Assembly: GCF_921293095.1 (NCBI RefSeq)
Contig: NC_060246.1
Location: 15,270,001 to 15,334,000 of the forward strand
Direction: 5' to 3'
DNA from: Ischnura elegans
Taxonomy: Eukaryota; Arthropoda; Insecta; Odonata; Coenagrionidae
DNA length: 64,000 nucleotides
Position numbers and translations under genes: made by a program. The notes below the pieces were generated by a model that saw only the letters and a program-made list of their open reading frames with translations, made no database searches and was not told the origin of the DNA. Positions 1 through 64,000 of this stretch are shown here, piece after piece (the first letter of the stretch is position 1; each line of letters opens with the position of its first letter).

Positions 1-1
1 A

Positions 2-577
2 AACCACTTTCCAAAAAAATTAATCAATAACATACTGTATTCAAATAAAAAATCATCTTCACAGACTCACAATACAATAACTACAACAAATATATCAAAC
101 ACAAATACAGACCAATATCGAGGAATGATTTATATAAATGGATTATCAGAACAAATTACCAAAGTATTCAAAAAAACAAATTTTAAAATAGCACATAAAA
201 ACTATAAAACCCAACATAAACTCATATATTCTAAACTTAAGTCAAATACCCCTATGCAGCTTAGAAGCAATATCATTTATTCAATTCCATGTAAAGACTG
301 TGATAAAAATTATATAGGCCAAACATGTCAATATTTAAAAAATAGGATCTCACAACATAAAACATCAATTAAGACCAAAATTCAAATTTGTGCATTAGCA
401 GATCATGCAATTACAAACAGTCACTCATTTCGTTTCGAAGAGGCCAAAATTTTAGATACAGAACCAGTTTTATCGAAAAGATTATTCAAAGAAATGTACC
501 ACATATCCAGAAATAAAAAAAGCTGCAATAAAAGAACAGACGCATTACTTACCTTAGCAAAATTTATCATAATTTAA
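2..577 (+). CDS. Penelope-like element, C-terminal part with GIY-YIG nuclease (truncated at window edge)
   Basis: An open frame runs from base 2 to a TAA at 575-577, so the element enters the window already inside its coding region. The first in-frame ATG (125) is internal and is not a true start. The N-terminal part resembles the linker after a PLE reverse transcriptase (INGLSEQITKVFKK). It is followed by a GIY-YIG core: YSIPCKDC, then NYIGQT, then LKNRISQH. A conserved tail (ALADHAITNSHSF) follows. In PLEs this domain nicks target DNA to prime reverse transcription. No frame break is visible in this part. The reverse transcriptase lies outside the window, so activity cannot be judged. A hammerhead-like motif follows in the 3' region, as expected for this class. 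Confidence 0.85.
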   Translation, partial: NHFPKKLINNILYSNKKSSSQTHNTITTTNISNTNTDQYRGMIYINGLSEQITKVFKKTNFKIAHKNYKTQHKLIYSKLKSNTPMQLRSNIIYSIPCKDCDKNYIGQTCQYLKNRISQHKTSIKTKIQICALADHAITNSHSFRFEEAKILDTEPVLSKRLFKEMYHISRNKKSCNKRTDALLTLAKFIII

Positions 578-752
578 TAAATGACATAACCAACAAAGAA
601 AGAAATCCAAGCAACCAAATTGTAAATAAATAAAAACAACATCAGACTTAAAGGTAAATTTTGAATATGTATTTCCATGTTTTTTAATGTATAACAACTG
701 TAAAATTGCCTGTATGTAACTAATTTTGTATCATAAATTATCATTTTTATAG

Positions 753-786
753 CCCTGAGGATGGACAAATAAATGTCCGAAACGTT
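753..786 (+). ncRNA. Hammerhead-ribozyme-like motif in PLE 3' region
   Basis: CTGAGGA at 755-761 is followed by a GGACA/TGTCC stem and then GAAAC at 779-783. This matches the hammerhead core order (CUGANGA, stem II, GAAA) known from Penelope-like elements. An unpaired T lies between the core and the stem, so cleavage activity is uncertain. It lies 175 bases after the PLE stop codon. Confidence 0.5.
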
Positions 787-1027
787 GGCAAAGTTTGGAA
801 AAAATTAAATAATATTTACAATTGACCCACATCTCGTGATTTAAAAAATATATATTTATACTTATTCTCACCCAAGTAAGGGTTTAAGCAGGCGATATGT
901 ACTTACAACGATACTAAGATTAACGGCATTTATCGTACAGCAGCGAATGAATTATTTTCCAGACCACTACTTACAATTTATTATGTTTCTTTCTATATGT
1001 TCTTCGGAAGATTTTACGTATAAAATT

Positions 1028-1336
1028 GTGAACTTCTGCGTTCTTGTTCTTCCCCCGTCAAAATCAACAACAACTTTAATTATTGTTTTTTCCATGGCAA
1101 CTTCGAGAGCGAAAGAGGTGTTGGGGGTTTTCTTTATCATTTAGAACATACGTCAACTAATAATGACTTAACGATTACACTCGCTGCGAGAACCTTCGTT
1201 TTGGTTGTGAACTTCTGTATCCTTTTTCTTCCCCCGTTGAATGCAACAGCAACTCTCATTATCGTTTTTTTTTCATGGCAATTTCCAGGCTAAAAGGTAT
1301 TGAGGCTGTTCTTCATCATTTAGACCATACGTCAAT
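1028..1336. repeat. Two-unit direct repeat, about 130 bp per unit
   Basis: Bases 1028-1156 and 1207-1336 are diverged copies. Both contain GTGAACTTCTG, CTTCCCCCGT, a CATGGCAA block and a CATTTAGA.CATACGTCAA end, offset by about 179 bases. No coding potential was recognised in either unit. Confidence 0.65.
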
Positions 1337-1847
1337 TGCAACCGTGAATTTTCAGCAGCAGGAGCTTTTTAATTATGAATAGTCAACTGATAGAAGATTA
1401 CTCATTAATATATGAGCAACTTGTTTTACTGTCGTTCCGGTGACTATAAAAAAATTACATTCCAAAATCCAATTGATACTTGATACAAAGCTAATTGATA
1501 TTTATATACACAAAGAAAGAAGTTAGCCATGAAGGATGCTTATAAAAATAAATAAAATATGATAAATTTGCACATGTTGATTGCGCAAACAGTCCCTTGT
1601 TTCATGCAGTAATTGATATTTTTTAGAATTTTATACTTTAATTTATAAAAGAAAACAAACTGCGTCCTTTGTTGATGATATGATTTGGAGTGATGAGTAA
1701 ATATTTCCATCCGCAATTTACATAATGGACTGATTATGATGATGAGGTGATGCTTTTTGAAGTATTCAGAATTATTTTTCATGGTAACTAATGCTCAAGG
1801 GAACTTACCGATCGTGCTGCTTACCGCCTGAAGACCAAATTTTCAGA

Positions 1848-3224
1848 TGCCCCGTTTACACCACGATCGTCGCGACGTTGATCGCGACTACTGCACGTTT
1901 ACACGTCTAAAAGTTACCATCGTAACTCAGTGCTGCCCTCGTTGTGGAATTGTGTCAGATAACAACTGACGACGACACTGCGTGAGAAAATTGAAATCCT
2001 GGAAATTTAGAAGCAAAAGAATATTAATGTTTTCATGTGCTAAAACTGAAGCTAGACCGAACTGTCGGTAAAGCGTTAAAGAATGTAGGTTTCTTTATGG
2101 GAATCTGTCCAAAGTTTAGCAATATTTATGCAGTAAAGACAGTAGATGTGTCTCCTTGCTACGTTCCAAATTGGAATATTTTGCTAACTGGTCACTTTAT
2201 TATAATATCGACTCAATCCGGATTGAACGTCTCCAAAATAAATTTTTCAAATTAAATAATTACGATTTATAAATCTCTTTGTCTGATTGCAACACTTCAT
2301 ATATTCTTTCCCTAGTTAATTTGAAAACTCTTGCACGACCAAGGATCCTCCAACAAAGGCATATTCCTCTACAAAATTATCAATTAATATTTAGATTGTT
2401 CCTATCTCCTTTATTAGCAACTTTTAATGGATCCCGTCATAGCTATATAAATCCTCACCTGCTTGTTTTTAATTACCATAGAGCAAATTATGTCTTCAAC
2501 TCCCAGCTATGATGAGATAAAACTAAAACTAGTCATAACAGTCCGTGAAGTCTTTAAGAAACTAGATTCTTCGAGAGAATATGTCAAAACATTCAAGAAT
2601 ATTCACGCATTAAAGACAGTACATATTGCTGTTATAATTTAACTAGAAAAGGCTTAGATTTCGGCTTGATTCGGCACAAGTATTGATATCTCCATGTCCT
2701 CATCTAAATGTTATGGTTATTTATGACGAATTTTATTGTGAAATCCTGTATACAATGATTTAATTGATTAAAATTTTGTGCATGTTTGTTATTTTCCATC
2801 ATCTGTGAAGTATAATGTAAGGATACATGGTTATGGGTTAACCTGTAAATAAAGAAATGCATAAAACTGGTATAGTACAGAATATCCAATATCATTTGGC
2901 AAATAGAACATCAGAAACAACTTTCCCATCACGTCCTTCCATTACCTGCTCAATAATGTCTTCAATCGTTGCCATATATCTGATATATTAGAGTTATTTA
3001 TGAAATATTAATTATTGTATCAAGATTGCAACGGCGCGAAAGAATCGTATATGCATCGATCTTCATTTCCTAACTCTTTTTTCTTGGCACACTAGCGCTA
3101 ACCATCGTAAGTTCGGCAGTGTTAGGTACTAAGGCCTACGATGGTAACTCTGCGCGTCTACACGACGTTTTGAGGTTACGATCGTACGGATCAACGTCCC
3201 GACGATCGTTGTGTAAACGGGGCA
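1848..3224. mobile_element. Non-autonomous DNA element with CCCCGTTTACAC terminal inverted repeats
   Basis: The left end reads TGCCCCGTTTACACCACGAT and the right end is its near reverse complement. The similarity of the arms continues inward over about 90 bases (CGATCGTCG, GACGTTGATC, GTTACCATCGTA). The trinucleotide AGA flanks both ends and could be a 3-bp target duplication. No transposase frame was recognised. The interior has a diverged direct repeat (about 2040-2150 and 2515-2640, sharing GCATTAAAGACAGTA-like text). The superfamily is unassigned. Confidence 0.7.
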
Positions 3225-4719
3225 AGAGACGAGAAAACGTATTAGTGGAGATGGGCTACGTGCGCATTTTCACGAGTAAAATAGCGAGTGCGAATCTTCG
3301 ACGGAAAGTGGGCTGAGAGGGAGATAGCGGAGAAAAGGGATGTGCGAGAAGGAAGTCGAGAATGCACCACCAGCATTCTAGTGACCAGCTCGAATTACCC
3401 ATGGGGCATATTCCTTTACAGCCTTGGCTGCTGAAAAAATACCGTATTTACATTTATCCCGTCTCGTTCCCACGAGTGAATATACCGTCAGAAAGGAAAC
3501 CAATTTTCTATCATTTACAATATATGGCGCCACAAATTTTTTTGGGATACGTTTTCCCCCTATATTACCTAAAATACATCTTAAATGATCTCGTAAAAGA
3601 TTTCATCCGCAAGATCACAGCATTTGAAGTATGCTATGTAAATTATGCATAAGAAAAGTTTTCACATAGGTTTTTGAGAAAATTACTCGGTCATTTAGGA
3701 ATTCTTTTTGGCTTGCGTTCCGATCTGGTTCCTAGATTAAGATCCAATGCAACCGAGCCATCCCTGCCTTTAAATTTGATGGTTTTAGGTCCATAATGAA
3801 AAGATTAACTTCGTGTGTTATACAAGTGGGACAAATTTCGTCGCAATGTGGCATCGTAGCAATCATGACCACGGAGGGAGGGGAGAGAAGGGCGGGGTTG
3901 GAAGCATTTCGGTTGAATTTAACATGAACGCAGTAGTAGGTCAGGATTATTGGGAAGCTAGCGGAAGGACTCAGGTGACAACCTCCGAGTAAATATGTAC
4001 AAGAGTGATTTTCGGCCACTGCCCGCGCAATCAATATTGACATGGGATATTTCTCAATGGACAGCTGTTGAATGTGACTCAACAGTATACTGTGAACAAC
4101 CGTTATGCCATTCACCATTGCGTCATAAATGATGATTAAACAAAATTCTTATATTGATTAAACGATCAATATTTTATTGCGATAAAAACACAGTGAACAT
4201 CATATACTGTAATTTTGCTAAATATGAGAAAATATTTTGCGAAGTCTCCTCCAAGAAACGAAGAAAATCGTCATCTTCGCGAAAATTCCAAAACATGCTC
4301 TCCCAATAATGCATATACCTAATTCTCGATTGATGGTTTATAAAAAATGCGCTCTGTCCGGTGATTTCTGGAAAGGCGATCACAATCAGAGTCTACACGC
4401 TCTAATGGCGATTCTGGAAAAGGCACAAGAAAAAATATTAATTATTACTAGAAATTAAACACCATTGTGGTAAAAGAACTTACAAAAACTTCTGTATACT
4501 ATAGAGTAATGATAAAAAGAATACGAAGGCATAATTCAGCGTATTAATTTTTGCAATACCCTATAGCTAAAGTCAAATCACGCAAGTACCATATATATGT
4601 CGTCAGGGTCGGATAAAAAGGTTCAAAAATTATTTCTTGTTGTGAGTTCCATTATTTTTCTTTTTGACATTAATGGATGAAATCAATGGAAGTAAAACTA
4701 TTTTCGACCGTTCGTCCAA

Positions 4720-5022
4720 ACTCGAATAGAAGAGCAGAAGCGGGCCATTCGACTGGGTTACTCTTCAAAGTCAGCCGTAGCGGAGCACGAATCCACCGGA
4801 CATGCGATCGACTTCGAAAAATCAAGAGTCATCGCGAGGATAAAACATTTTAAAGCCCGACTCATCCGCGAAGCTATAGAAACAAACAAGAACAACTATA
4901 ACAGAGATACCGGACTGAGAATCAGCAGTACTTGGAACCCAGTCATCCGCAACATTTGGTCATCTTCCCCCTCCAGTCCCCACTCCTCACACCCGTCCAC
5001 CCACCCCTCCCACCTGAAATAA
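4720..5022 (+). pseudogene. Penelope-like element 3' fragment (C-terminal end of GIY-YIG protein)
   Basis: An open frame of about 100 codons reads RIEEQKRAIRLG, then SAVAEHESTGHAIDFEKSRV, then RLIREAIETNKNN, then NRDTGLRISSTWNPVIR, and ends in a Ser/Pro-rich tail before TAA at 5020. This is the typical end of a Penelope-like polyprotein (H-x-IDF, REAIE and NRDxG...W motifs). The catalytic GIY-YIG start and the reverse transcriptase are missing, so this is a 5'-truncated copy. It belongs to a different family from the PLE at base 2, and the same family as the fragment near 29.0 kb. Confidence 0.8.
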
Positions 5023-5057
5023 AAAAAGGGAGCAAAAACCAAATCCCAGCATCATTC

Positions 5058-5098
5058 CCTTGAAGAAATGACCAGCAGTCGGTCGCGAAACGTCGGGG
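5058..5098 (+). ncRNA. Hammerhead-like motif downstream of PLE fragment
   Basis: The order is CTTGAAGAAATGACC, a short loop, then GGTCGCGAAACG. GACC and GGTC pair, and GCGAAAC supplies the closing core. It stands about 40 bases after the PLE stop, as in the 753-786 example. The core is degenerate (CUUGAAGA instead of CUGAUGA). Confidence 0.4.
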
Positions 5099-5159
5099 TA
5101 ATCTCCATTACGACACACGGCATACACCCGTATGTCACTCTTTTTTAATCATCGTTCGT

Positions 5160-7430
5160 ATCTATGGGCCGTCAGATAAGTCAACCCAGGTTAAGATATG
5201 AGGCCACTGGAGAGGGTGCGAAATTTCTTTGTACTAGTATAGTGAATGACAACCTGGAAATCATTTTCTTCTTATTTCAATGTTAAATGCAAAAAGCCTT
5301 AAAATTCCCTCCTAACAAATGTAAAAATCTCTATATTATAGTGTGCCGGAGTGGTGTCCTCATTGTCTCTCTTGAAGGGCACCAGAAGGACTGTGTGATA
5401 TATTCCACCTCAGTTAAATGATATTTTTAATCGGTATTTTTTTGTATTCCTTGGGGTTTGGTCAATAAAAATGTACATTAATTACTCGCCAACGTCTCCT
5501 CGATTATATTGCCATCCTTAGGGCGAGGAATTTATTTAAGAAAATCGGACAAGAAAATCAATAATTTAGTATTTATTATGACGTGGAAGTAATGATTTTC
5601 ATTAGCGTATTTTAAATTGTATATACGAACTGTGGTCATATCATATATTTCAGAAAGGTCTTTTTCTGTCATTCCGTATATGCTCCGTTTTTACTGCACC
5701 TACAGTGATGAAAAAGGTATCATTTTAAATGATGAATCAACGGCTTCCGACAAAAAATACTGTCTCAATCTCAAATTTCTCTATTTACTCTATTTACTTT
5801 AATTTGACTATAAAGTTTCGATTTTTCCATATCAATTTTTTCGCAAGGTATATCGGCTTCACACATTTTTTATTTTAAACGAGTATAAAGAAAGTACTTT
5901 ATGATACACCTTCTCTATTTAACACCCAATTACAGCATTTCCTTAACATACTTATTCCCTAGTAGCGTGGAAGTGGAACATTTTTGCACGTGTTGCCTAG
6001 TTTATTTAAATACACAAAAACATAGCGTCATAGTCAATTGCTTATAAACAAATTAAGCATTTACGATAGACTCAAAACATGTGTGGTCTAGCCAGGTCAG
6101 CTGGTCGGCGATCGCCGAGGTCCCCGTGCTTAAGGGGCCATCACAACGCTCGCGTCTATCGTGAAGCTATATGAAAGGTTCAATAAAAAAGACTCAGTTA
6201 CCAAGCCAAAGTTTTTTACAGTTATAATATTCTACGTATTCGTCAGTTATTTTACATTGTATGCATACTCGGTGTAAAAATATTATATAAAAAATGAATA
6301 AAATAAAAGTTTCAGAAGGCAAGAGAATACATTATGCTTTCTTAAAAGAGGTATTCGAAAAGGATACTTGAGAGGTTTATTTTTACATCTTAGCGCAGTT
6401 TCAGGGAAAATATCATTAGTAATTGATTATAATTAGTTTACTAAAATATATTTTGCTTACTTATATTTTATTTTATATAATTTACAAAAATAATTAGTTT
6501 ACTAGTTATTTTTTAATTAATTCATTATTATTTTTTATAAACCGTAAAATTCTCACTTTTCACAGTATTTTTTCTAACGAAATTGCTTTTTTCATTAACT
6601 TTTATCTTGTTTTTAAGAGCCCAATTTGCGTCATAATCCATTTCAGGGCATGCGATTTCGTAAAATTTTCCGGGGAAGTACCCCAAAATTCCCCGATAAC
6701 AGGGGGCCCCATCATGAGCCTCAGCCGAGGGCCCCAGACCGCATCTGACTCAAAATACATGTAGTAGATATTTATTCTCATAGCGATCAAAACAAATATC
6801 ATTGACTAACTCATGCCATTTAGTCATTAGTAAGCGCAAACCGAAAACAATCACCACATACGGCCAGCGTAAAAAGAAAATAAAAATATTTGAGAAAGCT
6901 CTAGCGATGTTGAAAAAAAGAGAAGAAAATAACGAACACGATAAGATGCGAAAGGGAAGTAATCGAGAGAAGAAAAAAGGAGAAATAAACAAATGAGCGA
7001 ACAGGAGCGGCTCGTACCTCGATTGATTACTCGTGGCAAATATTTACAAGATGAACCCGCTTAGCGGTTAAATATTTGCTTTGGCCTGAAATGAACTTGA
7101 AGGCGCACGTCGCCAAAATCTAGAGCCTACTGGTCGACGCATAAACTCCAAAATCAAAAGCTTACACTATACTATACGGATCTCTTGGAGGTGACTTTGG
7201 CTTGCCGAGGTATTGTTCTCTTATTCGTCAAAGAAATTTCAGAAGCAACAATAAATACATGGATGAAATTCTTCTTTGAAACAATTTTGCTTGCCTAAGT
7301 TTATTGACATAAGGTTATTAAGAATTAAAATGTTTTTCATAAAACTACGTGATTACTGCGATTATTTACAAAACTAATAATAAAATATTAATCCTTAAGT
7401 TGAATGTATTCTCAACACTTACAAGAAGCT
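5160..7430. other. Non-coding, AT-rich; no gene recognised
   Basis: Only short accidental frames are present. A short GGGGCCCC-like block at 6690-6740 looks like the eroded end of a DNA element, but no partner end was found. Confidence 0.5.
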
Positions 7431-7509
7431 TCCGCGCACTGGCAACTTTTTAAAAGCAACTATTTAGTTGCTTTAAGGAAGTTTAAATGAAACACACGGC
7501 ATTGACTGT

Positions 7510-9777
7510 GGCCCCGCGCACCGGCGACTTTTTAGTTGCCGCAACTAAATAATTGCGTCCGGACCTATTCTGAGGGTGATTAAATTGTTGCCGGCAGGAA
7601 TAGATCGCGTGGGTGTTTACCCAACCCCGCGCACTGTCAACTTTTCAGTTGCTTGACGGCACTTGTTCGGAGCGCATCTTGGGAAGTGTTTTGCAGGACG
7701 CGTTTTGCAAAGGTCTCTTAGTTTTTAAGTTTTGGGATTATTTACGGTAATTTTAATTACTGAACATGCTCCGGATTGTATTTGGAGGCCACATATTTAC
7801 AACTTCACTTAGGTACTTCCATTATGTAAATACACAACCACCTCAGAATAATTTTACTCACATAGTTACACCTTCCCTTCATTTAACACCTTTCATTAAA
7901 TTTTCTTCATCTTAATTTTCTTTATACTCTTGAGATTCTTCGAAATTCTTTTCTTCACTTTCCTATTCTTCTCCTTTCTACTTGTCCAACTACTACTGTT
8001 TCACAGCACATTATACATGGTGGACCACGGATCTCTATTGTAGAGACTATAATGCTGGCCTTGGAATTTCTCGCATTCCATCTACGTTTCTGATCTTGAT
8101 TCATTTCTTTTTCTTCGTTGAAGTCGACACCTTCAATTATTTCAATCATTTCTGTTGTTCGAAATAGGATTTCTATTTAAAAACACCACATTGGGTAGGT
8201 TGATTTGTCCTTCCGCTACGGTATATGCGTTACACCTTCACTCGACATTTCTTTAATTTTTTCCTTCCGTTCTTTCTTTCTATTTCTCAATTTTACTGCA
8301 AATGTTGCTCCGGCCTCATTACCTTTTGGGATTATTTGCGGTACTTTAATTTATTGAACAAGCCCTGAATTGTATTTGGAAGCCATAAATTCACAACCAA
8401 CGGTCATATACCCTTACGGAAAGATTCGGCAATCCATGTTAAAATTCGAGTCTTAAGTTCGACTGAGGCGGCGCCAATCGTTCCTGCAGCGAATTTGGAA
8501 CTAATCTGCACAGGTGTGGGTTACTCCATAGAACCACTTATTTTTCGTTTAAAATTTAATGCTGAAATATAATCCTAACGTTCTTCTTTATTTTCTGGTT
8601 CAGGCTCTTTTCAGGTTCTTATAAATTACACACATTTTTTAAACTAGTGAGCATTATAAAATGAAAGTTGTTTGAACGAAGCAAATTACAATTAATATAA
8701 GGCGGAAATCATGTAAATTTCATTCAAATTTATCATGGATATAATAGAGGAATCGTACTTACATGTCAAGGATAAGTAAGTGATTCTGAACAGAGGATTA
8801 CCAAAAACAAGAAAACAATATGTATCCCCAAAGATTCCACAGTATTTAAATCGTGATTGCAATCCAAAGAATGCTGTACTGCAGCCAGTGACGTAACTAG
8901 GAATATGCTTTGGGGGCGGGGGAGATGAGATGGCATGGGGTGGGAAAATTTTTTAAAAGTGACAAGCCTCGATATACATTTCACATCATTTTGGCGCTAA
9001 AAATTTAAATTTAAGCAGATAAAGTTATTATATTTCAATACTAGGTAATTTTTTAAATATCTTTTTTTTTCTCTGATGGTTTGGGGGGGAGCTATCCCCT
9101 CACCCCCCATATTTACGCTACTGACTGCAGCCCAATCCTTCCTAGCTCGCGTCATATTTTTATTTTCTTGAGTTTCCTCCTCATGTGTTTCTCGATCCAA
9201 CATAGTTTCTTTTCAATAGTTTAGTCTCCTTTCCATGTATAACTAGATGGATGTATCTCTTCCCTGATATCTGGTCCTATGTTAAATAGCCACTCCACCA
9301 TTTTCACAGCTTCTCTAGTGCCCAATTTGCGATTAAAGGTATTGAAGATCATTCCTGGTACCTATATAAACCAGATTTATTTAATTTGATTAAGATATCT
9401 ATTATAATTAGGTGATTGAATTTGTGATCATTTTAAGTAACTTGATAATGAATTGGAATTAAAGGCAACAACATTTTAGATTAAACGAAAGTTCTATGAA
9501 CTTCTCCTACCAATTTTACTCACAGTATAGTTTATGTAAATTCCTCTAAAAAGAGGATAGTCCACAAGGACAAATACTGTACCCAAAACATTTTGTTCCT
9601 TTGCTTATTTTTTCGCTGTCTCAAAATGAGCGCAACAACACAACTTGCTTTCACGAGATCCATTGTAAACTGAGCTGAGGGGCAATTATTTAATCGCCAG
9701 TGCGCGGTAGCGAGCAACTCTTGGGTGAGTAAATTGTTTAGTTGCCGGTGATTAAAGTTGCCAGGGCGCGGGGGCCC
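7510..9777. mobile_element. DNA element with GGGCCCCGCGCAC-type terminal inverted repeats
   Basis: The left end (GGCCCCGCGCACCGGCGACT) matches the reverse complement of the right end near 9733-9777. Both continue with a CAACT(A)AA(C/T)AATT block, so the inverted repeat is at least 45 bases with mismatches. Related GCGCACTGGCAACTTTTT ends also occur at about 7434 and 7626, which suggests repeated insertion or shuffled ends. Internal segments at about 7735-7800 and 8327-8395 are diverged direct copies (TTTTGGGATTATTT, TGTATTTGGA). No transposase frame is visible. A hAT MITE is nested inside at 8886-9123. Confidence 0.65.
8886..9123. mobile_element. hAT-type MITE with perfect 8-bp target duplication
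   Basis: A 238-bp unit begins CAGTGACGTAACTAGG and ends ATTTACGCTACTG. It is flanked by ACTGCAGC at 8878-8885 and ACTGCAGC at 9124-9131. An exact 8-bp target duplication with CAG...CTG ends is characteristic of hAT transposition. There is no coding capacity. It carries subterminal runs of G (left) and C (right). Confidence 0.9.
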
Positions 9778-9799
9778 TAAAATGAAGCAAAAATCTACT

Positions 9800-10940
9800 A
9801 CAAAAGGATACAAGGACAATGATACAGAAACTATTTTCGGTACCACAGTCCATTTAGCACCACCTAAACGGAAGTACTTGCCTCACATATTCTCCAAAAC
9901 TGAAAAGGTAATTATTATTAGTCATTGTCCTATAATATTTTTACCACTTCTAGATCGACATATAGGTACAATTTACAGCATCAAGTTTTACTATAAAATA
10001 TTAATATTAATTAAAAATGTACATAACTCACCATTTCTTGACCTCAACATCGATATCGATAATTTTCCGTATTTCCAACCCTTTAGTATATTTTTTTTAA
10101 ATCCAAGTACTTTGTGGAATAAATAATATTCGTAATTTTTTTGTTCTTTCATCAGCTAAATTATTTAATTCTCGTCTCTCGTATTATTTCGTAATTTTAC
10201 CTTCTCTGGTATGAGCAAGGCCGAGAAAGAAATCGATATAGTTAACCTCTGAGTCACATAGTTAACCCTAGAACGATAATGCTATTTTTTCACCCTATTT
10301 CGGTATAAAGTGGAGCGAAAAAACAGCCCAATATTCAAATATTTGTATCTCTCCCCAATTTTCATTGTGAGAGTCCTAAGGAGGCTAAATTTATTATTTA
10401 AAATAACGGGACGTGAAGATAATATATCCTTCAAAGTTTATCGGATGAGAGGAAATGAGTAAGAAGGGCGAAAAACGTGAAAAACCAGCAAAATTGCTTT
10501 TTTCGTATATTTACAATTATTTTAATCGAATTCCAACCGAATTGAGAGAATATAACGAGATTTTAAAGATTATATTCTATCCCTTACGGCAATATCAACT
10601 TTTATTCCAGTTCAGAGAAAAGGTATTTATTTTAAGAAATCCGCAAGTGCATAAATTGTAAGAAATCGAAAAGTCAATTTCTGCCGCAGAAATGGGAATT
10701 ATTAGAAAGAATTTCTGATAAATTGTAAATAAAAACTGGCTTTATTTGTAAGCAAAAACCACGTACATCATTGTACAAAAATGTACGTATATATTCGTTA
10801 CGAAAAGTACGTATATATCGATTTCTTATGTCCATTTATGTTTTTCTTATGTATATAGTGTGGGCACTCTACAGGTAATCCTTACGCAAAAATTACAAAA
10901 AATAAAAGTGAATAAAACTTGAAAAATAACAAGAGGAATA
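9800..10940. other. Non-coding, AT-rich; no gene recognised
   Basis: The longest frames (at most 122 codons) have no recognisable domains and show AT-driven composition. No repeat ends were identified. Confidence 0.5.
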
Positions 10941-10946
10941 CACAAA

Positions 10947-11804
10947 CGGTAGCGTGGGGTGAAAAAAAACCCACTCGCACTCCCAACGTTTACCGCTCGA
11001 GGCTGCGCGTGCCATTAACGTGGGGAACGGGCTCTCCCTACTCCCGGATAATCGAAGTGAATAGTTTCCTTCATCAAAGAAAACGAAATGCATTGATTGC
11101 GATTCCTTACCCACCATTAGTGTATTCATATACAAATTATTTGGTTTAAGAAATACCGGTTTAGACGAACGGCAAGGGTCAATTTTATCCTCATTTGAAA
11201 AAGGCCAGATTGGCGCCCATGCGATGCCACTCCACGTGACGTCACATGGACCTAGTTTCTATACGAGTAGATAGGAGTTTTACATCGTCTGAGATTACCA
11301 ATGCATGCATGAGGCACAGAGCTCAGGTAAATATGTCTTAATAATCACCTATTTAAACTGCCTATGGTCGGAAAGTTTCCTTCGTTTGATAAGGTATTAA
11401 TAATCCTTATTTAAGCCAAGCGCTATCAGCTAGCAGGGTACTCTGCTAGCTGCCTGCATCGTATCAGCGCTCAAGGCCTCGCTCCAAGGTCACCTCACAC
11501 GGTGATAGCTGGAACCATAAATACGTCACATGGGCTTCTCCCAGCATTCATACTTAGCCGTCAAGTTTTCGCACGCTTGAAATTTTTTACTTTTCATTTA
11601 ATCGTGAAAAATAGGTATATTCATTTAAAAATCTAAAAGCGTGAAATGCGTACTCCAGGAGTATTTATATATTTCGATTTAGGCTCTAAAAAAATAAAAG
11701 GAAACCACCCTATTATGGAAAAGGTCCCGAGTCACAAACGTAAGACATTTTCTTTTGGCGCCAGATTTCAACCGCTCTTGGGTGTTATTTCACCCCACGT
11801 TACC
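10947..11804. mobile_element. Possible outer element bounded by GGTARCGTGGGGTGAAA inverted repeats
   Basis: GGTAGCGTGGGGTGAAA near 10949-10965 is matched in inverse orientation by TTTCACCCCACGTTACC near 11787-11804. The similarity extends a further 10 bases or so inward. The MITE at 11057-11714 lies between the two ends, so this looks like one element inside another. No target duplication was established. Confidence 0.45.
11057..11714 (+). mobile_element. MITE family X, copy a
   Basis: This is one of three copies in the window (others at 15025-15645, inverted, and 54145-55079). Ends are AATAGGGTRGTTTCC and its reverse complement; the left end here lacks a few bases. Shared internal blocks include AAGAAATACCGG, CCACGTGACGTCAC, GCATGAGGCACAGAGCTCAG and AATCCTTATTTAAGCCAAGC. 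There is no coding capacity. Short frames inside it on either strand are accidental. Confidence 0.8.
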
Positions 11805-11814
11805 ATGTTAGGGC

Positions 11815-13120
11815 TGAACAGGAGTCGACACTTACAATTAAATGGTAAAAAACCTGTTTTATTTAATAATACTTGAAGAATGTATTTTCTAGAGGGCACT
11901 CGGGTACACAATTCGCGTGCGGCATTGATGCGGCTTTACGGCTCAACGGTTCTGTTTTCCTGGGAACCGCCGCTTCACGTGCAATGAAAATACCGGCACG
12001 CCAGGGAGTATGTTTTGAATCCTCCCTCCCTCGATTTCGGTCTCTGTTTGCATAATAGTTCGCTGAGTTCGCGAATTTGGCAGATTAATTTCATAGTGAT
12101 CAAATTTGGTAGACTTCCTACTGATCTACCCTCTATTATCGAAAATTATACCACCAATACATATAGAAGGATCTTCATGGAGGTAAAAAAAGCTCCTCAA
12201 AAAATGTTGGCAATGAACCAGTAGAAAAAATCGCGTTGCTGAGTAGAAGAAGTTAAGCAGAAAAAAATTTCCGTGAATGAGCAGTTATAGTATAAAGCAC
12301 CTATAAACGCGGGTGGGAGAAAAGGGTCATTGAAGAAAAAAAATCTGAATCGACGATAAAAATTTTATGAATATGCTAAGGTACAAATTGGCCACATAAA
12401 AAAATTATGTCATAAAAACAACGTTTTGCATCAAAATACGCTCAACAAAATTGTTACAATTGTAAAAACTCCTGAAACGATCGAATAGGAAAATTAAGGA
12501 GGTCGAGAGCCAAAGCAAGGACCGAAGACATGGATGGACGTATTACTACGGAAAGTGAAAAGACTTGGCGCTTCACGAGTAAATTGAAATCCTATTGCGG
12601 GAGGGTGAATTCCCCCTCAATCGCTTGGCCCGGGAAAAGCGCTCGCAAAGCGCACGTAGCTCAATTGTCTGAGGCCATGTGGGATGAGGAAAGGAGAGGA
12701 AGGCCACTGCACAGAACCGTCTTCTCTTTCGTCTGCATCCTTCAGACCGTACCAGAGTGATATCACAATCTAATAACTCTCAAATTGATGGCATAGTGAT
12801 GTCATAAGAATAACATTTTATAATAAAATTTGATATCACCGCCATCGATTAAAAAACGATGCCATTTAAATATATAGCCTGGTAAACTATTCTTACAAAT
12901 GAAGAAACATATTGAAGAGCTAATTTCGCCCAGCAGACCACAGTGTACGAGGCACGAGTATCCCGTTGGCCCACAGGGTGGGGGAGGAGGAGGATATTTC
13001 TGTAGCACCTATGATCTGCTTCAAAGAATAACGAATGGTTTATTAATTCTTAAGATAAAACCGAACAATGACATCCTCAGTGAGAGGAGGAGTGCAGCCA
13101 CCGCAAAGAGGCCGCAATTC
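11815..13120. other. Non-coding; no gene recognised
   Basis: Several 60-76 codon frames are present without recognisable domains or splice context. No repeat ends were identified. Confidence 0.45.
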
Positions 13121-13132
13121 GCAACCGCAATA

Positions 13133-13411
13133 CAGTGGTGTAGCCAGGAATTTCGTTCGGGGGGGGGGGGGGGGTACAAAACCAGGGGGGGCGGGGAAAT
13201 TTTTGAAAACAGGGTACTAAGTAATGGGTTTTAAACTAATTTTAACTCTTTTCATAATTGAAAAAACTTCATTTGTTAAAGAAATATTTTTAATTCCTGA
13301 TTTTTCAATATTTTGTTTTCTTTTATGAAGGAAAATGAATGTGTTTTTATATTTCGGGGGGAGGGGGGGGGGAGGTCCGGACCCCCCGGAACCTACCTGG
13401 CTACGCCACTG
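13133..13411 (+). mobile_element. hAT MITE family A, copy 1
   Basis: The unit starts CAGTGGTGTAGCCAGGAATT, contains a long G run, and ends GGCTACGCCACTG. It is flanked by CCGCAATA (13125-13132) and TCGCAATA (13412-13419), an 8-bp duplication with one mismatch. The AT-rich centre matches the inverted copy at 16178-16424. This is a non-autonomous hAT element of the widespread CAGTGGCGTAGCCAGG type. Confidence 0.9.
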
Positions 13412-13784
13412 TCGCAATATATTGCCTTCAGTCCCGTCTTTAGTATTCCAAAGAAAGGACTTGGATAGTTCTGTGAATCTCAAATAAGGTTATGTCGCAG
13501 ACGATCAATGAAACGTTTCCAAAAGGATCAACTTGCACAACTGTTATCAATAGAAATCAAAGATATGATAGAACCGTAGTAATTATGTTGTTAGCGGTTA
13601 AACAATCGAAAAAACAGATGCTACTCCTCTTTTAGCCTTGGTTCCATATGGTGATAATTTAAATGAGCGCTGCTACCCCAAATTTTGTAGAAACACACGA
13701 TTTCAGATGTCCAACTCAATAACTGTGCCCCTACCTATATATGTGAAGTTACACCACATATATAAAAATAGTTGCTTTACGCAG

Positions 13785-14200
13785 GCCCGGAACTAGAGCG
13801 GGGCAGAGGGGGCACATGCCCCGGGGGGAAATTTCAGGGGGGGCGGCAAAATTTGAAAAGTGTAATTCAACATTTTGCGTCATTGTAATTCAGTTTCAAT
13901 ACAAAAAGATTATTGGTAATAGCCGTGTATAAGTGTATTTTAGTGTATTAATATCAGTTTTTCAATCTAAGTGCAATGTCTGTATATATATTAAAATGTA
14001 TAAATGTATTGATAAAAGTGTTGTTAAAAATGTTTCTCATAAATAAAGCATCTTAATAGCAAACATTTAATTTCAACTACCGCATCACAATAAATAGCTT
14101 ACGGAGGTATTATATTTTAGTGGTGGGGAGGAGTAGGGAGGGGGACCAGGGTATGGGGGCGGCAAACTAATCTTTGCCCCCTGCAAAACTCCTACTTTAC
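13785..14200. repeat. Degraded G/C-run-bounded repeat
   Basis: It begins near GGCCCGGAACTAGAG with a G-rich block and ends near GGGGCGGCAAACTAATC...GCCCCCTGC. GGGGGCGGCAAA occurs near both ends in direct orientation. It probably is an eroded MITE of a further family. The boundaries are approximate. Confidence 0.4.
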
Positions 14201-14630
14201 GGCTATGGCTGTAAGAAACTCAAGTGGGGAAATAAAAATCGGATATTGTTCAGGTAGCTTTAAACTGAAGTCGATAGCTGGAGGTGATTTCAACGCCACC
14301 TCAATGGAAATATAAGCACTGAACCACCCCGTCGGCAATAGCGGAATGGTTTTCTGTTTCGAGAAGACTGGAATTAGGGTAATATTCGGAAAATAGATAA
14401 TTCTGATTCTTGAGCGCTTCAGAATCACATAAAACAGTTGAAATATCTATGGAAAAAAGAGACATAAAAATCACTTCATACTGCTATCCATCTACAAACA
14501 CGAAAAAAAAACAAAATTGGCCAATCAGTCGCAATAAATGCAGCAGGCAGCTTTGCCATATCTTTGACTCATTCGACCACTTACTGCCATCGCGTCCTAT
14601 AGCTTAGAATGTGCATCATGTTTAATCCAA

Positions 14631-14906
14631 CAGCGAGGGGGGGGTTTTGGGGGATAAAACCCCCCCAGAGCTCAGAGAAATTTTTAAGTCTAATCCGTTT
14701 TACTTATTTGGATCAGTATTACTTATGGAATAGTGTTAGTATTTATCAAATATACCTCAGAAAGCCGTGAAACTCGCCATTTTGAACCATTATTCATAAA
14801 AAAATTTCTGGAGGAGGGCCCCCGCAATTCCTGCTTACCCTGGTAGGTATGCAATACCCCCACACCCGCAAGTATTAGTTAGCCTTAATTCCTAGCTGCG
14901 CCCCTG
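14631..14906 (+). mobile_element. hAT MITE family B, copy 1 (left end truncated)
   Basis: It matches the family seen at 16158-16690: CAGCGAGGGGG, GGGGGATAAAACCCCCC, AGAGCTCAGAGAAATTTTTAA, CTCGCCATTTTGAACCATTA and the end TTCCTAGCTGCGCCCCTG. The leftmost TIR bases are missing, and no target duplication is visible. Confidence 0.75.
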
Positions 14907-15024
14907 TCATAGGTAACACATAGTTTTCAAATATAATATACCTAGTTATAACACACACACAACTGAAATTGTAGAAGTTACTGTAAACAACGCAAACGTA
15001 TTTGAACTACGTAACCAATACCTG

Positions 15025-15645
15025 AATAGGGTGGTTTCCTATTATTTTTTATAACGTAAATTGAAATATTATTACTCCTAAAGTACGCATTTCACGCTTT
15101 TAGATTTTTAAATGATGATATCTATTTTTCGCGATTAAATTAAAAGTGAAAATTTTCAAGCGCGCAAAAACGCTTTCGCCGCTGTCGCCGAGTGAGGTGA
15201 CCTTGGGGCGAGGATATGTACGCTGCTGCGATGCAGGTTACTAGCTGGTAGCAGAGTACCCTCCTAGCAGGTAGCGCCTGGCTTAAATAAGGATTATTAA
15301 TACCTTATCAAACGAAGAAAACTTTCCGACCTTAGCCAGTTTTAATAGGTGATTATTAAGACATGTTTCCCTGAGCTCTGTGCCTCATACATGCATTGGT
15401 AATCTCAGACGATGTAAAACTCCTATCTACTCGTATAGAAACTAGGTCCCTGTGACGTCACGTGGAGTGGCATCGCATGGGCGCCAACCTGGCCTTTTTC
15501 AAATGCAGTTAAAATTGACCATTGCCATTCGTCTAAACTGGGATTCCCAAAACCAAATAATTTTTATATTATGAAAACAGTAATGGTGGGTAACGAATCG
15601 CACTCAATGCCTTTCGTCTTCTTTGATGAAGGAAACTACCCTATT
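15025..15645 (-). mobile_element. MITE family X, copy b (inverted)
   Basis: This is the best-preserved copy. It starts AATAGGGTGGTTTCC and ends GGAAACTACCCTATT, giving a 15-bp inverted repeat with one mismatch over 621 bases. It contains the same internal blocks as copies a and c, including the CACGTGACGTCAC core. It ends about 320 bases upstream of the TATA box of the His-rich peptide gene. Confidence 0.85.
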
Positions 15646-15962
15646 GAAAATTGGTTTCTCGCGGTTGCGTTGGAGTGGCGGAGTAGGCCCCGCCATTACG
15701 ACGCCATTAGACTCAAAAAATTCCAATTCAGTTCTCCCACTTTGCTTGGCCCACTGTGCGCCTGGGAATCCCCACTGGAGGACAGTGAACAACGGAATGA
15801 CGACGTCTTTGTTTGAAATGCGTCACCGCGGTCCACGGATGTAGTGCCTGCTCCCCATATGTGCGTATCCGACGAGAGGGATGCCGTGGCCAAACAAAAG
15901 AGGCACGATTCGCCACTCACCGCGTGGTGGGCAAACACTCCTCCTCCCTACCCCAAACACGC

Positions 15963-15969
15963 TATATAA
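15963..15969 (+). promoter_or_regulatory. TATA box of the His-rich peptide gene
   Basis: TATATAA lies 80 bases before the ATG at 16043. Transcription would be expected to start about 25-30 bases downstream, near 15990-16000, giving a short 5' leader. Confidence 0.75.
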
Positions 15970-16042
15970 CCAGCGGCCTCCTGAACGCACGGGACACATC
16001 CTGCACTGCTTCCCGACAGCCCTTCGCTCTGCACAGCTCAAC

Positions 16043-16063
16043 ATGGCGTCGCCCAGAGTCTCG
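16043..16063 (+). CDS. Exon 1 of His-rich peptide gene
   Basis: ATG at 16043, seven codons, and donor TCG|GTGAGTACC. The ATG is the first after the predicted transcription start. The exon is too short to be found as an open reading frame by length. Confidence 0.8.
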
Positions 16064-19000
16064 GTGAGTACCTACCTGCTACACATCCTCTCAGTCAGAC
16101 CCAAAACTGGCCAAACTACACGGTCTCACATCATTCCCGATTTTCAGTAGCCGGGTGCAGTGGCGCAGCGAGGGGGGCAGTGGCGTAGCCAGGGGGGGGC
16201 CCGGACCCCCCGAAATATAAAAATACTATTATTTTTCCTTCATAAAAGAAAATAAAATATTGAAAAATTATAAATTTACTTAATATTTGTTTGAAAAATT
16301 AAGTTTTTTCGATTATGAAAAGTGTTAAAATTAGTATAAAACCCTCTACTTGGTACCCTGTTTTTCAAAAATTTCACCTCCTGGTTTTGGACCCCCCCGA
16401 ACGAAATTCCTGGCTACGCCACTGGAGGATTTTTGGGGGATAAAACCCCCCCAGAGCTCAGAGAAATTTTTAAATTTAATCCATATTACTTAAAGAAGAG
16501 TGTTACGATTAAGCAAATATCCCTCAGAAAGCCGTAAAACTCGCCATTTTGAACCATTATTCTCAAAATTTTTCTGAACGAGGGCCCCAACAACTCCTGC
16601 TTACCCTGGCGGGTATGCAACATCCCCACACCCGTAAGTATTAGTTCCGCCTAAAACCTCCCCTAGTCTTAATTCTTAGCTGCGCCCCTGGCCGGGTGAG
16701 CACGAGCGTGGTCATATTTCGAAGTGGAAACGCCAGGCAGCACCACCCCCCAGCCGGCAACCAGTCAGAACCTCGCTTCCGAGGGAGGTTTGCAGGGTTG
16801 CCTATACACACTGATATTTTCTGACAATTCGCACGCATCTGAAAATCGTACATTTCATTAACCTTCCGTCGGGCGCAATGAATCTGACAGGCTCAATGCG
16901 AGCGTTTTTTCATTTAATCGTGCCAATAGACGGCATAGTTCCTTTATACTCATAGCAGCCGTTTGTTTTGGCACATTCAATGCAGCCTTTCGCTTTTTGC
17001 ATTTATGCCAACAGATCAGTGGCGTATTATTTAGTATGATTAAGCAAAATAATGGTGAAAGAAAGCAAAATTTATTAGCTAAAGAAGTCAGCAAAATAAA
17101 AAACTGATCATATAGAATTCACATGCTAAAGTACTTTACATATAATAATACTTATTATCCCAAAGAGCATGTTAAATCGCAACTTGCTGGATGATCGATT
17201 CGGGGCAGGATGACGGCGTGTAAAGGGATCTATGCATAGCACGAAAGACATCATTAATGTGATAGACTAAACTAATAATGGTGATTTAAAGTTTAGAGGT
17301 GAACCACTGAGCCGTGCTAAAAGTTAATAATTTTTTTCACATCTGTGCTTGTTAGGTACATTGCTCCTGAACCCAGCAATTCCAATATTGCAGCTGACAA
17401 AATGTTAAGTCAGCAATATAGATTCCATTTGCATAATACCGAAAGTTAAACTCATTGTTGGCTATTGGCAGACATTTATAAAATGCAATCATATCGCAAA
17501 ATTGAGAGTCGGAGAATAGGTGTCCCTGGGCTGGCGATCACCTCAGTAGAGGTAGGTGGGTAGTGGCCCCAAGGGAAAAATGTCAGGGGGAGGGGGTGAA
17601 GCCCCTTAATCTCCCCCTGCATACATGACTTCCCATCATTGTTAGAATTAAAACCTGGGTTTGCTGACACACATTCTGCAGTAATCAGAGGTGATTGTTG
17701 TTTGGGGGGAAGCGGTTCACAACCTTCCGTGGTGCCTTAATATTACCTCTCAGCAACAACACATCAGCTTAGACAAGAGGCTTTTAACATTCTCCAATTA
17801 TCTTTATACATTGTTTATTGAGCTGGTAAAACAAAAACTTGTATTGGGTTGCCACCGTAACGATTGCCATCTTTTCAATCGTTACAGCAGCTATGAGGGA
17901 GCCGCGTCCTCACCATACCCCCTTGCTATGAATTAACAATTGGAAGTCTTAAGCACTAGAGGGCTAGTGTGGTGGAATCGTGCTATTGTCAGTGGGGAGA
18001 GGAGGTGATAGCTGAAAGCACCTCAGGGGAAGCATGAAAATCACGCCTAGCTAAATCTGGGGGCGGGAGTTTAACTGTAAAAAATTTTTAACCACAAAAA
18101 TTAAGTAATTTTTGCTTTAGAAACTTCCTATTAGAATTTTACAAAATCAACCCATACAAATTGAACCTAAAAAAAATACATTTTGAAAATATTTGATCGC
18201 AACCTTTTTGAAATTTTTCTTTCAGCAATGAAAGCAGATCAGCGAAATTTTAGATGAATGAATAGATATTCAGTCATGTCACAAGTGCTATTATTATTTG
18301 CACAAAGCGAGTAAAAATACTGAAATCATGGACGTTAGCCCTAATTAGAATTGTTGGATAATAATTAGGAAAATCCTAAAGATAACAAAAAAATTACCTA
18401 AGTTTAATAAATATGATTCCAATTGCCATATTTCTTACATGCTGGTTAGATTTCAAGGCTGGAATGTAAGTTGAGTAGGGGAAAGGAACTAGATCCATTA
18501 CTCTGAATGTGTGGAAATCTTTTGCGTGAGGCTTTGTCATGGGTGAGCTCTACCATAACCAATCTTCTGGTAGAATCATTGAGATATTTCACGATGAACC
18601 AACAAGAAAAACTTTGTATTCTTCCACAGGATGATTTATTTCACAATCATAGTTTCGTCAAACAGTTGACATAACCAAGTGAGCTGTTTACAGAACAAAT
18701 TAACTCTACCAGACCAACCCTCGTGGCAGGGGGTGCCTCCTGCACAGGGTGTCTCTTCTGCACTGGCTGGCAGCTTAAATTGTGAACTCCCGTAGCCCAA
18801 GGATTAAATAGCAGAACCAAGGAGGGAGGGAAAGGGGGGTTTGCAGGGGAAAGGAGAGGTCAAAAGGCTGAGAGGGGGATGTGGATTATGGGATGGAAGA
18901 GGAGACTCAAAAGCAGAGAAACATGAAGCACAGCAAAGGATTGGGGAGAACTTAACATGTACACAATGGGACCATATTGTATTGCTAAGAATATGTCCAC

Positions 19001-19558
19001 ACAACATGTCCAGGAGAGGTGATAGAGCAAGGAATACGTAGGCTGTCATCAACAAGATGAGAAATTTTTATTTCATATCGCATTCATGCGTCCAATCTGT
19101 ATCCTTTGATTTTGAGGTGGAAAATAGTTGTCACAAAATCACTGGTATGGTCTTTTTCCCACAAATGTTTTCTTTTTGGTTCAACATAAATTATAGATTC
19201 CACAAAGTTATACCAGATACCATGTTACTTATCATTGAGATAATGATCAAATACATAAACATTATGGTACAGAAAATATTTCAGAAAAAATGACACATAT
19301 AAATAGCATCAGGGGTTAATCCTCCATTATTCTTCCTGGCTATTGTTCTAGATCATCATTGCTGCTCTTCTATTAGCCATGGTCTTCACTCTCACTGCCA
19401 CAACTGACCTCGAGACTGCAGAGCAATACTATGGCCACCACCATCATCACGGAGGGCCAGGGTACCACCATCACCACCATGGGGGCGGAGGCTACCATCA
19501 CCATGGAGGGGGCCATTACCATGGGCACCACCACCACCACCATGGCTATTATGGATGA
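16043..19558 (+). CDS. Secreted histidine/glycine-rich peptide, 75 aa (2 exons)
   Basis: Exon 1 (16043-16063) gives MASPRVS and exon 2 (19352-19555, stop TGA 19556-19558) gives the rest. Both junctions are phase 0. The joined product has a signal peptide: the hydrophobic stretch IIIAALLLAMVFTL is completed only by splicing. A short acidic segment (DLETAEQ) follows, then a mature part made of His runs separated by Gly/Tyr. I count 21 His in 75 residues, in runs of 5, 5, 3 and 6 plus HYH. This composition suggests metal binding, as in His-rich antimicrobial, cuticular or metal-handling peptides. I do not recognise a named family. The gene has a TATA box, a clean donor (TCG|GTGAGT), a pyrimidine-rich acceptor and an AATAAA. 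Function is inferred from composition only; the gene structure is well supported. Confidence 0.82.
16158..16690 (+). mobile_element. hAT MITE family B, copy 2, with perfect 8-bp target duplication
   Basis: It begins CAGTGGCGCAGCGAGG and ends TTAGCTGCGCCCCTG. GCCGGGTG flanks both sides exactly (16150-16157 and 16691-16698). It lies in the intron of the His-rich peptide gene. It is interrupted by a family A MITE at 16178-16424, so family B inserted first. Confidence 0.92.
16178..16424 (-). mobile_element. hAT MITE family A, copy 2, nested inside family B
   Basis: It starts CAGTGGCGTAGCCAGG and ends TTCCTGGCTACGCCACTG, inverted relative to copy 1 at 13133. The centre (TCCTTCATAAAAGAAAA and reverse-complement text) matches copy 1. 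Flanking octamers GAGGGGGG and GAGGATTT agree only in part, and the host MITE is G-rich here. Confidence 0.88.
16700..19351 (+). other. Rest of the intron of the His-rich peptide gene
   Basis: The intron (16064-19351, 3,288 bases) beyond the nested MITEs holds no recognisable gene. The 3' end is TTATTCTTCCTGGCTATTGTTCTAG, a good pyrimidine tract and acceptor (written here as a description of 19327-19351). Short frames on both strands lack domains. Confidence 0.6.
19352..19558 (+). CDS. Exon 2 of His-rich peptide gene
   Basis: It begins ATC ATC ATT after the TCTAG acceptor. It encodes most of the signal peptide and the His/Gly/Tyr-rich mature part, and ends GGC TAT TAT GGA TGA. A longer open frame across the same bases (19431-19721) is an artefact of the CAC/CAT repeats read in another frame. 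Confidence 0.82.
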   Translation: MIIAALLLAMVFTLTATTDLETAEQYYGHHHHHGGPGYHHHHHGGGGYHHHGGGHYHGHHHHHHGYYG

Positions 19559-19775
19559 TAAGGACCAGCCCCAGGAAGATCTCAAGCAGGGGAGACCTAG
19601 TCTTTGCTCAAGAGGACGGTCCTCCGCCAATTTATCTCCAGGACACTCTGAACCAAGTCTACAAATGTTCAAGTCTCTCCTACTTCCCAATCCGTTTCCA
19701 ATCACCCTTGAGACCAGTTAAATCATGAATAGAAGCTAAGACTAACCACCTATGCCTCCCTCTCTAACTACACTC

Positions 19776-19781
19776 AATAAA
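19776..19781 (+). terminator. Polyadenylation signal of His-rich peptide gene
   Basis: AATAAA about 220 bases after the stop codon, followed within 20-35 bases by a GT/T-rich tract (19798-19820), the usual downstream element. Confidence 0.75.
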
Positions 19782-20542
19782 ATAATATCACACACATTGT
19801 TTGCTCTTGTTTTTTTTCCCTCAATAGACCTCTGGACAAAATTTTAATTTGCCTTCAAATATGTTCTAAAAAATCAATAAGGATAAATATATATGTAAAA
19901 CGTTTATTATATGTAATAATTTTCCATGGAATGTTTTTTAATCGCAAGAAAAGGAAGCTTTTCTCATCAGCAGACACTCCCACCTCAATACGTATTTCCA
20001 TTGGCTGACGGAAATATGACGTCAGCTCATGCAACCATGCGGCGGTCCCATGAAATTCATGGGGGTTCGGCGGATTTGCAAGGAGATCTTCATCACGGAT
20101 CGGCACTTCGTTAGCGTTTCACTTTGAGAAGTGAACATAATATCGCCGTGACGTGCTTTTCCGAAGAGTGAAAAAGTTACTAGGGATATTATTTTGCTTC
20201 CGTGGGCATCATGGATCCTGCGTTTCGATAAGGGAGACGCGAGAAACTTGCCTAAATTTTCAACTGCCTCAATGTTTACATTCATAGGTATAAATAGTAA
20301 CTACTGAATTAATAGTAACTACATAAATTCTGAGACCCGGGGAGTGAAGATGGCTAGTTGAGTATATCACCACGAGTGGAAATTGATTTTCTTAGGGTAT
20401 TAGTTGATGCTAACATTTCTAAATCCTTTTATTCACATAGAGTCAGACGAGAAGAATACGGCGATGATGCTATAAAGTTTTGTGGTTAAGAGTGATAAAA
20501 ATGAATGCATCGTCCGTGATCGTATTCGTAGGTTCGGCGTAG

Positions 20543-20633
20543 AAAAACTATGTTTTTGAAGCCCGTCTTTTGGAGGAGAGCGGCGAAAGCGAAGTTGTGA
20601 CTCTTTCGTGTAAGGATTGCATAGCCAGTTTGG
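20543..20633 (+). pseudogene. SWIM-domain exon fragment, paralogue of the YqaJ/SWIM gene at 48 kb
   Basis: The frame KNYVFEARLLEESGESE, then LSCKDCIASLG ends at a donor (TTGG|GTACGTAAG). It parallels the 48-kb exon (AKNYNATVVFDEAS, then SIVCHDCTASSG) residue by residue and is cut by an intron at the same phase-1 position. The CxxC...ASxG part is the first half of a SWIM zinc-binding motif. A TAG codon (20540-20542) directly precedes KNY, so the frame is broken. I found no matching second exon downstream before 22.6 kb. A TGACGTCA at 20014 upstream resembles the promoter-like element of the 48-kb copy. Confidence 0.6.
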
Positions 20634-20639
20634 GTACGT

Positions 20640-22640
20640 AAGACTTTACTCTAAGTGGTATTCTATCTTTTTTATTTGGCATTTTAAGGAAAACTAAATT
20701 TCCCGTTATTTATTTGTGTAGAACCACCTGATGAAATTTTTAAGCGGTGAAATCTCCGATTTAATAGACCTAACAATTAGTATTTCCTGAAGTGTGGAAA
20801 ATATAATATGGAACTTCTTCGAAGTAGCCCACTTGCTCAAAATTTCACTTTTAAGTAACTTAATGGGATAAAAAATTCCCCTTTTTCTGTTGCTGTTCCT
20901 TACATTCTTTACCTACAGCAAAAATATAGGAGATAAAACTATCCGCTTATTATCATTACATTTGTTACCTATTCCCGTTATTTTAATGTAGTTATTCATT
21001 TGGTTTTGTAAGCATATATTCGAGTTACTCTAACATTGTCCAGTCTTTCCCTAGTTTCAAGAAAGAATTACTTCAGTTAATTATATTAGAGTTTTCGTAG
21101 TAAGTACCAATAAATCAAGAGACTGAAATTCGTCGGCACTTTTTCATCCGAACAGTTCGTCGTTCACCGTCTTGGGGAACCGTGTGAAAATACTTATTTG
21201 AGGCATTTCCACTAGTATTACTGCACATAGGCACAATGCACAATAGCTGCGCTTCGACAAATCGACGAAATACGTACGACAACAGAAACGGCGTAATATC
21301 CACAAAATCACTAATTCTTTACCTCCTCTACAGTAATGCGCACGGACGCGAACAACACTATTGCATGAGCCGACGTCATTCAAGATGGCAGTGGTGCGAA
21401 TTACGTTCTTCTTGCATGGCAAGTAACAGCTATTTAAAATGCTCGAAATAAAAAAATGCAAGATTATACGGCCAAAGTGTTACGCCACTTAGATTAATAT
21501 TTACACGTACTTTTCAGAAAGGTCTTTACCTTGATAGGTGTCCAGAGGTCTATTCCATGAGTAAACACATTCTCTTCCCACAAAATATCCGTTATTTTCT
21601 CACAATTTCAAGGAAAGACGCATCCTTGACTGTGAAGCTCAAAAGTACTCTGAGAGACAGAAAATACCCAAAAATTATTGCATCTAAACTGTTATCCCAC
21701 AAATGGGACCTATAAATCCATTTTATGTTTTGGGGAAAGCAGGGCAAAATGACAATTTGCAACAATTTTCTGTTGAGTTGAGAGCTTTTTTGGAGGCATT
21801 GGGCTGCAGACAGACCCCTGGATGGCACAAACCCCAATGTTCACATGTAACCACATGCTTACGCTCAATGCAATACGTCAGTGGTTAGAGACTAGTCTTT
21901 TGAACACCTACAAATCTCAAAGAAGGACCCAGTGAGGACAAGTTAGTTCAAAGATAATGTGTTCATGAAAGTGAGAAAAAATGTGTGTGCTAATTACTAA
22001 TGCATCCATGCATTTCTTTTTAATTGATCACCTCTTGCCCACTCAAATTATATTGAAACTAAATCACTTTCCTATAATAGTATCAAATGTAGATATTCAA
22101 GGCAGCACATTTGTACTAGTGATACCCGAATGAAGTATAAGAAATGATGCTGGGATGATACAAAAACATAAGTGTAACACAACTATCAATAAATGTAATT
22201 TTAATATTCATCAACAGAAGAAAGCTACTACTCCCAATACATCATAAGTGTCTAAAAATCAAAGATCAAAATGAATCATACGTGATCAAGGAAATGGACA
22301 CTTTCAAATTTGAAAACAATGGTACTTGAGAACTCCACTCGAATGGCTCATGAAAATTGTGCAGAAGTAACTATCATAAAAACAATGGTAATTAAAACTA
22401 AAAGTGCTGCACTCATGAGCCCAATCCAATAAAAGCAGATGAGGAAAGCATCCCATGTCCAAGTACAAAAAAATATGGCACAACTGCAATGCAATTGGAA
22501 ATAACCCTTTCAAGACTTGGAACAAAACTCAGCAGTAAGCAATGCTCCTTCTTTGTACTTTCATTCTTAGTTTCCTTTCATTTTTAACCATGGTGGACAA
22601 CTGCTGCTGATGAATCTGAAAACAGTGTGCGTTCTGGTCA
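20640..22640. other. Non-coding interval; no gene recognised
   Basis: No domains or repeat ends were identified. ATTAAA on the minus strand at 22205-22200 is a candidate poly(A) signal for the dynein gene, about 450 bases after its stop. Confidence 0.45.
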
Positions 22641-22652
22641 CGGCTCAATTAT

Positions 22653-22914
22653 TCAATTGTCTATCTCGCAAATGAGGGCTGCTCTCCGTTTGATCCAATA
22701 CTCAGGAGACTCCTTGCATCTCATGTTCAGGGACACAATGTAATTACTCCAGTTTATTGAAAAGCCCGTTAATTTACCTCGGTCTGAACTAATGTATAGG
22801 GGGCAGGAGTAATATTCAGAGAGAGTGGCATCTTCACCGAGGAGAACAGGCACGATAGTCAACTCAGGCATTTCATAATGGGGAAACCCTGGTTTTGCCT
22901 CAGCAATACAATTC
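22653..22914 (-). CDS. Dynein terminal exon
   Basis: Acceptor CTGGTTGCAG|GAATTG; stop TGA at 22655-22653. Encodes LTIVPVLLGEDATLSEYYSC, PLYISSDRGKLTGFSINWSN and CKESPEYWIKRRAALICEID, the CPVYKTxxRxGxL...HWIxRGVALLCQL end of dyneins. Confidence 0.94.
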
Positions 22915-25900
22915 CTGCAACCAGAAGTAAAAGAATATATGAGCAAGATGTTCATTCCTTAGACACGCATTATAGTATAACATTTTAATCTAAGAGAAAT
23001 GAGAAACATGAACAAACAAGAAGGGTAGCTAAGCATTACTACATACGTGGCCCTCAAATAAAAATTTCTAAAGGAGAGGAAGATACAAACAACTGCATTA
23101 AGCATTAAGCTACATGCATCCCCAGCATATTCAACACCAATAGAGCAAAATTCCTCAGCATCAGCAATTCCAGTCCACTGCCTTTGACGTGTCTTCCAAG
23201 TTGATGAATTTCGAGTCAGCTAAAGCTTTGACGACAATCATAGCTCATGGAGCCACATTTGCGCCTATAATGGTTCAGGTTGATTTTCATTCAAAGTCCT
23301 CCTCAGCTCATTAGGAATGCTGACGCGTAAGTTGGCTGCTTTTTTTCTCATCTACTGAGCAGTGGAGAAGTGCGGGGGTAATCTGAGAGACTGAGAATAC
23401 CTACAAGGACTTTTCAGCAAAATTACCCCGTTAGTAAGCTTAACCATCCATTTAAGTTTCCAAGAATGCAGGCCATAAAATGATTTTATATTTCGTTTTA
23501 TATCCTCTTTGGGCAGAGAGTAATGTGGCTGTCAGTAATTCTTCTGTGAAAAGCTGCATGTGGACTCATTATTGTAAAATAATTAAGATGTAGCTGGAAG
23601 TGGTGAAGTGTAAAGATAAGGTGTAGGAATTGAATACTAACTTGAGAGAGGAGCTACTTTCTCCTGAAACGGAGTTCCTGGAGTACTGGAGGGGTAACAT
23701 CAGGCATATGACATTTAATACCATCAGAAATGAATTTCTTTGCGTATGAAAAATGAAAAAGAAGAATCTTTGTGCTTCCACATGAAACATTTATTCACAC
23801 ATTTACACGACCATTGTTTCAACGTAAGACGTCATCGCCAGGTGAACTCTACAGAGGTCCATCACATCAATTTATACCAGGCCATCAATAAATAGTGTAG
23901 AGTTCACCTGATGATGACGTCTTATATACGTTGAAACCATGGTCGTGTAAATGTGTGAATAAATATTTCACGTGTAAGCACAAAGTTTCTTCTTTTTCAT
24001 TTTTCATAATGAATTGCTTTCACAAAGTTACGCCTCAAACCATCGATTGCATTTCTTTACATTCCTGCCGCAACTATTTCATCAGAAGGATTAGTGTGTA
24101 ATCAAAAACGTAGCAAGTTGGACTTAAAGCGAGTCAGAATGTTACTGTCTTTAAATAAAAATTTGGAAGTGCATTAACAAGCAGACTAATGTAAGATGAT
24201 GTTGAGAAAAAGTTTGGATCAGTATTGAACCGATGACTTCCTTGTCATTCCAGCCCTCATTAAAAAACAAATTTTAACAATTACGCCTAAATAAAATGAT
24301 TATCAGGTCTAGGTTTCTCCTATTTATCAAGTAAACACCTTGCTACTTATTTCCTATTTTTCAAGTAAACACCTTGCTACTCAAACTGCTCATGAAGCAT
24401 TCCTTCCTAGACATACATACATTTTCAAAACTTTGTGGACATGGATTTGAGATTCAAATCCTGAAAGACTTCATTTTTGATTCGGATTAGAGACAATTGT
24501 GAATTCTGTCCATTCCATATTTTTAAAAATTTCATTGAATTCCATTGAAAATTGTATATGTTGGAGGAATATGATAGATTTTACGTCATTTTCATTCAAA
24601 AATTACACAGAGAACTCACTGCTAAAATATTCCAAAATAAAGGACACCTTGGCAACAAAAATGACCATGAAGCTATAAAGCTTGATGGGTCTAAACGACT
24701 CATGTGGGCCCTTCTATGTAGTCTGAAACTCCTCCTACAGTGCCGAAAAACCAAGGAGAGACCAGTACCTTAAATCCTTTTGACTGTCAGCAAATAACCC
24801 AGGGGTCCAGAAGAGGAAGGCAGAGAAATAAATAAAACTTACTCAAGGCTTATGATTCAGTTTCGCTGTCTGTAAAGAGAGAGAGAAATACCAACACTTA
24901 CAGGGATTCATCCCAACTGGCACCTCCCATGAAGAGGCCATATATACGCAGGAGAGGGCTTTCTTCATCGGCATTCGGAGTGACCACCAACTGCACATCG
25001 CTAACTGGTACGTTAGCATCAAATGAGTAACTGTGGGAGAAGCCTGTGAGCAATGCCTTGGGATTGAAGAATCCGGAGAGCCAGAAATGAGAGGGCTGCC
25101 CATTATCAATCCACTCCTGGAAGACAAACGGAAATGTTTTTATTCACTCTGTACACATTGCAGCACCAATTCCACACTGAATTTCATGTCTCAGAAGAGA
25201 ATATTAATATTGTAAAACCAGAGATTTTAGAAATATAACCAAGGAACAACCTTTGGCATTCGTCAATTAAAATTTCTCTGATATGGCCCACAGGAAAATA
25301 TTTGCAGCATTGTTTTAGTATGTCCTACGTACCACTAAATGTAACAAGATGGAATAAATGAACTCTGCCAAACAGATAGCTTCAGATTTACAATGCCAAA
25401 AGACAGCATTTGTGAATGAATCTTTTGTGATAAAAAATTGATTTGCCAAGGTGAACTTGCCAGGATTCTAATTTGAACGAGGTTTACCATGTCCTTTCAG
25501 TGAAAAGGATACTTTTATCTCACTTCTTTATGAGTCAAAATGAAAAATGGATTGAATTCAGCTATATTTCCACATGAAGTTAGGGATCACAATGGAATGA
25601 GCAAAAACAGCCACATTACACTTAGATATGTACACCTTTCAAAATTTTAGGATTCATATAAAAATAACCTGTGACTAAGATTCTACAAAATGTGAAATTT
25701 TTCTTTCTTAACTTCTACTCGTTTAAGTTTGAATACAGGTGAGATTCCCCTCTCATTCAATCACTGCACTCTGGACCTCTAAGAAAATAGAGGGACAAGA
25801 ATGAACTCCAAAAAGCATCTCTTCTATCATATGACTACGACAAGTCCTTCACATAAATGTAATTAATTTTTCCACTGCTTAACATTTAAAAAATATTTTT

Positions 25901-28900
25901 TTTAAACTGCTGCAGGGTATTTTGCCCACGACTTACCTGAAAAAACTTGACGCGCTCTTTCAAATTTTTCACATAGCTCCCCAAATGCCTCGAACTGGGG
26001 AATGAGACAGTCATCCATTCGTCAGGCACTTTTCCCTGCAGGAGGGCTGAGCCTATTTTTTCCAAGTCAGGAGTCAAGAGATCAAAGCCATGTATTCGGT
26101 CCCTCAACATCTCAAGGGTAACACGAATGGTGGTAATTAGTTTATTGAATAGCGTTAATTCATGCTCCAGTACAGAGTCTATCCAAGTGGCATCAGCTGG
26201 TTGGTTTTCATCGACCTCTTGATTGATCTCTAAGTTTTCAGGAACCTGTGAATGCCCATCCTTTGTTAGTTCCGTGAATTTCAAGAAGAAAGGTGAGATA
26301 TCCAACAGCCATCATTAATATACTCTGAGATAACTTATAATGCCCTCTAATAATATCCAAGCAAAAATATGTCTCACGTGCAGCCCGATGAAAAGTCACT
26401 ATGTACGAGGGTTGTACCAAAAGTAAGGTTCCCAATTAGCTACGATGTACAGGGAAGGTCCTAGGCTAAATCCAATTACAGTGCTGTGTGCAAAGGTTCC
26501 CCTCCTCTCGAGCCCACCCGTCTGCGATTCACTACTTCACTCGGTGTTGGCTTAGCAACCGTCAACAATGGAAGATTGGAGGGTCACTCTCCATGAACTT
26601 GTAGAACGGATTCCTGAAGCTTCCCAAGGCGCAATTGAAAGAACTTTAACGGAAACGTTGGGTTATCCAAAGGTGTGTGCTCACTGGGTTCCCTGGATGC
26701 TGACTGACGGACACAAGGAGCAACGCCTTGACTGTGCTCTCAAATTTCTTCAGCAGTGTGAGGGGGGAGGCAACAAGGAGAAGTTGTTGGACTCGATCGT
26801 CACGGGAGATGAAACATGGGTGTTTCGTTACACCCCCGAAATAAAACAGCAATCTCGACAGTGGCATCACTCCGGTTCACCGCCACCAAAGAAATTCAAA
26901 CAGACGCAGTCGGCAGGAAAGGCTATGGCAACTGTGTCACTGTGTTTTGGGATAAAAAGGGGGAACTCCTCCTCGATTTCATGCAACCAAGGGCGACAAT
27001 AAACTCTAAAAGATACTGTGGATCATTGAATAAACTCCGGTGAGCTATCCAGAATCACTGTAGAGGATAACATATCACAGCGATTAAATTCAATGTAAAT
27101 ACCACTTGACACTCTATTTTATTCTCAATCCTATTTTACATCCACTTCAAGATGGCTCTCTTCTTAACAATTCATTGTTTTTCTTTTATCACCACAGCAT
27201 CGTCTCAAACAAAGAAATAAAAGAAATCAAAATAAAAACAAACATGCTCACAAATAAAAAAAACAAACAACAAATGAACTTAAAAACAGAAAATAAACTA
27301 AACATATACAAAAGTGATATTGGTCAAGACACATGCATCAAGGAGGACTGACGGAGGGAGTAGTGCTTCTTCACGACAACGCTCGACCACACGCCGCTCA
27401 TCAAACTCAAAGAGCTTTTGGAGAAATTCAGGTGGACTGTTATGCCCCATCCCCCGTACAGCCCGGACTTAGCCCCTAGCGATTATCTCCTCTCCCCCAA
27501 GCTAAAGGAACTCTAAGGTGGCAAACACTTCAAGAGCGAAGATGAAGACCAGACAGAGGTCACACACTTCCTCAATGGGATGACGGGAGACTACTTAAAC
27601 TTAGGGATACAAAAGCTGGAGCACTGTCTTCGAAAGTGTCTCGAAAAAAATGGAGACTACATTGAAAAATAGGCAAAAGTGTAAGCTTTTCAACGAGATA
27701 AAAATTTATAACAATTAATATTTTTTTTTAATTTGCAAAAAATATCGGAACCTTACTTTTGGTACAACCCTCCTATTAGAACTTCATTATTCCCCAAGTA
27801 CAAGATTGAAAACTTCACAATCTACGGCAAGCATAGATATGGATAAAGTGTGACAGGCAGATATCTCATCTGAAAATTCACCCACCTCCAAGGTAATGCT
27901 CTCGACGAGGTCCAGAAGAGAGCCACTGAACCTTTCATGCTCGTGAGGGTCTGGTTTCAAAAGAGCAAGGGCTAGTTTGGAGCAAACAACCTTGGATTCC
28001 CGCTTCACACGCAACACATCAGCATTTTCATGGAGCCCAAAAGTCTCTGGTCCAAAGGTGTCCGGCAAATTCTTTTTCGAGGTCAAGGAAAAATATGAGT
28101 CACATTGGTGGACAACATACATACATATTTCTTATCATCAAGTCATGTAAGGAATTAAATAACTGGATCCTGATCCTCTCTTTGTATTCACTGTCTCACT
28201 ACAATGCTCGCCCTACTTATGAACCATTTTGTTTCAATTCTCTCGTAGAGGTTATGCAACAGAATTTCAGCCGTGGAAACTTTTTAGGCAAAATATCATA
28301 GGTACATAGCGTGAATCAATGGGAGGAATCTCAGCGTCGTAGGATAATAACCACGATAGTAACTACATCGCAGATTTCAGAAAACTACCCTCGGCCCTCA
28401 TCAGCCCGTGCCTCTGATGTTTTTATTTTTCATTTCCAAGATTACACAAACCATAAATCATTGTCTTCATAGGAAAATATCACGTTACATGAGAACAATT
28501 GAAGCGTGTTTCACCCCTACCCCGTCTCACCAACTGACCTTTTCCAGCCTACCTGCTTCAATTCTCCGTTTCTGGAGGAAAAATGCTAGGTGAGTGACTT
28601 TTTGGGCCCGAAGATGTCTCGATAGCTTCGGCAATTCGATGATATGCACAAGATTTAAAAAAGAAAGAGACCAAATGCGACACATTTCTGACAATATTTT
28701 AGTTTTTTTCAGCTCTAATTGATTGCCACTAAGTTTTATATTTACAAATACACTATTACTAATATTCAACATTGCCGAAACAGCACAATTTCACAAAATA
28801 GCAAGATCTGACATGTTTGTCCTTGACTCCCTCATTCGTAGTCTCGTTGCTTGAAAGACGGAGGGATCGCGTTCCTTCCCCTCCGCCTCTCCTTTACGTG

Positions 28901-31900
28901 CTTCTGCTACCCACTCCTTCCTCTCAAGATCGCACAGCGGTTGTCTTGTTCTGTTCCCGCACCTCTTCGCACATGAAGTCAATGTTGTTGAATAACAAAG
29001 TCCGCGGTAGCCGAACATGCAGTGCTTGGCCACACCATCGACCTCAAGGAAGCCAAAATCCTTGCCAAAGTTAAAGGTTTTAAACAGAGACTGGTGAGAG
29101 AAGCCATTGAAATATCCAAAGAAGAAAAGAATAATTTCAACGGAGACACCGGCATTAAAATCAGCCGTACTTGGCAACCCGTAGTGAGAAAAAACAAGCA
29201 GCAACCCACTCCCCCAACCTCCGGCTCCCCTCCCCCCACCACCTGACACAGATACCTATATAAAAGATCATTAATTCTCATCTCTTCATAATCCCTTAAA
29301 AAAGTGATCAGCATCGGTCGGGAAACATTGGGGCCACCGAAGAATTGATGCGGCGACATAGCCCAAAAGTTTCTAATCATAATTGTAAATTATGTTGCAG
29401 ATTGTGCAGTAGCAATTTAATTTAATTATATATTGATAAAAATGTATTTCATAGTGTGGCAACATTTTTATTGAGATAAGGAGAGCTCAACTTACGCTAT
29501 GAGCGTGGACTGTGGCATGAAACTATTGCCAGGAAGTGCAAAATTCATCTCTCCAGTACTGAAGCATTTGCAGGTAAACACAAGTCAGCATGCAATGAGA
29601 AAGTGAAAACATTTGGGGGAAACATTCGTATGAAAATTTTAATACTGTTAAATAACTTGAAAGCTTATAAAAATGATTTTTAATCGGTTACAATATTAAA
29701 ATGTGTATGAAAATCTAAATAGCATTCCTTTGTCCGCACATACCCAGAAGAAACTTCAATAATTACTTTGTTTTATAACAGGCAATCAAAAATACATTTG
29801 GATCCGAAAATATCCGAAGTTCCGTCACATGAAATTAAGTATCCAATCCAGATCAAAAAAAAAAATCCTGAATCTGTCCATCCCCATTATTTACATTATT
29901 TGTTTAAAGAAATCAGTTGATATCTTTTGAGATTTTCTTGTGGTACTATTAATATATCTTTTGATCTCAATTCTCTTATTAAAAATAGATTGTTACTGTT
30001 ACAAAATGACTGTACAACAGCATATCTCGATTCACTGCATTCGAAAATGCAACAATGTAAACTTCTGAAATTTTCTTCAAAAAAATATCCCAGGATAGGC
30101 CTGTCTTTCTCTCTTCACTTCTGTTTAAGTGTGTGATAGGAATTGATATACTCATGAAGAATGCGTTCCATTCACGTCAACGTTAACTAAAATGTAAACA
30201 AATCTGAAGTTGAGTGTGACATAAGTTTCCTGTATTTCCATATTGAATCGGAGAGTGTGCAAACATTTCCCCATCTGAAGTTGGCCAAAAAATCTCTGAC
30301 TAATAGAGGTTCCTAGAGTCTCACTCATAGAGGCTTTCAAAGGTAAAAATGATGGGACCTGTCAAAGAGTCTCATCTCACTTATCCAGTTCTTGCTTAAA
30401 TAGAAGTTTGACCAAATATATCCATATTTTATTCATCACATATTCATGTATTCAACTTACATAAAGAGACAAATTACTATTAAACATCTGTGTTTTCAAA
30501 TGAAAACATTGCCATCGTGGCTAAATTGTCTTCTTTTAGATTTGTTCCCCTTATAACTGAGTGATATAGCGGGAAAGAAATCTTTTTGAGTCCGCATTGT
30601 ACAAGAGGTCCAAATTGCTTCCAGGCACTTAAAAGCAAATGATGTCTCATGTATTATGACCACCTGCATTTCATTAATTATATCCACTGAACCCAGGAAA
30701 TTTTGTTTTTGAAGTAATACCTGTAATTCTCCAAACTCCAACATCAACTTCTTGGTCTCCAATGACTCAAAGCCATGAAATTTTTTAAATTTTGTAATTA
30801 ACCCTTTCACTGCTGTTAATGTACCTGGTACGTTCGTACGGCAGGCTGCCGTGAACGTACCTTTTCTCCCTGACAGGCTTAAGCTTAGTGCTTTCGCCGC
30901 ATGTGACATGTAGGTTTCCGTAGAGGGCACTGCAGCAAAACGGTTAAGTTGGGCTTCAACTCTGTGGTCAGAACTTCTTGGGGATCAAAAACGGAGATAT
31001 TTTCAAATATTTTTCTACTTGGGTCCTATACCATAATAGACCTACAGCCATCTGTATTAGTGTTGACTTTATAGATGCTGATTTAGATGTTGTCATACTA
31101 TGTAAATAATGAGAGGTTTTACAAAAAAAACCCTTTTTAATAATCTCGAGACTCTCATGTGTTTTTTCTGACAATAATTTCCCCTCACAGCTAAACAGTG
31201 CGTTCTTCCTCCGTATAGGAAGGTGTATAAAGACAATTTTTTGCAGTTTCAATAAAGGGGCATTTCATTTAAGAAATCCATTTCAGGGAGTTTGGATATT
31301 CCACACTGTCTGCTTCACCGGCACCAGTGCAATTAGCCTATTTCAGTCCATTCGCAGTCATCACCCTCCTCCTTCAGCCACCATCACCCTCCTCCCTCCT
31401 CTTCAACAATTCCATACATCAAAGCCAGCCCAGAGACATAAAAAAGGTAGAGTCCCTTTTTCTTATTTTCAATTAAAAATGCAATCCATGTACAATTATT
31501 GATATTTGATGTCAAGAGCAAGATCCCACATATCTGTGCTCAAGCCCTGGTGGCATCACCAAACAGGGTCAAGTCATGACACTACCATCTTTATTTCCTT
31601 TGACTAATTCTCTACTCTCAGACCACCAACACATTCTGTGTTCTTCAAGGTTTGCTAATCCACTGAGAAACCTCTACCCTCAACCTAGTGTATGTAATAG
31701 GTTTAGTGACACAACCATTGTTGGCCAAAAAATTCTAAAACTCAAGTGCATGGGGCGTATGGCTAAACTTCATGATTTGACGTTAAGTGGACATTTTTCA
31801 CCCCTTAGTGCATACGTCAAACTTTGAAAAAACATTTATTTTATATTGTTGGGACCACCACTTTGGTTTGTACACTTGTAACATGCATAAAAATTTTTGC

Positions 31901-34900
31901 ATATCGTTTCTTTAGCCATAAGTTAACATGTCCCTTTGCCCTGTATGATGACTTTACTTTGTAATACTGAAAACTTTGTAATAAAGTTTTCCATGTAAAC
32001 GAAAATCTACTGCGTAACTACTGGTGTGGGAAGGTGTTGGATTCATCATGAGAATGACTGAGGAGTGACCAGCACCAACGGCCAACACCAATATAGAAAT
32101 CAATGACACATTTTTTTAATTACCTAATATGGAGGGGAGAGTGACAACATATAACTGTTTAGGAGCTTGGGAGAGGTTATATTAATGAGTCTTTTGACAC
32201 CAAATACCACCTGGAATCAAGCATGGGAAAATTATTTGTGGCTGAAAATATTATCTAAAACACTGAAATATCCAATATAAAGATTGCATCATCAATTGAT
32301 CTTATATGAATAAACTTGACAGCAAAGTTCTCCTTAAAAGATTATTGAGCATGTAGTCTATTGTAACCACACCTGATTACGTCCACACATTTAGAGATTT
32401 AAAAATAAAAGAAAACCCATGCTCCTCAGTATTACCTTGATGTATGCTAAATAATCTCCATAGCTACCGCCCACTGGTAAGTAAAATGGCTGCCCAGTTT
32501 TTGTGAGGCTGGGATAGTACTCCAACTCAATATTCGGATGCATTAAGTCAAAAAGGATAGTGCCCAGTGTAAGGCGATCTTCATTATCTATTATTTGACC
32601 TCCATATATGCACTCACCAACCAAGTATCGTATTGAGTCATGAGGGGTTTCCTGACATCCAGTTAAAAACATCTGAAAGAATAAATAGGTATTGAGTCAT
32701 TATTTTTCTAACAAATAAAGCAAGTGAAACATTTCTAAATTACCGCCACAATCTAGTGGGACTTCCTATTTCTCATCATCGTCATTGCGTCGATGACTAA
32801 TGGATGATGAGTATATATTTATTAGGTAAAATGACATTAGACTCATCAGAAAAACAAAAATGCAGACTGTAATCAATTGGTTACATTGAAACAAACACCT
32901 ATTGTAATTCAATATTTTCCATTCACAACTGCAATAGAAAGACAGCCACCACTGATACAAGAATTTCACAAGATCAGAGAAACAAATTATGTAAAGTTAT
33001 TTTCAGCTAAAGGGAGTCAGAGTAGTAAAGAGAGCCAGAGCATATCATGCCCATCCATTCTTGGCCGACAAATGCTGAAGAAAATGACCTTCTCACAGAC
33101 GATGCTCCTTCACTTGCAATGTTTATTTTTCATCCCATTCCCATTGCTGACCCCAAATGCAGGTGACTTCCTTTGCCTTTGAAAGTCAGTAGATTCGTAT
33201 AATGTCTAAATAATTATTGTTTGAAAATAAAAATATTTTGCAGTAAAATATATTTCCTAACATCATGAAAAAGCCATAAATTCAACCCCATTGTTTTTTA
33301 TCTGCTGACCAAAGAGAAATAGACGTTTATGTTGCATTTGGGCGACGGAGGTCAAAATGACTTACCCCGAGACACTTTAAGAAATGTCAAGAATCTCAAT
33401 TATCATTAAGGCATGAAAATTTAAGCAGCAAAAACAGCAGCAAGTTGATGGGAAGTGAAGTGAAAAAAAGAAACATTATTACACCACGTGCCTCTCCATG
33501 ACACCAGACAGAATTTGTCCTGAAGTAACTGAAGATGCAATTTCTTCAGCTTTTGCAATGAAAGCACCCATGTAGGATAGTTAAAAGGCAGTTCTTATGA
33601 GTTGGATGTTGTACAGTACTGATCACCAGGGTAATGGGGTAATGCCAACAGGTACTTCAAGGAAAGCTCCTAAAAAAGTTTATTTTCACTTGAATACATG
33701 ACCAAATGTGCTCCTAATGCACTCTCCAATATTACTCTCCCAAATGCATACACCTTGCTTCCAATGGTCAGCAGACGATCCAGTGGGGAGGAAAGAAGTC
33801 CAAGGGGCTCATAATATTCCCAGTTCTCTCCATAGGGTGAGAGGAGGAGGAACGCAACACAGCAAAGGAGTTGGGGAGTCAACAATTGCAAACTGGGCAG
33901 AGAAGGGTATGGGAGGCCAGGGAGACACCAATGTCTTAAAATATCATAAAATATACTCATGTAAATAAATGCAAGGCGTTATTAGTTTGGAAAAAAATTT
34001 ACAAGCTAATAATGATGATGATAATAATAATAATAACAAGACTAAATAAAATAATCATACTGTTTTACCTTATTTTTTAATAAATTGCACTTTTGCTTTA
34101 TTCTGATTTTCCATGGGCTGTTTAACATAATTCATTACTATGAATGATTCATGGATCATAAACATGACAATGGCAATGATAGAAGCAAAAATAAAGTGAA
34201 TGCTGTAGAGTACAGTGAAAATTTAGAACACAAAGAATTTGATGGGATAATTTCATTGCATGAACTATGCTATGGCAGTGCCACCATGACGAAAAATTAT
34301 TCCCAAAATTTACTGTTAACAATTTGTTACAAATGAAGACTCTTCCACAACATTGTATAAAAGTATACATGAACACAGACACACAATACATGAATAAGTA
34401 GATCAAGAAAGAGAATGAGAATCTTAGAGCAAGGAAAACTCACCTCCATATGCTTCAGTGATATGTGAAGATCAGATTCGCTGAAATTGTATGATTCATT
34501 CCAGCCAAGGGGTCCATATTTGCCCCTCTCAATGATGATGCCATGGAAAAAGCAAAGAGAGAACATATACCTCCGAAGGATAGAATCTTTGTCCCGATAA
34601 TTGGCATAGAATGATGACTCGGCGATAGGTCCACTAGTAAAGGACCGCAGGAGGCTCCATTTCAACCCACTGGGAGCTTCCTTCACCACCTTAATACTCT
34701 TCCGAGCAATTGACTGTGGAAACTAAGCAATACTCATTATGAAAAATTTTCATTCCCATTCAGTACAAACATGCACTGCCATCATTTTACCATAGTCATT
34801 CATATTCATCACAGGAGGTCTTTGATTTTCATACAATTACTTCCATGCAATTACAAAGTACATATTTTTGTGCACTTATAGCACTTCAGTAAAATTGAAA

Positions 34901-37900
34901 TAGTCACTTTTTATTTTACTTCCGTGCACAAAATTCACGGGAAACTCAATGGCTGGTTGGGATTTTAGAATTTCCAGCAATCACACATTTTGGCATTCTG
35001 TCACAGACTTACACCAATTTGTAACCTTCCACAGGACTTGATTAGCGTGTTTCTTTAGGGCGATTCATCAAATGTATACCTATACCAGTGATTTCAACTG
35101 ATACAATGAATTTAATAGTAAAAAATATGGGAGAGCTCAAAGAAAAAAGAATGTGTTTCATTACATTGTGATGACTACGCTAGGCCAATTGGAATATTTC
35201 TTCATACAATCATCAATCAGTGGTGCAGTAACAAAAGAAATTATTAACTCTTTTGCTCTCACAGCGATTCCCAGTTTCAGCACCAAAAGGCTCAACCCAA
35301 TTTTCGATAGGTATTTCATTTTTAATTTAAATATTTATTGCAAAGGTAATTCTGGAAATATTATGCTGAAATTTTTATTTGGAATCAAGAACATATTAAT
35401 GTTCACATAAAGATAAATTTGAATTTTAAAAATTAATATATCATTTCAATAAAAAATAATTAAACAATTAGTTTCACTAACATGGGGTCAATACATATGT
35501 CGGCACTATCAGCATTGTAAGGTGAAAACTGAAAGTCAATTTATCGGCACCTAGAGAATATAAGGATTACGTTCAAATCATCATGGATTGAAGATTTGCA
35601 AAAAAAATCCATCTCCTTGACACTAAGAATAATTCCAGCATAGGCTCTCATTTAACATGAGGGGCACAAATAACAAACTGATTTCTCAGCCACTAAAAAT
35701 TAAATATCTGCGTACTGTTATTCTTTTTGTTCATTATAGTTAGCATTTTCAAAGTCATACACCAGATGTTCCTCACACTCAATCTACAAGAAATTTCCTT
35801 TTTTTAAACATGTTAATTTTTACTATGTATGTATTCTGCATAATTATGAAGTGATTGACTGATTTCACACACTTTCAGACTTAAACTTCGATTAGAGTGT
35901 ATTTCTAAATGCAATCATCAGCAAATTTACATTCCTATAATGAACATAATTTTAGCATTTGGATATGTACAGTCGGATTCAAAAGTATAGAAACAAATGA
36001 AGCAGCACCACTTTCGCTGAAGTTTGGAAATTGAGTTTCGGTACTTTCTGTTGTACCAGTACCCCACCTCAAGCAATATTTTTGAAACATCATTCAAGGG
36101 AAATGTATGCGGGATATGTATAAATTTTAATTCCACATAAATTGTGCAGCTCATGCTGGATATTAAATCGACTTCCAGAATGCCAATTTACTTTCTCTCC
36201 TAAATTGGCCGATCGGTCGAAGTGTATTTTCTTACAATTAACATTTAAGCTTTTTGATCAGATACAGCGAACATAACAAAATATCCACTGCAATATCACG
36301 GCAAATAATACCACTGTGTGTCAAAATTCCGTTTGATTTAGTGACACTAGAAGACCGATTCATTCCCTTGCATGACTTAGCAAACCTTGTAATGAAATGC
36401 TATTTGAATCAATGAGAGAGTTTGCCAAGTGGTACAGGAGAGGATTTACCATGGTGGCAATCCGAACTTGGTGGTTCGAACTTCTCCAATATAATTTTTT
36501 TCTAATCGAAATTAAGCATAGCAGATGGAATGCACTGAGGTATTTCATGTCCCTGCAGACGTTGGGTTGTCAAAGTGTTTTTTTCGTGCTCCATGGCAAG
36601 GTTTTTACTATCTTTAGTTACATATTTGGACTCACCATTTACCTCTTATGAATAAGGGAATAATTTTCAAAAACACTATGGCCGGCTCATTCACCCCACC
36701 TAAATACATTACAGCAAAATCACGAGTGAGCATGATTAATAAGTCTGAAGATATGGATGACATCTATTTCGGTCATAATTGTATTATATTAACAGTATGT
36801 CTTCATCATTTTAACACTCCTACTATTATTATTATTACTAATCCGAAGCCATCTCAATAGGTGAGCATTGGGGAGTAATAGAACGCTTGCATATAAAAAG
36901 GAAATCCTATATCCTATAACGAAATCAAGCCTACAAATGTCACTACATCAAACTGAATTTTAACACGCAGAGGCATTATTTGCCTTGATGTTGCGGCGGA
37001 TATTACATATATATAATCATATTATGTTCACTATCTCTCATGGAAAGACTTCAATGTTAATTGTAAGGAAATATACTTCAATCAGCCAATTTACGAGAGA
37101 AAGTAAATTGAAGTCCTGATGTGGATTCATTATCTAGCAAGAGCTGCACAATTTACATGGTATTAAACATTGTACATATCCCGCATACATTTCCCTCGAA
37201 CGATGTTATAATAAAAATATTGAGGGAGGTGGGAATGTTGTTCAAATTTCCCTTCCACAGGTACATACAATAGAAAATACCGAAACTAAATTTCCAAAAT
37301 GCGGCGAAAGTGGTGCCGCTTCATTCGTTGCAATACTTTTGAATCTGACTGTACATATGCAGAAATTTTGACTTATGCAAATAAATAGATAGAAAATAAA
37401 ATTTAACAATCTAAATTTCACTTCTTGGATACATGACCTCTAAATTGCCACTTGACTTAATTGGTCCTCTTACGCACATATTTCATTAATAGAAGTCAAG
37501 GACCACCAGCAATTAACTACATATACACCTGCAGGGTTATTCCACTAATCGTATGGCCCGGCCATAAGTCGAAATCGACCATATCTACGGCCTCGAGACA
37601 TACGTATGGCTTCGAGCGATTCTACTCTGAGCGAAAGGCCATAAGTCGGGCGGTAGCTATGGCCTAAAGGCCGTAATAATATGGCCTGCCTAAGAGGCGG
37701 TCATAACTCGGGACATACGAAATAACATTGCTCGCCTAAGGTGTTATAAAAGAAACTTACGAAGTGTCATCGATTACATAGCGATTGTTTCAAGAAATAT
37801 ATGAATATTGTGGGTGAGCACATACGGATTCAACGAGCATTGGCTAGATATATTTAAAAAAGACGTCGATTTCATAAGGAGGATACGGCCCACACGGAAA

Positions 37901-40900
37901 ATAGATATCTATAGATATCTATATATTGTCTATTTTCATCTATGAATAGATGTATATCTATTAGATATCTAATAGGCATCTTTAGTAGATCTATAATAGA
38001 TGTCTAATAGGCATCTCTAATAGATGCCTATTAGATAGGCATCTCTAATAGTTAGATATTAGATATCTAATGGGCATCTCTAATAGATGCCTATTAGATA
38101 TCTAATAGGCATCTATAGTAGATCTATAATAGATGTCTAATAGGCATCTCTAATAGATGCCTATTAAATAACTAATAGGCATCTATAAGAGATCTACAAT
38201 AGATGTCTAATAGGCATCTCTAATAATTGCCTATTAGACATCTATTAGATATCTAATTGGCACATATAATAGATGTCTAATAGGCATCCTAAGTAGATGC
38301 CTATTAGACATCTATTAGATACATCTCTGTTAGACATCTATTAGATGCGGTTTTGGATGCATCTCCAAAAGAGTCTTTTAAAACACGATTCATGAGCTAT
38401 GGAAGCGATTTAACATTTGATTAAGGGACAATTTTTTTGGTTCCTTTATACTCGAGCGATGGCGGACTTAGAAAAATTATGCCACACATCGAACGATGCC
38501 AACCATGCAAAATGCATGACATCAGCAATCATATGTTCCCCCCTAGCTGCTGTTCCTCCTATTAGAATTAAGGTGAAAAGTACTAATAAACTTAATCATC
38601 ATAATTACATAAGATTGTTCTTCCCCTAACTGACAAGGGGAGACCACGTACCTTGCTCTGCCTTTTTCAATGCCGTATTTTTTATGGCATTTGAAATGGC
38701 GAACACATCTCTGAACCGATAGTGGTTCCATGGAATGGGCCTTAGTTTGGCTGTAAATAATTAATTTCCGAGTGGAATTTTTAACAATTCTTATATAAAT
38801 CCCAAAATAGCTGTTTCTACACAACAGGTTCAGTTGGTGTAGTGGTGAGCGCGTTTGACTATAACATGGGGAGCACAGGTTCAATGCTATACATCATGAT
38901 TTTTTTTTATTTTTTCTAGTTTTCATTTTGATCATACAGCGACGTCGTTTTCATTAATGTTATTTGCATCAAGCATAGGCATGAGAATTTTTTTTATTAT
39001 AGATATTGATAAGTCTAAAACAGATAAGTAGATATCTAATAGACACCTACAGTAGACATCTGATAGATATCTACAGTAGATATCTAATAGACATCTACAG
39101 TAGATATCTATTAGACCAGCTGCCATTTTGACAATAATATATCTAATAGATATCTACGATAGATGTCTATTAGATACCTATTTATCTGTCGGTAGATATC
39201 TATTAGACATCTAATAGATGTTTATTTTCCGTGTGGGATACGTGTAGGTAATCCGTTCGCATACGATGACGATATTTTCATTAACTATTTCCGTGCGTCA
39301 AAAGTTGTTACTTAATTTTTAAGTAGATATAGCGGATGAGCTAAAAGTTCGCTTGTAGTCAAAAAGTTAGGAATACTTTTAACGGATGCTCTGCTAAAGT
39401 GAACGGGGGAACGGGCCCATTCCTCTTCCCGGGGCCGGCTTTTATTTGCTTTCTGTGCTACATTTGCTAGCAGATTCCTTACTTGTTTCGAAAAGCTGTA
39501 GGTAGTTTGAAATATCCGCTATTAAATGTTTTATATTTTAAGATTCTCGTGGCATAACGGTTCATGAGGGAGGATATCTAAGAAACATAGGGCAAGAAAT
39601 TTTTTTTGGCAGTAAGGCAATCTTCAGTAAGTCGATGCGTAAAGGACAAATGTCGTCCACAAATCAAGGAAAGAATGATAGTCTCATATTGATGTTTTAA
39701 CTTTATACAGCTACCGAAACATAAGCCTCTGATAATAAAATTAATGAAACTTAAAGTTTCAATTTCATCTTTAGATTTCGTGCATTGGCTGGATTTATAA
39801 GGCTTTTGGGGGCAAATGATAGCAGCCATGAGACAATATGGTGGATCATCGGCAACATGGCGTCCGGTGACAATGTAAACAAGTGTGGCTCCTGTTATAT
39901 TAGCCTCGACATGATGGAAAAACTTGTCCTTTGTGGGATATGTCTGAATTACTTTCACCTTAAATGCTCAAAGTTGAATGAGCTCAGTTTTAAAGTCGTC
40001 CAAGAAAACCAGTCACTTTTCTGGACCTGTCTAAATTGCACTGTCAAAAAACTTCGTGCTGTCTTCAAGATGGCTGACACGATTACTGTACTTGCTACAG
40101 AAGTGGAGCACCTTAAAATGAAATTAAGCAGTTTAACCCTGGGAAAAGACTGCAGTATACGTATAGCTGAGAAGTCGCATGTTTCCACAATCATTCCTAA
40201 ACGTGGGGAAACTAACGTTTCGTCTGAATCTGGAGCTATTCCTGTTCCTCCAGCGGTTATTGATATTCTCCCGCAAGGAAGAAACGCTGAATTTGAAAAT
40301 GCAGTAATCGGAACTGTTGGTGACATTTCTGACAAAATTAGCAATAATCAAAATGAAGCTGATGATCCTGTGAACGACGGCTTTCAAGAGTTTATCTCCA
40401 AAAAGAAAAGGAGAACAAATCAACAGGTACGTAATCAGCAGACGGACAATACCCAAAAATGTACTCGAGCAGCAAACCAGGAGTCGACGAACTCATTCAG
40501 AGGACATAAGCCCAAAAATAAACGCAATCAATGTGTTTTTGGGACAAACAAGGAAGTGGAAACCTTCACGGCGATCCCTAGACGAGCCTGGATATTTCTC
40601 GGGCGCATTAATCCAAAAACTACTACCAATGAAATATTAGGTTTCCTGCGACGCAAATTTATTGATAGGGAGTTTGAGTGTGAAGAAGTTAAAAGAAGTA
40701 AAAAGAGTGTTTCATTTAAGATTGAGGCCGATTTAACTCTTCTTGATAAATTACTCAGTCGTGAACTCTGGCCCCTGGATGCATGTATAAAGCGATTTAT
40801 TTTTCGCAAGCCCTTCGCCCGCAGTGATAGGGTAAATGTATCGATGGTAAATGATGAAAGTGTCGGGGAAAATCATACAGATCTACCCTTGGTGGACCCA

Positions 40901-43900
40901 TCTGGGTTGTCGCAGGATCACTCGGGAACTGGACCTCGGGAAATTCCAGTGAACACTGTGTCGTATAATACAAGATCGAAATCTAAGTGACTAGGAGAAG
41001 ATGGAAACTTGCTCAAGTTTCTTTATTTAAACATTCGATCTCTCAGAAATAAGACTACTGATTTAGAGGTCCTTCTTCAAGAAAAGAAGAGTGATGTTTT
41101 ATTGGTAACAGAACATTGGCTGTTAAGTGACGAAATACAATGCTATGCTATCAATGACATGAAACTTGCAGCTTCGTTTTGTAGACAGGATAACAGAGGG
41201 GGAGGTGTTGCAATTTATTGCAAACCTTCCTTGTCTTTTTCATGCAAGAAGACGAAACATAACATTGAAAAAGTCCATGAATGTGCATCAGTAATCTTAA
41301 GAGCATATAAACTCAGTCTAGGGGTAATTGTGACGTATAGATCTCCAAGTGCCTCTTTCATCTCTTTCTTACAGGAATTCAGTGACACAATTCAATTTGT
41401 GCTAAGTTGTAATGTTAACTACCTAATAATCCTTGGTGATTTTAACATTGATTTAAAAAGTCCCTCTATCCAACGTGAAGAACTTGGTGCCCTGTTTCAA
41501 TCTTTTGGCTTAGCAGTAATTAACGATGTCCCCACGAGGGTAACTTCTCAATCTTCTACTCTTATCGACCTAGTTGTAACTAACTTACCAAATAAGAGGA
41601 TTTTGTCTAATACCATATTTAGTCATATGTCTGACCATTGTGTCCTTGATATTGAGGTGAAGCTTGATGATTTTAAATCTACTGCACCAATATATATTAC
41701 TAAACGTTTTTATAATGATAGCAGCGTTGATGAATTTCTTAAGAGTTTGGCATGCGTCATTTGGGAGGATGAGAATTACATTTCTGATGTCGATATTAAA
41801 TTTAACTCCTTCCTTAACAAATTTTTATTAAATTTTAACCATTCCTTTCCTTTAAAAACAATAAAGTCTACCTGTAAAAGGAAAAATGTCAAATTCACGT
41901 CGGAGCTGATGGACATGAGTATTAGAGTAAGAGATTTACATCGTCAATGTAAATTTTCTGATCCATCGCTTTATAATGAGTATAAAGTACTTCTGCACAA
42001 TTATAAAACTCAAATCAAGGAGTTTAAGAAAAATTATTACAGCCAGTGTATCTCCTTATCTAATAATTCATGCAAAGCAGCATGGAATGTTATTAAGCAG
42101 CAGACGAATAATAAACCCACCCAACAGTCGCCACCTTTCATAAAGTTTAAGGATATTGCTGTTTCAAAGCCCGAAAACATAGCAAATTGTTTTAATAAAC
42201 AGTTCTGTCAAGTTAATGATGATAGCATTCCATCCACTATCAAAGCGATGAGTACTTCTGCCTCAATATTTCTTTTTCCCACAGATCCTGCCGAGGTTGA
42301 AGATGTCATAAAATCTCTCGCTAATAAATGGTCTGTCGGAAGTGATGGGGTACCTATGCCTATTATTAAGCTAGCTGCTAAAATTATTTCTACCCCTCTA
42401 TCGGATATCTTCAATTTATCAATCTGCAATGGTCATTTTCCGACAAATTTAAAATTTTCTGTGTTATGCCCAATTCATAAAAAGGGATCTTTGAGTGACT
42501 CAAATAACTATAGACCCATAGCACTACTTTCTGTTTTCTCGAAAATCTTTGAAAAACTCTTTTACAACCGTATCATTGTCTATCTGTGTAAATTTAATTT
42601 ATTGAATCTCTCCCAACATGGCTTTATTAAAGGCAAGTCAACTATGTCTGCTGTTTTTCAGCTTGTTAATGACATTATCTTAGGTCTTGCCAACCAGAAA
42701 GCAATTATTGGGATTTTTTATGATTTAACAAAGGCATTTGATACTGTTAACCATTGCATATTGTACAGTAAACTTGTCCAAATCGGAATTAATGGCAATG
42801 CTTTAGCTTGGATAAAATCCTATTTAACTAATCGTAAGCAGGTAGTGCAATTAAACACTAATTGTAATGGTGATGTTAATCAGAACTACTCAGATGTCCT
42901 TATTTCAAATTGTGGAGTGCCCCAAGGATCTATTCTAGGGCCACTATTATTCATCATTTTTATTAACGACCTACCATCTCATTTGCATCAGAGTAAAGTC
43001 ATTTTATATGCTGATGATGCTACTACTCTGAGTTTTGGTAATAAGACAGGGGAGGTGATTGATATGGCACGCTCATCAGTAGCACAGATGATTGACTGGT
43101 GTAAAAGTAATAACTTAAAATTGAATGGAAATAAAACATGTTTTTTAAATTTCCATCACAAAATTAGTCCACCAGAAACGAGTCCTCTACTTAAGACTAA
43201 TTCATCAACAGCCATTCAGCAGTCTAGCTCTACAAAATTTTTAGGGTTGAAATTAACTGAAAACCTTGATTGGCAATATCATATTGAGGATTTAGTTAGC
43301 AAAATGGCAACGGGAATATATATGATTCGCAAATTGGCTCCAACTACTTCATTAGAAATACTGAAATTGATATATTATGCCAAAATTCATTCTCACTTGG
43401 CTTATTGTGTAGTTTTATGGGGAAACACAAGTGCTGCTGCTAGAGCATTCTCTATGCAAAAAAGAGCCTTGAAAGTTATGGCAAATGTGTCCATCAGGTC
43501 TCCTGGAAAGCCATTATTTCTAAAATATAATATAATGACACTACCGAGTATGTACATTTTTTACTGTGCATTATTTGTAAAAAAGAACCCTACCTTATTT
43601 TTACCAAACTCCTCGGTTCATGCCTATCTGACCCGTGGGAGTGAAAATATACATATTTTACAACAATTATGTGCCAAAAGAGGTCCACATCACTCTGCCT
43701 CGCTTATTTTTAACAAATTGCCTACGAGTATAAAACATATTTCAAATATTAATGTTTTTAAGACAGAATTAAAAATTTTTTTACAGCCTAAGGGTTATTA
43801 TAATGTAAATGAATTTTTGTCTGATAGTTAATGACAACATGTATGTTTTGATGTTCTTCCTGACAATGTTCTATGTCACATGTTTGACCCATAGAACAAT

Positions 43901-46900
43901 AAAGATATTATTATTATTATTATAGTTACACCATTGGAAGGAGAGGAAGGGGGTTAGAACTACAATAGGATGTCATGTTCTAACTCTATCCATTACATGC
44001 ACAATTCACGAATATTATAATACTGCACGGTACAAATTTCTTCTGCTTCTTCTCGCCCGTGATTTGCGTTCTTCACTTGTTTTAGAGATCTTCAGCGTCT
44101 GCCGCTAGCTTAGTGTTTAAAGAAAATCCAAATTTATCCTTTAATAAGAGTCCAATTCGGTTAAGAAACATATAATTAATTTTTTATTCACGTTGGAACA
44201 AACTTCCTTCTCAAAAAAATGACTAGTATATAAAAAAGTGAACCAAACTTATAGTACCAATTATGATTCTCATACTCGCCTGCAGAAAGGGCGTTAAGAC
44301 TTTTGGCCGGGCCATACGATATGGCCCCTCGAGAGTGGAATCGGTTTAGGCCGTAATTTCGGGTCAGACCATAAGAAACTTACGGCCGGCCATACGTATG
44401 GCCCCGTTTAGTAGAATAGCCCTGCTGAAGGCAAGCAATGGAAACCGATTATTTTTCAATGATATCTTACATTTTTCATTGGATAGCTTGTCATCCATAG
44501 TCGAAAGCCAGCCTCTAATACAGTGGCACCACTCAGCGAGTTCACAATGTTCTCCAAATTGGACATCCAAGGGCCAGCCAAGTGGATGTTCTCCAAGCAC
44601 ACCCACTGGCCTTTGAGTTGGGCATCTTGTATTGCATTCTCTGCCAGGATATCCTGATTTTTGTAAGAAATGAGGAATTTCATTTTAGGAGATCAGGTGT
44701 GATCTTTGGATGCTAATGAATGAACACAAACATTGTGATATGTTTACTTTATTACTCATCAACACCTCACATCAAGCCTACTTATTAAGAGCAATCATAA
44801 ATCAATTGAACAAGTGTCTTCTCCCCAGATTCTGGGTGTATGTTTGAGTTCAAATCTTTCTTGGACCCAACATACTGATCTCTTGAGTCATAAACTAAGT
44901 TCCACATGTTACTTCCTGAGACAACTTAGTAGTACGGTGAGAAGGGATACACTTGTTAGTCTGTACTACGGGGAGTTTTATTCCCATATCATAAACAGCA
45001 TCATTTTCTGGGGTTCGTCTCATTGCGCATTTTCCAACGTCAAAAAAAGGCTGTCAGAATCATAGCCCATAAGCCATTCAGACATTCATGCAGACCCTTA
45101 TTCAAGGAGCTAGGCTTTCTACCAATTCCTTGCATTTACATAATGATTACAGTGTTGTACATCAAATCAAATATTGAAACAATATTAGGGTATTCATTTT
45201 GTGAAGGCCGTTCTTTTCCCCACAGCATTTATTTTGCGAAGGCCGTTCTTTTCCTCACAGCATTCTTTTTTCGGAGGGCATTATTTTTTTGGAGGCCATT
45301 CGTTTCCTCTGGCTGTTCATTTGGGATCTCGCGTTCATTTTAATTTCGTGTTCATTTGAACATTTGCGTTCGATGAACAGGATGCGATGGTTCAGGTTTG
45401 CAGTCAATTTACAGGTCGGTTATCTGTTCGTAAGTTGTGCTATAGTTCAAAGTTAATTTAAACATTAGGTTAAAACTTTAGACAAAATTAGTAATATTAA
45501 TGCAAAAATCTATTTCAGCAAATGGAAAAGTTAAACGTAAATTGTTTAACTATGTTATATCCACTACATATTTTGCTATTAAATTATTCGTACTGGAATT
45601 AACTTTTCACTGGGTCAATCCGTATTTTCCCCTGCTTTAAGAGGTCTGAACTGATGATTTTAGGAAACAAAAATTTGGCTTCAACTTTCCTCAAATTACT
45701 TGCTTGTAGTGTAACTACACATCGAAGGGGAAGGACCTGGTACTCTTCTGGAAAAGCCTACGGAGGCATATATCCATCATTTTCAAAGGAATAAAATCAA
45801 TATGTTACCTGCGGCCATTTTATTTGATGACATTAGGTTTTTCACGTCGCGACATTTTATTAATTTTATTGTGACCACATAGCTTGATTGCACATAAATA
45901 CACTTCAAAGCGTCAAATCTTTCTTTGCTTTCCATGTTTAATATTTGAATATGTTACACAATTCCATGGGTGTAACATTTTTACTATTTTTTTTACATTC
46001 TACCAAAAGTACTAATTTAGCAATTAAACTGATAATTTCTCACTGTCTTACGCATGCTATTATTGACAGTTAATTGCATTGTTAGAGTGGATAGATACCA
46101 GGTGCAGGCTATAACGAGGAGAAATAAAGTGATATTTTACCAAGGAGTCTAAGAGAGGGATTCACAAATTACATTTATACTAAAAATATTTATAAAGAAC
46201 AGTTAGCTGTGTATGAAAGTCTAAATTGCTCACAAGAGCAGCATTTAAAAAAACTTTTCTGGTGCTAAATATGCGAATAACATCAGACGCTGGGTTGATA
46301 AATATTAATTCTGGCTTAATCTACAAGTGGACAGCAGATATTGTCCTGCACACAGATAACCAAGTAAAGGCCCAGGACAGAATTTGCTTGAAATTACTAT
46401 GACAAGCTGCACAAACCATATGATACCACACTAAGCTTCATTTACTCTTAACGTTCGATGAACAGTATTTTCTACCTGAATGACCGTGACTGTTCACCAT
46501 GAACAGATATTTTGAACTGTTCTTTTTAGTGAACAGGTTCACAGTGAACTGTTCATCAAAATGAACAGTTTAACCCACCTCTAGATGACATGCACGAGAT
46601 TTAAAAAAGAATGAGACCAAACACACATCACAATTTTCAATGAAACAAATGCTGTATGAGCACACTCACATATTTCGAGACAGATTGGAAATGCTAGCTG
46701 CATAAATCATGCAGCTCAGCAGCTTCACCTCGAAGTTTATGACATCACAAAGTTGCAAAATTGGCCGTGTTGGCCACCTGGCTCCCTCCTTTGCAGTCTT
46801 ATTGCTTGAAAGACAGAAGGAGCACATTCCTTACTCTCTACTTCTCCTTCACACGCTTCTGCTACCCCACCCCTCACTGAGCAGTCGTCTCATTCTGTAC

Positions 46901-49900
46901 AGTTTGCCATAGTTGACGTCTATATATCGCTCTCAATTGTGTTGCAGATTGTACAGTTGCAATTTAATTTAATGATAAATTAAACTTATATAAATGTCTT
47001 CCAAAGTGAGGAAACATTCCTATTTGGATAGGGTGAACTCAATATATGTATGCAATGTGTATGTACTGTGGCGTGAAACTATGTATCGCAGGGAAGCACA
47101 AAATCCACCTCACCACTACTGAAGCATCCGCGACTGAAACACAAGCGATGAAATTCGGAGAGTGAGAAAGTGACCAAATTCGGGGGAAAAGTGTGTGAGG
47201 ATAGTTTGAAAATATTGAAATGTGTATGATATTCCGAATAGCATTCCTTTTATTCCATATACCCTGAAAAAAGTTGAATAATTACTTCATTTTAAAATAA
47301 TGGAGAACTTGCAAGGATTTTGTACAGGCAATTTAACTCATGCATCGTATAGAACAACAAAAATCTTTAAAAAGTACACTTCTCTTTAACCTGAGTGACG
47401 CATATTAACTGAACAATAGCGCCCTGAAAATAATGAAATCGTTTTACGGCATTAATGACGCGTGACGTCATATATGCCGTTCCGTGGCATGGTAACCAGG
47501 CATAACAAAGTGTTTATCAGTTCGAGACGCTGGAAAGTGGATTTACCTTGAGATATACATCTCCTGCGCTGAAGTACAAGTTTAAAGAAGTACGCTATCT
47601 GTTTTTATTTTACACTTAAGAGAATTATCGGCATGGAAGCTGGATATATTCGTGCGTAGTCCGGAAATCTGCCCGAAGTCGATTCTCCCATAATAATGGA
47701 GTACTTAATGAGCTGTGACAAGTAAACATCAGCTGAAATAAGAAATGTAAAGGCTTTGCGGTAAGTATTTTATGTTATTTACAGGATAAATGAATATATA
47801 AATTGTTTTCATGTGAATTCTGTTGCACAAGGTCGTCATTATTAGCAAAGTTGTGATAACACATGTGACCTTTTCGCAAACATTATGAATTTCTATTTCA
47901 GATCTATGAGAAAAAAATACATTGGGAGGGCGACTTGACGTGTGCCATTACAAAGATCTAATAATTTATGCCGGGTGAAGTGTTTTTCTGGAACGTAAAG
48001 TTACGGCCAAAAATTATAATGCCACCGTGGTGTTCGACGAAGCGTCGAAGACGATTTTGAGCATTGTCTGTCACGATTGCACAGCGTCATCGGGTAATTA
48101 TAATGCATCGGCGTAATGATTCATTAGTACTAGTTATTAACTAATTCATGCATATCTTTATTAGTAGCTGTGACCACAGTTAATGGCTTTATAAGTACCT
48201 TTATGTTATGATGTTTATTTGTAATGGTTTCAAGTAACTCTTAAATTTATTGTAATTTCATCAAAGTTTAGACGTATACCGACGTTTTTATAGATGAAAT
48301 ATGCAAGTAGAATCGATGGTAATATGTAAAATAATAATTTGTAAAAAATAAAATGTGAATTATTTTTCTGGAAGATGACTAATGATGCAATGTTTACCAC
48401 TTCATGTTTTAAGGGGGATGCAAGCATGCCTTCCTTGGCTTTCCTAGTGTGGCTCCACAACAAGAGCTTAGAGCCTTCCCCAACTGAAGTTGAGTGCTAT
48501 TGGCGCAAGCCACCTTTGTCTGGTGTGAGAAACCTACTCCTTATGGCCACCGATCTAGGAAATTTGAAGCCTGTGGACCCAATTCTTGGAATTGGTGATT
48601 TCAAGGACCGGGTATAGATGGACTGCAGGGAAAATAACAATCAATGTGTTCTGTTGGCTTACAACTCTCGCTCTCACTCCCTTGAGCAGTTGGACTTATT
48701 TTATTTGGGCATTTTATTTAAAACTCAAAATTTGACCCATAAGCTCTATGAGGATTCAGCTGACAGGTTTTCGGAGTTACTACCGCGTAGATTCATCTCT
48801 GCAGACGACAGTTTCACCGGCATTACAGCAGGCTTCTTCAGGTCAATGAAGTGGAGATCCGTGATATCGCCCGTCTCTTAAACACCCCGTCGGAGGCCGG
48901 TGCAAGAAGCCTTCTGCAATACCGGCGAAATTGTCGTCTGCAGAGATGAGTCTACGCGGTAGTAACTCCGAAAACCTGTCTGCTGAATCCTCACCACACC
49001 GCGAAAGCCTACACAAGGAGCTCTATGAGGACTTTATTCAATTTGCTAAGTCAAAAATGACCCTGCCCCTTTGTTTACAAGCATCATCATTGACTGTTGG
49101 GCAGGCATCATGTCACCTGTGGCATAAGTTGAGGTATGCACGATTGGGTGCCTCAATTATTTATACAGAGGGTAACTGTAAGATGGATGGTGATGGTGCC
49201 CTGGCAGAGCTGCTGTTGGGTGCTCGACCCTTTAAAATCACAGGGCCTGAAGAGGGGGAAAGACCTAGAAGGTGATGTAATTAAGTCATTAAGACGAGAG
49301 TTGGGTGTTAGTTTTGAAAATACAGGACTTTTATTGAAAGCTGAACTCCCTGAATTTGTGGCATCGCCTGATTAGTTCTGAATATGTGGTAATGGTGAAG
49401 TGTCCCACATCTGAAACATGCAAGAATTATATTAGCAAATGTGGGAAAGTGGGCGGTAGATGCCATGCACAACTGCAACTCCAAATGTTGTTTTATGGGA
49501 AGGAAATAAGAATATTGTGCGTTGCTGACCCTAAGTACGAAGTCATTTCCAAAATTGAAATTAAAAATGTCAATTATTATACACATTTAGCGAAGACACT
49601 GGTTGACTGGGCCAGAGAACCCTGGAGAAAAAATATATTCCCACTGTTAATTAAAGCCCTTTGATTTCAATAAAATGTTTTAATGGATTTTACTTTACAA
49701 TTTCTTTTAAAACCTTAATCCATTTAAATTTCACCAGAAGTCAACTGTCTATGTTAACAACCTATCTCTGTATTCCATAATTGGAATGGTTGGATTATGG
49801 ATGGCAAAATGTGAGTAATGTGAATATGAAAATATGAGTTACCTGAGAAAATATGAGGTGCTTCTAAACTTATGGTAAAATACTGATTTCAGAGGTTTGT

Positions 49901-52900
49901 AGAATGTTTTTAATGCTTTTATTTACAAGTATTGCTATAATAATAGACAAGCTCTCACTGACTCATTAAATTACAATAACTAATCACACTTCTTAATTAC
50001 CTTATTTTATAAATTTATCAATCCTGCAGCTATTTTATTGGCATAAATTTTACGCAATTTTTCTGACAATTTGCCATTTAAGTTACATTTCATTACCATA
50101 TAAGGCTCCGCTGCCCTCCCCAAAACTCCGCCCGTGCGCCTTTTCCCCGTTAGTGCCGCCCAGAGTCCCGGAGGAAGCGGCCGGAACGGCGGCCCCCGCT
50201 GCAGTACTACCTCGGAGTACTCGGAACGGCATATATGACGTCAGACCCATGGAAACGACCACGCCCCCTTTCGAACGCCGTTTTTCGCGCCATTGGATTT
50301 TCGACAACTTTGAGAATTTTTATCTCGGGAACGAAGCGTTACCTAGCCCTCGGGTTTTTTGCGTTGTGCAAGATTCAACGTCCTCTATCTCCTCTATTTT
50401 TTTCAAAAAATGTGCAAGTTCTCCATTATAGCAATTAAAAAAACATTTGGATCCGAAAATGCCCGAAGATCTGACACCTGAAATCAAGGATCCTATCAAT
50501 AACTGGATCTGAAAACATCCTCATCCGTCCATCCCTAATTATAACTAATGAATTATAAGGCACCAAAATGTCAACAACTTCATCAAATCATCTTCTACAT
50601 GTATTATTTTCATTTAACGAGTCAGCTTCCAAATTGCCAAAAATACAATGAAAGAAGATCATTCTAATACCTGCCCAGGACCCATTGGAATAGTCTCCAA
50701 CTCAGCATGAATGTCTTGAGAGGAAGCAAAATCAATTATATCCAACAACGGATTTACTCCTTGTGATGGAATCATCAGAAGAGGAGTTGTCTCCTTTGAT
50801 AGGGAATAAGATTTATGGATGTTGAACCCAGGAGTAGACAGGTATTGTGGACCTATCTGATTCTTAACGAATTCCTCTAAAGAACTCCTCACCTAGAGAA
50901 AAAAAAACACACCAATAGATTAATAAGGGCAATGAAATCAATGAATCAAAGAAATTGGTTATAGTACATACACATTTCATTTGCAATTTTGGAAAAGGAA
51001 CTTAAGGGATGAATAAGATATAAATTTTTATTCAATTCATCCCTCACTACATAACACCAAACATACAACACAGTTGTACCATATGTAGACACACCTTGGT
51101 TCAGCTCTTACCTTAAAAAAAATGTTTGAATCAATCAGTGTCTTCTTAAGATTTAAACAACTAAACTACAGTGAAACCACTTATATACGGGCACTTATGG
51201 TCCTCAAAAATGCATCCGTGAGTGAGAGGTGTCTTTAAATCGGAGGTGACATAAAGAAAACCTCATTTTTACGTTTAATATTATCCCTAAAGTATTAAAT
51301 ATAATGTAGGAATTTAAGCCAGCTGAATGAATCCTTTTACTTAAGAAAAAAACCTTAACTTTTTGGAGATTGGTCAGAAAACCCATGGCCCTGGTGTCCA
51401 TAAAAGAGTAAAATTGTGTCTATAAAGTGTCCGTCTCCGTAAGTGCGTGTACTGGAGGTTCTATTTTTATATGAATGTATATCCTTCTGTAAAGGAATTG
51501 AATACTGTCCTTAAATAAAACATATCCATGAATAGAGGTTTCACCGTACTGCACAAACTTTCAGAATAATATTGTAAACCTCCAGAAAATTATTATTTTC
51601 CATCCATCCAGCTAGCAGAAAATTAGAAAAAATGGAAAATATCTCTTGTAGGGACAATCAGAAAAAACAGGTGTGACGCACGAATATTGTAATCCATTCC
51701 ATGCGAGTGTTCAAAAATACCTTAGGCCATACTCTTATGTAGCATCAGGTAAAATATGAGAAGAATGTACTTTTACTCAGCAATATGATCTCAGACGACA
51801 CTATTTCCAAAACGAATAATAGAAAACCACAAACCATCCTATTTCATTATAAAAACAAAGTGGGAGTAGACATGATGGATAGCATGTATCAATTTATTTA
51901 CATGTCTTCAAATCCAACAGCCACATCTCCACGGGCACAAAAAAGAAAAAGGTGCCAAATATTGTGTTTGCCCATCATTACCTTATCAGGATGGAAAGCA
52001 CGAAAAAAAAGCAGCTTCTGAAAATTATTCAATTTCTTATTCCATGGTGCTGGTAGTTCTTTCAACTGAGGCTCATTAGATTGATATATTGATTTCCATA
52101 AAGCCTTATTTTCTTTAAATTTTGACAAAAATCCTGAAAAGGGAAATTTTTTAAATGTACACAATAAAACACAACATTGCCAAAAATTTTAATGGATTCT
52201 TTCATTAGTATGAAGTTCTTCACTTTCTTAAGCACCTTTGAAGCAAGTCAGATTGCACAAGCGTATTATATTCTTCCAAATTTCTTCAGGAAGCCAGTCA
52301 TCAGCTGGATTTGAAGGCAAAAAGCCTGTATATATTCCTCCTGTAGCCAAGAATTCCAGTTCCTCTGTGGTGATTCCCAACTCTTCCCTGAAAAAATGTT
52401 ACCCGACATCACTAACATAATTTTTAAAATTTCATCAAATTTTAACAACCTCTGCTAGAAAGAGGAGTAACAAATAATGGTAATAAACAGCCTTGGCCAT
52501 TTTAATAATGAAAGAGTATTGATGAATATTCATTTTCTGAGTATTTTATTTTTAACATCACATACTTCAGTTTTTTTAGTCCTACATTAATCATGGAAAA
52601 TGATGAGTGCTGATGATGTTAAGGAATTATGGCCACATTGAATTCCAAAATTGGAGGCCTCTTGAGTGATTTTACATTCTTGGTTGCATCACAAATTACG
52701 AGTATATACAGAGAGTATGATATGCAGAAGGAAGGAAGACACTTGACTGTCCAGGAAGTGAGCACGGACCAGCAGATGCTCTTACTTAGCTGCCTGTTCC
52801 TAACTGAGGAAAACGGAGATGCTGCAAATCCTGCTGATATCTTTCTGCTGCATGGAAACAATAATCTGATTCTCCCAGACCTCACAGCAAACAAACACAT

Positions 52901-55900
52901 ACATACAAGTAAAGGTCAGTTGCCAGCTAAGGTATGCTTTTTGTCTTGAATGGCAGAGGATGGAATACGAAAAAATGTTGCTTCAAAACCTTTCTTACGA
53001 CAAAAAAACTTCATTCTAGTAACGGCTATGTTTTGTAGGGAAAATGAATGGTTACTCCCAGGGAGCTACAAGAGCAGTGTGCTGCAAGAGTTGGAAATGC
53101 TGCATGTAAATCATCCAAGAATGATTAAATTCAAAGGACTGACCAGATCATTAGTTTTGTGCCTTTAGTTTAGACCTTCAATGGATAACATGATTGAGAC
53201 CAAGGGAAGATCTTGTACTAAGAGCCAGAGAGAGGGGCCCTTACCTCACAAGGCATCAGCATGGAACCGCAAGAGGAGAAGTGGTCCCAGTTAAAAGCAA
53301 ACTTAAGGAAAGAGAGCCAAGGAGGAAGGCAATGAATGCCCATTCCAAATGGCTTCAAGAGGAAGTGGTGAAGCAGAGACAACCATTAAATATTTGAAAA
53401 AAAATTTTGAAATGGCACTCGGCACATTTTCTGTGTACCGCATCAATGGTTAAGTGGAGCAATGGTGGGGATCGCAAAGGTTCCTCTGCAGATATTGGGA
53501 GAAAGGTGACATTCATACAGATTGGCTCAGTTTCTCTCAATGCACCACAAACCCACACACTACCACTATGAAGTAACCTGCAGAGTTAATCCCTTGCAGG
53601 TATCTGAAAACCAGGCAGACTAAACCATGCCCGGATGGTGTTGGCAAAGGAAAGAAAGACAGAGGGGGGTGGGGGGTTTACAATTAAAAGACAGGTTTTT
53701 TAGGAATGGGGATATTGTGTGGGTTCAAAACTATTTTGGGGAGAACAAATGGGTGCCAGATGATGGTGCAAATTTTGGTTAGAAATATGCATGAGAGAGA
53801 AACTGATTGGGGGCACCACAAAGATCCAAAAGAATCAGGCTGAAAGACAATTGACGAGAAGAATGTGCTATCAATAGTTCAGAAGATATTGTGTCTAATG
53901 GGGAAGGGTTATTATTAGGGATGGGTCGAATAGTAGATTTCTCGAATTCGAATATTGAATTCGAATATCTAATCTTTGCTCGAATATTCGAATACCTCGA
54001 ATACTAAATGATGAATGTGAGAATGTTTGACTAGGTCGCCTATGCAGCAGGAAACCCAAGATTTTGGCGAGTAATTGTGATTGCCTTTAAAGGATTCAAA
54101 CAGGAATTTAGCTGATAAATGGAATATTTTAATTTTATGTAAACAATAGAGTAGTTTCCTTCATTAAAGAAAACGAAAGGCATTAATTATGATTCTTTAC
54201 CTACCATTGGTGTATTCATAATATACAAATTATTTGGTTCAAGAAATACCGGTTTAGACCAATGGCAATGGTCAATTTTATCCTCATTTGAAAAAGGTCA
54301 GATTGGCGCCCATGCGATACCACTCCACGTGACGTCACAGGAACCTATAGTTTCTACACAAGAGGATAGGAGTTTTACATCGTCTGAGGTTACCAATGCA
54401 TGCATGAGGCACAGAGCTCAGGGAAACATGTCTTAATAATCACTTATTAAAACTGGCTAAGGTCGGAAAGTTGTCTTCGTTTGATAAGGTATTAATAATC
54501 CTTATTTAAGCCAAGCGCTACCAGCTAGCATGGGCCAGTAGCGCCGACTCCATGGGGCCTGAGGGGGCCCAAGCCCCCCCAAACATTCGTTACAGATGTG
54601 AGGAAAAAATGTGTCAGGCTTGTCGATTTTCCCCGAAGTGTCAAAATATCGAGATTCGAGTGAACAGGGTTCTAATGTTAATCATATGACTCTTCAAAAA
54701 TGCCTAAAAAAAACTTTAAACTCACTACTTATAAAATTTACCGAGGCAGGGTCCCCGGTTTGGCCCCCCCCAATATTTTTCTAAAGTCGGCACCCCTATA
54801 CTCGGCTACCTGCTAGCATCCTGCGTCGTATTAGCGCTCAGAGCCTCGCCCCAAAGTCACCTCACTCGCGGCAGCGAGAAGCAGAACGAAGTCACGCGGA
54901 GTTTTTCCCGGCATTCATACTTAACCGTCGCGTTTTTGCGCGCTTGAAAATTTTCACTTTTAATTTAATCGCGAAAAATAGATATCGTCTTATAAAAATC
55001 TAAAAGCGTTAAATACGTACTCCAGGAGTATTAATATTTCGATTCAGGCAATTAATAAATAATAGGGAAGCACCCTATTTGAGCATTACGCCAAAATGCT
55101 AAGCCTCCGTCGTATTTCTTCGTCTTTCCGGCATATTTTCCTGCGTAAAATGCTTAAATAAAGTCATAAATATGTCGTGTTTGGTCTTATTCTTTCTTAA
55201 ATTACGCGCATATTACTAATATTTCAATCCAATAAAAGTGTAATATCAATAGCCGAAAGTCATTGTTAGACAACTTTTGGGCTAGTAGATGACTCATGCA
55301 GCAGTTGACCTCCAGAAATGGGGAACTTCGAAGCAGGTAAGCAGAAAAAGGCCAGTGGGTGAGTAGAGGGGGGGGCGTGAGACACATTTTTATTGTTCTC
55401 GTGTAGCTTGATATTTTTTTCGAAGCTAAGGTCTTCGTAATACGATCCCTGCGCGAGCTGGGATCAATTGTTTGATTTCGGAGAAGAGGAAATCGTCAGA
55501 GTGGTTGAGGCGAATGCTGAATGTAGGGGGAGATAGCAGATCGTGGGAAATGCGTCAATCTCACTATCCCACGGCACTGAGTTCCTCCCTATGGTAGTTT
55601 CATCTCCTGGGGAAGATTCAAAATAAGTGCCTGTCGTTTTATTTTTATCAAATGATGGAGGCGGGAAAATGGTCTGTGGGGGAGAAAGAGTGAAGGGTAG
55701 AACGCGATTTTATTATTTTCCGGTAACTTGATATTTTTTCGAAGCTTAAGTCTTCGTAACACGATCCCTGCACGAGCTGGGACTTTTTTTTGATTTGGGA
55801 GAAGAGGAAATCGTCAGATGGGGTGGGGTGAATGCTGAATGGAGGGGATAGCGGATCGTGGGAAATGCGCCAATGTTGCTATCCCACGGCACTGAGGTAC

Positions 55901-58469
55901 TCCTGATGGGGGACACCTGGGATTTTCGGAATTTTTCACCTGATCAATTTCGGTTCCCCACGTCGAACTTTTTTCACCGCTCTAACCCGCGAATTTGATG
56001 TAGTTCGTCAGCTTGCCTAAAACGGCGCTGCATGCACTTAACGACTAGAGTTCTCATTTTTCTGAGTCAACTACCAATGACGTGCGAGCGACAGTGTATG
56101 ATGCGAAATTCAAAGTATTCGAGGTATTCGAGACGGTACCTTTGGCATAACTATTCGAGCACTCGAATATCGAATACTTTCTATTATTCGAGGTATTCGA
56201 GTATCCGCAGATACTATTCGCACATCTCTAGTTATTATCTATGATGCAGTTGATTTTCTGTTTTTGCATGAAATTAATTATCCCTCAAGGGCAAAGTGGT
56301 ATCAAATTCTTCATTATCTGAGTGGTTCACCCTTTCTGTACCCAAATTAAATGCAGGTAGTGACAAAAACATGGACATTTCCCAGTAAAATTGTTTTTGT
56401 CACTACCTCCATTTAATTTGGGTACAGAAAGGGTTATTATAAAGAGAGCTCCAGAGGACACAATGGTCCTTATCATGCATGTACAAAGTTGAGTGAATAT
56501 TGAGATTTCCTAAACAAAAAAAGCAGAGTGCAAAAATTTTCAGCCTGACTGAGGAAATGCACGTCCAGGATGCATTGCCAATATGCCACAAAATGCACAT
56601 TTGCTTTCAGACTTTTTCTGAAAGCCCATTTGATACATATAATTTTATTACACAACATAAAAACCCATCGATTGTTCATTATTTTACGCCAAAAATGTTC
56701 CATGTTGAATGTGCTAATGTATCCAGAAAGATTTTTAAAGACTAAGAAATATCAATTTAATAATAAATTACTTCATGCCCTATACCTGTGAACAGCCTCA
56801 TGTACACACGTCACCGCTCTGTATTCACAAAGCAAATAGACTCTTTGCAAATCTGATTTGATAATTTATCAAAGGTTAGAGTTTAAAAATGTCTAATAAA
56901 TCACCTAAACAAACGAGGCTTACCTGGCCAGACTTAATGTGAGTAGAAATGAAAACAAGAGCTTGTCTTCCGACAGAATTGATTGGCAAACGGATGAGTA
57001 AAATGTAAAAGTGAAGTTTTCTGAGAGCTTTTCCAAAGTCACCACCTTGACGCTCTCCTGAATGCTGAAAATTACAAATTAGCATTAAAAAGATCCATTA
57101 ATCAATATAGAAGCAACAAATAAACAATAAAATTATGCTCGTGTGAAATTAGAATACACTCTATAATTAAGAACATTATATTATATGAATAGGACACTGC
57201 AATAAGCAGGCAATCGAATGCAGCAGGCCTTGGTCCACTTGTAATTAGTTGGTTTGTTGAAAAGTAAAGAGCCAGGGTGAACAAGTACATGCATAGCTTG
57301 AATTAATCCATGTGATGTCCTCCACGAAACTGTCCATTAGGGTGGGTCAAAAAATGAATTTTTCCAGGATCAAATTTTCCCTGTGTGGGAAAGTTGTTAA
57401 CTGATATCAGGTTCTCAGATCCTAAATTTTTCAAAATCTGATGATATTTGCCTCTACTGCCTGAGCCCTAAAGTTTAAGATTTTGTGAAAATTCTGGCTG
57501 AATTTGAAGAAAACACCTATGGAAGTGGCACAGTAAGGGGGGGGGGGGGGGGGTGGTAAACCCCCCCCCCAGAGCTCAGAGAAATGCTTAAGTTTAATCC
57601 ATTTTACTTAATTGGATTGATATTACTAATTGAATAGCGTAAGGATTACACAAAATATCCCTCAGGAAGCCGCAAAACTCACCATTTTGAACAATTTATC
57701 TTAAAATTCCGCACCTTATTAATCTTATTAATCTCGCACCTACCACTTATCCTGGTGGGTATTCCATACCCCCACACACCCCGGTATTGGTTGCACCTAA
57801 GCCCCCCCAGCCTTAATTCCTGGCTGCGCCCCTGATCTATGGAGCATGCATCACTGCAACTAAGCCCGTTTTTGCAATAAAAAATGATGAATTTCAAGAT
57901 TCAATTGAGGAAATTTTAAAGATTATCAATGTAATTTCATGGTTTTATGATGGGTGAGATCTCTGCGACCTGACTTATGTGACCTGAAGTTTTGCAAAAT
58001 CTTGAACTAAAGGGCTCAGGCAGCAAAGGGTAATATTATCAGTTTGAAAAAATGTCGGATCTGTGACACTGATATAAGCTGGTAAATTTCCTACACAGGG
58101 CAAATTTGATCTTGAAAAGAAAGGAATTTTTCAGGCTTCCATGTGACATTCATCCCTCAAATTCACACAATTACACCCAAAAGACCATACCAAACAAAAT
58201 ACCCATTGTCATTATTAATATATGCAATTCTTTCCTCCAAAATTTATCCCATTTTTTCCATACCTAGATAAAATTGATGACTTGAACACATCGATGAACC
58301 ACTCCAAGGAAAAATGGTACACAGGATTGACAGTTGGCAAATCGTTCAAGGAGAAATAAATTTTTGATGCATGGTCAGCTAAACCCTTGTACTGGCTTCG
58401 TTCTGACACTACGTCTGCTTCCATCTTCTTGAGTTTTTCCTTTTCTTCCATTATTTCAACAGATAACAG
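22653..58469 (-). CDS. Axonemal dynein heavy chain, C-terminal 847 codons (12 exons, 5' part outside window)
   Basis: Twelve minus-strand exons join without a frame conflict: lengths 206, 141, 152, 152, 222, 183, 279, 237, 186, 309, 215 and 262, total 2,544 = 848 codons including TGA. The order follows the dynein motor. First comes the segment after the stalk (IYFSLNDLPTVNPVYHFSLE), then VCQSILSEDKLLFSFLL, the NPADDWLPEEIW and GLSKF-type segments, then the AAA6 region (PLLMIPSQGVNPLLDI, WVCLENIHLAGPWM, FRLWMTSYP). The RYLVGECIYGGQI lid, FGLHENAD, and the C-terminal domain (FWLSGFFNPKALLTGF, IYGLFMGGASWDES, PEYWIKRRAALICEID) complete it. Axonemal dyneins drive ciliary or sperm flagellar beating. 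GPLGWN and FGLHENAD favour an inner-arm type of the DNAH1/3/6/7/12 group, but the C-terminal region is divergent (usual STTGHSTN replaced), so I give no symbol. Introns are packed with transposons. Confidence 0.93.
23745..24008. mobile_element. Head-to-head pair of PLE-like 3' ends (109/113-bp inverted repeat)
   Basis: The left arm 23745-23853 and right arm 23896-24008 are near-perfect inverted copies around a 42-base spacer. Read outward, each arm gives GTTCACCTGATGATGACGTC (or CTGGCGATGACGTC), an ACGT/ACGT stem, TTGAAAC, then a GTGAATAAAT tail. CCTGATGATG...GAAAC is the hammerhead-like signature of Penelope-like elements. It lies between the last two dynein exons. Confidence 0.7.
24902..25116 (-). 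CDS. Dynein exon
   Basis: Acceptor GTCTTCCAG|GAGTGG; donor AATCCCT|GTAAGT. Encodes EWIDNGQPSHFWLSGFFNPK, ALLTGFSHSYSFDANVPVS and LRIYGLFMGGASWDESL. Ends in phase 2. An open frame in another register is a shadow. Confidence 0.93.
25937..26245 (-). CDS. Dynein exon
   Basis: Acceptor GCATTCACAG|GTTCC; donor TTTCAG|GTAAGT; 103 codons. Encodes WIDSVLEHELTLFNKLITTI, PDEWMTVSFPSSRHLGSYV and NLKERVKFFQ, equivalent to MNTVLxQExxRFN...WxxxSYPSLKPLGSW. It is divergent but in order. Confidence 0.9.
26406..27773 (+). mobile_element. Mariner transposon (degenerate)
   Basis: TIRs of 27 bases (CGAGGGTTGTACCAAAAGTA plus AGGTTCC, and the mirrored right end) differ at one position. Both are bounded by TA (26404-26405 and 27774-27775). 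The element lies antisense in a dynein intron. A foreign segment of about 280 bases (about 27,065-27,345) splits its transposase. Confidence 0.93.
26568..27672 (+). pseudogene. Mariner transposase pseudogene
   Basis: The start ATG at 26568 gives MEDWRVTLHEL, but most of the DNA-binding N-terminus is missing. Then LGYPKVCAHWVPWMLTD and VTGDETWVFRYTPE (first catalytic Asp) follow. The frame shifts near 26,940 into TVFWDKKGELLLDFMQPRA and YCGSLNKLR. After the inserted segment, GVVLLHDNARPHAA (second Asp) and YSPDLAPSDY (third Asp) continue, then KCLEKNGDYIEK before TAG. This is the DD34D mariner layout. The frameshift, internal stops and insertion make it inactive. Confidence 0.9.
27886..28071 (-). 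CDS. Dynein exon
   Basis: Acceptor CGAAAAAG|AATTTG, with a weak pyrimidine tract, and donor TTGGAG|GTGGGT. Encodes NLPDTFGPETFGLHENADV, the FGLHENAD marker of dynein C-termini, then a divergent helix-rich segment. 62 codons, phase 0. Confidence 0.87.
28998..29246 (+). pseudogene. Penelope-like element 3' fragment
   Basis: The frame KSAVAEHAVLGHTIDLKEAK, then RLVREAIEISKEEKNNFNG, then TGIKISRTWQPVVR ends in a Pro-rich tail and TGA at 29244. It is the same family as 4720-5022 (SAVAEHESTGHAIDFEKSRV, RLIREAIE). The upstream nuclease and reverse transcriptase are absent, so this is a 5'-truncated insertion in repeat R copy 1. Confidence 0.8.
29295..29335 (+). ncRNA. Hammerhead-like motif after PLE fragment
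   Basis: CCCTTAAAAAAGTGATC...GGTCGGGAAACATTGGGG has the same arrangement and position as 5058-5098. It is more degenerate and probably not functional. Confidence 0.35.
29900..32430. other. Dynein intron sequence; no gene recognised apart from a small MITE
   Basis: A 144-codon minus-strand frame at 30496-30930 has no recognisable domain and overlaps the piggyBac-like MITE, so it is not called. The rest shows no features. Confidence 0.45.
30802..30943. mobile_element. piggyBac-like MITE with TTAA target and palindromic centre
   Basis: A 142-bp unit is flanked by TTAA at 30798-30801 and 30944-30947. Ends are CCCTTTCACTGC and (reverse complement of the right end) CCGTTTTGCTGC. The subterminal text holds a near-perfect hairpin, GGTACGTTCGTACGGCAG facing CTGCCGTGAACGTACC. 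TTAA targeting and ends of this type are characteristic of piggyBac MITEs. Confidence 0.75.
32436..32672 (-). CDS. Dynein exon
   Basis: Acceptor TTCTTTCAG|ATG; donor ATCAAG|GTAATA; 79 codons. The initial Met is internal. Encodes DSIRYLVGECIYGGQIIDNE and PFYLPVGGSYGDYLAYIK, equivalent to [20 protein letters not shown]...YIxSLP. Confidence 0.94.
32700..34430. other. Dynein intron; no gene recognised
   Basis: Frames of up to 101 codons lack domains. A short TAA-type microsatellite lies near 34,010-34,040. Confidence 0.5.
34444..34722 (-). CDS. Dynein exon
   Basis: Acceptor TTGCTTAG|TTTCC; donor ATGGAG|GTGAGT; 93 codons. Encodes FPQSIARKSIKVVKEAPSG, LLRSFTSGPIAESSFY, YMFSLCFFHGIIIERGKYG and PLGWNESYNFSESDLHIS. 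This is the most conserved region of the gene (PPKGLRANLLRSY...[20 protein letters not shown]). Confidence 0.95.
34740..35960. other. Dynein intron; no gene recognised
   Basis: AT-rich, with no repeat ends or domains identified. Confidence 0.5.
35970..37351. mobile_element. Non-autonomous Tc1/mariner-type element with ~350-bp inverted repeats
   Basis: The left end is CAGTCGGATTCAAAAGTAT; the right end mirrors it as CAGTCAGATTCAAAAGTAT. TA flanks both sides (35968-35969 and 37352-37353). The arms stay similar for about 350 bases (ACCACTTTCG, TAGTTTCGGTA, CATTTCCCTCGAA-like, GCAAATAAT), with one insertion in the right arm. The central 650 bases encode nothing recognisable. CAGTN ends at a TA target are typical of Tc1-like elements. 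Confidence 0.85.
37891..39235. mobile_element. Non-autonomous element with palindromic TAGATATCTA satellite-like arms
   Basis: The ends are CACACGGAAAATAGATATCT and its mirror at 39216-39235. GGATACG occurs just left (37881-37887, three bases off the end) and immediately right (39236-39242), a candidate target duplication. Bases 37900-38345 and 39010-39225 consist of variants of TAATAGATGTCTATTAGATATC. These self-complementary units can fold in either strand. The centre (38350-39000) is unique and contains a tRNA-like segment. Confidence 0.8.
38829..38892 (+). ncRNA. tRNA-like segment with A and B boxes (probable pseudo-tRNA)
   Basis: TTGGTGTAGTGG at 38834 resembles a pol III A box. GGTTCAATGCT at 38878 resembles a B box. 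The two are 44 bases apart, as in tRNAs, and a T run follows at 38900. No clean cloverleaf could be drawn: the T arm and acceptor stem do not pair well. It may be a tRNA-derived part of the surrounding element. Confidence 0.35.
39857..40990 (+). CDS. LINE ORF1 protein with PHD finger (377 aa)
   Basis: The start is ATG 39857 (MASGDNVNKCGSC); an earlier non-ATG extension of the frame exists but is not needed. Residues 10-61 form a C4HC3 PHD-type zinc finger: C10, C13, C26, C29, H34, C37, C58, C61. A low-complexity basic middle follows (SKKKRRTNQQ). A C-terminal domain around residues 245-330 (AWIFLGRINPKTTTNEILGF and SVSFKIEADLTLLDKLL) is typical of insect LINE ORF1 proteins. ORF1 proteins coat the element RNA. 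The frame ends AAG TGA, in the same frame as ORF2. Confidence 0.88.
   Translation: MASGDNVNKCGSCYISLDMMEKLVLCGICLNYFHLKCSKLNELSFKVVQENQSLFWTCLNCTVKKLRAVFKMADTITVLATEVEHLKMKLSSLTLGKDCSIRIAEKSHVSTIIPKRGETNVSSESGAIPVPPAVIDILPQGRNAEFENAVIGTVGDISDKISNNQNEADDPVNDGFQEFISKKKRRTNQQVRNQQTDNTQKCTRAANQESTNSFRGHKPKNKRNQCVFGTNKEVETFTAIPRRAWIFLGRINPKTTTNEILGFLRRKFIDREFECEEVKRSKKSVSFKIEADLTLLDKLLSRELWPLDACIKRFIFRKPFARSDRVNVSMVNDESVGENHTDLPLVDPSGLSQDHSGTGPREIPVNTVSYNTRSKSK
40988..41021 (+). promoter_or_regulatory. Candidate stop-codon readthrough cassette between ORF1 and ORF2
   Basis: UGA (40988-40990) is followed directly by CUAG. After a 13-base spacer comes an inverted repeat GAAACTT-GCTC-AAGTTTC (41004-41021), a 7-bp stem with a 4-base loop. 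ORF2 continues in the same frame with no other stop. It has no in-frame ATG before the endonuclease catalytic Asn. UGA-CUAG is the established leaky-stop context in alphaviruses and animal genes. Function here is inferred. Confidence 0.7.
40991..43831 (+). CDS. LINE ORF2: endonuclease and reverse transcriptase (946 codons, intact)
   Basis: The frame is open from the codon after the ORF1 UGA to TAA at 43829. The N-terminal AP-type endonuclease keeps its catalytic landmarks: NIRSLRNK, TEHWL, TYRSPSA, LGDFNID and MSDHCVLDIE. The reverse transcriptase has HGFIKGKSTMSAVFQLV, FYDLTKAFDTVNHCIL, NCGVPQGSILGPLLFIIFIN and the active-site YADD at 43007-43018. A thumb region (KFLGLKLTENLDWQYHI, AYCVVLWGNTS) follows, with no RNase H. 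No frame break was seen, so the protein may still be functional. The first in-frame ATG (about 41158) would remove the endonuclease start, so expression through ORF1 readthrough or a non-AUG start is needed. Confidence 0.93.
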   Translation, partial: LGEDGNLLKFLYLNIRSLRNKTTDLEVLLQEKKSDVLLVTEHWLLSDEIQCYAINDMKLAASFCRQDNRGGGVAIYCKPSLSFSCKKTKHNIEKVHECASVILRAYKLSLGVIVTYRSPSASFISFLQEFSDTIQFVLSCNVNYLIILGDFNIDLKSPSIQREELGALFQSFGLAVINDVPTRVTSQSSTLIDLVVTNLPNKRILSNTIFSHMSDHCVLDIEVKLDDFKSTAPIYITKRFYNDSSVDEFLKSLACVIWEDENYISDVDIKFNSFLNKFLLNFNHSFPLKTIKSTCKRKNVKFTSELMDMSIRVRDLHRQCKFSDPSLYNEYKVLLHNYKTQIKEFKKNYYSQCISLSNNSCKAAWNVIKQQTNNKPTQQSPPFIKFKDIAVSKPENIANCFNKQFCQVNDDSIPSTIKAMSTSASIFLFPTDPAEVEDVIKSLANKWSVGSDGVPMPIIKLAAKIISTPLSDIFNLSICNGHFPTNLKFSVLCPIHKKGSLSDSNNYRPIALLSVFSKIFEKLFYNRIIVYLCKFNLLNLSQHGFIKGKSTMSAVFQLVNDIILGLANQKAIIGIFYDLTKAFDTVNHCILYSKLVQIGINGNALAWIKSYLTNRKQVVQLNTNCNGDVNQNYSDVLISNCGVPQGSILGPLLFIIFINDLPSHLHQSKVILYADDATTLSFGNKTGEVIDMARSSVAQMIDWCKSNNLKLNGNKTCFLNFHHKISPPETSPLLKTNSSTAIQQSSSTKFLGLKLTENLDWQYHIEDLVSKMATGIYMIRKLAPTTSLEILKLIYYAKIHSHLAYCVVLWGNTSAAARAFSMQKRALKVMANVSIRSPGKPLFLKYNIMTLPSMYIFYCALFVKKNPTLFLPNSSVHAYLTRGSENIHILQQLCAKRGPHHSASLIFNKLPTSIKHISNINVFKTELKIFLQPKGYYNVNEFLSDS
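43932..44424. other. Right flank of the large TIR unit; no gene
   Basis: Non-coding up to the subterminal GGCCATACGTATGGCC blocks and right TIR end. Confidence 0.5.
44471..44653 (-). CDS. Dynein exon
   Basis: Acceptor AAAAATCAG|GATATC; donor AAAAAT|GTAAGA; 61 codons. Encodes GQWVCLENIHLAGPWMSNLE and FRLWMTSYPMKN, the WVxLQNCHLAxSWM...FRLWLTSYP block. The donor is 46 bases from the right end of the 37.5-44.4 kb TIR element. Confidence 0.93.
44815..45177 (+). pseudogene. Fragment of a second LINE: C-terminal part of reverse transcriptase protein
   Basis: The frame PQILGVCLSSNLSWTQHTDL, then CYFLRQLSSTVRRDTLVSLYYGEFYS is broken near 45,045. It resumes in another frame as QKKAVRIIAHKPFRHSCRPL, then FKELGFLPIPCIYIMITVL. 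This is the thumb/C-terminal region of a Jockey/CR1-like ORF2 (FLGVxLxxxLxWxxHI; QKKAVRII; SCRxLFKxLxIL). It is only distantly like the intact LINE, so it comes from another family. It is truncated on both sides. Confidence 0.8.
45186..46583. mobile_element. Possible hAT-like non-autonomous element rich in GTTCA/TGAAC motifs
   Basis: The left end TAGGGTATTCATTTTG and the reverse complement of the right end, TAGAGGTGGGTTAAACTG then TTCATTTTGATGAAC, share similar text. Both ends carry clustered GTTCA/TGAAC palindromes. Near the left end GAAGGCCGTTCTTTTCC is repeated in tandem. The flanking octamers do not match, so the ends are uncertain. Confidence 0.4.
47980..49664 (+). pseudogene. YqaJ-family (lambda-exonuclease fold) protein with SWIM zinc motif, two exons, inactivated
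   Basis: Exon 1 (to 48093) gives LERKVTAKNYNATVVFDEAS and SIVCHDCTASSG. A phase-1 intron runs from 48094 (GTAATT) to 48413. Exon 2 opens G-GCKHA, completing a SWIM-like CxxC...CxH motif. It continues LAFLVWLHNKSLEPSPTEVE-CYWRK, FIQFAKSKM, CHLWHKLRYARLGAS, VSFENTGLLLKAELPEFVASPD and VKCPTSETCKNYISKCG, and ends in QLQLQMLFYGKEI...FPLLIKAL. The ASPD...KCP pair is the YqaJ nuclease core. Damage: four extra bases after GCKHA, TAG at 48615, a 264-bp insertion, frameshifts near 49,252 and 49,372, and Met where the catalytic Glu of ExK is expected. AATAAA follows the stop at 49669. Confidence 0.8.
48755..49018. mobile_element. Inverted-repeat insertion with 13-bp target duplication
   Basis: AGCTCTATGAGGA occurs at 48742-48754 and again at 49019-49031, bracketing the insertion. 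The arms (about 48750-48846 and 48906-49000) are about 95-bp inverted copies (GACAGGTTTTCGGAGTTACT, CTCATCTCTGCAGACGACA). The right arm runs about 28 bases further. Removing the unit and one duplicate restores the local frame KLYEDFIQFAKSKM. Confidence 0.8.
49690..50210. other. AT-rich then GC-rich right part of the YqaJ element; no gene
   Basis: No transposase frame was found. Bases 50090-50330 are strikingly GC-rich and CpG-rich compared with the surroundings and contain TGACGTCA; they form the inner right terminal region. Confidence 0.5.
50671..50892 (-). CDS. Dynein exon (AAA6 start)
   Basis: Acceptor TTCTCTAG|GTGAGG; donor GGGCAG|GTATTA; 74 codons in phase 0. Encodes LEEFVKNQIGPQYLSTPGF, then PLLMIPSQGVNPLLDIIDFA, equivalent to PLIFVLSPGADPM of other dyneins, and ends ETIPMGPGQ. 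Confidence 0.92.
51645..51930 (+). pseudogene. piggyBac-type transposase remnant
   Basis: LVGTIRKNR (about 51646) and, in another register, NRKPQTILFHYKNKVGVDMM then DSMYQFIYMSS match the GTxRKNRxEIP and KPxxIxxYNxxKGGVDxxDxM motifs of piggyBac transposases. Only the C-terminal part remains, with frame breaks. It is antisense to the dynein exon at 51982-52133. Confidence 0.6.
51982..52133 (-). CDS. Dynein exon
   Basis: Acceptor CCTTTTCAG|GATTT; donor GATAAG|GTAATG. Encodes GFLSKFKENKALWKSIYQSN, EPQLKELPAPWNKKLNNFQK and LLFFRAFHPDK, matching the WKxIYDSxEP and FQxLLxLRxxRPDK block. A piggyBac remnant sits just past the donor on the opposite strand. Confidence 0.92.
52236..52387 (-). CDS. Dynein exon
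   Basis: Acceptor ATTTTTTCAG|GGAAG; donor CAAAG|GTGCTT, a weak donor. Encodes ELGITTEELEFLATGG and NPADDWLPEEIWKNIIRLC, the ELxFLLTGG...DWLP segment. Starts with one base completing the previous AG. Confidence 0.88.
52400..53900. other. Dynein intron; no gene recognised
   Basis: A 106-codon plus-strand frame at 52629-52949 and a 67-codon frame at 53194-53397 have fairly balanced composition, but I recognise no domain. They may be the remains of an unknown element. Confidence 0.4.
54145..55079 (+). mobile_element. MITE family X, copy c, nested in the hAT element
   Basis: The ends AATAGAGTAGTTTCC and GGAAGCACCCTATT match copies a and b. The internal blocks are the same (ACCGGTTTAGAC, CCACGTGACGTCAC, AATCCTTATTTAAGCCAAGC, CTAAAAGCGTTAAATACG). 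It is interrupted at 54,533-54,820. Confidence 0.85.
54533..54820. mobile_element. MITE inserted in MITE X copy c (third nesting level)
   Basis: The unit starts near CAGTAGCGCCGACTCC and ends near AGTCGGCACCCCTATA, an imperfect inverted repeat. It has G- and C-runs near its ends, as in the CAGTGGCG-type MITEs. Copies a and b of MITE X lack it. No target duplication is clear. Confidence 0.6.
56924..57064 (-). CDS. Dynein exon
   Basis: Acceptor TTTTCAG|CATTC; donor GGCCAG|GTAAGC. Frame ESVKVVTLEKLSENFTFTFY, then SSVCQSILSEDKLLFSFLLT, matching the VCRSLFxKDKLLFSF block of dyneins. Another longer open frame here is a shadow. Confidence 0.92.
57338..58130. mobile_element. Long-inverted-repeat element interrupted by a family B MITE
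   Basis: The left arm from TAGGGTGGGTCAAAAAATG onward (GATCAAATTTTCCCTGTGTG, CTGCCTGAGCCCTAAAGTTT) is mirrored by the right arm at 57,960-58,125. Arms of about 160 bases with scattered mismatches surround the MITE at 57531-57834. The outermost right TIR bases are not preserved. Confidence 0.65.
57531..57834 (+). mobile_element. hAT MITE family B, copy 3
   Basis: It carries the GTAAACCCCCCCCC, AGAGCTCAGAGAAATGCTTAA and TTAATTCCTGGCTGCGCCCCTG blocks of family B, with an 18-base G run near the left end. The left TIR is degraded (CAGTAAGGGG), and no target duplication is visible. Confidence 0.8.
58264..58469 (-). CDS. Dynein exon (first in window)
   Basis: Acceptor TTTTTTTCAG|CTG; donor CTAG|GTATGG. 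Encodes EIMEEKEKLKKMEADVVSE, the end of a coiled-coil segment, then IYFSLNDLPTVNPVYHFSLE. Ends in phase 2. Upstream exons were not found before the right edge. Confidence 0.9.
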
Positions 58470-58549
58470 CTGAAAAAAATACATGGCTTCCCAAGTCAAA
58501 AATTCTACATCAAAAGTCGACATTTAGGACAACAAACCCACACCATTAT

Positions 58550-59720
58550 GAAATGAATAGGTGACTCAAATTTTAATATTTCATTATTCATTTTGAAAGT
58601 ACATACACTGCTGAATTGGTCGATTGAAACATGAATTATGTAGTATTGAGTCAAAAAAAAGGACCAGAGGACGATGGATATGTTTATGTAATTGTATGGC
58701 TACTATAAATCTGAGGTGAAGCTGAAGGAATCTGAAGAGGGTATGCTATGGCATTGGCTCCTTAAAAAGCAAATATGGTAGAAGGTAGCAAATGTGGAAT
58801 CCTACACAATGGAATATCTATTTACATATATTTATTTATAAATTTTTTCCAACTTTATGCTTTCCATTGCCCCAACAAAATAGCAGCAAAATGGGCTATT
58901 AAAAAGCCTTGTACATTTTGGCTTCCAAGGTCATCCAAAGGAGTGAATCTTGAGGAGAAAAAAAAGACAAACGATTGATTAACAGTCATTAGCAGTGATT
59001 CAGTCGCCAAAACTTCAATTTTCATTCTCTTTTGAAATACAACGGCAGAAGCTAAATAGCTTTTGATCACATCTTATTCCAAGAGCCATCTGCATGTTGA
59101 TATCTACATCTTGACATCTACATCTTGATATCACATGATGTTGTTCTGCAGGGAAAGAATATTCTCGCTAACTAATCGAAGAAATTTCAGGGAAAACACC
59201 TCCTCCGTTCTTTCGAAGTCCTCTGCTCTTCCATGGTTGCTCTGTAGAAACTGACCTTGGAATGGATTAAGGAAAGGATCTTCAGTTGAACTACACAGTT
59301 AATATTGGGCCTCTTCTTTCGAAAAGGGAAAAAAGCAGATTAGGTGAATATTGACTTAACAATGGATTGCCCACCAAGGGTAGAGTCAAAACTCAAGTTG
59401 TCAGACTTATTTTTAATCACTGAAGTCAAATTCAAGAAGTGAAAAATAAGGTAGTCACTGGCGATTCAGGAATTATTTGGCACTATTGGATCAACTATTA
59501 ACCCAGACAGTGTCTGGTGTGAGGATCAGAAGGGGGAGAGAGAGACATTACATGAAGACTAATCACCCGACTTGTTTGTCGAAGTCCTGGCCCCTTTCCT
59601 ATAAGAATGCCCATGAAGAAGACCTTATTAGGTTCAATCGACTCACGCTAAAATTTCAGGCAAACATTCTTGTTGATGAGTAGAAATTCAATTAAGAGAG
59701 ATTATTCTAGGCTCTAAGCT
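58550..59720. other. Probable dynein intron or upstream region; no gene recognised
   Basis: I looked on the minus strand for preceding dynein segments (stalk, AAA5) and found none here. Confidence 0.5.
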
Positions 59721-59731
59721 ATTTTTGTTAA

Positions 59732-62366
59732 CACGTTGCGTACCGGGGTATTTAAATTCCTTTTAACCCTCTGTTCCGGCGGTTTTTTAAACATCACTCA
59801 CTTAGCAAACCTTCTATTTGAAAAAATGCCATAACTTATTTAAAAATTAAAATTTTTTCATGCAATTTTGAATGAAATACTTAAAAATAATTTCAGAATC
59901 TTTTTCTGGTGTGATACTCCATGAAACACTTTCCCTTGTGGAGTGGAATGCCGCAAGTTGAGCACACATACCTTGTCTCTTTTCTAATTTTTCTCATAGC
60001 GCACATTTTGCATCTTCTTGTGTGATATTTTTTCGTTCCCTTCCCCACAATAGGAACAAGATGGTGTTTGCTAAGGTCTCTCGATAAGCGCTGTGGGTGA
60101 TCTCTTGAAGGGGCCCGTCCTGTTGGCTTATCATCGCAGTCATCGTCCAAGAATGATTCACTCGACTCCTGCCTACTCGCTGCCAACTCTTTGACGGTCT
60201 GGAGCAAAAAGCTTTTGAATCGAATGCCATTATTTTTGTTTAGAGTTTTATAAACTCTGAAAGCATTAAAAAGAGCGCAATTTATTAGCCAAAGCACGAC
60301 TTTCTTCGACTATTTCATTGTTTTTCTCACGATGGAGTAATAGGATAAGTACATATCCGCCCTGTCAACACCTTTCATACACTCATTGTAATTTAGAATA
60401 CAAGTGGGTTTTCTGATTGCCTGTCCTGTAACCCAATCTTTTACCTTTGAGTTACCCATGCTGGCGTTATGAACAGTGCTAATCATTCTTACTTCCCTCT
60501 TGTCTTTCCAAACCACTAGTAACACCTCACCTTTACGAGAGAACGTGCTCTGTCCCTTTTTCAAAGTTTTTGCCTCGCTCATCAACGTGGGAGGGAGTCC
60601 CCGATTTGGTCTTATGGTTCCACACACTCTTACTTTGTTATCTAAGAGCAGTTCTGCAATTTTCACACTATTATAATAGTTGTCTTGATAGACATGATGC
60701 CAAAGATTGAGATGTGGCTTCAAAAGAGACAAGATGGTTTGTTCTAATTTTTTCCCCTGAATAAATTTCTAAATTACTAATGTAGCCATAATCACTTTCA
60801 CAAACCATTCGAACTAGTAAACCATATTTTACAATTTTTGCAGGATTATAGGTCTTGATTTTCAATCATCCTCTCCATGGAATCATGGCTTCATCAAGTG
60901 ACAATTCCTGCTTTGGTTTATACACATTTTGAAATTTTTCAACTAAGTATTCCAGGGTGGGTCTTATTTTATATAGTCTATCCGAAGTGTCTGAGAATGC
61001 TTCGTTATCACTAAAATACCATGCTTTCCATATCTGCTCAAATCTGTTTCTCGTCAGTAGGTCTCTAAATATTTTTGTTTCGATGAAAGGATCTGTACTC
61101 CAATACTCCTTCAGTGTATCTTTCCTCACTTGACCCATCAGAATCAAAATAGAAAAGAATTTTTTCATTTCAGCCATGGTTATGTTTGACCACTTCCCTG
61201 TTTTTGGCGATTCTTTGTATTTATGCTTATTTTGACAGTAATACAAATTGGATTGATGGCACATCAATTCAAAAAAATCATTACCAAGAAATAGTGAGAC
61301 TATGTCAAGGATGTTATTGGAATTTTCTGGTAATCGCTTCACTCCAGGTTGGCCCAAAAATTGCTCTAAATGTCTCTCAAAATCTATTTTTTCCCATGAA
61401 GTAGAACTTCCTGCCAAAGTATTGTCTTCATTTTCACTCGCATCGGAGTCACTTTCACTGATAACTAGAGGAATACGTTTTCTAGTTTTCATATTCACCA
61501 CAACATCAGAATCGCTTTCACTTTCGTCGTTATCTTCGTCATACCCTAATGGTACATCTGACAAATCATCAGCACACAAGTCTAACAAAATTTCTTCTTC
61601 ATCCAAAGTGTTGTCCTTCCGATGTGATGCCATAATATGGAATATTCTTATGAGTGGTTTTTAGAGCACAAATGCGTGCAAACCTTCAAGCGAGAAAAAC
61701 TTGACACCAAATGTTCTATTCACTTGGACTCAGGGAAACACCAACTGCTCTTGACACATTAGGAGAGGAAACTAACCCAGAGGCAGGAAACAAGTAAGAG
61801 AGCATCATCTCCCTCCATGGCATGGACGAAAAGAACTGGGGGCCTCATTGTGAGTCCCTCAGTTCCTTTTGTCGAGAATGTTTATGTTGACGGAGCAGAG
61901 CAGTCCACTTGCTGAGAGTGCATCTCGAAGAAGCGGCGTTGAAGATAAGGGTCAAACTCGCTAGATAAAACAAGGCCATGTGGATAAACTCTTTGGAAAT
62001 AATAAGCCAAGTGTGTGGGGTAACTCAAGGAAAAAGATAAATAAGAAGCCAACGCTGGTAAGAAGAGGAACGCCGATTCTGGGTGGAGGTGTTGAGAATG
62101 GAAATATGTGCCTATTCGGGCGTAATGCCTTTGGTTTAAACATGGTTAAAAAGCTAATGTTTAGAATATAACTTTACCCATTCAAACTTAATGATGTATC
62201 AATTCATTATTAATAACGAACAACAACTGAAAACGTTCTAATGAATACGGATTGCACGCTTTAAAATTGTTTTGGTTGTCACGCCCAAATGACGAGAATC
62301 TTCGTCATCCGTCCGGAACGTTCGGGAAAAAAATGACGAGAATTCTCGCCACCCGTACGCAACGTG
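59732..62366 (-). mobile_element. piggyBac transposon with TTAA target duplication
   Basis: TTAA at 59728-59731 and 62367-62370 flanks the mirrored ends CACGTTGCGTAC. Just inside the right end GACGAGAATTCTCG and GACGAGAATCTTCGTC repeat as palindromes. It encodes one transposase on the minus strand, now broken. Full-length structure, 2,635 bases. Confidence 0.95.
59893..61633 (-). pseudogene. piggyBac transposase pseudogene
   Basis: It starts MASHRKDNTLDEEE (ATG at 61633). An acidic N-terminus follows (DNDESESDSD), then GKWSNITMAEMKKFFSILIL and KPKQELSLDEAMIPWRG with a catalytic Asp. A TGA at 60866-60868 replaces the next residue. The frame then resumes KIKTYNPAKIVKYGLLVRM. One extra base in the GGGGAAAAAA run (about 60,755) shifts the frame. 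It then reads LWHHVYQDNYYNSVKIAELL and NECMKGVDRADMYLSYY, carrying the second and third acidic positions. A TAG at 60310-60312 interrupts VRKTMK/SKKVVLWL. The C-terminal Cys-rich domain (RRCKMCA, CSTCGIPLHKGKCFMEYH) ends at 59893. Two nonsense codons and one frameshift: inactive but recent. Confidence 0.95.
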
Positions 62367-62540
62367 TTAATTAATTAACCAAATTATTATGGCAGTAAAA
62401 TGATTAGTTTAATAGTTCACTGACAAGTAAGTGATCTGAGCACAAGAAAAATCTTAATTTTGGTAAGGGAGTTTCATTCAGGACAATATATTCAGTGAAA
62501 CCTCAATCTATCGTTTTTCAAGGGGATGGATGAAAAAAAC

Positions 62541-62640
62541 AAACACGGGAATGTTTGACTAGGTTGCCAAGTCCCAGGAAATGCATGATTTTGGAGAGTA
62601 CATATTATATTAATTATAGGATCCAAAAAAGATTAAAGGA
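62541..62640 (+). repeat. Solo fragment related to the 2.3-kb hAT element
   Basis: GGGAATGTTTGACTAGGTTGCC and the following AGGAAA..ATGATTTTGG.GAGTA text resemble 54,014-54,080 inside the hAT element. No ends are preserved. Confidence 0.5.
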
Positions 62641-62649
62641 ATATTAGTA

Positions 62650-63700
62650 CTTTATTGAAACAATTAGGGCATATTGTTGATTTGACTAATATCTCTTTCA
62701 AATATCCTAAAAATGCATGCCACCTTGCTAAAAATAATTTGCACTCCGTTTTGGCATTTGCGAGCTATTATAGATTTCTGTCAGATGTAAAAATTCTGAT
62801 ACATCAAATGACATTTCAAGTACACATATTCACAAAAGTAATGTGCATATTATGCCTGAAACAACGGGTTTCACCGGCGCAGAGATTGGTTGTGAGATGG
62901 ATCAAAAAGGCCAAAATAGTTTATTATTTGAAATGTTCTTTCTAACAATTAAATTTTTAATATGATTGAGGCAATGTGTAAAACGCTAACTATGTTGCAT
63001 TAATTGTCAGCAGCACGCCCACCTGACCCTCGGCTTCATCCCACTTCTTGTTTTCACCAGGTAGCTCGCTCTACCCCCCCCCCCCCCCTACTGTCATGTG
63101 CTAGCAGACAACCCAAGGCGTTCTGCAGTATTCACACGCTTCTGGCCCGGATTCTTTTCTTCATCTTCAGTTATTTTCAGACCATCTTTTAAAGTTCTTA
63201 GTTGTGTCTTCAAAAGGGCCGTGGTCTGAAGACGAATGAAAATAAAACTATTAAAAATGAAACCTGACTTTATTAAACCCACATGGAAAACACTCGCTGG
63301 TTTGGAGGCAACCCACCCTGGAAAGTACGAAACCACTGATGCTATCGCATACGGCATACACAAAGCCAACTGCTGAGGGTGAAGCATGATCATATGACTG
63401 CACCATGAAATTTTTTATCCTAAAGCGAACGAAACTTACTCACTCATTTCTATCAATAAGTAGCGTAGCTTCAGATAAGCAGATGAATTCAAATAGCTTG
63501 TAGGGAATAACAAAATATCCTGAGAAGATATCCCTTAGTCTTTGACTCTGATAAGTGAGACTTATAACAAAACTTGTAAATTGGAACCTGATATCTGTTT
63601 TCAGAAAAAAGTACTGCATCAGCTGCCAAGAAGCTCACCAGTGAAGATATAGAGTTTCACCAGAAAGCTAATTCTCCATCACATTTTTTCAAATATTTCC
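62650..63700. other. No gene recognised
   Basis: A 99-codon minus-strand frame (63094-63393) with a basic, Lys/Glu-rich end is unrecognised. A C-run microsatellite lies at 63,075-63,089. Confidence 0.45.
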
Positions 63701-63708
63701 TTGTTTAA

Positions 63709-63873
63709 CCCATTAATGCCCAGAAGATTTTTTTCTAAAAATTTTACTTTTTTTGCTTAAATTATGATTACACATCATACCTGATGCGGGAAAAAATATT
63801 TTTAAAAATCTCTAAGATTTGCATAGTACTTAATCTTACACGTATCTTAAGATACATCTGGGCACTTAAGGGG
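63709..63873. mobile_element. piggyBac-like MITE (degraded)
   Basis: TTAA at 63705-63708 precedes CCCATTAATGCCCAGA. The right end mirrors it as CCCCTTAAGTGCCCAGA and is followed by TCAA, a one-base variant of TTAA. 165 bases, non-coding, with a palindromic TATCTTAAGATA inside. Confidence 0.6.
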
Positions 63874-64000
63874 TCAAAAATGCACATTATCATTTAATTG
63901 TGTTAATGCTCGTTTTTGCTATATTATTCATTACCCATGCCTTCATCAGTAGTTTTTAATACTTGAATTTGTATTATTATGCATCAAATAATATAATTTT

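Follow-up and report, generated by a model that had tools for sequence, protein, structure and literature searches.

Probable programmed readthrough at a conserved UGA-CUAG junction between ORF1 and ORF2 of a LINE lineage in Ischnura elegans

Introduction

How ORF2 is translated in two-ORF LINEs is a long-standing question, and the usual answer is reinitiation. For SART1 and mammalian L1, which like the element described here carry endonuclease and reverse transcriptase in ORF2, the accepted view is a restart at an AUG or close to one (PMC5972666). Other LINEs have 2A peptides, and these too represent translational recoding inside a LINE (PMC5972666). A 2A peptide separates its products co-translationally, whereas readthrough joins them. 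In Paramecium the genetic code is changed and UGA is the sole stop. For the group 3 non-LTR retrotransposons of Paramecium, a separate ciliate clade, there is a proposal that the ORF1 stop is read through, and the cited parts of that report give no stop context (PMC5405496). Among LINEs the idea thus has a precedent. Premature stops inside L1 ORF2 are likely subject to low-level readthrough (PMC4176336), which differs in kind from readthrough of an ORF1 stop. In the literature that we searched, with subscription papers and Repbase notes lying outside it, we found neither UGA-CUAG in LINEs nor ORF1-stop readthrough beyond Paramecium.

Outside the LINEs, readthrough contexts have been sorted into types. 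The alphavirus non-structural polyprotein is the type II case (UGA-CUA or UGA-CGG), in which an enzyme lies downstream in frame and an extended 3′ stem-loop is added (PMC3542737, PMC4132726). UGA-CUAG also directs efficient readthrough in four human genes, where, according to the cited parts of that study, 12 nt of 3′ sequence is enough and no conserved structure is needed (PMC4132726). The gammaretrovirus gag-pol junction is type III, a UAG-G followed by a pseudoknot, and there a structural-type protein comes first and the reverse transcriptase is reached through readthrough. A caution comes from the LTR element Tca2, for which a read-through proposal failed a reporter test (PMC7175516), so sequence alone can mislead on claims of this kind.

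Results

We analysed a 64,000-nucleotide stretch of the Ischnura elegans genome (the window), which contains at about 39.8–43.9 kb a LINE, presumably CR1-like, whose ORF1 and ORF2 lie in one shared frame with a single stop between them. Its features are as follows, in window coordinates.

39755–40987, plus strand: open frame of ORF1, 411 codons, ending at the TGA at 40988–40990
39857–40990, plus strand: ORF1 from its first ATG to the TGA, 377 codons
about 39884–40039, plus strand: weak PHD-finger match in ORF1 (Pfam E 0.0025, below the cut-off)
40988–40990, plus strand: UGA stop of ORF1 and proposed readthrough site, from the reading of the frame and comparison of copies and families
40991–40994, plus strand: CUAG, the proposed 3′ readthrough context, in 12/12 copies of the window's own family (A) and in eight families at 43 places
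40991–43831, plus strand: ORF2, 946 codons, APE-type endonuclease and reverse transcriptase
41004–41021, plus strand: perfect 7-bp hairpin GAAACTT-GCTC-AAGTTTC, starting 13 nt after the stop
41030, plus strand: catalytic Asn of the endonuclease, codon 14 after the stop
41111, plus strand: catalytic Glu of the endonuclease, codon 41 after the stop
41159, plus strand: first in-frame ATG of ORF2, codon 57, beyond both Asn and Glu
about 42473–43255, plus strand: reverse transcriptase of ORF2 (Pfam)
43832–43923, plus strand: 3′ untranslated part with an (ATT)n tail at its end, read from the sequence

We take the 3′ end with its (ATT)n tail to be CR1/L2-like. A sequence-only reading of this DNA had described ORF1 as ending at TGA followed by CTAG with the same frame open for 946 codons into ORF2, no in-frame ATG ahead of the endonuclease Asn and Glu, and an ATG at 41001 that is out of the ORF2 frame and stops after nine codons, and on all of these points the window reads as described. 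The window has the type II arrangement of UGA then CUA and a long in-frame extension without its own start. The arrangement expected from SART1 and L1, an in-frame AUG at or just past the ORF1 stop and ahead of the endonuclease, is absent. In a PDB search, a family profile matched the L1 ORF2 protein 8uw3 at 2e-59, and the single endonuclease sequence gave chance-level hits only. Because the profile match begins at the eighth residue past the stop, that is, after about seven codons (profile position 3 being aligned to residue 8 of 8uw3), there is little room for an AUG before the endonuclease. A search with the ORF1 protein gave no match at E 0.001, so ORF1 was compared through the DNA of the loci only.

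Three other features of the window touch on mobile DNA or repeats. A second, related reverse transcriptase remnant (44769–45053) is 34% identical to ORF2 residues 730–827; a transposase part on the minus strand (60869–61660; Pfam DDE_Tnp_1_7, E 5.7e-36) is piggyBac-like; and short AGATATCTA / TAGACATCTA repeats form a dense block at 39000–39230, just 5′ of the LINE.

A 601-base query covering the junction found 33 places in the assembly of the same species (110 contigs, 1.72 Gb), and 30 of these were taken as loci. All 12 junction-spanning loci of family A (L057–L068, 93–100% identical) have TGA-CTAG; three further loci (L072–L074) begin past the junction and are uninformative on the stop context. 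The more diverged family B (L075–L086, 67–68% identical) has TGA-CTAG at 12/12 loci and in a thirteenth copy, L112, with 176–394 in-frame ORF1 codons ahead of it; the resulting 13/13 refers to copies read, L112 being among the three places beyond the 30 loci, the other two of which were left out. The expectation of the sequence-only reading that other copies would keep both UGA CUAG and the shared frame is thus borne out in families A and B.

Family C, with TGA-CTAG at 3/3 loci (L069–L071; G000:C5:60920255, C8:32271694, C4:65014143), has an ORF1 like that of the window to just past TGACTAGGA and then a different ORF2, which again has no Met ahead of the Asn. For L069 compared with the window, ORF1 is 98.7% identical and ORF2 36% identical, which argues for an ORF exchange at the junction; in all three loci, module exchange appears to have taken place at the putative readthrough junction, just after TGACTAGGA. 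CTAGGA is gone from L128, another family-C copy, which is decayed.

A degenerate pattern for the endonuclease start gave 171 matches in the same genome, compared with 23 for its reversed control. Among the first 30 of the matches listed, taken in genome order, 18 have an in-frame TGA-CTAG (family D eight, A three, H three, B two, I one and J one), and the remaining 12 comprise families E, F and G, the fused L111, whose downstream part has decayed, and matches that are either decayed or due to chance. We read 20 further loci that were picked for differing motif letters and so are not a random sample. Three of these have TGA-CTAG, one being again a family-C place; L123 has TGA-CTAT; L129 (family K) has an in-frame UGA-CAA between an ORF1 of 340 codons and an interrupted ORF2; and of the other 15, which include L128, 12 run into a stop no more than 141 codons from the Asn. 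In all, we counted 43 separate places with an in-frame TGA-CTAG (48 rows minus five places entered twice), and these fall into eight families: A, B, C, D, H, I, J and L. The ORF2 parts of these families are 27–58% identical. The fetched stretch ends with ORF2 still open in 5/12 copies of A, 6/13 of B, 2/3 of C, 6/8 of D and 1/2 of I, and ORF2 is interrupted in every copy of H (three), J (one) and L (one). In family J the in-frame ORF1 stretch is only 36 codons.

Not all relatives are built this way. In family E the ORF1 frame continues without a stop at the junction, yet is frame-shifted; in L111 ORF1 and ORF2 are fused with no stop at the junction; and L117/L131 and L132 have nearby ATGs. In family F (L099, L096) ORF1 ends in a different frame that a −1 shift would connect to ORF2, in which no Met precedes the Asn. 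The two frames, of which that of ORF1 was read in L099 only, overlap by about 42 codons. Family F may be a −1 frameshift family, or its copies may share an old indel. The sequence-only reading had called this strategy unusual for LINEs; judged from sequence, the UGA-CUAG arrangement appears to be common among relatives, though not universal (exceptions are E, F, G, K, L117/L131 and L132), and a readthrough strategy had already been proposed for the Paramecium elements.

Identity within one family is in part plain common descent. The comparison between families omits C, which has its ORF1 in common with A, and in the seven families aligned the TGA-CTAG 7-mer is 100% identical while the 30 bases 5′ of it average 31% and the 36 bases 3′ of it 28%, which is chance level. 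This is the drift of flanks around a retained UGA CUAG that the sequence-only reading had looked for, and when the relatives are counted in, the stop context lies far outside what chance would give. On a tree of the endonuclease–reverse transcriptase parts, the TGA-CTAG families form two groups with support of 96/96 and 81/94, families F, K and E fall among these groups, and J, H and L016, an element from a prokaryotic contig, are on long branches; this pattern fits an old trait with several losses.

One position in the tail of ORF1 is also alike among families. The penultimate codon (40982–40984 in the window) is Ser or Thr (xCx) in 7/7 of families A, B, D, H, I, J and L, and in 4/5 of the Poribacteria-MAG elements described below. 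This could be a 5′ context effect, or it may mean little because ORF1 tails are rich in Ser and Thr.

The sequence-only reading had also pointed to the hairpin, and the hairpin is indeed present, with 7 bp starting 13 nt past the stop, but it is neither conserved nor unusual. Such a hairpin arises in the same interval in 134/5000 shuffles and is found at 85/4014 positions of the element, and folding of the window junction gave z-scores from −1.0 to +0.1. Among ten families of the same genome, a perfect hairpin of at least 6 bp at +6 to +30 occurs in family A only. When stretches to +60, +100 and +150 were folded for the ten families, 29/30 z-scores were above −2, the lowest being −2.38 (family I, to +100), and up to +150 we did not find the extended 3′ stem-loop that is common, not universal, in type II readthrough. 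Since it is neither conserved nor unusual, the hairpin is probably not part of the readthrough signal, and we rejected it as a component. For the other elements, folded over +4 to +60, the lowest z-scores were −2.41 (L038) and −2.00 (L020). In L004 and L006 a short stem is predicted soon past the stop, no stronger than in shuffles.

A profile scan of bacterial and archaeal genome contigs with the family alignment gave 49 loci, most of which we read as eukaryotic LINE contaminants. Of 37 frames (window included) with a profile match beginning near the endonuclease start, 13 have at least 97 open codons directly 5′ in the same frame. In this count L028 and L031 represent the same element, and the match of L038 begins only at profile position 28; L039, whose 92 codons are unconvincing, is excluded from the in-frame set. 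Five elements from Poribacteria MAGs (L013, L020, L022, L026 and L027) form one clade separate from that of the window. Their ORF2s are 38–56% and their ORF1s 34–43% identical, with ORF1 tails that cannot be aligned, and in all five the frame is the same across a UGA that is followed by CUA in four (CUAG in L027) and by CUC in one. The first ORF2 Met is at codons 67–341. CTA accounts for 15.7% of the Leu codons of these five elements and the window, and the probability of at least 5/6 CTA is 5e-4 given Leu and 1e-8 given any codon, on the assumption that the six elements are independent. Poribacteria live in sponges, from which these elements might be derived. The ORF1 frame of L013 (L013:2–1474) has a 2A-like NPGP N-terminally and ends in UGA-CUA; if the NPGP is read as a 2A, there may be two recoding events in one element.

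Other elements have other contexts. L016, which we read as a LINE-like contaminant of a TM6 MAG, has an in-frame UAG-CAA-CUA (L016:1644–1655) between a 443-codon ORF1 and a 955-codon ORF2 that apparently has no Asn, the place of the Asn being set by eye; UAG-CAA-CUA is given as a type I context for Providence virus (PMC3542737). L004 and L006 have an in-frame UAG-G after a zinc-knuckle-like ORF1 end (L004:292–320; L006:416–445), where the knuckle match is below the Pfam cut-off in L004 and made by eye in L006, and ORF1 is shortened by the contig end in both. L028/L031 (UGA-CAA, with ATGs ahead of the Asn), L030 (UAA-UCU) and L038 (UAG-GAA) also have a shared frame and fit no nameable leaky class. 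Among viral contigs, the first query detected no LINE relative, and the profile yielded a single short reverse transcriptase match. Among the 84 genomes searched from the phylum of G001, three had matches, at known places, with one partial match (L056), and a protein search with the L013 ORF2 listed relatives, given without DNA.

The main rival to readthrough is termination–reinitiation, in which ORF2 is made as a separate protein by a ribosome that restarts near the ORF1 stop, at an AUG or a near-cognate codon, as is known for LINEs such as SART1 and mammalian L1 (PMC5972666). Families A, B, C, D, J and L and the five Poribacteria-MAG elements have no in-frame AUG ahead of the Asn. In family A there is a TTG at codon 7, but family B, L013, L020, L022, L026, L004 and L016 do not even have a CTG, GTG, TTG or ACG there, no start codon is common to all, and restart on a non-AUG codon is unlikely. 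Restart is possible in families H and I because an in-frame ATG lies near the Asn, 11 codons ahead of it in H (2/3 copies read) and three codons ahead in I (2/2). Reinitiation also leaves the retention of UGA-CUAG and the shared frame unexplained, and as the general explanation we consider it improbable.

Two further explanations are much less probable still. That the TGA arose by chance, as a nonsense mutation of an element with a single ORF, would agree with relatives in which PHD, endonuclease and reverse transcriptase are in one protein (P0054, P0064) and with the lack of a stop at the junction in family E and L111; against it, the stop and its context stand exactly at the ORF boundary in all 12 spanning copies and in seven other families, and for family A the copies already refute it. 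Decoding of the UGA as selenocysteine has the identity of the codon in its favour and is scarcely credible, given that other LINEs have UAG in the same place and that none of the 21 Rfam matches with E up to 5 in 39000–44500 is a SECIS, itself a weak test.

Discussion

We conclude that programmed readthrough of UGA-CUAG very probably yields a minor ORF1–ORF2 fusion, and the proposal of the sequence-only reading that ORF2 is made as such a fusion by leaky termination gains support from the copies, the eight families and the five distant elements. In the window element the frame is shared and an AUG is absent ahead of the endonuclease motifs, and across the diverged families the stop with its CUAG is conserved; that readthrough occurs, its efficiency and the activity of the fusion as an enzyme are what we infer from these sequences. 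Most ribosomes would halt at the ORF1 UGA and release the ORF1 protein, while a minority would decode the UGA by a near-cognate tRNA because of the leaky context, giving the fusion. The endonuclease–reverse transcriptase would then be made only as a C-terminal extension of ORF1, and the coat-like ORF1 protein would be in excess over the enzyme, by analogy with gag/gag-pol readthrough in retroviruses.

Each of the known systems differs from the window in some respect. Alphaviruses likewise have UGA then CUA(G) with the enzyme downstream in frame; unlike them, the window element is a DNA-resident retrotransposon, and its families lack a conserved extended stem-loop. OPRL1, OPRK1, AQP4 and MAPK10 have the same seven bases and, in the cited parts of the study, no conserved 3′ structure, but such mammalian genes gain a short tail (13 residues in MAPK10) rather than a 946-codon enzyme (PMC4132726). 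The gammaretroviral order of products is the one proposed here, and it is L004 and L006 that resemble type III by their UAG-G, whereas the window has UGA-CUAG. Unlike the Paramecium proposal, ours is based on a 7-base motif that diverged families have retained.

A wider reading goes further, and we lean towards it only slightly as a whole. Under it, readthrough would be a widespread and under-recognised control of the ratio of ORF1 to ORF1–ORF2 in LINEs; contexts known from viruses would have been reached independently, namely UGA-CUA(G) of type II in the window lineage and the Poribacteria-MAG group, UAG-CAA-CUA of type I in L016 and a type III-like UAG-G in L004 and L006; and the junction would be a boundary at which ORF1 and ORF2 are swapped, the part for which family C is the evidence.

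The proposed signal is seven bases long and can be tested in a short reporter, and it is kept over eight families whose flanks are at chance level and, less strictly, in a distant clade. If the proposal is true, LINEs would have a gag-pol-like ratio control and an ORF1–ORF2 fusion enzyme, they would have converged with RNA viruses, and the Paramecium LINE proposal would become general and testable. Annotations that begin ORF2 at an internal Met, and thus lose the catalytic Asn, would then need correction.
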